In this document: positions 1-38,863 of the stretch, in pieces
How the letters are laid out: each line of letters starts with the position of its first letter
Position numbering within the stretch: position 1 is the first letter of the stretch
Source of the DNA: Nitrososphaeraceae archaeon
GTDB lineage: Archaea; Thermoproteota; Nitrososphaeria; Nitrososphaerales; Nitrososphaeraceae
Assembly: GCA_021325295.1 (NCBI GenBank)
Contig: JAJPHM010000054.1
Coordinates: 1 to 38,863 of the forward strand
Reading direction: 5' to 3'
DNA: 38,863 nucleotides
Program-made: the position numbers and the translations under genes
The notes under the pieces: model-generated
The model's input: only the letters and a program-made list of their open reading frames with translations
What the model was told of the DNA's origin: nothing
The model's database searches: none

Positions 1-929
1 GTGGCAAAGCATGGAGCCCAGTAGCTTGAGGGGATGCGCTTGGCATATACTGTTATGGAATCTGAGCCTGCTGGTGAAGGGCCTGTGCCATCACCGCCTG
101 AGCCACCAGAATTGCTGCCAGAGGTGGAACCCGTTGAAGTGCCAGAATTGGATTGCTGAGTAGAAGATGTGCTATTTGTACTGGAGCTAGTTGTTGTGGA
201 TTGACCTGTATTTGCTGTGCTGTTACTCGATCCAGAGCTAGTCGTTGCTACTTGTGTTACGGTCGCTACACTGCTTGTGCCTGTTGTTGTTGGTGCAATA
301 GCATCGCCAAAATCATTCACAGTAGTGGCTGCATCTACTGCTGCCTTTATTTTGTAACTTGCTACAAACTGTCCACTGCCAGCGCCAGAAGAAGAGACTA
401 GCAGCAGACCATTGCCGCTAAATACATTGCTACTGCCGCCTGCCTGGCTGCCTGAGGACGAGCTTGGCAATATGGTAGCAGTGTATTGCTGACCGTCTAT
501 GGTAATGGTTGGCAGCAGCTGACCGTATTGGCTGTTTATTACTGTCTGTGTGCTGGCGATACCATAAGAATGCAGTATATACAGGCTGACTGGCTTGCTT
601 GCTGTATAGGATATGGTGCCGGTGTAGACAATTCCAGATGCTGGAGCAAGTAAGGTGACGTTGGCCGCGCCGCTGCCGCTTGGCGCATTGCTAGATATTG
701 TTCCCTGCTGAGCTATGATTGTGCCTGCTGCTGGAGGTGCAGACGAGGCAGTGTTGGTCGATGCAAACCCTGCAAAGGGAATCAGGGCCGAGGTTGTTGA
801 CGCTGCAAATATCCCATTCATGTTGCCTATCGTCAAAAATGTGGAAGCAACCAATACCAAGGATATTGCTATAATTGGAATACATCTGCGCAGTCGGCGT
901 GATGTATTATCAGATAAGGTGCCTGCCAT
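1..929 (-). CDS. Ser/Thr/Gly-rich secreted protein, C-terminus cut by window edge
   Basis: An open minus-strand frame begins at ATG 929 and is still open at base 1, so at least 309 residues are visible and the C-terminus is missing. Residues about 17-43 form a signal peptide or anchor (a long Ile/Val/Leu/Ala stretch ending in a small-residue AAST-like cleavage region). A modest beta-like region follows (about 85-150). Next comes a low-complexity linker of Ser, Thr, Gly, Asn and Gln (about 215-285), typical of archaeal cell-surface stalks that are O-glycosylated. The last visible residues return to ordinary composition with a Cys (YWAPCFA), so another folded domain probably begins there. A TATA-like element lies near 950-960, about 26 bp before the ATG, suggesting a leaderless transcript. 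I do not recognise the family. An S-layer-associated or surface-exposed role is inference from composition. Confidence 0.75.
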   Translation of the reverse strand, partial: MAGTLSDNTSRRLRRCIPIIAISLVLVASTFLTIGNMNGIFAASTTSALIPFAGFASTNTASSAPPAAGTIIAQQGTISSNAPSGSGAANVTLLAPASGIVYTGTISYTASKPVSLYILHSYGIASTQTVINSQYGQLLPTITIDGQQYTATILPSSSSGSQAGGSSNVFSGNGLLLVSSSGAGSGQFVASYKIKAAVDAATTVNDFGDAIAPTTTGTSSVATVTQVATTSSGSSNSTANTGQSTTTSSSTNSTSSTQQSNSGTSTGSTSGSNSGGSGGDGTGPSPAGSDSITVYAKRIPSSYWAPCFA

Positions 930-1105
930 GGCTTACCATCTGAGAAGAGAAAATACAGTATTTCTTGGTTTGATTAGCTGTTTAGCTAAAAATATGGATG
1001 AACAATCCATATAGTGATTTTAGATTAAAAATTCTGTAGAGCATGATCTATAGAAGATATACGACGATGAGTTTTCCTTCTCAGTTTTTATGTGGTGTCT
1101 GCTAC

Positions 1106-1131
1106 ACTTCACTTCGCTTCACTTTACTTTG
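1106..1131. repeat. Imperfect ACTTC/ACTTT short repeat
   Basis: Five or so imperfect 5-6 bp units (acttc, acttcg, cttcac, tttac) lie between the secreted-protein gene and the 3' end of the transaldolase gene. This is low-complexity intergenic DNA with no evident function. Confidence 0.5.
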
Positions 1132-1193
1132 ATGCTTCGATAACACAAAATGGCAAGACACAAAGTAAGTGCGAACCGGATTGCAATAAAACC

Positions 1194-1859
1194 CTAAATG
1201 GAAAGATTGGGATTTTCTTTCTTTACCTTCTCCCAGTCGTTCAGAAAAGCAGTCAGGCCCTTGTCAGTAAGAGGATGTAGAATCATTTTGCCAAGAATAT
1301 CTGGGGGAAGAGTCACCACATCTGCACCTATCTTGCCTGCATCAACTACATGAAGCGGGTGCCTTACGCTTGCCACGAGAACCTTGGCGCTAAACTGGTA
1401 GTTTCTAAAGATCTGCACAATCTCCCTGATAAGCGACATACCGTCCTGGCCTGCATCATCAAGCCTGCCTATAAACGGGCTGACATACGACGCGCCGGCC
1501 TTTGCTGCAAGTGTTGCCTGGTTTGCAGAGAATATGAGCGTCACATTGGTTTCAATTCCGTCTTGTTTGAGTTTTTTTACAGCCTTGAGGCCATCTGCAG
1601 TCATCGGGATCTTGACCACTACATTCTGGCCGTATTTTTTTAACCTATGGGCTTCGTCGAGCATTTCCTCAGTTGAAGTACCTACAACTTCTAGGCTGAC
1701 TGGACCCTTTACTATCTTGGTTATCTGGCGCATTATCTCGGCGGGATTGCCCTTTTCTTTTGAGAGAAGAGTAGGATTGGTGGTAACACCGTCAACTAGG
1801 CCCATGTCGTTGTACTTTTTGATAGCTTCTAGGTTCGCCGTGTCAAGAAAGATCTTCAT
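1194..1859 (-). CDS. tal: Transaldolase, short MipB/TalC type
   Basis: The 221-residue product has the length of the short transaldolase/fructose-6-phosphate aldolase-like (MipB/TalC) family, which transfers a dihydroxyacetone unit from sedoheptulose-7-phosphate to glyceraldehyde-3-phosphate. Visible hallmarks are the N-terminal FLDTAN strand (4-9), the DGVTTNPTL motif (23-31), the Schiff-base lysine K83 in VVKIPMT, and the NVTLIFSANQA and YVSPFIGRLDD segments. ATG at 1859 starts directly on the first beta-strand, so the start is secure. It is the last gene of a minus-strand cluster: the transketolase C-subunit stop is only 38 bp upstream, and together with the Tkt-Rpe fusion this completes a non-oxidative pentose phosphate module. 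In an autotrophic archaeon the likely task is making ribose and erythrose phosphates from C3/C6 sugars. Transaldolase versus aldolase activity cannot be settled by eye. Confidence 0.93.
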   Translation of the reverse strand: MKIFLDTANLEAIKKYNDMGLVDGVTTNPTLLSKEKGNPAEIMRQITKIVKGPVSLEVVGTSTEEMLDEAHRLKKYGQNVVVKIPMTADGLKAVKKLKQDGIETNVTLIFSANQATLAAKAGASYVSPFIGRLDDAGQDGMSLIREIVQIFRNYQFSAKVLVASVRHPLHVVDAGKIGADVVTLPPDILGKMILHPLTDKGLTAFLNDWEKVKKENPNLSI

Positions 1860-1897
1860 TTTGTCTCAATCACTCATCTGCTTTCTCATCCACTCGT

Positions 1898-2875
1898 TTA
1901 TTTCCTGCTTTTGCTTTTTGCTTCAAGCACTGCCTTCGCTATCTCTGAAACATTAAGGCCATACTTATCAAGAAGTGAATCGATTTCCTCATCGCGGGCA
2001 GACTCTCCAAATATATCGCGCACGCCGATGCGCCTTACTGGAACGGGATACCTCTCCGCCGACGCCTCTGCAACTGCCCCGCCAAGACCGCCAATAATAT
2101 TGTGCTCTTCTGCTGTCACAATCGCTCCAGTCTCTCTTGCACACTTTTCCACAAGAGCCGCGTCAATAGGTTTTATAGAAAACATGTCAACTACCCTGCA
2201 TGAAATGCCTTTCTCGCGCAGAGTCTCGGCGGCTTCTAGCGACCTTCCAACCATCAACCCACAGGCGATTATGGTGGCGTCAGACCCATCCCTGAGGATG
2301 TTGCCTCTTCCAAATTCAAACAGGCCTTCGTCGCTATCCTCTGCATAAACGATGTCGCTTGACGGCCTGGCCAATCTTGCGTAAAATGGTCCCGGAGTGC
2401 TGGCCATCTTTATTATCAGATGCCTGACTGATATGGCGTCAGCGGGCACTACTACCCTCATGTTTGGTATAGCACGCATGCTTGCCAGATCCTCGATCTG
2501 CTGGTGAGATGCGCCGTCTGGACCTACTGTAAGACCGCCATGTGATACAACAAGTTTTACGTCAAGAAACGGATAGCAGATCGCATTTCTAATCTGGTCC
2601 ATGCACCTGCCAGGGATAAATGCCGCATATGTGCTTGCAAACGCGATCTTGCCTGCAATTGCAAGGCCGGCGGCAATGGATACCAAGTTAGCCTCTGCGA
2701 TTCCTACGTTGAACATCCTGTCCGGGTACTTGTCTCCAAATTTCTTTGTCTTTAGGGACTCTGTAGTGTCTCCGCCAACGCAGACTATTCTTTCGTTTTG
2801 TTTGCCAAGCTCCACTAGGGTGTCTCCATAGGCCCCTCTCATATCTGCAATCTTGCGCTCGCTACTTAGCTGCAT
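1898..2875 (-). CDS. tktB: Transketolase C-terminal subunit (Pyr plus C domains)
   Basis: The 325 residues match the split archaeal transketolase C-half, which binds the aminopyrimidine of thiamine diphosphate and pairs with the N-half encoded just upstream. The RMFNVGIAEANLV motif contains E61, the glutamate expected to activate the TPP N1'. SHGGLTVGPDGASHQ and the C-terminal IVTAEEHNIIGGLG segment are also typical. The gene starts inside the 3' end of the Tkt-Rpe fusion (14 bp overlap, 2862-2875), so the two are likely translationally coupled. Transaldolase follows 38 bp downstream. The N-half, by contrast, carries an extra epimerase domain, so the heteromer would bring three pentose-phosphate activities into one complex. 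Confidence 0.95.
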   Translation of the reverse strand: MQLSSERKIADMRGAYGDTLVELGKQNERIVCVGGDTTESLKTKKFGDKYPDRMFNVGIAEANLVSIAAGLAIAGKIAFASTYAAFIPGRCMDQIRNAICYPFLDVKLVVSHGGLTVGPDGASHQQIEDLASMRAIPNMRVVVPADAISVRHLIIKMASTPGPFYARLARPSSDIVYAEDSDEGLFEFGRGNILRDGSDATIIACGLMVGRSLEAAETLREKGISCRVVDMFSIKPIDAALVEKCARETGAIVTAEEHNIIGGLGGAVAEASAERYPVPVRRIGVRDIFGESARDEEIDSLLDKYGLNVSEIAKAVLEAKSKSRK

Positions 2876-4502
2876 GGAGCTCTCCTTCTATTCCCAGTTC
2901 ATTTGCATAGGGAATCAATATATGTTTACGTGCCTTCATCCAGTCGGCCCTTATGCCCAGTCTGCTTGCATGCTCCAAAAGCCTTCTTTCGAGGGCAACT
3001 GTCGCCTTGTGCCTCAGCTGGATGATAGCACCGTGTATATCGACGTTGCCATAAACTGCATTACCTGCTACAAGGATTCTGGCACCTGCATCATACACCT
3101 GCTGAAGGGTGCTTGCATCGATCCCGCCGTCAGCTTCAATATAGCCCATAAAGCCATGGTCACGGAGCTTTTTGTTTATCGAGACCATCTTGGGCAGCAC
3201 TTCAGGAATGAATTTTTGCCCCGCAAAGCCGGGGTTGACCGACATCACTATCATGACATCAAGGTCACGCAGATGCTCGTAGAGCCAATCGGGGACATCA
3301 GTTGAAGGGTTGATTGCAATGCCGGGACTTATGCCAGCTGCCAAGAGCTTGTCTTTTATCTGTGCAAACTCGTCCGGCGTGCAGGCCTCGGCATGAACTG
3401 TAATTATGTCGCACCGCGCGTCAATATAGTCCTGTATGTGCTCAAGTGGATTTTCTATCATCAGGTGAGCGTCAAAGGGGAGGCTTGTCCTGGGCCTCAA
3501 TTTCTTGATCGTGTCTGCAAAGAAGGTAATGTTTGGCACAAACCTGCCGTCCATTACGTCAAGGTGTATCATGTCGACTCCCTCTCTTTCTACTTTTTTT
3601 ATCTTGTCTTCATAGTTTTCCCGCTCGCCTGCGATAATTGAGGGTGCAATGAAGTACTCGCTTTCCAGCTCCTCTAGCAGGACCGGGGTATGTTTTTTTG
3701 TCGGCGCCTTGCCGTGCCATTGCGGATTGTTTGCCATGTGCCTGATGCCGTTGCCTTTGATTGTATTTGCTACAATAAGTGTAGGCTTGTCATGAGCCTG
3801 CCTGGCTTTGTTTAACGCATCAACAAACTGCTCTACCTTGTGGCCGTCGATTTCTATTACGTTCCAGTTAAAGGCCGCCCACTTTTCCTTGGTAGGATCC
3901 AGAGGCATTATATCTTCAGTAAAGCCGTCCTGCTGGATGCGGTTGCGATCCAATACTGCGACAAGGTTATCCAGCTTGAACTTGCCAGCCGCCATAGAAG
4001 CTTCCCAGATCTGGCCTTCATTTGATTCGCCATCACCTATCAGGACATATACGCGATTCTTTTTGCCGTCAAGCCTGCTGGCCAAGGCTATGCCGACCCC
4101 GACGGAAAGGCCGATGCCCTCAGACCCACCAGAATATTCAACGCCCGGGACGCTGTGGTCTCGCTGCCTTTCTGAGTACCTGACAGGATGGCCCTGTAAT
4201 CTAGAGCCCAGCTTTCTCAGTGTCTTGATCTCTTCTGCTGGAAAATAGCCTGAAACAGCCAAAGTAGCATAATATCCTGGCGCCGAGTGAGCCTTTGAAT
4301 TAATGAAATAATCGCGCTCTTGCCAGTCAGGCTTTGAAGGACTGTGGTTCATCTTTCGGAAATATAGTGTCCCCATGATCTCTGCGGCAGAAAAGGAAGC
4401 TCCAGGATGGCCAGAGCCGGCTTCAGCTATCCCTTGGATAGCTAGCATTCGCACATTGCGTATCTTCCTTTTAAGATCCAAGTAACGCATGTTAAACCCC
4501 AT
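2862..4502 (-). CDS. Fused transketolase N-terminal subunit / ribulose-phosphate 3-epimerase
   Basis: The 546-residue protein has two complete enzymes in one frame. Residues about 1-275 are the transketolase PP domain: GSGHPG at 29-34, RLQGHP, VEYSGGSEGIGLSVGVG, the TPP/Mg motif GDGESNEGQIWEA (156-168) and NQWHGKAP-like WHGKAP (262-267). Residues about 284-495 are a ribulose-5-phosphate 3-epimerase TIM barrel: APSI with S288, HLDVMDG (313-319), AHLM with H346, MSVNPGF (420-426) and EADGGID with D458, so the metal and acid-base residues are all present. An extra helical, Arg/Lys-rich tail (about 496-546) follows. There is no stop or ATG-like seam between domains, only about 10 linker residues. 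ATG 4502 is used here; ATG 4490 (M5) is possible. It is the first gene of the tkt-tal operon, with 384 bp of divergent intergenic DNA shared with pepA. Split archaeal transketolases are well known; fusion to Rpe is unusual in my knowledge. Confidence 0.93.
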   Translation of the reverse strand: MGFNMRYLDLKRKIRNVRMLAIQGIAEAGSGHPGASFSAAEIMGTLYFRKMNHSPSKPDWQERDYFINSKAHSAPGYYATLAVSGYFPAEEIKTLRKLGSRLQGHPVRYSERQRDHSVPGVEYSGGSEGIGLSVGVGIALASRLDGKKNRVYVLIGDGESNEGQIWEASMAAGKFKLDNLVAVLDRNRIQQDGFTEDIMPLDPTKEKWAAFNWNVIEIDGHKVEQFVDALNKARQAHDKPTLIVANTIKGNGIRHMANNPQWHGKAPTKKHTPVLLEELESEYFIAPSIIAGERENYEDKIKKVEREGVDMIHLDVMDGRFVPNITFFADTIKKLRPRTSLPFDAHLMIENPLEHIQDYIDARCDIITVHAEACTPDEFAQIKDKLLAAGISPGIAINPSTDVPDWLYEHLRDLDVMIVMSVNPGFAGQKFIPEVLPKMVSINKKLRDHGFMGYIEADGGIDASTLQQVYDAGARILVAGNAVYGNVDIHGAIIQLRHKATVALERRLLEHASRLGIRADWMKARKHILIPYANELGIEGELHAAK

Positions 4503-4687
4503 AACAGTTATCTACCACCATCCGGCCAAGCAGACATCATTGCAGCCACGATAGGAAAAGCTCAGTCAGGCAAAATAAAAAGATACCTGTAGATTTACCT
4601 GAGTTCATGATCAATTTAGTTCAATTTGATGCAATTCAACGGACAGACAGATGGATAGATATGTAAACGGCTAACTTGCACGATAAC

Positions 4688-4708
4688 GATAGATAGATAG
4701 ATAGATAG
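4688..4708. repeat. (GATA)5 tetranucleotide repeat
   Basis: Five perfect GATA units plus one G in the pepA/tkt divergent intergenic region. Related GATA/GATG/TTGA runs recur in other intergenic regions of this window (about 15312, 16096 and 36868). Confidence 0.9.
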
Positions 4709-4811
4709 CAGCAATATGTTCTGCGGCTAGTTAAGTCAAGTTGAGTTGAGTTAAATCACCATCTGACAATTTTTTATTATCCTTTTATGTTGTTTTTGGC
4801 ATCGGTAGTTA

Positions 4812-4834
4812 GTTTAAAATTGAAGGTTCTTCAA
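4812..4834 (+). promoter_or_regulatory. TATA-like box plus abutting inverted repeat before pepA
   Basis: The AT-rich GTTTAAAAT at 4812-4820 is followed at once by a perfect 6-bp inverted repeat, TTGAAG-GTT-CTTCAA (4820-4834). If the AT element is the TATA box, transcription would start near 4842. The repeat would then lie between TATA and start site, a classic position for an archaeal repressor. Function is inferred from position only. Confidence 0.4.
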
Positions 4835-4886
4835 CTTTCTCTGAGCTCTATGAAACTCGCTCTGTGAGAAACAGGAGGATAATCAA

Positions 4887-6395
4887 GTGGCCGCATTGCA
4901 CATCAAAGTCGAGAAAGCGAAAATAGATCAAAAGCAAACGTCGCTACTTGTCATAGGAATTTTCGAAAACGATCAGGATTTTCCGCATTCAAAAGACCTT
5001 GACCCTGCAGTGTCTTCTGCAATCAAGGAAAGTCTTGAGAGCAAAGAGTTCAGAGGATCTTTTGGTACAAGCATGTTGATACCCACATTTGGCAAAGGTC
5101 CTATGAAAAGGATTCTGCTCATGGGACTTGGCAAGAAAGACAAGTTCACCGACGATAGCGCCAGAGTCATTGCCGGCAAGGTGGCATTGAAGGCAAAAGA
5201 TCTGAGGGCAAAAGAATTTTCTATTCTGCCCTTTTCTTCGCCAGATGAGGGACTGGTCGAGGCAATTGCAGAGGGGGTCTGCCTGTCTCTGTACTCTTTT
5301 GACAAATACAAGGCCACTGCAAGCGAAGATAATAAAGACTATGCTGGCATAGTAGAGGTTACAATTCTTGTCAATTCCGATCCCGCCCAAACACAGCCAG
5401 TAGCTGAAAGAGCAGCAGCCGTTTGCGAAGCGGTCAACTACGCCCGGGACTTGGCGAATCTTCCTCCAAATGACTGTCCGCCATCGCATCTAGCTAGCGC
5501 TGCGCTTTCACTTGCGTCAGAGTACGGCATGAAAGCAAGAGTTGTCGAAAGATACGAAATGGAGTCCATGGGCATGGGTGGCATTGTGGCTGTGGGAAAG
5601 GGCAGCAATAGCCCGCCCAAGCTGATAATTCTGGAATACAATGGCGGCGGGGAACAAAAACCTTACCTGCTTGTAGGCAAGGCTGTTACCTTTGACACGG
5701 GAGGAATTTCGATAAAGCCGGGAGAAAAAATGGACGAGATGAAATTTGACAAATGCGGCGGCTGCACAGTTCTTGCCACGATGAAGGCTATTGCTGCGCT
5801 AAAAGTTCCTGCAAATGTGGTGGGTATAGTGCCCTCTGTTGAAAATATGCCCTCCGGTACGTCCTACAGACCCGGCGATATAATCAGGATGTACAACGGC
5901 AAGACGGTCGAAATTCTAAACACTGATGCCGAGGGCAGGATGATCCTTGCAGATGCCCTGTCATATGGAATTGCAACGTACGGCCCAAAGGCAGTCATTG
6001 ATCTTGCAACCCTCACCGGGGCTGCAGTCATTGCACTTGGAGCCAATGTGGCTGCAGTGGTAGGAACAAATAAACACTTGGTGGACAGGCTGAAAAAGGC
6101 GTCAGAGAAAACCGGAGAAAAAATGTGGGAACTTCCACTATTTGACGAGTTCCACGAACAGATCAAGAGCACTTTTGCAGACATCAGAAACATCGGCGGC
6201 AGGCCGGGAGGCGCAATAACTGCGGCAGCGTTTCTTTCAAACTTTGCAGACGGGGCTCCGTGGGCACACATTGATATCGCCGGGACTGCCTGGACGCAGG
6301 AAGGGACATTTGAGCGAAGTTACAATCCAAAAGGGGCAACAGGGTTTGGCGTCAGGACACTGGTAAAGTTGATATCAGAAGATGCAGCAAAGTAA
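4887..6395 (+). CDS. pepA: M17 leucyl aminopeptidase
   Basis: The 502-residue protein has the usual cytosol aminopeptidase length and layout: an N-terminal macro-like domain (about 1-165) and a C-terminal di-metal peptidase domain. Metal and catalytic residues are visible: K265 and D270 in VGKAVTFDTGG, D288 in MKFDKCGG, and D347/E349/R351 in NTDAEGR. It removes N-terminal residues from peptides in the cytosol, probably as a hexamer. The start is GTG 4887, supported by a strong AGGAGG at 4873-4878 with eight bases of spacing, so unlike many neighbours this gene has a leader. No signal peptide is present. The next gene starts about 96 bp downstream in the same direction, but functional linkage is not evident. 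Confidence 0.95.
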   Translation: MAALHIKVEKAKIDQKQTSLLVIGIFENDQDFPHSKDLDPAVSSAIKESLESKEFRGSFGTSMLIPTFGKGPMKRILLMGLGKKDKFTDDSARVIAGKVALKAKDLRAKEFSILPFSSPDEGLVEAIAEGVCLSLYSFDKYKATASEDNKDYAGIVEVTILVNSDPAQTQPVAERAAAVCEAVNYARDLANLPPNDCPPSHLASAALSLASEYGMKARVVERYEMESMGMGGIVAVGKGSNSPPKLIILEYNGGGEQKPYLLVGKAVTFDTGGISIKPGEKMDEMKFDKCGGCTVLATMKAIAALKVPANVVGIVPSVENMPSGTSYRPGDIIRMYNGKTVEILNTDAEGRMILADALSYGIATYGPKAVIDLATLTGAAVIALGANVAAVVGTNKHLVDRLKKASEKTGEKMWELPLFDEFHEQIKSTFADIRNIGGRPGGAITAAAFLSNFADGAPWAHIDIAGTAWTQEGTFERSYNPKGATGFGVRTLVKLISEDAAK

Positions 6396-6491
6396 TATCC
6401 TGCCTTCCTGGCAGCTGCCTGTCTGGATGACCCAGCTGGCTGATAGAAAGGAAAACAAAGAGATAGACAAAAGGAGCAATGGAACTCACGC

Positions 6492-7070
6492 ATGCCTGTT
6501 TTTCAGCTTGATGCACTTGTTGACAAACTATCCTGCTTGGGGGTCAACTGCAGGATAGGCAATTTCAAATCTGACATCTCTCCAGCCAGGGCACCATATT
6601 TTGAGAGGTGGCTGTCGAACATACGAGGAGGGTTTGTCAAAATAGCGGATGGTAATATTGATTACATCGGAGTTGAAGACGTCATGCGCCTTGGACCTTT
6701 CTTTAACATTTACTGTCTGATAGAGAATGACCACATTGCAGAAAATGACGACAATGCACACAGCCTTCTGGAAGCTGTCCCATATTATCGGCTACGCGGG
6801 GGAAAGGTAATCAAGATGGGCTGGAGCGGAGGCGTACTTGCTGGCGTGCTTGAAAAAGATAAGGAGCTTTATGAGCAATTTGCGCGAAAAGTGATGGACG
6901 AAGAGGTGCGAAAAATCTCGGTAAGGCCTGTGAACTTTGCCTGTGTAATTGAAACCAGAGCATGGGAACCGGCAGGGCTTGCGTCTGCATTTGGCGTAAT
7001 TGACAGAATTGCTTTTAATGCAAAAGAGCTGCTCAAGCAGGTTCACTTGGGTGAAGATATAGGAATTTAA
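6492..7070 (+). CDS. Conserved-looking protein of unknown function (192 aa)
   Basis: A 192-residue soluble protein with even composition and no membrane segment or signal peptide. It begins MPVFQLDALVDKL and ends HLGEDIGI. There are three scattered Cys (residues 15, 20 and later ones near 74 and 149) but no CxxC pair. Balanced codon use like pepA and a gapless frame between pepA and the 5S gene support a real gene. ATG 6492 is the first start; an AAGGAGC-like purine stretch lies about 12-18 bp upstream. I do not recognise the family. Its position after pepA could mean co-transcription. Confidence 0.8.
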   Translation: MPVFQLDALVDKLSCLGVNCRIGNFKSDISPARAPYFERWLSNIRGGFVKIADGNIDYIGVEDVMRLGPFFNIYCLIENDHIAENDDNAHSLLEAVPYYRLRGGKVIKMGWSGGVLAGVLEKDKELYEQFARKVMDEEVRKISVRPVNFACVIETRAWEPAGLASAFGVIDRIAFNAKELLKQVHLGEDIGI

Positions 7071-7231
7071 TCAATTTCTTATTCTAACTTACTTACTTGC
7101 CCCAGTATTTACCAATTTAATTTTATTTATTTTTGAAGGTAGGAAAACATATACTTGGATATTGCCACATAACGTGAAAAATAAATCCAGACATACACAA
7201 GTGGATTTAAAAGAGTAGTATATGGTAAAAG

Positions 7232-7346
7232 TGCCAGCACTGCTGGTTCCCGACCGCTCACGCAGGTCAGTAAAACAGCAGCGTCGACAGGTTTGACTTC
7301 CGGGTTCGGAATGGGACCGGGTCGCACCCTGCCGCTATGGCCGGCT
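7232..7346 (-). rRNA. rrf: 5S ribosomal RNA
   Basis: Read on the minus strand, the segment starts GCCGGCCATAGCGGC and contains the near-universal CCCATTCCGAACCCGGAAGT core, then AAACCTG and a GC-rich arm. It closes with GCTGGC (plus-strand 7233-7238), which pairs with the 5' GCCGGC (7340-7345) as helix I. This gives about 113-116 nt, right for 5S. A TATA-like GATTAAATTAACCC (7367-7380) lies about 27 bp upstream of the predicted 5' end, and T-rich runs follow the 3' end (about 7205-7230). No 16S, 23S or tRNA is nearby, so it is an independently transcribed 5S gene, as expected where 5S is unlinked from the 16S-23S operon. Confidence 0.95.
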
Positions 7347-7366
7347 TGATCCTAATGCAACAACAA

Positions 7367-7380
7367 GGGTTAATTTAATC
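7367..7380 (-). promoter_or_regulatory. Promoter (TATA element) of 5S rRNA
   Basis: On the minus strand this reads GATTAAATTAACCC, centred about 27 bp upstream of the inferred 5S 5' end near 7346, the normal TATA spacing in archaea. Confidence 0.6.
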
Positions 7381-7469
7381 TTGCCCTATCTTTGCTGTTA
7401 AGGTCTCCCTAAATCGAGCCTGCAGCTGGCTGTCTGCCAACTGGATTCAAAAGAGTTTATATCCAATTA

Positions 7470-7820
7470 GTGACATTATTACCATTACTGACGACAGAAA
7501 GAGCAAAGTGTGGGCATTACGCCTCAAAATCATACATAGACGAGCATGGAGGACTTTGCAGAAAATGCCATTCTAACTTTGCCGCAATTCTGCAGCTAGA
7601 AAAGACGCGCGGTGAAGACGCACTTGTTGAATACTGGTATTCTATGATACTTGCAAACCTGCCAGAAGATAAAGAGCAGCTGTCCTGTCTTATTTCCCAT
7701 CTGGTTGGTTTTTACGAGCAAAAGTTGATAGAATCGCCCTCAAGGCAAAAATACATAGCAAAAATGCTCTACATGCTACGTTCAATCGAGAAGCCTTTTG
7801 ACCCAGAACAGTTGAGATGA
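7470..7820 (+). CDS. Small protein with Cys/His N-terminal motif (116 aa)
   Basis: The product is 116 residues if GTG 7470 is used. Near the N-terminus, C14-G-H-Y is followed by G-L-C-R-K-C (30-33), a possible zinc-binding set (C, H, C, C). The rest is helical (YWYSMILANLPEDKEQL, HLVGFYEQKLI, KMLYMLRSIEKPF). Start choice is uncertain: an obvious GTTTATAT element at 7455-7462 lies only 8-15 bp before the GTG, so transcription could start near 7484, inside the proposed N-terminus, unless another element is used. It sits upstream of and in line with the ABCE1 gene, 104 bp away. Function unknown; a role in translation is only suggested by the neighbour. Confidence 0.7.
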   Translation: MTLLPLLTTERAKCGHYASKSYIDEHGGLCRKCHSNFAAILQLEKTRGEDALVEYWYSMILANLPEDKEQLSCLISHLVGFYEQKLIESPSRQKYIAKMLYMLRSIEKPFDPEQLR

Positions 7821-7924
7821 GGTAGCGCAGTATCGATCAGATCCTTGCCGGCCTTTAATGCCACAGCAAAACGAATAATATAGAATATTGCAACAGAGAG
7901 AGGAGAAGATAAGACACAAGTCGT

Positions 7925-9754
7925 TTGGGAAAATCAAATTCATCAAGTCCGGAATCTACTCACAGAGTGGCTGTTCTGGACGACGAGCTATGCCAGCCCA
8001 AAAAATGCGGGCTTGAATGCATCACTTACTGTCCAGTGAACAAGACCGGCGGCGAGTGCATAGTCCAGAGGCCCGAAGATGGCAAGGCTCTGATCTCAGA
8101 GGAGCTCTGCACGGGCTGCGGCATCTGCATCAAGGTATGCCCGTTTGACGCCATAGTAATAGTAAACCTTGCAAAGGAGCTGCAATCAGAAAAAATTCAC
8201 CAGTATGGCGTAAACTCTTATAGATTGTACCGCCTTCCGGTACCAAAAAAAGGCTCAGTTGTGGGCCTGCTTGGCAGAAATGGAATGGGAAAATCAACTG
8301 TAGTCAATATCCTCTCCGGGGGCCTCAAGCCCAACCTTGGAAGATTTGAGGAAAGCCGCTCGCCTGACTGGGATGAAATTTACAGAAACTTTCAGGGAAC
8401 AGAACTCAAGTCCCATTTTGAAAAAATAGCGCAGGGCCAGCTCCGTGCTTCGATAAAGCCGCAACTTGTATACCTTATAGCCAAGGCTTTCAAGGGCACC
8501 GCAAAGGAAATTTTGAACAAATTCGACGATCGCAAGGTTGGAGGCGAGCTTGCAGAAAAGCTCGGACTCAAGAACACGCTGGACAAAAACGTAGCCGACC
8601 TTAGCGGCGGCGAGCTGCAGAGGCTGGCGGTTGCAGTGGCAGCTGCAAGGGACGCAGAGTACTACTTTTTTGATGAGCCGTCATCGTACAACGACATTTA
8701 CCAGAGGCTGGCGGTTGCAAAAGTAATCCAGGAACTGGCTCATGAAGGAAAAAGCGTCATGGTAGTAGAGCACGATATGACCCTGCTCGACTACTTGGCA
8801 GATTATGTCCACATAATATACGGCGAGCCTGGCGCCTATGGCATCGTGGCTGGGTTGCAGAGCACAAAGGCAGGCATCAACAACTTTTTGGAAGGATTCC
8901 TCCCCGCAGAAAACCTCCGGTTCAGAGACAGAGCCTTCAAGTTTGACGCTGCAAGCTCAATCGAAGATGTAGTACTGGAAATACCTGTTGCCAAATATTC
9001 AGAGCTGACCAAGTCATTTCCCTCGTTTAATCTCCATGTGTCTGCAGGCCAGATAAGAAAAGGCGAGGTTCTTGGCATAGTGGGGGCAAATGCGCTTGGC
9101 AAGACCACCTTTATGAAAATGCTGGCCGGCGTTGACAAGCCAGATTCTGGCAGCATAGAGGTTGGGGCAAAGATTTCATACAAGCCTCAATACCTGAGCC
9201 AAGACTATGAGGGCGATGTACGCTCATTGATGTATGCTGCATACCAGAACCCTACCGATGGCTCCCCTGTAGAAGAGCAGATAATAATTCCGATGGGAAT
9301 AAAAAAGCTGTACGACAAGAGCGTCAAAAATCTGAGTGGAGGTGAGCTGCAAAAGGTGGCAGTCACAGCATCACTTTTGCGCGATGCTGACATATATGCT
9401 CTGGACGAGCCATCTGCATTTCTTGATGTTGAAGACAGAATAGCTCTTGCAAAATTCATACAGCGTTTCATAAGGGCTCAGGGCAAGTCTGCCATCATCG
9501 TGGACCACGATCTGCAGATTATAGATCTGGTTGCGGATTCTCTTTTGATATTTGAAGGCACTCCTGGAGCAGAAGGGTTCTCGACTGCCCCGATGAGAAA
9601 GGAGTCTGGCATGAACAGGTTTCTCAAGGCGCTTTCAATCACCTACAGAAGAGACGAAAGCACAGGCAGGCCGCGCGTCAACAAGGAAGGCGGCCGGCTG
9701 GACAGGGAGCAAAAAGAATCAGGAGACTATTATTATGTTAAGAAAGCCCAATAA
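7925..9754 (+). CDS. rli1: ABCE1/Rli1 ribosome-recycling ATPase
   Basis: This twin-ATPase splits post-termination ribosomes into subunits. Two 4Fe-4S clusters occupy the N-terminus, with all eight Cys visible (CQPKKCGLEC...C near 23-36 plus C45, and CTGCGICIKVC 62-72). NBD1 has Walker A GRNGMGKST (117-125), signature LSGGELQR (226-233) and Walker B FFDEPSS (248-254). NBD2 has GANALGKTT (387-395), LSGGELQK and YALDEPSAFLD. The total of 609 residues matches the family. The start is taken at TTG 7925; this gives about 13 extra residues before the conserved HRVAVLDDELC, so a later GTG near 7967 (RVAVL) cannot be excluded. The GAGGAGAAG run at about 7900-7908 is rather far upstream. Confidence 0.97.
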   Translation: MGKSNSSSPESTHRVAVLDDELCQPKKCGLECITYCPVNKTGGECIVQRPEDGKALISEELCTGCGICIKVCPFDAIVIVNLAKELQSEKIHQYGVNSYRLYRLPVPKKGSVVGLLGRNGMGKSTVVNILSGGLKPNLGRFEESRSPDWDEIYRNFQGTELKSHFEKIAQGQLRASIKPQLVYLIAKAFKGTAKEILNKFDDRKVGGELAEKLGLKNTLDKNVADLSGGELQRLAVAVAAARDAEYYFFDEPSSYNDIYQRLAVAKVIQELAHEGKSVMVVEHDMTLLDYLADYVHIIYGEPGAYGIVAGLQSTKAGINNFLEGFLPAENLRFRDRAFKFDAASSIEDVVLEIPVAKYSELTKSFPSFNLHVSAGQIRKGEVLGIVGANALGKTTFMKMLAGVDKPDSGSIEVGAKISYKPQYLSQDYEGDVRSLMYAAYQNPTDGSPVEEQIIIPMGIKKLYDKSVKNLSGGELQKVAVTASLLRDADIYALDEPSAFLDVEDRIALAKFIQRFIRAQGKSAIIVDHDLQIIDLVADSLLIFEGTPGAEGFSTAPMRKESGMNRFLKALSITYRRDESTGRPRVNKEGGRLDREQKESGDYYYVKKAQ

Positions 9755-9937
9755 CTTGCACACACACGCACACACAAGCGGAATACTTGTAATTTACAGC
9801 AAAAATGGCGATAATCCAAAATAAAATAAACCAAGATAAATAGAACAGGAAAAGGGAAAGGAAACGAGAGGAGAGGAAGAAAAAATAAAGCCCTGCCTTC
9901 GCATTCTTTTTGCCTTGTCTTGCTAGGCTGACCAGAA
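9755..9937. other. Purine-rich intergenic spacer with CA repeat
   Basis: 183 bp between rli1 and trm5. It starts with a CACACACACGCACACACA run (9758-9776) and then a long A/G-rich stretch (about 9820-9890). No gene seen. Confidence 0.5.
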
Positions 9938-10798
9938 ATGCCGCATATGCTAAAAGATGCCCTCATAGATGTCCTTACGCCGCAAGAAAGGTCAGAGCTC
10001 TATTCTGCATTTGATATGATTGGCGATATAGTAATAGTCAAGATACCAGACAGCCTCACTTCAAAAAAAGAACTGATTGCAAACGCCATACTCAGAAAAG
10101 TCAAACCGGCAAAATCTGTTTTTGCACAGGTGTCGCCGGTTCAGGGAGATTTTAGGATCAGGGATCTTGAGTTCCTTGCCGGCGAGAACAGGACGCTGAC
10201 AGAATACAGAGAACATGGCTGCCGGTTCAAGGTAGATGTTGCAAAAACTTACTTTTCTCCTCGTCTTTCAACTGAAAGGCTGAGGATAGCCAAGATGGTA
10301 AGCGAAGGAGAAGTTGTAATAAACATGTTTGGGGGGGTAGGCACCTTTTCTATCGTGATGGCCAAGATAGCTCCATGCAGCACTGGCAGACCGTGCAAAA
10401 TATACAACATCGACTCCAATTCACATGCAATAGATCTGTGCGCAGAAAATGCCCGAATAAACAAGGTGCAGGATACCGTAATCCCTTTGTATGGAGATGC
10501 TGCGGAGGCAATGGTTCGGCTCCGAGGGATTGCAGACAGGGTACTTATGCCGCTGCCAGAAAAGGCAAGCCAATTTGTGGATTCTGCTGTCTCTGGGCTG
10601 AAATGTGGCAAGACCGGAATTGTGCATTATTTTGCACACATAAAGGCCGACACTAAAAAGGCAGCTCAGGGCCGCGGTGCTGAGGATACCGACCTTGCTT
10701 TCAAAAACTATCAGCACAGCATAGCTGCCACACGGGTAGTCAGAGAAGTCGGGCCCAGAATATACCAGATAGTGTCAGATGTGCTAGTTAAAGCTTAG
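9938..10798 (+). CDS. trm5: Trm5-like tRNA (guanine37-N1)-methyltransferase
   Basis: The 286 residues fit the archaeal Trm5/TYW2 class I methyltransferase family, which methylates N1 of G37 next to the anticodon using S-adenosylmethionine. Visible features are an RNA-binding N-domain with IGDIVIVKIP (27-36), KVDVAKTYFSPRLSTER (about 99-115), the SAM motif I NMFGGVGTFSI (about 129-139), NIDSNSHAIDLCAENARIN (motif II region), and VLMPLPEKA in place of the common MNLP catalytic-loop motif. ATG 9938 opens the frame. It overlaps the convergent small membrane protein gene by 11 bp at the 3' ends. Trm5 versus TYW2/aTrm5a is not resolvable by eye; I prefer Trm5b-like because the D1 domain is short. 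Confidence 0.88.
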   Translation: MPHMLKDALIDVLTPQERSELYSAFDMIGDIVIVKIPDSLTSKKELIANAILRKVKPAKSVFAQVSPVQGDFRIRDLEFLAGENRTLTEYREHGCRFKVDVAKTYFSPRLSTERLRIAKMVSEGEVVINMFGGVGTFSIVMAKIAPCSTGRPCKIYNIDSNSHAIDLCAENARINKVQDTVIPLYGDAAEAMVRLRGIADRVLMPLPEKASQFVDSAVSGLKCGKTGIVHYFAHIKADTKKAAQGRGAEDTDLAFKNYQHSIAATRVVREVGPRIYQIVSDVLVKA

Positions 10799-11072
10799 CA
10801 TTGCTGTTATTGCTGCTATTGTTATTATTATTGCCACTGCCAGTCGCAGTATCGGGCGTCTGAGCTGTAGCTATGGTATATCCAATCCATGCAAGTACCG
10901 CCACAAGTGCAGCAACTGCTGCAAGTACGGTAAGCTGCAGGACAATTATGCTCCACTGGGAGGCCAGTAGAAAATAGGCATATACAATAAATGCGCCAAT
11001 AGAAGCAACGAGTAGGGCGATTCCAGTACCTTTGCTGCTTCTTCTGCCCCTACCTCTGCCTCTGGCTTCCAT
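10788..11072 (-). CDS. Small two-helix membrane protein (94 aa)
   Basis: The N-terminus is strongly basic (RGRGRGRRSSKG), followed by two predicted membrane helices (about 16-37 and 43-66), then a low-complexity hydrophilic tail of Thr, Gly, Asn and Ser that ends NSNAKL. The basic N-terminus predicts a cytosolic N-end, so the Asn-rich tail is also cytosolic if both helices span. It is convergent with trm5, overlapping 11 bp. A GATAAGATAC AT-rich element is close to -26 of ATG 11072. Family not recognised. Confidence 0.65.
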   Translation of the reverse strand: MEARGRGRGRRSSKGTGIALLVASIGAFIVYAYFLLASQWSIIVLQLTVLAAVAALVAVLAWIGYTIATAQTPDTATGSGNNNNNSSNNSNAKL

Positions 11073-11271
11073 GCCGGAGATGGCGCGTCCAGTATCTTAT
11101 CAATCTTTGTAGGGGTCTGTTTCTGAGGAGTGAATGAGTGAATCGAATTGAGTCGAGTCAAGTTAATCGACCATCAAGGTCCCTGAGCTTGGGAGCCAAG
11201 CAGATAGATCTGGGCTAGACAGCCAGCCAGCCAGATTAAAAATCCCGCCTTGATTAATTTAGGAGTTCAGC

Positions 11272-11772
11272 TCAGTTGAGTTCCAGAGCCATAAGGTAGG
11301 CATCCTCGCCATCTCTATAATAGGAGCGAAGTCTTGACTTTATCTGAAAGTTAAGCTTCTGGTACATGTTGATTGCGGCATCGTTGCTAACCCTGACTTC
11401 AAGATAGATCTCGTCGCTTTTTCTTAGCATGGCGCCGTTAATTCCCTCAAGCATCAGAGCCTTGCCGATACCCTTTCCCCTGTGCTCCTCAAGGACGGCA
11501 ACTGAAACTACGTGGCCTTTCTTTACAAACCCAAGCTTTCTAAAGTTAGAAAACCCAAACTCTATCTTGCACATGATGTAGCCTATTATCTTGCCATTCA
11601 GCTCTGCCACGATAAACGCCTCCGGAAGCTCCTTCAGGATTGATTCGAAAAAGTAGTCAGAATAATGCTCAGGCAGGGCAGCCATATTGATCTCTATTAC
11701 TGCTGGGAGGTCTGCACTTTCGCAGCGGCGGATTACATAATCGCCTACCTTTCGCAGAGGAGCTGTTTGCAA
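11272..11772 (-). CDS. rimI: GNAT N-acetyltransferase, RimI/archaeal Ard1 type
   Basis: The 166-residue protein is a single GNAT domain. The acetyl-CoA loop R-G-K-G-I-G-K-A (about 97-104) follows the VVSVAVLEEH strand. IYLEVRVSNDAAINMYQKLNF is the typical RimI/Ard1 signature with the N-x-x-A-x-x-x-Y/M-x-K-x-x-F helix. Such archaeal enzymes acetylate protein N-termini with broad specificity. The start is TTG 11772: on the minus strand a TTAAATAATA element (about 11796-11804) sits at -26, indicating a leaderless transcript. The larA-like gene ends 34 bp upstream on the same strand, so read-through is also possible. Confidence 0.9.
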   Translation of the reverse strand: MQTAPLRKVGDYVIRRCESADLPAVIEINMAALPEHYSDYFFESILKELPEAFIVAELNGKIIGYIMCKIEFGFSNFRKLGFVKKGHVVSVAVLEEHRGKGIGKALMLEGINGAMLRKSDEIYLEVRVSNDAAINMYQKLNFQIKSRLRSYYRDGEDAYLMALELN

Positions 11773-11806
11773 GCAATAGGATTATGAAAAAACATATTAT
11801 TTAAGC

Positions 11807-12964
11807 TTAGGCCGGTGGCTGAACTGTCTTCTGTTTCAGCAGGACAATATCGGCGTCTGACACAACTAGAACCTTGTGGTTTTTTCCATGCTCTGACAGT
11901 ATATCCTGCAGCGCTTCCTTCACTCCAGAGTAAGTGTGGAAACCAAGCCTTGACCTCAGGTAATATTGAGGAACGGTCGATACGATCCCGAGTCTGTATC
12001 TCTGCTTCAAGCCTTCGAGGTAGACCAGGTGCTCCAGCCCGTCAACATACACCTGCTGCTTTATATTCTCGGGCTTTATTCTGCCGTCTATCCACATCTG
12101 TATTGCAGCTGCTCCGGCTCCGTTTTTGTTCTCGGCTAGCAAAACTGCAGAACCTCCCTCCTTTACAATATGCAGCGAGTTCCACAAAGAATCAAGTGAG
12201 CTTGCAAGGGTAGAGTGCATTCCGGCTTCGCTACTGGCACTGATAATGGCCGACTTGGCCAGCTCTGACTCTGCGCTTGAAATGGACGCCAGCTGTGCAG
12301 ATGCATTGGCAAATGCCTCCCTGATGCTGCCGCAATGAATGCCTGCAATTGCAGAGTTGTTTGCCACAATCTCTATTGAGGTTGCCTGAAGACTGTCTGT
12401 GCAGGAGAGGGCAACATCAAGCGATCCTGTCTTGGCTCCCGGAGACGGGACATCGCCTGACCTTGCAAGAAAGGCCTCGGGCATCTTGTCGTGAAAAAAC
12501 TGACGGAGCAGCATTGTAGGCACGCCTGAAAAACCAAACATCGGGTGCAAGGCAACATGAGAAACAAAAATTGTATTCTGGAATTTGCCAATCCTTTCAG
12601 CCAGGGATTTATAGTCAGCGCGGTTTACGACCAATTCAGGGTAGGCTGTCAGAGCCGACCGGATATCCGATGCCATGGCAGGAGGTGCATCAATGGTCAG
12701 GTGCGCAGTACTCGTGCCAGGACTAGAACCGGGGCTTTTGTTCCTGGCCCTCTCTGCAAGCATTCCAATGACTCTGCAAACCTGCTTTGTCGAAGAGAGG
12801 GCGACGACCAAGGTATTATCGCCCGGTGAAATACTATCCAGAGACCGGGTCACCTGGTCTTCCTGCAGCGGCTGCATATTGGAAGATACATGATCTAGCA
12901 GGTTTTCATATCGAATATCAAGCACGACATCAGTTGACCCGTACCTTAGCCATATTTCTGGCAT
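11807..12964 (-). CDS. LarA-like (lactate racemase/DUF2088-related) protein, divergent
   Basis: The frame can be read from 13105, but ATG 12964 is preferred: it removes a 92-bp overlap with divergent pyrE and places a TTTATTTA element at -26. This gives 385 residues starting MPEIWLRYG. The order of segments recalls LarA: an N-terminal beta domain, a FVSHVALHP-MFGFSG motif (H140, FGFSG 143-147) that lines up with LarA's histidine plus FAGFSGG motif, an IAGIHCGSIREA segment, and a C-terminal KVLVVSDADIVLL strand resembling the LarA end. However, the lysine that carries the nickel-pincer cofactor in LarA appears to be replaced (GVPT instead of GGRK), and the other acid-base His is not evident. 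So it is probably a distant family member with another reaction. Fold assignment is from memory of LarA and is moderate. Confidence 0.6.
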   Translation of the reverse strand: MPEIWLRYGSTDVVLDIRYENLLDHVSSNMQPLQEDQVTRSLDSISPGDNTLVVALSSTKQVCRVIGMLAERARNKSPGSSPGTSTAHLTIDAPPAMASDIRSALTAYPELVVNRADYKSLAERIGKFQNTIFVSHVALHPMFGFSGVPTMLLRQFFHDKMPEAFLARSGDVPSPGAKTGSLDVALSCTDSLQATSIEIVANNSAIAGIHCGSIREAFANASAQLASISSAESELAKSAIISASSEAGMHSTLASSLDSLWNSLHIVKEGGSAVLLAENKNGAGAAAIQMWIDGRIKPENIKQQVYVDGLEHLVYLEGLKQRYRLGIVSTVPQYYLRSRLGFHTYSGVKEALQDILSEHGKNHKVLVVSDADIVLLKQKTVQPPA

Positions 12965-12986
12965 GCATAGGACTTCTGTCGGCATC

Positions 12987-12998
12987 AATAAATAAAGC
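12987..12998. promoter_or_regulatory. Shared TATA element for divergent larA-like gene and pyrE
   Basis: CAATAAATAAAG on plus, CTTTATTTATTG on minus. It is the only clear AT box in the 49-bp gap between the two start codons (12964 minus, 13014 plus) and lies almost midway, at about -26 from both. Both genes look leaderless, so one TBP site could set both transcripts. Confidence 0.55.
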
Positions 12999-13013
12999 TG
13001 CTTTCGAAATATT

Positions 13014-13643
13014 GTGATGCTAGGAGACTTTAGGCTAGAGTTTGCTTCTTTTCTTCTCAAAAGCAACGCACTGCAATTTGGAGTCTTTCGGCTAACAAGC
13101 GGCAAGGACAGCCCCTACTACATCGACCTGAGGATGCTTCCAAGCTTTCCAAGTTATTTCCGGCTTGCAATTTCTGCCATGAAAGATACCGTAACCAGGA
13201 CTGTGCCGGAATTTGACGCATTGGCCTCGGTGCCTACCTCGGGGCTTGTATTTTGCTCTGCCCTTGCATATGAAATGTCCAAGCCCATGATCTATATCCG
13301 CAAAGAATCAAGGGAACATGGGACAGGCAAGGTAATCGAAGGGTACATCAAGCCCGGCTCAAAGGTCCTGATTGTAGACGATGTTGCGACCACCGGCATA
13401 TCAGTTAGCAAGGCAGTAGAGGCAATACGGGCCAATGGTGGAGTAGTTGAAAATGCAATAGCACTTGTGAGCAGAATGGAAGGGGCCGAAGAGAATCTAA
13501 AAAAGCTCAAGGTCAAGCTTACAGCCGTAATCACCATCAGGGACATCGTCAATGAACTGCACAAGGCAGGCCTTATTGGAGGCAATACTCTGGACTCGGT
13601 ACTGAAACAGATGGCTGCAGTCGGAGAGCACGAGACTGATTAG
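13014..13643 (+). CDS. pyrE: Orotate phosphoribosyltransferase
   Basis: The 209 residues cover the type I phosphoribosyltransferase fold. LTSGKDSPYYIDLR (28-40) is the orotate/OMP end of the site, PTSGLVFCSALAY corresponds to the loop that contacts phosphate, and VLIVDDVATTGIS (118-130) is the PRPP-binding signature. The enzyme joins orotate to PRPP in pyrimidine synthesis. Start is GTG 13014 or ATG 13017; both fit a TATA element near 12990, so the message is leaderless or nearly so. It is divergent from the larA-like gene with no other pyr genes in the window. Confidence 0.95.
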   Translation: MMLGDFRLEFASFLLKSNALQFGVFRLTSGKDSPYYIDLRMLPSFPSYFRLAISAMKDTVTRTVPEFDALASVPTSGLVFCSALAYEMSKPMIYIRKESREHGTGKVIEGYIKPGSKVLIVDDVATTGISVSKAVEAIRANGGVVENAIALVSRMEGAEENLKKLKVKLTAVITIRDIVNELHKAGLIGGNTLDSVLKQMAAVGEHETD

Positions 13644-13751
13644 AACCTACTTCATATTATATTATTTGCTAAAATTTAATTTACTTGATCGCTAAAGTCA
13701 GACAGAGCCCCGTCTTTCCCTTTTGGGAATTCCAGCTATTTTACAGCAGAT

Positions 13752-14093
13752 ATGTATCTGCCACTCGCATGCCAAAAAAGAAATATTTCTTTCCTGCTAT
13801 GGTGCTTGTTGCAGCCCTATCTGATTTCAGGTCTGGCTCTTTTGTTCATTTCCCTTGCTCTGCTGGGGTTTGGCATACCATACAATCTTGCACATCACCC
13901 TTGTCCACCATTTGCATATGGTTGTGAAGCTGTCAATCCATTAACTGGAGGACAGGGCAGAAATCCATGGGATTATGACCCGATACTTGGTCAAACAACA
14001 TTCTATGGCATACTTGTTCTCATTGTTGCATGTCTGCTACTGATGGTTCATGTATTTGGAAGAAAAGAGGCAAAAAAGCAGGTGAAGGGCTAA
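13752..14093 (+). CDS. Small membrane protein (113 aa)
   Basis: Two hydrophobic segments, about 14-41 (ISFLLWCLLQPYLISGLALLF and on) and 84-102 (TTFYGILVLIVACLLLMVHVF), flank a roughly 40-residue loop with two Cys (HHPCPPFAYGC), Pro and aromatic residues. It ends in a basic tail (GRKEAKKQVKG). The loop is likely extracytoplasmic and could hold a disulfide. Spacing to TBP (convergent) is 33 bp. No family recognised. Confidence 0.65.
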   Translation: MYLPLACQKRNISFLLWCLLQPYLISGLALLFISLALLGFGIPYNLAHHPCPPFAYGCEAVNPLTGGQGRNPWDYDPILGQTTFYGILVLIVACLLLMVHVFGRKEAKKQVKG

Positions 14094-14126
14094 CGACAGC
14101 CGAGGTTGTTTGTCTTGGCTGGCTGC

Positions 14127-14690
14127 CTAACCTTCGTAAATCATCAGATTCTTTTCTTCTAGCATCGTATGCAGATTGTGCACTGCTCTGTAGACTTCAC
14201 TTTCTTTCTTTGCACCTGTGCATACCAGCTTGCCGCTGGCAAAGAGCAGAATGACTGTCTTTGGATCTAGCATTCTGTGGATAAGCCCGGGAAACTGCTC
14301 CGGCTCGTACATGCTCCTTGGCAACACCCTGGCTGCAAGCTCCAGATGTATCTTGCCTCCGAGGCTTGCAGAGGCAACAATATTCTGAATTTCAATCTGG
14401 GGTTCATGTTCAAGAGGTATTCCTCCTTTTTTCAGCTTCAGGACCACATTCTTGACGGCCTGTATTGCCATTTTCTCTGACTTGGCTCCAGTGCAGACCA
14501 TTTTGCCGGAGCTAAAGATAAGGGTAGCAGTCTTGGGCGACCTCAGCCTGAAGACAAGGCCTGGAAATTGGTCCGGATGGTACTCGACATCTGGAAAGAT
14601 CTGTGTTATGAGATTTAGGTTAACAGTTTGATTTACTGTAGCTGATGCAACCACGTTTTCAATGCTTACGATCGGCTTGGTCTGTGGCAT
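14127..14690 (-). CDS. tbp: TATA-binding protein
   Basis: This general transcription factor binds the TATA box with TFB to recruit RNA polymerase. From ATG 14690 the product is 187 residues with two imperfect saddle repeats: IENVVASATVNQTVNLNLI / FPGLVFRLRSPKTATLIFSSGKMVCTGAKSE and IQNIVASASLGGKIHLELA / FPGLIHRMLDPKTVILLFASGKLVCTGAKKE. The frame extends 18 codons upstream to 14744, but a GTATATATAC element at 14711-14720 is centred 26 bp upstream of 14690, so the shorter, leaderless start beginning MPQTKPIV is preferred. Confidence 0.96.
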   Translation of the reverse strand: MPQTKPIVSIENVVASATVNQTVNLNLITQIFPDVEYHPDQFPGLVFRLRSPKTATLIFSSGKMVCTGAKSEKMAIQAVKNVVLKLKKGGIPLEHEPQIEIQNIVASASLGGKIHLELAARVLPRSMYEPEQFPGLIHRMLDPKTVILLFASGKLVCTGAKKESEVYRAVHNLHTMLEEKNLMIYEG

Positions 14691-14710
14691 ATGTGGCTTT
14701 ATAAAGGGCA

Positions 14711-14720
14711 AGTATATATA
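14711..14720 (-). promoter_or_regulatory. TATA box of tbp
   Basis: The palindromic AGTATATATA/TATATATACT element is centred at -26 relative to ATG 14690. A second AT box (CTTTATAAAG region, about 14697-14706) lies too close to the start codon to serve it. TBP may bind its own promoter like any other; autoregulation is not shown. Confidence 0.6.
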
Positions 14721-14793
14721 CGTGTTTATAAAGGACTCAATCACTTTATAATATAAGCCTTGTATAGATATTTTTTATATAAAACTTAAGTTA

Positions 14794-14860
14794 CCGGGCG
14801 AGAAGAGGCCAGAAATGATGTAATGCCAAAATCATTCCGCAAATTCTGGCCGCATCCCGG
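14794..14860. other. Nested inverted repeat (possible structured RNA) before response regulator gene
   Basis: Three stems nest around a small loop: CCGGG (14794-14798) with CCCGG (14856-14860), GGCCAGAA (14807-14814) with TTCTGGCC (14844-14851), and ATGAT (14815-14819) with ATCAT (14831-14835). A TATA-like TTATATAA (14775-14782) would start a plus-strand RNA near 14805, at the foot of the second stem. It encloses an ATG (14823) opening a 35-codon ORF that overlaps the regulator start. Function unknown. Confidence 0.45.
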
Positions 14861-14908
14861 GCTTCTTTGTACCTTTGCATTTATTAGAAACGAATTTCTG
14901 AAAAGGTC

Positions 14909-15295
14909 ATGGCAGGAAGCCATAGGCTGATGGTTGTAGATGACGAAAAAGATATTCTGGCAATTGTAATGCGATGGCTCAAGCGATGGGGATTTGCTGC
15001 TGATGGGTTCAGCGACCCTGTAGCAGCACTGGGACACTTTCAGCACAATTCTACTCTTTACTCAATTGTTATTTCCGATGTCAGAATGGCTGGAATGAGC
15101 GGTATAGAACTAGCCAACCATGTGCTGAGGATAAACCCTGACATCAAGATTATCCTAATGACTGCTTATGAGCTGGACCAGCAAGATCTGGCCACAAACC
15201 TGCCTGTCATAAAACTGGAAGATATTCTGAAAAAGCCGTTCAAGTTAATTGAAGTCTGCAAGGCCGTCAAAAAGCAGCTGGCAGTGGATTGTTGA
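14909..15295 (+). CDS. Single-domain response regulator (CheY-like receiver)
   Basis: 128 residues form one receiver domain and nothing else. Acidic pocket residues are in VVDDEKD (9-15), the phospho-acceptor Asp is in VISDVRM (about 54-60, D57), the conserved Thr is in ILMTAYE, and the Lys is in LKKPFK. Output would therefore be by protein-protein contact rather than DNA binding. ATG 14909 has a TTTATTAG-like element (about 14880-14888) near -26, which suggests a leaderless message. No histidine kinase lies nearby, so the partner is elsewhere. A large hairpin precedes the gene. Confidence 0.9.
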   Translation: MAGSHRLMVVDDEKDILAIVMRWLKRWGFAADGFSDPVAALGHFQHNSTLYSIVISDVRMAGMSGIELANHVLRINPDIKIILMTAYELDQQDLATNLPVIKLEDILKKPFKLIEVCKAVKKQLAVDC

Positions 15296-15555
15296 TAACT
15301 GCAAAAAGCAAATAGATAGATAGATTGATTGATTGGAAGCAGTAGTCACCGGAACGATTACCAGAAGAAGAAGGAGTCAGCTCAATTCTCAGACTTACAC
15401 TATCGCTGACTTTTGTTGTTGCTGTTGCGAGTCAATTTAATATCCTTCTTAATCTAGCTGACGAATTTCATTTGGTTATGATTTTTCAGCAGCATGGTGC
15501 AGTGATAGTGGTGGCTATTCACTAAACTAGAAAGGCAAAGCCCTTGCTACTATAG
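15296..15555. other. Intergenic spacer with GATA/TTGA repeat
   Basis: 260 bp between the response regulator and the 59-residue ORF. It contains the (TAGA)/(TTGA) repeat at 15312-15336 and a ttgttgttgctgttgc run near 15413-15427. Nothing else recognised. Confidence 0.5.
15312..15336. repeat. TAGA/TTGA tetranucleotide repeat
   Basis: Three TAGA units followed by three TTGA units, immediately downstream of the response regulator gene. Confidence 0.85.
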
Positions 15556-15735
15556 ATGGAAATGATAGCCACAATACCAGACGCAGCATATCCGGTCATC
15601 GGGTTTGCCGTCACATATATCGCCCTAGAAATTGGATGGCACTTTACTGCTTGCAAGTCAGGCGCAGCAAAGCCATGTATATTCAAGCAGGCAAAGGCGA
15701 TGGTTGCAGGCGGCACGAGGAAAGGCGGAGGGTAG
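15556..15735 (+). CDS. Small hydrophobic protein (59 aa)
   Basis: A short frame from ATG 15556 to TAG 15735. It starts MEMIATIPDAAYP, has one likely membrane helix (about 13-30, VIGFAVTYIALEIGWHF), two Cys (C34 and C43), and ends in a basic Gly-rich tail (GGTRKGGG). The next gene starts nine bases after its stop, which favours a real, co-transcribed gene. Family unknown. Confidence 0.5.
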   Translation: MEMIATIPDAAYPVIGFAVTYIALEIGWHFTACKSGAAKPCIFKQAKAMVAGGTRKGGG

Positions 15736-15744
15736 GAATCGGCC

Positions 15745-16029
15745 ATGGCAGTCCTGCAGCTGTACGAAAAGAGTCCAAAGGAGCCGATAAGGGTAGAGAT
15801 AGTGTCGCTTGCGGAAAACACATGGTTGATAAATAAAGACCTCGACGAAATGTTCTCTGGACTGTCTGGATGCGAGTTCACCGGCTTTACTGATAGCGAT
15901 GGGATGACCATGATCAAGATTGAATTTACATTAAGCCAGGAAGAAAAGGAGGAAAAGTGGAGTCTGCTACAGTTCAAGCACGGCAGAGATTGCGTAATTT
16001 CGTTTGCCCCCGGCGAGATGTACCTGTAG
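15745..16029 (+). CDS. Small acidic protein of unknown function (94 aa)
   Basis: 94 residues, soluble, acidic, alternating beta-strand and helix: EPIRVEIVSLAENTWLI, FTGFTDSDGMTMIKIEF, then a charged helix (SQEEKEEKWSLLQF) and a C-terminal strand CVISFAPGEMYL. There are no catalytic motifs I can name. It follows the 59-residue ORF by nine bases, so the two form a likely mini-operon. Start at ATG 15745. Confidence 0.65.
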   Translation: MAVLQLYEKSPKEPIRVEIVSLAENTWLINKDLDEMFSGLSGCEFTGFTDSDGMTMIKIEFTLSQEEKEEKWSLLQFKHGRDCVISFAPGEMYL

Positions 16030-16095
16030 CGGCAGAGCAAGACACTGCCATGGAGGTGAACAGGGGAAAGGCAATAGAGAGTTGACAGGTCAGTA

Positions 16096-16112
16096 GATCG
16101 ATGGATGGATAG
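16096..16112. repeat. GATC/GATG/GATA short repeat
   Basis: Four GAT-N units (gatc, gatg, gatg, gata) in the 206-bp gap upstream of the helicase gene. The same gap has a T-rich stretch (about 16140-16165). Confidence 0.6.
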
Positions 16113-16235
16113 TAGCGAGCGAACCAGACCAGACTGGATCTTTTTCTTATTTTTATTTTGTTTCTGCTCTGAATGGTTAACCAGTATCTACAGTCCCGGA
16201 AACAATTTATTTCCTGAAATGCAGTTTTCACCCAA

Positions 16236-18896
16236 GTGACTAATTACCGCTGCCCAAAATGCGGCTCGATGCATTCAGTCGAAGCAGACAGAATATTCGA
16301 CGGCAGGCTGATATTTCGGTGTTCAAAGTGCAGAGTATGCGGGATAGTCAGGCCGCATTCTGCTCTATCGTCATCTGCCCAGAGTAGTCTTGACGATGCT
16401 TACCTTGATTTTCTCGACCAGTATGACAACGGCCAGGCTGCAGACGAAAAAGACTTTAGCTTACTGGCAGAGCAGGAAAAAATTATCCGGCCGGCAAGCG
16501 AGATAAACTTGCTTCTCTCTAAAAATGGAGCATCAGATAACGAGCTTCTGAGTTCTGTCCTCAAGTCCCGGCAGGACTATGTAGTTGACTATCAGGTCAT
16601 AGACGAGCCGGCGCCGGAGCAGGGAAGCAATGTTGCTGAACTTGCTTTAGACGATGCGCTCAAGCAATCCATGCTGGACAAAGGGATCGAGAGACTCCAT
16701 GCATTTCAGGAGCAAGCTATATCCACAGTACTCTCCGGCGCAGATACGGCAATTGTAGCGCCAACAGCGTCAGGCAAGACAGAGGCATTTTGCATACCTA
16801 TTTTGCAAAAGATATCAGAAAGGATCCCGCGGTTTGGCTCGCTCAGGCCGATTGAAGGAAAGGGCAGAAACAAGCGTGCAGTGTCGGCGATATTTGTATA
16901 CCCGACTAAGGCGCTGGCAAGGGACCAGGCGCCAAAGATAAAAGAGCTTGCTGCATCGACAGGCATAAGAGTCGACGTGCTTGACGGCGACACAGAACAG
17001 GCAGAGCGTGACCAGATCGCTTCCCGACCGCCTGACATACTGATCACAAACTTTGACGTGCTGCACTACCACATGATGCACAGGACAAAGTTTTCCCGGA
17101 TGCTGATGGACACGCGGTTTCTGGTAGTGGATGAAGCACACAGCTATACTGGCGTATTTGGCGCAAACGTTCACTATATTGTGAGAAGACTCGAGCGGCT
17201 TGTCTCTGCCGCTTCAGGCCACGGCCTCCAGATTATTGCAGCCTCTGCTACTCTCCCTAATGCAGGCGAGTTCTGCCAGGCACTCTTTGGGAGAAAAATG
17301 CAGGCAGTCTATGGCAGGGGTAGAAAAGGCAGGGTAAACTTTGCCATACTGTTCCCGTCTTTGCGATCGTACAGGTCGCTCATGATAGACCTTGTAAAAA
17401 AGACCGCCAAGACAGGTCACAAAACAATCGCATTTAGTGGGTCTCACCTCGGGTCGGAGCTTCTGGCATTTTACGCCTCAAGACAGGGAATCAAGATTAA
17501 AGTCCACAGGGCAGGCCTGCTGCCTGCAGCCCGCGCTGAAGTAGAGCGGGCGTTCAAGGCAGGCGAGCTGATGGCAGTATCTGCAACGCCTACACTTGAG
17601 CTTGGAATTGACATCGGAGATGTCGACGCTGTGGTATCAAACATAGTGCCAATTAACAGGCTTGTGCAGAGGTTTGGCAGGGCCGCCAGGCGCGGGCAGG
17701 AAGGCTATGCCTTTCTTGTTCTGGGAAACGATCCAATAAGCCAGTACTACAAGATGCACCCACAGGACTATCTGGCCGATTCAGAATATGCCTATACTGA
17801 CCCGTCAAACCCGTTTGTCGAAGAATACCAGATCCTTGCAATGGCCTGCGACAGGCCCATAACAATGCCCGAGTCCGCAGTAATCTGGAGCGCTGTGCAG
17901 AGACTTGTGTCAAAGGGTCTGTTGCGGGTGACCGGGAACCGATTTCTTGCCACCAGAGAGGCTGTTAATCTGCTCAATGACTACAGTATACGCGGGATTG
18001 GAAGCCGGGTTGACATTACGCTTGGTGGCAAAATAGTAGGGGAAAGATCCCTTCCACAGGCACTTGAAGAGCTCCACCCCGGGGCTGTGTATTTTCTTTC
18101 TGGCCGCCGGTACCAGGTTGCTGCACTTCACTACGGGCAGGTCGGCGGGGGGAGCAGCAGGCCAGAAAAAAAGCCAGCTCGCCTCAGGGAAGGCCATCCT
18201 TACGCCGAACTTGTGGCACTTCCGCCTGATTACCCTTACTATACAAAGGCGATAACAGACGAGTGGCCTTCTATACTCGAGATATACGAGAAAAAGCGCG
18301 CCATCGGTCACGGTGCGGAGATGGCCTATTGCTCGCTTTTGATCCGCAAGCGGGTTCTGGGTTACGCCAACATGGAGATAGGACAGGACGCCCTGCAGGG
18401 GAGAAAGGTGATGCTAGACAGGCCTCTTGAGCACGAGTTTCCAACAAAAGGCTTTGTCTTCAGGGCGCCCCGGCCACTTGACTCGCTGGAATCAGCCGAA
18501 GATCCGGAGTATGTTGAGGCCAGCAGCTACCATGCGTCAGAGCATGTGCTTATCGAGGGAAGCGCAATGATAACCGGCGGAGCATCGCAGGATCTTGGCG
18601 GGATATCACTATCTTCTGGCCTGATATTTGTCTACGATGGAAGCACCGGAGGAAACGGCGCAAGCAAGGTGCTCTATGACAGGGTTGACAGGTCTTTTGA
18701 GAGGGCGTTGAGGATACTGTCTGAATGCCAGTGCAAAAGTGAAAGTGGATGCCCGCGCTGTACGTATTCTTACAGGTGCGGAAACAACAATGAATATCTC
18801 CACAAAGCCTCGGCAATCGAGGTGCTGAATAGAATAGTTGAAGGCGAGCAGACAGAAATTGGAGATATTGTAAGCGGCGACAGAGCCTTGGTGTAA
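16236..18896 (+). CDS. DEAH superfamily 2 helicase with C-terminal Cys cluster (MrfA/Hrq1-like)
   Basis: 886 residues. An N-terminal zinc ribbon is visible (CPKC at 6-9, CSKC at 29-32, C35). After a linker rich in acidic residues come helicase motifs: HAFQEQAI Q-motif (154-161), Walker A PTASGKTEAF (176-185), YPTKALARDQ, TNFDVLHYHM, DEAH (299-302), ASATLPN, TPTLELGIDIGDVDAV and QRFGRAARRGQEG. The C-terminal DUF1998-type region ends with CQCKSESGCPRCTYSYRCG (831-849), the four-Cys iron- or zinc-binding set of MrfA and relatives. Such enzymes are 3'-5' DNA helicases linked to repair of crosslinks and bulky damage. Start is GTG 16236; CAATTTATTT at 16203-16212 is at -26, so it is leaderless. The N-terminal ribbon is an extra not found in all homologues. 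Confidence 0.9.
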   Translation: MTNYRCPKCGSMHSVEADRIFDGRLIFRCSKCRVCGIVRPHSALSSSAQSSLDDAYLDFLDQYDNGQAADEKDFSLLAEQEKIIRPASEINLLLSKNGASDNELLSSVLKSRQDYVVDYQVIDEPAPEQGSNVAELALDDALKQSMLDKGIERLHAFQEQAISTVLSGADTAIVAPTASGKTEAFCIPILQKISERIPRFGSLRPIEGKGRNKRAVSAIFVYPTKALARDQAPKIKELAASTGIRVDVLDGDTEQAERDQIASRPPDILITNFDVLHYHMMHRTKFSRMLMDTRFLVVDEAHSYTGVFGANVHYIVRRLERLVSAASGHGLQIIAASATLPNAGEFCQALFGRKMQAVYGRGRKGRVNFAILFPSLRSYRSLMIDLVKKTAKTGHKTIAFSGSHLGSELLAFYASRQGIKIKVHRAGLLPAARAEVERAFKAGELMAVSATPTLELGIDIGDVDAVVSNIVPINRLVQRFGRAARRGQEGYAFLVLGNDPISQYYKMHPQDYLADSEYAYTDPSNPFVEEYQILAMACDRPITMPESAVIWSAVQRLVSKGLLRVTGNRFLATREAVNLLNDYSIRGIGSRVDITLGGKIVGERSLPQALEELHPGAVYFLSGRRYQVAALHYGQVGGGSSRPEKKPARLREGHPYAELVALPPDYPYYTKAITDEWPSILEIYEKKRAIGHGAEMAYCSLLIRKRVLGYANMEIGQDALQGRKVMLDRPLEHEFPTKGFVFRAPRPLDSLESAEDPEYVEASSYHASEHVLIEGSAMITGGASQDLGGISLSSGLIFVYDGSTGGNGASKVLYDRVDRSFERALRILSECQCKSESGCPRCTYSYRCGNNNEYLHKASAIEVLNRIVEGEQTEIGDIVSGDRALV

Positions 18897-18967
18897 TTGT
18901 GAGCTGCCGTCTGTCTAGAATTAAAGCTCAAAATAGAAACATGTTATTTTGTTATCAGGTTTGCTAT

Positions 18968-19045
18968 CCTGTCGTAGGTTGTTGCATGTTAGTATCATAG
19001 TGATGGTGTGTCCCCGGGGTGATCACAGGAAGTTGCCTGTCGTAG
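18968..19045. repeat. 10-bp direct repeat CCTGTCGTAG
   Basis: Identical copies at 18968-18977 and 19036-19045, 68 bp apart, in the promoter region of the nickel/cobalt permease gene. They could be two half-sites for one regulator. Confidence 0.5.
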
Positions 19046-19080
19046 AATGAGTTGGATAAACTATCCAACCCTTTAAATAC
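19012..19080 (+). promoter_or_regulatory. Promoter of NiCoT permease with stacked palindromes
   Basis: In order: CCCCGGGG (19012-19019), GTGATCAC (19019-19026), ACAGG-N6-CCTGT (19025-19040), the perfect 8-bp inverted repeat GTTGGATA-AAC-TATCCAAC (19051-19069), and a TATA box CTTTAAATAC (19071-19080). The start codon TTG is at 19109, so the start site is near 19102. The 19-bp palindrome abuts the BRE/TATA region, where binding would block TFB/TBP. A metal-responsive repressor is a reasonable guess given the downstream gene; no known consensus is claimed. Confidence 0.55.
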
Positions 19081-19108
19081 CAAGTAATCAGCAGCACTTG
19101 AGTCCAGC

Positions 19109-19903
19109 TTGACAGAGGAAATATCTGCGATAATAGCAGTATCTGCCCCGACGATGCTTATCCTTGGCCTCCGTCATGGTCTGGATGTTGACCATATATC
19201 GGCCATAGACAGCCTCGTTCGGCTGCACAATGCTTCAAAGCAGGCAAGACTTGTGGGCACCGGATTTAGCTCCGGTCACATGGTATCTGTCCTGGCTGAA
19301 ATGATTTTTGTGATATATGCAGTAGGTGGCTTTTTGAAAAGTGACAGTTTCGGATTGTTCAGCGGCCTTCTTGGCGCCGGGGCGCTTGGCGTAGTTGGAA
19401 TAATTAACCTGTATTCAATGAAAAAATGGGGCAAGACCGGATCGGCTATACTGGCAGGTAAGGTGCTAAATAGAACTGGCAAGCTGGGGCCTTACTTTTC
19501 TGCATTCATTACAGGAATAGTATTTGGTCTGGGATTCGATACTGCCACGCAGATATCTGCAATTTCAGTTTCTGCCGTAGCGTCTGCAACCGAAGGAATT
19601 AAAATTGCTCTGACGCTGGTCGGGGTTTTTGGCATTGGAATGGTTGCAATGGACACCATGAACAGTATTTTGCTGCGCTCGGCCTTGTGGAGAATATTCC
19701 AGACAAAGGCTTTTCGGTATATGGCATATGCTTTGAGTGCTGTAGCCATTAGCCTAGCTATTGTGGACAGTATAGGGACATTGACAAATGGAACCGTGAA
19801 AATTCCTGAATGGTCAGGCCCCACATTGGCAATAATTGTGGTCTTCTCTTCTTTTTCATATGCATTTGTAACAAAGAGAAGGATACAATCTAGGAATAAG
19901 TAA
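19109..19903 (+). CDS. Nickel/cobalt permease, NiCoT (HoxN/NixA) family
   Basis: 264 residues with about seven to eight hydrophobic segments. The family signature H-x4-D-H is present near the N-terminus (H23 GLDV D28 H29 I), and LGFDTATQ in the middle matches the second conserved motif (GFDTATE in relatives). These secondary permeases import Ni2+ or Co2+ with high affinity. In this organism group, nickel would serve urease and cobalt would serve cobamides; which metal is used is not decidable here. Start is TTG 19109, fitting the TATA box at 19071-19080 with a very short leader. The elaborate upstream palindromes suggest regulated expression. Confidence 0.92.
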   Translation: MTEEISAIIAVSAPTMLILGLRHGLDVDHISAIDSLVRLHNASKQARLVGTGFSSGHMVSVLAEMIFVIYAVGGFLKSDSFGLFSGLLGAGALGVVGIINLYSMKKWGKTGSAILAGKVLNRTGKLGPYFSAFITGIVFGLGFDTATQISAISVSAVASATEGIKIALTLVGVFGIGMVAMDTMNSILLRSALWRIFQTKAFRYMAYALSAVAISLAIVDSIGTLTNGTVKIPEWSGPTLAIIVVFSSFSYAFVTKRRIQSRNK

Positions 19904-19922
19904 ATTAGGATTAGCAAGCCAA

Positions 19923-20111
19923 ATGATTACCGATGTTGTACCACTTGTGATTGGGCCTGATAGTAGGTATGGTGCATATGACTGCTCCAGACCAATGGAG
20001 ATGCATTTGGAGAGATGGCAGAATTTGAGGAAAGGGAAAGGAAAAGGAAGACCTTATTTTTCATATTTGTTGATAGGTATGGCATTAGTTTGGCTAATGA
20101 AAACAACATGA
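19923..20111 (+). CDS. Possible small membrane-anchored protein (62 aa)
   Basis: ATG 19923 lies 20 bp after the permease stop. The product has a hydrophilic body with KGKGKGR and one C-terminal hydrophobic helix (PYFSYLLIGMALVWLM). A similar-length frame exists on the opposite strand, so coding is uncertain. Retained because of position and the tail-anchor-like end. Confidence 0.3.
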   Translation: MITDVVPLVIGPDSRYGAYDCSRPMEMHLERWQNLRKGKGKGRPYFSYLLIGMALVWLMKTT

Positions 20112-20242
20112 TGGGCAGACAAAAAATGCAAGATTACAAATAGCGCGTATGGCTATGACTCAGGTGGTCTAAGCTTATTTATTGAACATTCGTTTGTTAT
20201 TTTAGGCGATAGTGCATTCATTATGGTCAATTCAAAATTGCC

Positions 20243-20833
20243 CTATTGACTCATCACAATCTGCCTTCGACTGATAATAGATTCTATCCTTTCAAGATTG
20301 AATTTTGGGAATTGCCTGCCATAGAATTGGAAACACTTGACTAATGGAAAGGAGAAGTTCTTGCAGTAAAGGGAATGGTCAAATCCTCCTTCAAGTTTCC
20401 GCTTGTACCAATTTCTGGTTTCTCGCTCTAATAATAACCTAGCTATATTTTTTGAACGCTTAAGGTGTAAAAATATTATCTTCTCCCTTGCAGTCGAAAT
20501 AAGTTTTTCAATTGAAAGACATATTCTCCACATCAAATCATCCCTGACTTTAGATAATCCTTGCAATTGTTCCACGGTAGATTTGGAATCGCTTCTAATT
20601 GCTACGACTATATTTTTTTTCTTAACTCGTCTGATTGATTTCCTTAAGTATGCAAGATTATCCGCGACCGCAAAGTATATTGCGAGCAATTCCATTCTCT
20701 GAACACCAAACCTTTCGTTTTTCTCTGATGGCCTTAACATTCTGATCCTATGGAATTCGGTATAATGGTTGTACCATGCCACATAACCCGCAGGAGATGC
20801 GTCAGCGTCTATCGCAATGCTGTGCAGCCGCAA
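20243..20833 (-). CDS. RNase H-fold protein with altered last catalytic position
   Basis: 196 residues. The first half follows RNase HI: IDADASPAGYVAW (8-20; D9/D11), MELLAIYFAVADNL (47-60; E48), VVAIRSDSKSTVEQL (76-90; D82) and LKRSKNIARLLLE (124-137). The last motif normally reads N-x2-A-D-x-L, but here the Asp is Arg (R132), so the fourth metal ligand is missing or shifted. A C-terminal extension of 60 residues (about 137-196), basic and aromatic, is not part of the RNase HI core. Start is TTG 20833, which keeps the first beta-strand intact and has CTTATACC (20857-20864) at -26; an in-frame stop lies just upstream. Could be a nuclease, a reverse-transcriptase-like RNase H relic or a nucleic-acid binder. 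Confidence 0.7.
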   Translation of the reverse strand: MRLHSIAIDADASPAGYVAWYNHYTEFHRIRMLRPSEKNERFGVQRMELLAIYFAVADNLAYLRKSIRRVKKKNIVVAIRSDSKSTVEQLQGLSKVRDDLMWRICLSIEKLISTAREKIIFLHLKRSKNIARLLLERETRNWYKRKLEGGFDHSLYCKNFSFPLVKCFQFYGRQFPKFNLERIESIISRRQIVMSQ

Positions 20834-20953
20834 CCATCCTTAAACAGTCCACGCGGTATAAGTGTAAAGCCAATAGAAATCATTGAGACAATGTATGTGC
20901 TAATGATATCTTTTAGCTGTATATAGAATTCTGTTTGCTGTACAGACGTATTA

Positions 20954-21481
20954 TTATCTTCCAATCCTTTTCAGAATGCCCGGGGTTAGGAGATATCTTA
21001 ACTCCCCCTCAATCTTGGGATGGGTGGATGTAATCGCTAACCTTGCAACTCCAGATTTTTTTAAATTGATTCTAGCTTTCTGCTCGTAGCCTAAAATGAT
21101 ATCGCATATCATATTGCCAAGAAAAGGCTCATGTCCAACAAGCAAGACCGAGTCGTCTGTCTTGAATTTGGACAATTTTTTATAAAGAGCTATTCTATTA
21201 CCATCGGGTTTGAGCTCATCCCATTGTTCAACGCCGTCTCTGCCTGCTTTTCCATCTTTTTGTTTAAAGTCCAGTGTATCTGCTGCAATTTGTGCAGTTT
21301 GGTAAGCTCGTTTGAGTGGACTTGCTGCAATAGCATCAAATTCTAATCCTAGTTCCAAAAGCGCCTTAGATATGATCTTGACCTCTTTCTTGCCGACTTG
21401 CGTAAGAGGACGAAGTGCATCTTTCTCTCTGTCGCTAAATCCCTGCCCTGCCTCGCCATGTCGAAGAATATAAATTTCCAT
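20954..21481 (-). CDS. sixA: SixA-like histidine phosphatase (copy 1)
   Basis: 175 residues of the branch-1 histidine phosphatase superfamily. The nucleophile motif is LRHGEAG (6-12), followed by RPLTQVGKKEV, AASPLKRAYQTAQIA and LLVGHEPFLGNMI with the second His. This matches SixA, which removes phosphate from phosphohistidine in proteins; related enzymes also accompany polyphosphate genes. The frame extends 30 codons upstream to 21571, but ATG 21481 begins exactly at the first strand (MEIYILRHGE) and has GATTAAATT at -26, so the short start is chosen. A close paralogue lies at 31251-31766. It is divergent from the secreted phosphoesterase gene. Confidence 0.9.
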   Translation of the reverse strand: MEIYILRHGEAGQGFSDREKDALRPLTQVGKKEVKIISKALLELGLEFDAIAASPLKRAYQTAQIAADTLDFKQKDGKAGRDGVEQWDELKPDGNRIALYKKLSKFKTDDSVLLVGHEPFLGNMICDIILGYEQKARINLKKSGVARLAITSTHPKIEGELRYLLTPGILKRIGR

Positions 21482-21647
21482 AGCTAACCAAGATTCATTG
21501 GAATCCAATTTAATCGCTTCTTGGCTGATTCTGCTAGATAATTTACAATGATTGCTGGAAACAATTGTCAAAAAGGCTGATCAATAGAGCTGATAACTAT
21601 GCCAACTAAAAGATCTCTGTGCAGATATGTAGTCCTGATAGTTCGAT

Positions 21648-23228
21648 ATGAACCATTTTCACAAGCATGAAAAATATCCACTACTAATGCGTGCCTCGAT
21701 GAAGGAAAAAGTTTACTTTGCAACCGCAATAATTGCAGCAACTCTCATTGCAGCTTTCTACACAGAGGCAAACAACAATGCAATCCAATCCTTTCTTCCA
21801 TCAGCAGCAGCTGACAGTACATCCACGCCGATCAAGCATTTAGTGGTGATCTTCCAAGAAAACGTATCATTTGACCACTATTTCGCCACATATCCGGTAG
21901 CTACAAATCCCACCGGAGAGCCACAGTTCACAGCAAGTGAAAATACACCATCTGTAAATGGCCTGATCCAATCTCTTTTGAATAACAATACAAATCTTGC
22001 CAACCCTTTCCGTTTGGATAGGTCCCAAGCAATAACTTGCGATCAGAACCACGAGTACAAAGCAGAGCAACAGGCGTATGATGGCGGACTTGCCGACAAG
22101 TTTGTTCAATCGACCGGCAATAATGGCAATGGCTGCGATCCAAAAACAGTAATGGGTTACTACGATGGCAATACGGTAACTGCCATGTGGAATTATGCAC
22201 AACGCTTTGCAATGAGCGACAACTCGTACAGTACCACCTTTGGACCTTCTACTCCTGGAGCATTGAACCTTGTATCTGGACAAACCCACGGCGCAACTCC
22301 ATCTAATATGCCTGACACTATAGTCAATGGAACGGTAATTAGCGATGCTGATCCAACATACGATGATTGCTCCCATGGACAAACATTTGCCATGAGCGGA
22401 CAGAATGTTGGAGACCTCTTGAATAACAAGGGACTCACATGGGGTTGGTTCCAAGGTGGCTTTAAACCAACCAATACGACATCAACTGGTAAGGCAGTAT
22501 GCGGATCATCCCACGTCAACATTGGAGGATCGAAAGTAACAGACTACAGCGCCCATCATGAACCATTCCAATACTATCAATCCACATCAAACCCACACCA
22601 CTTGCCACCGACATCTGTAAGTATGATAGGACACACCGACCAAGCAAACCACCAGTATGATCTCTCGGATTTCTGGGCAGCAGTCGATGCGCACAACATG
22701 CCAGCAATAAGTTTCCTAAAGGCAGCAAAATATCAAGATGGACATGCTGGATATTCAGATCCATTAGACGAGCAGACCTTTATAGTAGATACCATTAACA
22801 AACTGCAAAAGACTGACGAATGGAAGAATACTGCGGTAGTTATTCTCTACGACGACTCTGACGGATGGTACGATCATGTCATGCCTCCAATAGTTAGCCA
22901 ATCAAATGACCCTGCTAATGATGCGTTGCTAGGTGATGCCGGCATGTGCGGACATGCGCCGTCTGGAGCTTACAATGATAGATGTGGATATGGTCCAAGA
23001 CAACCATTGCTTGTCATTTCTCCATGGGCAAAGCAGAACTTTGTAGATCACCAAATCTCTGATCAGTCCTCGGTACTTAGATTCATAGAAGACAACTGGA
23101 ACCTTGGACGCATTGGAGATCAATCATTTGACGCAAAAGCTGGATCTTTGCTGAATATATTTGACTTTGATCATCCACATGAAGAGAAACTCTTCCTAGA
23201 CCCTATCACTGGAACCAAATTGGCATAA
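21648..23228 (+). CDS. Secreted phosphoesterase (phospholipase C / acid phosphatase family)
   Basis: 526 residues. An N-terminal membrane segment (about 22-41, VYFATAIIAATLIAAFYTEA) marks export. The catalytic domain starts IKHLVVIFQENVSFDHYF (62-79), the family's metal/nucleophile region. Later come FGPSTPGALNLVSG, the conserved HEPFQYY and DQANHQYDLSDFW blocks, ILYDDSDGWYDHV and GPRQPLLVISPWAKQNFVDH. These match the PF04185 phosphoesterase family (phospholipase C and AcpA acid phosphatase), which releases phosphate from esters outside the cell. Placement upstream of pstS fits phosphate scavenging. ATG 21648 is used; M14 or M18 are possible starts just before the membrane segment. A palindromic terminator follows the stop. 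Confidence 0.92.
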   Translation: MNHFHKHEKYPLLMRASMKEKVYFATAIIAATLIAAFYTEANNNAIQSFLPSAAADSTSTPIKHLVVIFQENVSFDHYFATYPVATNPTGEPQFTASENTPSVNGLIQSLLNNNTNLANPFRLDRSQAITCDQNHEYKAEQQAYDGGLADKFVQSTGNNGNGCDPKTVMGYYDGNTVTAMWNYAQRFAMSDNSYSTTFGPSTPGALNLVSGQTHGATPSNMPDTIVNGTVISDADPTYDDCSHGQTFAMSGQNVGDLLNNKGLTWGWFQGGFKPTNTTSTGKAVCGSSHVNIGGSKVTDYSAHHEPFQYYQSTSNPHHLPPTSVSMIGHTDQANHQYDLSDFWAAVDAHNMPAISFLKAAKYQDGHAGYSDPLDEQTFIVDTINKLQKTDEWKNTAVVILYDDSDGWYDHVMPPIVSQSNDPANDALLGDAGMCGHAPSGAYNDRCGYGPRQPLLVISPWAKQNFVDHQISDQSSVLRFIEDNWNLGRIGDQSFDAKAGSLLNIFDFDHPHEEKLFLDPITGTKLA

Positions 23229-23752
23229 GAATAAAAGAAATTTCTTTTATTCTCTCATCTCTTTTTCCTACTTTATTGCCAATTGTGATATATTATGGAT
23301 AATGCTAATTGATCGAGAGGATAATAAAGGTGAAATGAGATATTAGGAATTAAAATATAGTTTTGAATATATTCCTCTGGCTTGAGGCAAGGCATATAGC
23401 TGTTCGAGCTGTTTATAGATCTAGATGGATTATAGTGATAACGATTATCTACCTTCATTGCTTGCAATAAAACAGCGACCACACAGAGTCGCATGAAACC
23501 GATGATCATCTGTTCCCCGGATGAATAGGCATTCCTAGGATCGGGGTTTTTTAATCACAACAGCAATTTTTCAATGGTTAAGAAAAACCGTCGCGTATTG
23601 AGTAAACTATATGAATTAAATAAAAAGAAAACTAATCTCATCAGATATTAAAAAGCAAGCTGATACGTCACTTAGATGCAGGGACGACACTTGTAGTACC
23701 CATATTTCATGTTGATAACCCTTTAATGAGTGTCTGTTCTGAAGATTAACCA
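23229..23752. other. Intergenic region, 524 bp, possible 25-codon ORF
   Basis: AT-rich. It holds the palindromic terminator of the phosphoesterase gene and a short frame at 23574-23651 (25 codons, very basic: MVKKNRRVLSKL...) with a TTTTTTAAT box about 26 bp upstream of its ATG. That mini-ORF may be real but has little support beyond the promoter-like spacing. Nothing else recognised. Confidence 0.4.
23231..23250 (+). terminator. Palindromic terminator after phosphoesterase gene
   Basis: A perfect 20-bp palindrome, ATAAAAGAAATTTCTTTTAT, begins 3 bp after the TAA stop and runs into a pyrimidine-rich tract (to about 23275). Confidence 0.55.
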
Positions 23753-23971
23753 ATGCAGTCGCTAAGAGAAGAGCATATCGAGGTATTGAAACATGCCGTC
23801 CTATATGCCTCTTCTGCGCGTATAAAAATAAAGGGGGTTAATGAAATGGCCAAGCATGGCACGCTGGCTATCCCATACCTTAAAGATGTAATAAAAGCAA
23901 ATGAACATGATGAGGTATTGAAAACTTATTGCGAGGCAATTATCGACGGATTGCGTACAAGTACAAGTTAG
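23753..23971 (+). CDS. Small helical protein, HEAT-like (72 aa)
   Basis: 72 residues in three or four helices: REEHIEVLKHAVLYASSARIKIKGVNEMAKHGTLAIPYLKDVI and ANEHDEVLKTYCEAII. The pattern of A-x3-I-x-G-V-N-E-M-A-K-H-G followed by A-I-P-Y-L resembles one HEAT repeat pair. Start ATG 23753. Between the phosphoesterase and pstS1 in the phosphate island; function unknown, perhaps a small adaptor. Confidence 0.6.
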   Translation: MQSLREEHIEVLKHAVLYASSARIKIKGVNEMAKHGTLAIPYLKDVIKANEHDEVLKTYCEAIIDGLRTSTS

Positions 23972-24274
23972 TGTATCACTGCATAGCCAGTTTATTAGAT
24001 AATTTTCATTCAACTCAGAAATACCACTTTTCAGGCCTGATAATCATAAGCCTTCGTTGACAATTTCGTCTTAAAGCTGGTTTGAAAGCAAAGCAAAGGG
24101 TCAATGCGATACAAGAATAGATCAAATCTTATTTTCTTGCTTGAAAGTTAGAGGCTGCGAATTTTGGCCATCTACAACTGCTGTATATGAAAACAATATC
24201 TCTATACGATACTATGGTATATAACAAAATACTATTCGCTCAACTTTTTAATCTATTGTCTAAAGACTCGCCTA
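23972..24274. other. Upstream region of pstS1
   Basis: 303 bp without a gene. It contains AT-rich stretches including TATGGTATATAAC (about 24212-24224) and TTTTTAATC (24245-24253) at -26 of the pstS1 ATG. The latter makes pstS1 look leaderless. Confidence 0.5.
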
Positions 24275-25876
24275 ATGTCAAGAGTTAGCAAAACTCAACA
24301 CAAAATACTACTGGGATTAGTTGTGGGAATGATATTACTTTCCATGATTGTACCAGTAAGCTTCTTACCAAAGGCAATGGCGCAAACAGCAGAGACCATC
24401 AATGGAGCAGGTTCAACATTTGTCTTCCCGTTGATGGATACATGGAGGGTGAAGTATTCCAATATTCATCCGGAAATAAGCCTCAACTACCAATCCATAG
24501 GAAGCGGAGCAGGCATAAACCAATTCACAGCAGAGACTGTTGACTTTGGTGCCACTGATGCTCCACTCTCAGCTACACAGACAAAAGCTTTACCAGGACC
24601 AGCAGTGCATATCCCTGAAAGCATAGGGTCCATAGTAATAGCATACAACATCCCTGGATTTAATCAGAAAGGTCTAAAACTTACCGGCAGCATTATAGCC
24701 GATATCTACCTAGGTAAGGTTTGGAATTGGAATGATCCGGAAATCGCTTCATTGAACCCCGGTGTTCCGTTGCCAAGCCACCAGATCAATGTATATCACA
24801 GAGCTGATGGTTCAGGAACAACATATGTGTTTACAAAATACCTTTCCTCACAGAGTGCACAGTGGAATAGCACTGTAGGATATGGAACAGCAGTACAATG
24901 GCCTGTAGGGCGTGGTGCAACAGGGAACCAAGGGGTCGCAAGCGCAGCCATAAGCGCGGCATATTCGATTGCATATGTAGAGATAGCTTATGCATTGCAG
25001 AACCACATGAATTATGCATTCATTCAAAACAGCGCCGGGAACTTTATAGAACCAACCTTGGCCTCAACTCAATCTGCAGTGTCGGCGGCAGTCGCTGCAC
25101 ATCCTCTGCCAATGGGTAATCAATCTTGGAGCAATGTGTCTCTGCTGAATGCTGATAGTCCAGACTCGTATCCGATTGCCAGCTTTACCTATCTGGTCTT
25201 GTACCAAGATATGAGTACCAATCCAAAGATGACCTTGGATAAGGCAAAAGCAATAGTAAACTTTGTCTCATGGATTGTAACAGATGGTCAGCAATATAGT
25301 CAGGCCCTATCATTTGTGCCCCTGCCAAAAAGTGTAGTCCAAGTAGACCAGCAAACGCTTGCTTCACTTACTTTCAAGGGTCAACCCTTATTGGGCCAGA
25401 CACAGACTCCACAACCTCAACCAGCACCACAACCATCATCACCTCCACCACAGCCATCCCCGCAGCCACTTACACTGACATCAAGCCTTGACGGAAATAG
25501 CTACACTATCACAGGTACTTCAACAGGCGTGCAATTTACCTCATTTACTATCAATCCGCACCAATCTGTGAGAATTCAAGTTCAGGGTAAAGGGGACGTG
25601 ATATTGACACTGCCCAAGACTATGATTGACCACATCACTTCAGTTATGGCAGAGGGACAGCAAATCAACTATAATATCAAGTCATCAGACCAGTCCTCAA
25701 CAACAATTGCCTTTACTGTGCCAGATAATACAAATTCAGTAGATGTTATGGGAACGATGGTGGTGCCAGAGTTCGGTCCCGTAGTATTGTTGTTAGTGAC
25801 AATACCAATTGCTGTTATTGTCCTATATGGCAGGTACAGAACAACCAAGTCAGGCATGGTTGGAATTCCGGGCTGA
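24275..25876 (+). CDS. pstS: Phosphate-binding protein PstS with PEFG-type C-terminal anchor (copy 1)
   Basis: 533 residues. The signal peptide ends near residue 36 (KAMAQ). The mature N-terminus has the phosphate-binding loop INGAGSTFVFPLMDTW and SIGSGAGI, FGATDAPLS, and HRADGSGTTYVF, all typical of PstS. After about 370 residues comes a Pro/Gln-rich linker (about 376-402), then a beta-rich domain of about 90 residues, then VPEFG (497-501) with a membrane helix and a basic end. VPEFG is the thaumarchaeal PEFG-CTERM-like sorting signal, so the protein is likely processed by an archaeosortase-type enzyme and tethered at the cell surface. It binds phosphate for the PstCA-PstB importer. The extra domain is absent from the second PstS. 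Confidence 0.95.
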   Translation: MSRVSKTQHKILLGLVVGMILLSMIVPVSFLPKAMAQTAETINGAGSTFVFPLMDTWRVKYSNIHPEISLNYQSIGSGAGINQFTAETVDFGATDAPLSATQTKALPGPAVHIPESIGSIVIAYNIPGFNQKGLKLTGSIIADIYLGKVWNWNDPEIASLNPGVPLPSHQINVYHRADGSGTTYVFTKYLSSQSAQWNSTVGYGTAVQWPVGRGATGNQGVASAAISAAYSIAYVEIAYALQNHMNYAFIQNSAGNFIEPTLASTQSAVSAAVAAHPLPMGNQSWSNVSLLNADSPDSYPIASFTYLVLYQDMSTNPKMTLDKAKAIVNFVSWIVTDGQQYSQALSFVPLPKSVVQVDQQTLASLTFKGQPLLGQTQTPQPQPAPQPSSPPPQPSPQPLTLTSSLDGNSYTITGTSTGVQFTSFTINPHQSVRIQVQGKGDVILTLPKTMIDHITSVMAEGQQINYNIKSSDQSSTTIAFTVPDNTNSVDVMGTMVVPEFGPVVLLLVTIPIAVIVLYGRYRTTKSGMVGIPG

Positions 25877-25881
25877 GTGCA

Positions 25882-25921
25882 GGGAATATGTCAAGTTCCC
25901 TTCCTTCCTTTTTTTCTTTTG
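25882..25921 (+). terminator. Terminator-like hairpin after pstS1
   Basis: GGGAA-N9-TTCCC (25882-25900) followed by a T/C-rich run with seven consecutive T. It separates pstS1 from the pstCA gene, so the permease may have its own promoter. Confidence 0.55.
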
Positions 25922-26019
25922 TTTATTTATACATCCCGCTATATGTTCTAAATGAAATACGTAGAGTATTGTAGTAATTTATTAATCCTTGAATGTATCG
26001 TGAAACTTGTTTATAATCG

Positions 26020-27972
26020 ATGAAATCGGGGCCTTCAGGAATAAGGCAATTGATTGACCAGAAAAATCAAATTGTTTCACAGCTTATGGATTACAAGAGA
26101 TCTGGCGAAAAGGTATTCCGCGGTGTTATACTTGGTGCTACCTGTTACACTCTGTTTCTTTTAGGGTTGATTGCATTCTCTGTTCTTTCAGGATCCTCTC
26201 AGGTATTTTTACAGGAAGGCTTGAGCTTTATTACAGGGACAAACTGGAATCCGGTCGAAGGCAGGGAGTCTTACGGGGCACTTCCTTACATTGTCGGCAC
26301 GCTTGTAAGCTCTGGTATTGCCATGGCAATTGGTGTTCCAATAAGTATTGGAATTGCCATGTTCATATCGGAAATATCTACTCACAAGCTCGCTACACCG
26401 CTCTCTTTTGTCATAGAATTGCTTGCGGCAGTTCCCAGTATTGTTTATGGACTGTGGGCGCTGTTCGTATTCAGGTTCTGGATTAGTGACTATATAGAGA
26501 CTCCTCTGTACAACGCATTTGGTGGCTCAGTTCCATTCTTTGCCGATACTCCTTTTGGTCTTGACGTATTTACAGCAGGGATAGTTTTGGCCATAATGAT
26601 AATCCCAACAATATCGTCAGTTTCTAGGGAAGTAATGAAAGCCGTTCCCAATTCCCAGCGAGAGGCGGCCTATAGTCTAGGTGCCACAAGGTGGGAGACT
26701 GTCAGAGTGGCAATATTTCCATATGCAAAATCGGGGCTCATTGGAGCTGCAATTCTTGGGCTGGGAAGAGCGGTGGGAGAAACTATGTTGGTAGCTATGA
26801 TTATAGGAAACGCGATTGGCAAGGCCGCTATTCCCACTTCACTTTTTGCGCCAAGCCAGACTCTTTCCAGTCTGATTGCAAATGAATTCAACGAATCCGT
26901 GACCAACCTTCATACAGCCGCACTTATCGGACTTGGACTAGTCCTGTTAATCCTCACCCTGGGTATCAATCTAGGCGCGCGATTGCTAGTTTCAAGGCTC
27001 TCAAGAACACCAAGCGCAAAGCAAAGTGCAAAGAAGCAGATCAAAATATCAAGTATCAAGAAATCGTTCGATACCGAAAGAACCCAAAGATTGAAGGTAA
27101 CTGGCTTGATGATAAAACAATCTCTAAATCGCAGAATTGCGGACAGAGTGGCAACCGGCCTAGCTATTTTGGCAGTTATGCTTGCCATTATACCACTTGG
27201 CAGTATCCTAGTCGAAGTTATAGGCAACGGGGCTCCCGTGCTCAGTCTTGCTTTTCTGACTCAGCCGCCTGGTGCAGTTGGTACCAGCGATGGTGGTGTA
27301 GGACCTTCTATTCAGGGTACTCTTATAGTGATAGGTCTGGCATCGGCAATTGGCGCTCCTATTGGCGTAATGGCCGGGATCTACCTATCAGAGTTTTCTG
27401 GCAATGGAAGATTCGCATACATTGTCAGGCTGATAAACGATATTCTGACCGGGCTTCCATCGATTGTAATCGGTATTGTAGGATATGTTACAGTGGTGCT
27501 GGCTATAGGTTCATTTTCAGTGTGGGCAGGAGCATTTGCGCTTTCAATCCTGATGATTCCAATAATTGTCCGCGTTACAGAAGAAACGCTTAGAATTGTT
27601 CCGGACAGTATTAGAGAAGCAGGTTATTCGCTGGGCATCCCAAAATGGAAAGTAGTTACATTTATTGTATTCAAAAGCGCCGCAAGCGGGGTTCTGACAG
27701 GCATAGTTTTGGGAATATCTAGAATAACTGGCGAAACAGCTCCGCTTATAATGACAATACTTGGTACCAGTCTGTTCTTTTCAGGCTTTGTGGGCCCTAT
27801 GGACGCATTGCCATTGAGAATATGGAGGCTATCTTCTCAGCCATACGAATCAGCCCATGCCTTTGGATGGGGGGCCGCGCTTATCCTGATAATTATTGTG
27901 CTGAGCCTCAGTGTTGGAATTAGATACTTCTCATCACTGAGAGGATTGAAGCGTAGCACCGTTGTAGTCTAA
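26020..27972 (+). CDS. pstCA: PstC-PstA fusion, phosphate ABC permease
   Basis: 650 residues comprise two complete permease halves. The PstC half (about 40-335) has six membrane helices and the coupling EAA loop REAAYSLGATRWETVRVAIFP, then GLGRAVGETM. A basic linker (about 335-372; KQSAKKQIKISSIKKSF) joins it to the PstA half (about 378-645), with REAGYSLGIPKWKVVTFIVF and GISRITGETAPL. The pair forms the channel for the high-affinity phosphate importer; in most organisms PstC and PstA are separate. ATG 26020 is preceded by TTTATAATCG. The matching ATPase gene pstB lies about 8 kb away (35987), beyond an inverted gene block. Confidence 0.95.
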   Translation: MKSGPSGIRQLIDQKNQIVSQLMDYKRSGEKVFRGVILGATCYTLFLLGLIAFSVLSGSSQVFLQEGLSFITGTNWNPVEGRESYGALPYIVGTLVSSGIAMAIGVPISIGIAMFISEISTHKLATPLSFVIELLAAVPSIVYGLWALFVFRFWISDYIETPLYNAFGGSVPFFADTPFGLDVFTAGIVLAIMIIPTISSVSREVMKAVPNSQREAAYSLGATRWETVRVAIFPYAKSGLIGAAILGLGRAVGETMLVAMIIGNAIGKAAIPTSLFAPSQTLSSLIANEFNESVTNLHTAALIGLGLVLLILTLGINLGARLLVSRLSRTPSAKQSAKKQIKISSIKKSFDTERTQRLKVTGLMIKQSLNRRIADRVATGLAILAVMLAIIPLGSILVEVIGNGAPVLSLAFLTQPPGAVGTSDGGVGPSIQGTLIVIGLASAIGAPIGVMAGIYLSEFSGNGRFAYIVRLINDILTGLPSIVIGIVGYVTVVLAIGSFSVWAGAFALSILMIPIIVRVTEETLRIVPDSIREAGYSLGIPKWKVVTFIVFKSAASGVLTGIVLGISRITGETAPLIMTILGTSLFFSGFVGPMDALPLRIWRLSSQPYESAHAFGWGAALILIIIVLSLSVGIRYFSSLRGLKRSTVVV

Positions 27973-28090
27973 CTCTCTGCAGTTCTGATAGACGCGATGT
28001 GCGTTGGGCTCGTTGATATTGAGTATGGCTCACTCGTCAGCCAGATGTTCTTGTAATTCATTACTATAACGAATTAATTTCAAAACACTC

Positions 28091-28831
28091 TTACAAACCA
28101 AGTTTCCCATTAGAGCCTGACCCAAGAAAAGAATCAATTCGCTTTTGAAGATCCATATTTATCTCTTGTATTGTCCTGTTTCCATTAATTATTACAAGGC
28201 CGTACCGTTTTTGCATTTTATAGAATTCTTTTGCCAACAGCCCTTGGTAGATAATAAAAGACTCGTACATATCGTCAGACAGACCCATGTCTGCTCCTGA
28301 TTCGTAGTAGTCCAGCGATGAGCGCTTGAGAAATACCCTGTGAACAAGCTCAGCAGGATCAACATCAAGATAAAAAACAAGATGAGGAACTAGGGCAAAT
28401 CCGAATAGGTTATGGCACCATCTTCTGCCAAGTCCCCTGATCACTGCTCTAGCCATCAATGTATAGATATATCGATCCGCAAGAACAACGTAGCCAGCTT
28501 CGAGCGCAGGGATTATTTTATTTTCTAACTGGTCAGCAAAGTCTGCAGCATAAAAGAGACTCAGTGTGCGCTTGCCCATGGTATGGCTCTGTTGGGCCAG
28601 AAGAATACCCTCACTTACAAGCTCTGACCTTTTCAGCCCAGTATTGACTACTGCGTGCCCATCTGCTTCGAGCTTGGACGTAATGAGCTCTATCTGCGTG
28701 CTTCTGCCTGATGCATCAGGGCCCTCTATCACAATCAACCTTCCTCTTATTTTGTCATCTTTGAGGTAGGGTATGCCATGAGCATAGAATTTTATAGGCT
28801 GGTACATCTGCTGTCTAGTCGGATTTGTCAA
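28091..28831 (-). CDS. Thymidylate-kinase-like P-loop protein with altered Walker A lysine
   Basis: 246 residues, homologous to the gene just upstream. The thymidylate-kinase fold is recognisable: strand LIVIEGPDASGRST (P-loop 37-45), LADRYIYT (DRY motif, about 116-123), and a C-terminal YGLVIINGNRTIQEI strand. In the P-loop, the invariant GKST lysine is Arg (R43). That residue normally holds the ATP phosphates, so catalysis may be weak, altered, or lost; Arg can rarely substitute. Start ATG 28831 overlaps the stop of the upstream kinase by four bases (ATGA), proving tight coupling. With Ppx upstream and Pst genes around, a role in phosphate or polyphosphate metabolism rather than dTTP synthesis is plausible but unproven. 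Confidence 0.82.
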   Translation of the reverse strand: MTNPTRQQMYQPIKFYAHGIPYLKDDKIRGRLIVIEGPDASGRSTQIELITSKLEADGHAVVNTGLKRSELVSEGILLAQQSHTMGKRTLSLFYAADFADQLENKIIPALEAGYVVLADRYIYTLMARAVIRGLGRRWCHNLFGFALVPHLVFYLDVDPAELVHRVFLKRSSLDYYESGADMGLSDDMYESFIIYQGLLAKEFYKMQKRYGLVIINGNRTIQEINMDLQKRIDSFLGSGSNGKLGL

Positions 28832-29568
28832 GAACTCGGTACCTCTGGAATGTATTTCACTTCCTTGTGACCTAGCAACATATCTACTACCTTTTGCCGG
28901 ATAATCTTTTGCTGTGATTCTATGTCCAAAGTTCCATCGATTACTGTAAAGTTTTCAGATTCAACCATGGATTCATATTGATCCACAATTCTGCCCTGAA
29001 ATATCCTATAGCTTTCAAACGGATCTTTGCTTAGATTCAGATCCATCCCAGCTTCATAGAACTTTAACTTGGGTCTTCCTCGCATTATTCTCTCATATGC
29101 AATGTCAACCGGTACCCTAAAGTAAAATGCAATATCTGGTTTTACCGCATACCCGTAAACATTCCTTACCCACCGGGGATCACAACCCCTTACAACATCT
29201 CTGGCAAATGCGGTATAGACATACCTGTCGGCTAAGACAACATAACCTGCGCGCAGTAGAGGAAATACGTTCCTCTCATATCTGTCTGCAAAATCGGTAG
29301 CATGCAAAAGGCTAAATGTCGTAGGAGTAAGACGCGCCTTCTTTTTTCCCTTGGATATTATTTCACGTACAGACTGAGAAGAATTCCATTCTGTGAAGAA
29401 GACGGGTATATGCTGGTGCCTCAGCCATTTCTCTAAAAGTCTGATCTGAGTTGACTTTCCAGAGCCATCTACTCCTTCAACAATGACCAGCTTTCCTTTA
29501 AATGCCGGTTCCTCAATGGCCCGAATGCGACGCCTAACATTGCGCGATGTATCTTTTTGTTGTGGCAA
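28828..29568 (-). CDS. Thymidylate-kinase-like P-loop kinase
   Basis: 246 residues with an intact Walker A EGVDGSGKST (31-40, K38), the DFADRYERN segment, LADRYVYTAFARD (112-124) and a C-terminal FTVIDGTLDIESQ strand. It has a basic N-terminal extension (about 20 residues with VRRRIRA) and a distinctive block GRPKLKFYEAGMDLNLSKDPFESYRIFQGR that is shared with the downstream paralogue. Canonical dTMP kinase is one possibility. The operon context argues for another phosphate acceptor: it starts immediately after the ppx stop codon (no gap) and overlaps the paralogue by four bases. Confidence 0.85.
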   Translation of the reverse strand: MPQQKDTSRNVRRRIRAIEEPAFKGKLVIVEGVDGSGKSTQIRLLEKWLRHQHIPVFFTEWNSSQSVREIISKGKKKARLTPTTFSLLHATDFADRYERNVFPLLRAGYVVLADRYVYTAFARDVVRGCDPRWVRNVYGYAVKPDIAFYFRVPVDIAYERIMRGRPKLKFYEAGMDLNLSKDPFESYRIFQGRIVDQYESMVESENFTVIDGTLDIESQQKIIRQKVVDMLLGHKEVKYIPEVPSS

Positions 29569-31083
29569 TCACCTACTCTCCTTTTTCGCATGATTTAGTG
29601 GAATCCTTGAGCTTGCAAACTGGTAATTTATAGATATATCAAAGGCTTTTTCACATTTTTTGAATGCATCTTCTAGCAGCATGATAGGCAGTTTGTTACC
29701 TGAGATAATTGTAATTGATGCCTTGTGTTTTAAGATTGAAACCTGAACTGTAGCTTTTGCATATTCCAAGATTCTTGCAGTAGTGCATAAAGCTGAAATT
29801 TTCTCAATAGAACACTTGTTCTGAACTCTCAATATCGCAGAGTATCTTTCAAACAGCCACTCTGCAGTCTTTTCTTTCTGTGCATGGATAACTGCTAGGG
29901 CTAGAACTATCTGCTCCCTGTGGCTCAGGTAAGGCAAATCTTCGTCTAGAATAATGTGAAAGAGATTATGCAAGTTTGCTATCATCATGGGCCTGTTTAG
30001 GATGTGCATCGCTAGATTCAGAATACTCCTCTCATTTTCTCGCAGCATTCCTGCTGAAACAAATGGCTCAACTAGGTTGAATGCAAACGGCAAAAGCTCT
30101 GCAACTTTGCAGGCTGAGGTGATAAGGCTCTTTGCTCTTTTCTTAATGTTAATTGAGAAAAGTGTTTCAGGATCTTTTGCGGATACAGAAAGAACTCCTT
30201 CTCGAAGGCCATGCGCACTTACAACTACTCTTTCAAATCCAAATCTTTCCATTAGTCCAGCAATTACGCAACAGCCCGCCACGATTGTTCTAGATCTGTT
30301 ATTTCCAATGGATTTGATGTCTGCCAGCTCATCTGAATTCATTTTCCCGATTATCTTGCTTATGCTGGTTATTGAGTCATAATCGATTTTGTAATTATGG
30401 ATCTTGTCAAGCAGATATTCTTTGTCTTCTTGATCAAATCGTGCCAGCGCCCTCAAGCTGCCGCCCACTCCTACAAGCTCTGTGTCAGTACCAATACCCA
30501 TCTCTTCCCTTGTCGGCAGCATTTTCAATACGTGTCGTTTCATTTTTTCATATGATTTGCGGGAAAATGTGCCGTCTTTCTTGGCGTATTCAAGTGATAA
30601 CCTAAGTGCACCAAGTGGCAATGATCTCAATCTTTTTATTTCAAATTTTTCTGCATATATCATCTCAAGGCTGCCACCTCCAAGGTCAAAAAAAAGACAT
30701 GAAGGATAACAGGTAGACTCTAGCGCGCCAATAAAAGAGTAGATTGCTTCTTCAGCGCCTGAGAGAACTCTGAATTTAAAACCTGTTTCATTCTTTACCT
30801 GTTCTAGAAATTCAAGTTTATTCTTGGCATCCCGCACTGCACTTGTGGCAACCGGGATGACCTGATCTATACCTTCAAAGGTCAATACATCACGAAATAA
30901 TTTAAGTGCAGTGACCGTCCGCTGTATTGGGATATTTTCAAGGTAGCCTTTGCGGCTCATTCCTTCACCCAATCTTACACTGACACCATCCTGTCTATAG
31001 GCTTTGTACGAGTTGTCTTTCTGCAGGTAATAACATGCAAGCTTGACTGTATTGAAGCCAAGATCAATGATAGCCACCTTCAA
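29569..31083 (-). CDS. ppx: Exopolyphosphatase / GppA phosphatase
   Basis: 504 residues. The actin-like Ppx/GppA fold is clear: IIDLGFNTVKL (5-15), VATSAVRDAKN (78-88), the catalytic-glutamate motif SGAEEA (108-113), LFFDLGGGSLEM (130-141) and VGVGGSLRALARF. About residues 300-500 form a helical HD-like domain (HILNRPMMIANLHN, LPYLSHREQIVLALAVIHA). It releases phosphate from polyphosphate and/or hydrolyses pppGpp; the former is more likely given the Pst island. The start is TTG 31083, supported by GGAGAGG nine to ten bases upstream. It heads a three-gene operon with two thymidylate-kinase-like genes. Confidence 0.93.
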   Translation of the reverse strand: MKVAIIDLGFNTVKLACYYLQKDNSYKAYRQDGVSVRLGEGMSRKGYLENIPIQRTVTALKLFRDVLTFEGIDQVIPVATSAVRDAKNKLEFLEQVKNETGFKFRVLSGAEEAIYSFIGALESTCYPSCLFFDLGGGSLEMIYAEKFEIKRLRSLPLGALRLSLEYAKKDGTFSRKSYEKMKRHVLKMLPTREEMGIGTDTELVGVGGSLRALARFDQEDKEYLLDKIHNYKIDYDSITSISKIIGKMNSDELADIKSIGNNRSRTIVAGCCVIAGLMERFGFERVVVSAHGLREGVLSVSAKDPETLFSINIKKRAKSLITSACKVAELLPFAFNLVEPFVSAGMLRENERSILNLAMHILNRPMMIANLHNLFHIILDEDLPYLSHREQIVLALAVIHAQKEKTAEWLFERYSAILRVQNKCSIEKISALCTTARILEYAKATVQVSILKHKASITIISGNKLPIMLLEDAFKKCEKAFDISINYQFASSRIPLNHAKKESR

Positions 31084-31225
31084 CTAGCAAACCCTCTCCA
31101 AAAAACTCTGAAACAAGTTTGCCGCAGCAACAATAACCATGCTGATTAGTGTAGCAAATTAACCTTTTGACATGTTTCTTGCCCACAGTTCTGTGCTTGT
31201 TTGATTTAGGTCTTGGCAAACGCAT
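31064..31225 (-). CDS. Possible 53-residue basic Cys-rich protein overlapping ppx start
   Basis: A frame from ATG 31225 to TGA 31064 encodes a basic N-terminus (RLPRPKSNKHRTVGKKHVKR) and a Cys cluster (ICYTNQHGYCCCGKL). Its last 20 bases overlap the ppx start in another frame, which would allow translational coupling. No good TATA at -26, so it would depend on read-through from the sixA2 promoter. Coding is suggested only by composition and position. Confidence 0.35.
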   Translation of the reverse strand: MRLPRPKSNKHRTVGKKHVKRLICYTNQHGYCCCGKLVSEFFGEGLLVEGGYH

Positions 31226-31250
31226 GATCGCTGGAGATATAGGGCCATGG

Positions 31251-31766
31251 TCACCTCAGCTTTTTCATAATTTTTGGCGATAGTAACCACCGAAGCTCTC
31301 CATTAATCCTTGGATGGAATGACATAATCCTGATCCTCGAGATGCCTCCCTTCTTCAATACAATTCTGCCCGCATCTCCATCAGATATTATTTCAATTAT
31401 CATATTGCTAAGAAAAGGCTCATGTCCAACAAGTAGTATGCTAGGTCCACCTTTGAGCTTTGACATTTTCAGATAAAGATCCTTTCTGTTTGCGTCTGGC
31501 CTGAGTTCTTCCCAAGTCTCGACCTGGTCCTTATGCTTTAACTCCTTTGATATTATAGCAGCAGTCTGACCAGCGTACTTTAGCGGACTTGCGGCAATAA
31601 TGTCAAAGTTGATATTCATTTCAGAGAAGGCCTCTGCAATCTGTTTTATCTCTCGCTGTCCTGAAATTGTGAGAGTGCGTTCGCCACGCTTACCTGTTGC
31701 ATCAGTTCCTGCCTCTCCATGCCGCATGAGATACAGATCTATACCAAGGTCAGTACGCTTTACCAA
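31251..31766 (-). CDS. sixA: SixA-like histidine phosphatase (copy 2)
   Basis: 171 residues: LMRHGEAG (13-20), ISGQREIKQIAEAF, AASPLKYAGQTAAI and LLVGHEPFLSNMI cover the full histidine-phosphatase active site, including both His. It shares long stretches with the copy at 20954-21481, including near-identical DNA around the VGHEPFL motif, so the two arose by duplication. Start is TTG 31766, with GCTTATTTAAC (about 31789-31799) at -26, leaderless. It lies upstream of and in line with ppx and the two kinases, 167 bp from ppx (or 25 bp from the 53-residue ORF), so one transcript may carry all. Confidence 0.92.
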   Translation of the reverse strand: MVKRTDLGIDLYLMRHGEAGTDATGKRGERTLTISGQREIKQIAEAFSEMNINFDIIAASPLKYAGQTAAIISKELKHKDQVETWEELRPDANRKDLYLKMSKLKGGPSILLVGHEPFLSNMIIEIISDGDAGRIVLKKGGISRIRIMSFHPRINGELRWLLSPKIMKKLR

Positions 31767-31785
31767 TCCTGTGAGAACTACAAAA

Positions 31786-31799
31786 TTAGGTGTTAAATA
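31786..31799 (-). promoter_or_regulatory. TATA element of sixA2-ppx-kinase block
   Basis: Minus-strand GCTTATTTAACACC centred about 26 bp upstream of the TTG start at 31766. Just upstream, a CCATATAGTGCATATAGG-like stretch (31832-31850) is rich in repeated TATAG/CTATA half-sites. Confidence 0.5.
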
Positions 31800-31981
31800 A
31801 GCAAAACCTATGAGACTACTGTATACCTATATGCACTATATGGTTTGAAAATATTGCAGTTGCTCACCAAGAGCAGAGGATAATCATTTCATTGCATGCC
31901 AAGGATAAGCAAGTGGTTGGATAACATAATATGCTATCAAGGCCAACATGTCCCTTGTTGATACATCTATTCTTATTGATA

Positions 31982-32116
31982 TCATCCTTCAATATGACAG
32001 GAGCATGCACAATCAGTGCAATATGAATGGGCCCTGCTTGCACATTCTAGCTTGCTATGGCATATCTCGATTCTGTTCTCCGTAGAAGGATGTTCAATAA
32101 AGATGGTTTTTGCCAT
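31982..32116 (-). CDS. Cys/His-rich mini-protein (44 aa)
   Basis: A short minus-strand frame from ATG 32116 to TGA 31982. It begins MAKTIFIEHPSTENRIEIC and then is packed with Cys and His: C19-H20, C25, H30, C33, C36, C38, C40, H41. CTDCACSCH contains overlapping CxxC and CxC pairs, as in small metal-binding or zinc-ribbon proteins. Minus-strand ATTTAACTTTTC (32134-32145) is centred about 24 bp upstream of the ATG, so a leaderless transcript is likely. Too short for ordinary gene finders. Metal binding is inferred from composition. Confidence 0.55.
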   Translation of the reverse strand: MAKTIFIEHPSTENRIEICHSKLECASRAHSYCTDCACSCHIEG

Positions 32117-32383
32117 GTTCATACTTTGTTTTGAAAAGTTAAATCAATTACGTACAATGAAACATTAGATCTAGGGGATCTATATGTGCTCACTGATTCG
32201 AAGATCGAGGCTTGATGCAGAAATTGAATATATCACCTTGGATCCTACTTGTTATTTTATTGTATGAAATTCTTTGCATAGGTAGCTTTGTATTTCACTG
32301 ATATGGATTGATATCTATGATATTGCAATAAAGTAGCATTGGTGTCAATTCTCTAAAAGATGGCATAGGAAGTATGTGCACTA
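32117..32383. other. AT-rich spacer
   Basis: About 270 bp with scattered short stops in all frames. It holds the promoter of the 44-residue ORF; nothing else recognised. Confidence 0.4.
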
Positions 32384-32407
32384 TTGTTAAAAGTCCAGCT
32401 GACACTC

Positions 32408-32533
32408 TTGCGGATATTGCAATCTAGAAATAATCTCAAATGTATGGAATGCGGAAGCGATGCTGAAGTATTCCAAAGTGAGGGAAATTACTGCCTTTAC
32501 TGCTGGAATAAAATAACAGAGACATTAGTATAG
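32408..32533 (+). CDS. Zinc-ribbon mini-protein (about 41 aa)
   Basis: A plus-strand frame ends at TAG 32533 and contains KCMECGSDAEVF followed by NYCLYCW, i.e. two CxxC pairs 17 residues apart, a standard zinc-ribbon arrangement. ATG 32444 would remove the first Cys, so a TTG start at 32408 or 32417 is more likely, giving 38-41 residues; TTGTTAAAAG (32384-32393) lies at the right distance for TTG 32417. The tail is NKITETLV. Short length limits certainty. Confidence 0.45.
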   Translation: MRILQSRNNLKCMECGSDAEVFQSEGNYCLYCWNKITETLV

Positions 32534-32816
32534 AATTGTTGTTATTTTCAAGGCTCCACAAATTCAGTTTCAATTAATTTCCTCATCAATTAGGTCGGAA
32601 TATAAACAGATACTGCTCTGTACCGCCGCTCGCCTTGACAGCTTCTTAGGAATTCTGACATAGGATAGAGCCCGGATTCTTCCACTAACGCTTTGTTTTG
32701 ATAATGGATCTATTGGTTGAGCTTACGGATAAACCAGTTACCTTAATGGCTGCTTTTTGCAATACACAGATATTCTAGTGCAACAGCTTGTCTTTACACT
32801 CTGTTATTCAGCAATG
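32534..32816. other. Spacer without recognised gene
   Basis: About 280 bp. A GC-richer patch (about 32620-32690) stands out, but I found no convincing ORF, tRNA or hairpin. Confidence 0.4.
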
Positions 32817-33080
32817 TTAAACAGCTTCTTTAATCAAATTTCTAGATCGTGAAAACTCTATTTCCAATCCTCTCTTTGAACTATGATTGATCTTGTATGC
32901 TTCTTCTCTTCCCAATGGAACTAATGATAATGCTGTATTTGAGCAATTAGGACAATTTATCTCATCGTAGGGAATCCTTCTTATTGCAAGAATGGTGGCA
33001 CTCCAAAAGCACATATCACAGAGAGCAAAATAATCTCTTTCACTTCTAGACGAAGGTTTGGTCAATGTTGTTATAGACAT
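32817..33080 (-). CDS. Small zinc-ribbon-like protein (87 aa)
   Basis: From ATG 33080 the product is 87 residues with two CxxC pairs: ALCDMCFWSATI (about 20-31) and INCPNCSNTAL (42-52). A C-terminal region follows with SLVPLGREEAY and GLEIEFSRS. The layout is typical of small archaeal treble-clef or zinc-ribbon proteins of unknown role. A TTG three bases earlier is an alternative start. AT-rich TGATTATGTAG sits near -26. It lies on the minus strand, opposite to pstS2. Confidence 0.7.
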   Translation of the reverse strand: MSITTLTKPSSRSERDYFALCDMCFWSATILAIRRIPYDEINCPNCSNTALSLVPLGREEAYKINHSSKRGLEIEFSRSRNLIKEAV

Positions 33081-33083
33081 CAA

Positions 33084-33435
33084 TATCGCATTCGGGGTCT
33101 GTCTACATAATCATTATCACTATTTATGTTGTAGAGAGAAGTATTCTATATTGACCAACATGATATTGATGCTCTATATGAGATAACCTTATCTTTTGTG
33201 GACACGAGATAGACTTGCACACTGAGGTTAATTGGAAACTCCGACAGCTGATTTCTCCCGCCAACCCCACCTGTGATGCTACGGAGCCACACCATAGACC
33301 TCAATTTTTTTGTTGACACTTATGCTTAAGTTTTGCAATTATAACTATATCTTCTATAGATATCTATATGTCACTATCGTTGACATGGGAATTATGTAGG
33401 TTAGCATTTTAACTCATACACATTACACAAAATTA
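33084..33435. other. Upstream region of pstS2
   Basis: 352 bp. It contains AGATAACCTTATCT (33181-33194), a GC-rich island with CTCCG...CGGAG arms (33239-33286), an AACTATAT/CTATAGATATCTATAT-rich stretch (33343-33369) and a TTTTAAC box (33407-33413) at -26 of pstS2. No confident gene, though a 48-codon minus-strand frame (33124-33270) with three Cys exists. Confidence 0.45.
33239..33286. other. GC-rich stem-forming element
   Basis: CTCCG-AC-AGC (33239-33248) can pair with GCT-A-CGGAG (33278-33286), enclosing a 29-base C-rich loop. It is much richer in GC than its surroundings. Could be a small RNA or regulatory site; not a tRNA. Confidence 0.3.
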
Positions 33436-34668
33436 ATGTCGAGGATTAATAGAACCAGACATCCATTACTACTTGGGCTAACCCTAACTATGATACTGCT
33501 TGCCCCTATAGTGGCAGCGGCCGTATCTACAAAAGCATTTGCACAAACTCAGGTGACAATCAATGGAGCAGGCTCAACATTTGTCTTCCCATTGATGGAT
33601 ACGTGGAGAGTACAGTACAATAAGGTTCATTCTGATGTGAGCCTCAATTATCAATCTATAGGGAGTGGAGGAGGAATAAAACAACTATTTAGCAAGACCG
33701 TCGATTTTGGTGCAAGCGATGCACCTTTATCTGCGAGCCAGACCAGCTCGGCTCCAGCTCAGGTAGTCCATATACCCGAGTCGATTGGGTCAGTAGCGGT
33801 TGTATATAATATACCCGAGATACCAACTGGCGGGTTAAAGCTTACTGGACAGGTTCTGGGGAATATCTTTCTTGGAAACATCACCAAGTGGGATGATCCA
33901 CAGATCAAATCCCTGAATCCGGACCTATCGCTTCCATCCCGCAACATTGTAACTGTACATAGGTCAGAAGGATCTGGTACTACTTTCATTTGGACAAGTT
34001 ATCTTGCCAAACACAATTCAAATTGGAATACCCAGATTGGAAAAGGGACACAAGTCCAATGGCCAGTTGGAATAGGTGCAACAGGAAGTGAAGGTGTTGC
34101 AAATACTCTGAAAGGCACACCCTATTCTATAGGCTATGTAGAACTAAATTATGCCTTGAATAATAAAATGGCTACAGCAGCCCTGCAAAACCCTTCCGGT
34201 AAATTTGTTCAGCCTACATTAGATTCTACTAAAGCAGCCGTTGCTGCAGCTTCAGGAAACCTTCCAGCAGGCGACCAGTCATGGTCATCAGTATCCATGT
34301 TGGATTCCTCAGACCCAAATGCATACCCAATTGCAAGCTTTACCTACATTCTTGTATACAAGGACCTTTCTAACGATCCTAACCTTGACCAAGGAAAAGC
34401 ACAGGCGCTAGTCAGCTTCCTGTCATGGATGGTTACAGATGGCCAGAACTTCTCAAGCTCTCTATCCTACGTACCATTGCCAGACAGCGTTGTCTCACAT
34501 GACTTGGATACTCTGAAGTCACTTACATACAAGGGCAATTCACTTGCAACAGCAGTGCCAGAGTTTCCATTGACAACCACATGTGTGGTAGCCATATCCA
34601 TCGCTGCAATTGTCGGAATTACTGTATACAGAAGGCACAGCGCGGGACAATACTCGCACTGGCTGTAG
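33436..34668 (+). CDS. pstS: Phosphate-binding protein PstS (copy 2)
   Basis: 410 residues, a paralogue of the protein at 24275. The signal peptide ends near residue 36 (KAFAQ). Phosphate-loop motifs are INGAGSTFVFPLMDTW, SIGSGGGI, FGASDAPLS and HRSEGSGTTFIW. Unlike copy 1 it has no Pro/Gln linker or extra domain: the binding domain leads straight to VPEFP (374-378), a membrane helix and a basic end, a variant of the PEFG-type sorting tail. Leaderless start at ATG 33436 with TTTTAAC at -26. It heads the plus-strand series pstS2, AbrB-PhoU, pstB, phoU, and could feed the same PstCA channel. Confidence 0.95.
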   Translation: MSRINRTRHPLLLGLTLTMILLAPIVAAAVSTKAFAQTQVTINGAGSTFVFPLMDTWRVQYNKVHSDVSLNYQSIGSGGGIKQLFSKTVDFGASDAPLSASQTSSAPAQVVHIPESIGSVAVVYNIPEIPTGGLKLTGQVLGNIFLGNITKWDDPQIKSLNPDLSLPSRNIVTVHRSEGSGTTFIWTSYLAKHNSNWNTQIGKGTQVQWPVGIGATGSEGVANTLKGTPYSIGYVELNYALNNKMATAALQNPSGKFVQPTLDSTKAAVAAASGNLPAGDQSWSSVSMLDSSDPNAYPIASFTYILVYKDLSNDPNLDQGKAQALVSFLSWMVTDGQNFSSSLSYVPLPDSVVSHDLDTLKSLTYKGNSLATAVPEFPLTTTCVVAISIAAIVGITVYRRHSAGQYSHWL

Positions 34669-34716
34669 CCTACTTTTATTTTTCAGCAATATACAGTAAT
34701 TCTTCACGTTGCTGCT

Positions 34717-34728
34717 AACTATATAGTT
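34717..34728 (+). promoter_or_regulatory. AACTATATAGTT palindrome before AbrB-PhoU gene
   Basis: A perfect 12-bp palindrome 73 bp upstream of the GTG start. Related AACTATAT / TAACTATG strings occur before pstS2 (33343) and the phosphoesterase (about 21594), so it could be part of a phosphate-responsive site. Confidence 0.3.
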
Positions 34729-34800
34729 TATATGGCTTTATATTCTCCGACATATTCTATTCGGACAATCTACTTATTTATAGATCAGATATGACGAACA

Positions 34801-35880
34801 GTGTACTCAGATACAGAGGATAGAGAGACGCGAAAAATTCAGTTCACAGGTAGGTCCACTTACATTCTATCTCTTCCTAAAAAATGGGTAGAAGAGATGC
34901 ATCTCAAAGCTGGAGACCAGGTTATGCTCGTCAGAGAAATGGATAATTCTCTGGCTATTATTTCCGAAAGCAAGAGGAGATCGACTTCAATTACAGAAGC
35001 TACCGCCATAGTTACCCCAAAGGAGACCGGCGAGACACTAAAGCGAAAGGTTGTTGCAATGTATCTGGCGGGGTATAATACTATACATTTGAAATTGAAG
35101 ATGGGTAAGATAAGCCCGCTGCAGCGAGATGCAGTAAGGGATCTTGTTAGAAGGAATCTTGTTGGCACAGAAATGGTAGCGGATAGCTCTGACATAATCA
35201 CTTTGCAGGTTCTGTTGTCTTTGCCTGAACTTTCTGTCTATACTGCAATAAGGAGAATGTACCTGATTGCCTCTTCAATGCATAGGGATGCCATGTCTGC
35301 GATGTCTGAACTCAACGAAGAGCTGGCAAAGGAGGTAATAAAGTCAGATGATGAGGTCGATAGGTTTAGCCTCTATATCTCTAGGAACCTTGTGATGGCG
35401 TCACAGAATGGACGAATATTGCGGGAAATAGGGTTAAAGAAGCCTTCTGACTGTCTAAGCTTCAGGTCTGCTGTAAAGAGCATAGAGCGTATAGCTGATC
35501 ATGCTTCAGCAATGGCTGAGAGAAGCACAAAGTTTCAGGAAAAGATTCCAAGAGAAATCTTTGAAAAAATCGAAAAAATGAGCGCTCTGTCATTGACAGT
35601 CTTGGCAGATTCTGTAGAGGCCCTTCTGCGCAGAGATTACCACCTTGCTGATAGAACGGTAGACAATGTTCAAAATATCTATGCATTAGAAAACGATGTT
35701 TTGGCATCAACAGAGAAGCAAAAGATACGTGACGCCGCTAGCGTAAAGCTAGTTTTAGAAGACATAAGAAGAACCGCCGAATACGCAAGCGATATTGCCG
35801 AGGCTGCCATAAATGAGACAATAGATGAGATAGTGGAAAAATATAGCTCTGGCCACATCGAGCGTTCCGCTCAGGCCTGA
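34801..35880 (+). CDS. PhoU-domain regulator with N-terminal AbrB/SpoVT domain
   Basis: 359 residues. Residues about 8-50 form a SpoVT-AbrB swapped-hairpin DNA-binding domain (RKIQFTGRSTYILSLPKKWVEEMHLKAGDQVMLV). The rest has two PhoU-type helical bundles, with RRMYLIASSMHRDAM and SIERIADHASAMAE (E/D-x3-DH motif, metal-binding) and RRTAEYASDIAEAAI. This archaeal architecture suggests a transcriptional regulator that senses Pst status through its PhoU part. Start is GTG 34801; TTATTTATAG (about 34773-34782) at about -24 indicates a leaderless message. It lies between pstS2 and pstB. Confidence 0.93.
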   Translation: MYSDTEDRETRKIQFTGRSTYILSLPKKWVEEMHLKAGDQVMLVREMDNSLAIISESKRRSTSITEATAIVTPKETGETLKRKVVAMYLAGYNTIHLKLKMGKISPLQRDAVRDLVRRNLVGTEMVADSSDIITLQVLLSLPELSVYTAIRRMYLIASSMHRDAMSAMSELNEELAKEVIKSDDEVDRFSLYISRNLVMASQNGRILREIGLKKPSDCLSFRSAVKSIERIADHASAMAERSTKFQEKIPREIFEKIEKMSALSLTVLADSVEALLRRDYHLADRTVDNVQNIYALENDVLASTEKQKIRDAASVKLVLEDIRRTAEYASDIAEAAINETIDEIVEKYSSGHIERSAQA

Positions 35881-35986
35881 TGTGACTTGACAAATTGCCT
35901 GCCAAGCAGAGAGATTGCAAAATACGTCAATGAACCGCAAATCTCGAATTTTCCATAATATAGTATCTAAGCTATCTATATAGGAA

Positions 35987-36859
35987 ATGCATATTTATCT
36001 TGATTGCAAAACGCGATTAGTGGCAAGCAAAGTCATTGATGCCGGTACAGGTGAGTATGATTTCCCCGGAAAGCCATTATCCCCTGATCCCACCGTATCC
36101 CAGCGCTATAAAGTCTCAATTAGAAATCTTGAGGCTTGGTTTGGACCCAAGCAGGCGCTGATGGATATTAATCTTGACATTAAGGAAAATACCGCAACAG
36201 CCATCATAGGTCCATCTGGATGTGGCAAGACCACACTTATTCGATGCCTCAACAGAATGCATGAAATGACTCAGGGTGCAAAGGCAAAAGGTAGAGTTAT
36301 ACTTGATGGAGTAGATATCTATGATCGAAAGGTTGACCCTGTAGTAATCAAAAGAAGAATTGGAATGGTGTTTCAGAGGCCAAACCCTTTTCCTACTATG
36401 AGTATTTACGATAATGTGGCAGCAGGCTTAAAGCTAAACGGCATTAAGGACAAGTCTCTGATAGATGACATTGTAACAGAGAGTTTGGAAAAGGCGGCGC
36501 TTTACGATGAGGTAAAAGACGAACTGGGCAGGCAAGGAGCGGGGCTTTCCGGAGGACAGCAACAGCGCCTTTGTATAGCTAGAGCACTTGCCATGCAACC
36601 TGAAGTGTTGCTTATGGACGAGCCCACATCTGCCTTGGATCCAATAGCATCATCGAAAATAGAGGAGCTCATCCATTCTCTGAAAAGAGAGTTAACAATA
36701 ATCATTGTAACACACAATATGCAGCAGGCCGCAAGGGTAGCTGACTTTACCGCATTTATGTATCTGGGAAAACTGGTCGAATATGGCCCTACGAAAAAGA
36801 TATTTGAAAACCCGGAAAGGGAACTTACTGAACGGTACATTTCTGGCAAATTTGGCTAG
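35987..36859 (+). CDS. pstB: Phosphate ABC importer ATPase
   Basis: 290 residues. Walker [10 protein letters not shown] (75-83), the Q-loop [12 protein letters not shown], signature LSGGQQQR, Walker [12 protein letters not shown] and switch VTHNMQQA are all present. It also has the PstB-specific N-R-M-x-E after the P-loop and an [13 protein letters not shown]-terminus. It drives phosphate uptake through the PstCA fusion. About 40 residues precede the usual first strand ([13 protein letters not shown]), so the N-terminus is longer than usual. ATG 35987 fits a TAATATAGTA box near -27. It is followed by phoU 65 bp downstream. Confidence 0.95.
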
Positions 36860-36907
36860 CCTAGCCAGATAGAGAGAAGCAGATAAGATAAAAGATAGAT
36901 AGACAGG
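36854..36907. repeat. Palindrome and GATA-rich run between pstB and phoU
   Basis: GGCTAG-C-CTAGCC (36854-36866) overlaps the pstB stop codon and is followed by a GATA/AGAT-rich run (36868-36907) that includes gataagataaaagatagatagaca. It belongs to the same class of short repeat as those at 4688 and 15312. Confidence 0.6.
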
Positions 36908-36924
36908 AAAAGGATCCACAAATT

Positions 36925-37575
36925 TTGACCCGCCTCCTTGACTTGGGAATAACCAAAATTAGCAATATTATCATGGATATGGCAAAACTATCAGAACGCT
37001 CTGTAATTACAGCCATCGATGCCTATGAGAAGGGGATAAACGCAAAAAGACAAATTTTTGACTGGTCAGAGCAACTTCGAATTTTGCAAGACGAAGTTGC
37101 AGATTTGGCTATCGAGCTTATTGCACGCTACCAGCCTGTAGCAACAGATCTGAGGTTCATAAGGTCTTGCATGGAGATCTCGTATGGCTTTTCCCGGTTT
37201 GGCAGGTATGCATATGACATAGTTGACGTGCTTGAAGCGACAGGCTCGACGGCTGATTGCGACAAGAGTGTAGTCCTAGAAATGTCAATAACCGTAAGGG
37301 AAATGATCCATACAAGCGTGCAGGCATTGCAATCAAGAGACAAAGATGCTGCACAACAGCTGTATAAGAAAGATGATACCGTAGATGCGCTGTATAAAAA
37401 TTATCTTCGAAAGGTTCTTACTGCAAATAGTGCTGACAAGTCCGCCGCTAGCCCAAGGTGCTACACATCTGCACTTTTGATTCTGAGGTATCTTGAGCGT
37501 ATTTCTGACCATGCATGCTATATCGCTGATTCTGTTCACTACATTGTTACCGGAGAGTCAAGCCCTAGAAGATAG
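36925..37575 (+). CDS. phoU: PhoU phosphate-signalling protein
   Basis: 216 residues, two three-helix PhoU bundles without a DNA-binding domain. Visible are ELIARYQPVATDLRFIRSCMEISYGFSRFGRYAYDI (first bundle) and LLILRYLERISDHACYIADSVHYIVTGE (second; the E-R-I-S-D-H-A motif is the PhoU metal site). PhoU contacts PstB and dampens uptake when phosphate is plentiful. Start TTG 36925, 65 bp after pstB, so co-transcription is likely; no clear TATA at -26. Confidence 0.93.
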   Translation: MTRLLDLGITKISNIIMDMAKLSERSVITAIDAYEKGINAKRQIFDWSEQLRILQDEVADLAIELIARYQPVATDLRFIRSCMEISYGFSRFGRYAYDIVDVLEATGSTADCDKSVVLEMSITVREMIHTSVQALQSRDKDAAQQLYKKDDTVDALYKNYLRKVLTANSADKSAASPRCYTSALLILRYLERISDHACYIADSVHYIVTGESSPRR

Positions 37576-37695
37576 ATGAGAGAGATAGCAGCTGTTGATC
37601 AAACTTTGTGGCCTAGTATGAACGGTAGCCCCGTCAGCATCCAATTAAACTAAACTACTGCCATGTTTAAGAGACCGCTTGGCCAATAGTATGAC

Positions 37696-38082
37696 ATGGA
37701 TGCTCCAGAACACAAGGGAACAGCTGCAGTCGGTAATTTGTTCAACAAGGTCAAGGCAGAATTGATGTCGTGGCAGGGAGTTACAGTGCATCCGCATCGC
37801 TTTGGTGGCACAGAATTCCGAGTCAATGGAAAAGAAATGGGTCACATGCACGGTTCAGCTCTTGTTGATCTACCGTTTCCTATGAATATTCGCAACGAGC
37901 TGGTCAAAAGTGGCAAGGTAGAACCACATCATATAATGCCCAATTCAGGATGGGTATCATACTGGATTGGCAGCAATGGAGACAGTACGGATCAGGATCT
38001 CAATCATGTAGTAGGCCTGTTTCATATGCAATACGAGCGGCTCGGCGGCAAGGCCAAAATGAAAGCGGACCTGTCTGCATGA
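37696..38082 (+). CDS. DUF5519 (luciferase-domain family) protein
   Basis: 128 residues that fit the DUF5519/'Luciferase' Pfam domain as I remember it: WQGVTVHPHRFGGTEFRVNGKEMGHMHGSALVDLPFP, then RNELVKSGKVEPHHIMPNSGWVSYWI and a C-terminal helix LFHMQYERL. The conserved set of His (HPHRFGG, GHMHG, PHH) is suggestive of a ligand- or metal-binding pocket, but no reaction is established. ATG 37696 with GTTTAAGAG (37664-37672) near -26. It follows phoU by 120 bp; a phosphate role is not implied. Confidence 0.8.
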   Translation: MDAPEHKGTAAVGNLFNKVKAELMSWQGVTVHPHRFGGTEFRVNGKEMGHMHGSALVDLPFPMNIRNELVKSGKVEPHHIMPNSGWVSYWIGSNGDSTDQDLNHVVGLFHMQYERLGGKAKMKADLSA

Positions 38083-38489
38083 TTGTCATAACAGAATCTT
38101 GCTTTAACAGCACATTTTTTCTCTGGCTGGCTATTTCCTCAGACTTTTGGCACTGAGGTTCTTGGCAATCCAAGGTTAAAGTAAATGCAGAATAATCAAG
38201 GCCATTGTGAGATACTGAATTAATTCTTGCTCAAGACTACGGAAGGCAAAACAAGTTACTCTTCTCCAATACTATACTATACTTTGCTATACTAAGGTTG
38301 GCCCAGCTTTCATAAACAACAAACTATCCCAGACTACAATTTGCTAGCCTTGAATTCTGGGCAGTCTTTTTGTCGTATTGCTGGATCTGTCCAGACTAAA
38401 GAAGCTGTTATTTCATTTCTTGCGTCGACACATTCAGCAACATTGCAATTCTTGATATACTTAATTACTGGAGATTGCCTTTGTAATTG
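38083..38489. other. Intergenic region before radical SAM gene
   Basis: 407 bp. It includes the ATACT repeat (38269-38293) and an AT box TATACTTAATTA (about 38456-38467) near -26 of the radical SAM ATG. On the minus strand a frame ending at 38334 reads a plausible Cys-containing peptide, but no good start codon lies outside the radical SAM gene. Confidence 0.45.
38269..38293. repeat. ATACT short tandem repeat
   Basis: Three head-to-tail ATACT units then a fourth after TTGCT. Simple-sequence DNA in a non-coding spacer. Confidence 0.7.
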
Positions 38490-38863
38490 ATGGTAGACCT
38501 CATTTATGGCAGAGGCATCACCGACCTTTTGAAAGAGATGCCCATTTACGCTAGCATCTTCAAAAAGATTGCTGCATACAGACTGTTCCACATAAAGCAG
38601 CCCATTTACGGCTCTGTCGATGTCAATAACATCTGCAACCTGCACTGCACTCACTGCTACTGGTGGCTAAATCGCAAGGAAGAACAGGATATGAGCGTGC
38701 AGGGCTGGAGAGAAATAATCAGAGAAAAGCTCAATAAACAAAACATTTTCATTACTACGCTAGTTGGCGGCGAGCCAACTCTCCGGCCAGACATTATACA
38801 GACATTCTGTGACGAAATGCCAAGGCGCGTCTGTGTAGTTACAAACGGTACTTTTCCGCTGAA
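38490..38863 (+). CDS. Radical SAM protein, 3' end cut by window edge
   Basis: 124 residues are visible from ATG 38490 and the frame is open at the window end. The 4Fe-4S radical SAM motif C-N-L-H-C-T-H-C-Y (CxxxCxxC) lies at about residues 49-57. It is followed by the glycine-rich SAM-binding strand TLVGGEPTLRPDI (the GGEP motif) and VVTNGTFPL. An N-terminal helix region (LLKEMPIYASIFKKIAAYRL) precedes the motif. This layout fits SPASM/MoaA-like enzymes, which cleave S-adenosylmethionine to make a radical; the substrate cannot be told without the C-terminus. ATG 38538 (MPIYASIF) is an alternative start. Confidence 0.92.
   Translation, partial: MVDLIYGRGITDLLKEMPIYASIFKKIAAYRLFHIKQPIYGSVDVNNICNLHCTHCYWWLNRKEEQDMSVQGWREIIREKLNKQNIFITTLVGGEPTLRPDIIQTFCDEMPRRVCVVTNGTFPL

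Follow-up and report, generated by a model that had tools for sequence, protein, structure and literature searches.

The perfect 19-bp palindrome that precedes the permease gene of this window (the whole stretch of 38,863 nucleotides that was analyzed) is real and functional-looking, and represents an operator-like DNA switch that, as judged from sequence comparisons, is conserved before cobalt-uptake and vitamin B12 genes in soil and marine ammonia-oxidizing archaea as well as in other archaea. The palindrome is quite probably the operator of a repressor of cobalt and cobamide genes composed of a winged helix and a DUF4443 domain, with DNA binding, repression and effector all being predictions.

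The palindrome, its promoter and its surroundings

The preliminary description of this DNA reported a perfect palindrome ending 2 nt before a TATA box, a nickel/cobalt-type permease gene downstream, and three further palindromes and a 10-bp direct repeat nearby. All of these are present, at the following positions:

19051-19069, + strand: operator GTTGGATA-AAC-TATCCAAC (GTTGGATAAACTATCCAAC), conserved before CbtB and NicO genes
19072-19079, + strand: TATA box TTTAAATA, starting 2 nt past the operator end
19109-19903, + strand: NicO/NiCoT-family permease (PF03824), 264 aa from a proposed TTG start, assigned to the cobalt type from its context
18938-18945, no strand assigned: 8-bp palindrome AACATGTT, judged background
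19012-19019 and 19019-19026, no strand assigned: 8-bp palindromes CCCCGGGG and GTGATCAC, judged background
18968-18977 and 19036-19045, + strand: copies 1 and 2 of the direct repeat CCTGTCGTAG, judged background

The permease scores 57.4 bits against PF03824 (cut-off 27.7) and does not reach the NCBIfam cut-off of either TIGR00802 or NF052500. Elsewhere in the window are a second perfect 8-3-8 palindrome, AGCTATCC-CTT-GGATAGCT (4425-4443), and a 196-aa ORF on the minus strand (20243-20833) that has no Pfam or NCBIfam match and looks RNase H-fold-like by eye.

Perfect palindromes with 8-nt arms and spacers of 0-8 nt number 10 in the window as against a mean of 7.2 (range 1-16) in 30 shuffles, and by this comparison the main palindrome, taken alone, is not improbable. 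That one 8-3-8 palindrome per 39 kb is not rare would suit an origin by chance without function, but this reading is refuted, and its probability made practically negligible, by the conservation of the operator, at one constant place in the promoter, between paralogues and between genera and families. The additional repeats, whose density had been described as unlike that of other promoters in the window, fared differently. Window tiles with two 8-bp palindromes within 110 bp amount to 5.7%, as against 3.2% for shuffles, and the corresponding figures for a 10-bp repeat within 145 bp are 3.3% and 1.5%; in a three-way alignment the palindrome and the TATA box alone are kept before the NicO paralogue, with none of the extra palindromes and no direct repeat conserved there. 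The tail for the palindromes at 19012-19026 is thus 3-6%, and the stacked palindromes and direct repeat were rejected as a regulatory signal because they are not conserved before the paralogue.

Comparison of 95 sites gave GTTGGAT-AAACY-ATCCAAY as the family form of the operator. Since position 12 varies between C (62%) and T (36%) across these sites, the conserved form consists of 7-nt arms around an asymmetric AAAC core; the 8-3-8 symmetry originally described is present in the window, but it is not the form that is conserved. The AAAC core is near-invariant among the 95 sites and reads toward the NicO gene in the window. A TATA-like box is present at 95 of 107 distinct sites (a set in which L083, an archaeal match without TATA box, was kept), and in 69 of the 95 sites with such a box its spacing from the operator is exactly 2 nt. 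The archaeal BRE is located directly upstream of the TATA box, so an operator placed 2 nt before TATA covers its position. The earlier proposal, that a nickel/cobalt-type permease gene has an operator in its core promoter, is supported.

Recurrence before cobalt and cobamide genes

The palindrome is found at 11 places in the source genome when up to 3 mismatches are allowed. Three of the places have 2 mismatches and include C29:25886-25904, situated 47 bp before a NicO gene that is 82% identical to that of the window, and the family pattern at up to 2 mismatches occurs at just two places, both before NicO. The preliminary description had looked to further genomic copies and to conservation upstream of homologues as signs of a genuine operator, and both were found, the former as the second, 2-mismatch copy before the NicO paralogue and the latter as recurrence before NicO and CbtB genes of the family.

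Within the family, 61 of 70 Nitrososphaeraceae genomes contain the pattern at up to 2 mismatches, a stringency at which some occurrences are due to chance. We compared 150 listed sites with the gene matches from these 70 genomes, counting a gene when a site with up to 2 mismatches lay no more than 250 bp upstream. A site precedes at least 48 of 75 CbtB, at least 33 of 72 DUF4443, at least 7 of 33 NicO and at least 3 of 25 CsoR-type matches; CbtB occurs in 57 of the 70 genomes, and at least 44 of these 57 have a site before it. Among the sites listed, 39 of the 59 with no more than 1 mismatch precede NicO, CbtB, DUF4443 or CsoR, and the chance of a random position preceding a NicO, CbtB or DUF4443 gene is about 0.0003. 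The other 20 precede none of the four, 9 of them in a single assembly (G034). This assembly (6% contaminated) holds 13 pattern matches, many clustered on short contigs (C10, C180, C231, C323; L062, L089).

Again among the sites listed, 27 of the 75 CbtB and 26 of the 33 NicO genes have no site at up to 2 mismatches; DUF4443 is encoded within 3 kb of 14 of these 27 CbtB genes, and one NicO gene adjoining DUF4443 (G067) is also without a site. CbtB has no match in the source genome, and 5 of the 7 NicO genes with a listed site are in genomes without CbtB. Because most NicO genes with a site belong to such genomes, the operator seems to follow function and not gene family. All 7 NicO and 47 of 48 CbtB genes with a listed site have the AAAC core oriented toward them.

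Beyond the family, the pattern at up to 1 mismatch was found in 49 of 398 genomes of the phylum as compared to 2 for the reversed control, and the degenerate pattern without mismatch in 34 of the 398 as compared to none for its control. Exact matches occurred on 55 contigs of the GTDB genome set, 39 archaeal and 16 bacterial. A TATA-like box follows the site on 33 of the 39 archaeal contigs and on none of the 16 bacterial ones, and the bacterial matches were therefore dismissed as chance.

In Bathyarchaeota and other members of the phylum the site heads genes for a BtuF-like binding protein, CbiB with CobT, a cobaltochelatase-like protein and CobZ, as well as a divergent pair of HemA and cobyrinate a,c-diamide synthase; of these assignments, CbiB and the cobyrinate amidase (NF004921) are over the cut-off, and CobT, cobaltochelatase, CobZ and the BtuF-like protein are below the NCBIfam cut-off. 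Small membrane proteins encoded after the site in the same lineages have no HMM match but were interpreted as ECF S-components. In several lineages, then, genes for cobalt transport or for cobamides stand behind the site, as expected of a cobalamin/cobalt regulon. Two further gene types were seen behind perfect sites with TATA boxes. One is a frame in L065 (G011:C1:513505) that by eye resembles one for a nickel/peptide-type solute-binding protein and has an in-frame stop, and is perhaps a decayed regulon member; the other, in L053, L091 and L119, encodes a conserved 152-aa protein with no Pfam match and is divergent from a second site approximately 216 bp away.

Candidate regulators

Clustering of the genes next to the site on 38 archaeal contigs (those of the 55 exact-match contigs that remained once the 16 bacterial contigs and L083, which has no TATA box, were left out) identified a protein of approximately 213 aa with a winged helix and a DUF4443 domain as the most recurrent neighbor, on 17 of the 38. 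DUF4443 was found in 60 of the 70 family genomes, including the source genome, where the gene (G000:C69:40514; PF14544, E 4.4e-31) is beside neither site (C32, C29) and is not itself preceded by one. In the family genomes 50 of 75 CbtB and 6 of 33 NicO matches have a DUF4443 gene no more than 3 kb away, and among 29 scored loci of the degenerate pattern (30 were taken, L281 was not scored, and several are near-copies) 17 have one within 1.5 kb. In 32 of 34 cases a site that precedes a DUF4443 gene is held in common with CbtB or NicO, the genes usually being divergent. The adjacency of DUF4443 and site, in both divergent and tandem arrangements, extends through Nitrososphaeraceae, Nitrosopumilaceae and Bathyarchaeota; marine Nitrosopumilaceae keep the DUF4443-CbtBA pair with a site that has drifted to ATTGGA(T/C)AAAT(T/C)ATCCAAG and an unchanged TATA spacing. 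Co-occurrence, by comparison, is weak evidence, as DUF4443 is present in 309 of the 398 phylum genomes and presence alone thus says little (4 of the 49 site-bearing genomes have no DUF4443 match); presence or absence was rejected as evidence for this reason. A C-terminal HxxH tail of many thaumarchaeal DUF4443 proteins, promising as a cobalt sensor in Nitrososphaeraceae, did not hold up in marine proteins still paired with CbtB; it is absent from marine and Bathyarchaeal proteins and hence is not a general cobalt sensor.

The AlphaFold model of the source-genome protein (pLDDT 91.6, pTM 0.88) has as its best structural match PH0730 from Pyrococcus horikoshii (PDB 2p8t), with Z 20.5 across 176 residues (phmmer E 2.2e-11, Foldseek E 7.8e-11). 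PH0730 (PF22167 + PF14544) shares the two-domain layout of the DUF4443 protein and is the only solved relative; the PDB gives it no name beyond hypothetical protein, and we know of no target for it. A table of a transcription-factor survey has PH0730 as a family name (PMC6316755). The C-terminal, DUF4443 half of the model is similar to an insertion domain found in bacterial AspRS (Z about 11.6; L182:1501-2148, alignment A1), and the VIA-align rows other than 2p8t, CggR and AspRS were common winged-helix (MarR-type) matches that were left unused.

We propose that this one-component regulator (winged helix-turn-helix plus PF14544) would bind the palindrome beside the TATA box and, when bound, block TBP/TFB, such that cobalt-uptake genes are repressed. 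Its predicted targets would be NicO in the window, CbtBA in most relatives and genes of cobamide uptake or synthesis in other archaea; cobalt or a corrinoid would serve as co-repressor, and shortage of cobalt or cobamide would release the protein. Repression was chosen because the site lies 2 nt before TATA in Thaumarchaeota and close to the start codon in Bathyarchaeota (L075, L082), where TATA-like stretches precede it by eye, and either location would impede the transcription complex as it assembles or escapes. The constant direction of the AAAC core, which faces the transporter, leaves some scope for activation, and a near-invariant asymmetric core is odd for a simple dimer.

Two known metal regulators were weighed as owners of the site. 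NikR is present in the source genome (C24) and the NicO family can carry nickel, so far in keeping with a NikR operator before a nickel permease, but such an assignment is highly improbable. Among 13 NicO loci without a site that were read, six are beside NikR, and UreE/UreF are found in L015 and, by eye, in L018 (the six NikR proteins and the L015 urease proteins were confirmed by Pfam); none of these NicO genes has a site within 250 bp, and neither does the third NicO gene of the source genome, 3 kb from urease alpha. NicO of the window is near neither NikR (C24) nor urease (C73), and the operator arms are 5 nt apart, unlike the long-spaced half-sites of NikR. The absence of the site from NikR- and urease-linked NicO genes suggests that it marks cobalt-type and not nickel-type uptake, with the promoters separating the two types of NicO permease, and from this context the metal of the window permease is presumed to be cobalt. 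Nickel as the signal finds no support in these paralogues or in the CbtB and cobamide genes that carry the site; the original suggestion of a regulator other than NikR is upheld, as a site not tied to NikR needs a different regulator. A tree of 35 NicO proteins requires at least 3 changes of site label, as compared to 9.5 for shuffled labels, and one of the gains seems to fall within the clade linked to NikR; the view that the site has one history on NicO genes was rejected because at least 3 gains or losses are needed, and the tree is consistent with recruitment of the operator more than once. CbiX is divergent from a NicO gene with a site in L084/G071. Ownership by a CsoR/RcnR-type metal repressor (PF02583) is also very unlikely. 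Genes of this type follow the site on Nitrosotalea-like and other contigs, and at least 3 of the 25 family matches have one, but PF02583 occurs in only 10 of the 70 family genomes and has no match in the source genome, and the site precedes CbtB in at least 44 of the 57 CbtB-bearing genomes. CsoR/RcnR was accordingly rejected as common regulator, and its gene is more likely to be one more target of the operator. In six Nitrosotalea-like loci (L076, L087, L090, L114, L116, L125) the site lies between a CsoR/RcnR-type gene and that of a small NicO-like membrane protein, which in L076 has no Pfam match; these loci are possibly a cobalt efflux branch under the operator.

It is unlikely that some other, unlinked protein is the regulator and DUF4443 merely a frequent neighbor or co-regulated gene. 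The distance of the DUF4443 gene from both sites in the source genome and the frequency of DUF4443 in genomes without the site would fit such a protein, but the repeated adjacency across three lineages and the sharing of the intergenic site in 32 of 34 cases argue for DUF4443 itself, and no other DNA-binding family recurred as often in the neighbor clusters of the 38 contigs. An activator site directly upstream of BRE/TATA is unlikely as well: the fixed 2-nt spacing and the core orientation at NicO (7/7) and CbtB (47/48) would suit help given to TFB/TBP, but blocking is the easier reading of the Bathyarchaeal sites near the start codon. The DUF4443 repressor can be extended to a wider proposal that we consider evenly balanced, namely that DUF4443 proteins are phylum-wide archaeal sensor-repressors of cobalt and cobamide, the counterpart of the bacterial B12 riboswitch, whose AspRS-insertion-like domain would sense corrinoid or cobalt and whose one operator, common to Bathyarchaeota and to ammonia oxidizers of soil and sea, would in the latter have been carried from CbtBA to the unrelated NicO.

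Comparison with known systems

Ammonia-oxidizing archaea are major makers of cobamides in the sea and in soil. We found no description of the matching of cobalt uptake to need in these organisms in the literature searched, nor any paper on DUF4443 or the archaeal CBL-box, or on such a regulon; PMC7785015 contains no occurrence of cobal, CbtA, nickel or B12. An archaeal family with no assigned role, DUF4443, thus gains a candidate operator and gene set.

An archaeal CBL-box, a DNA signal for a hypothetical B12 regulator, is said to have been proposed by Rodionov et al. in J Biol Chem in 2003, reportedly before thaumarchaeal genomes were available and with the regulator left unnamed. It may be the same signal as the operator described here. 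Should its consensus agree with the family form, the operator would be a known one, and the novelty would lie in the link to DUF4443, the CbtBA and NicO targets and the thaumarchaeal range.

Repressors of the NikR, CsoR/RcnR and DtxR types likewise control metal uptake or efflux, and the DNA-binding domain of the DUF4443 protein is similar to the winged helices of DtxR/MntR and CggR. The protein nevertheless has no Pfam match over cut-off to the NikR, CsoR/RcnR or DtxR types (CggR_N is marginal, in the DNA-binding part), and its second domain, DUF4443, sets it apart from all three.

Bacterial cobalamin riboswitch regulons control cobalt transporters such as CbtAB, BtuFCD and Cbi/Cob genes, and the functions controlled are the same as here. 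The cobalamin riboswitch is an RNA leader, whereas the operator is a DNA site upstream of TATA and thus outside the mRNA; Rfam gave no match, cobalamin riboswitch included, in 18500-19500 of the window, and an RNA element was rejected on both counts.
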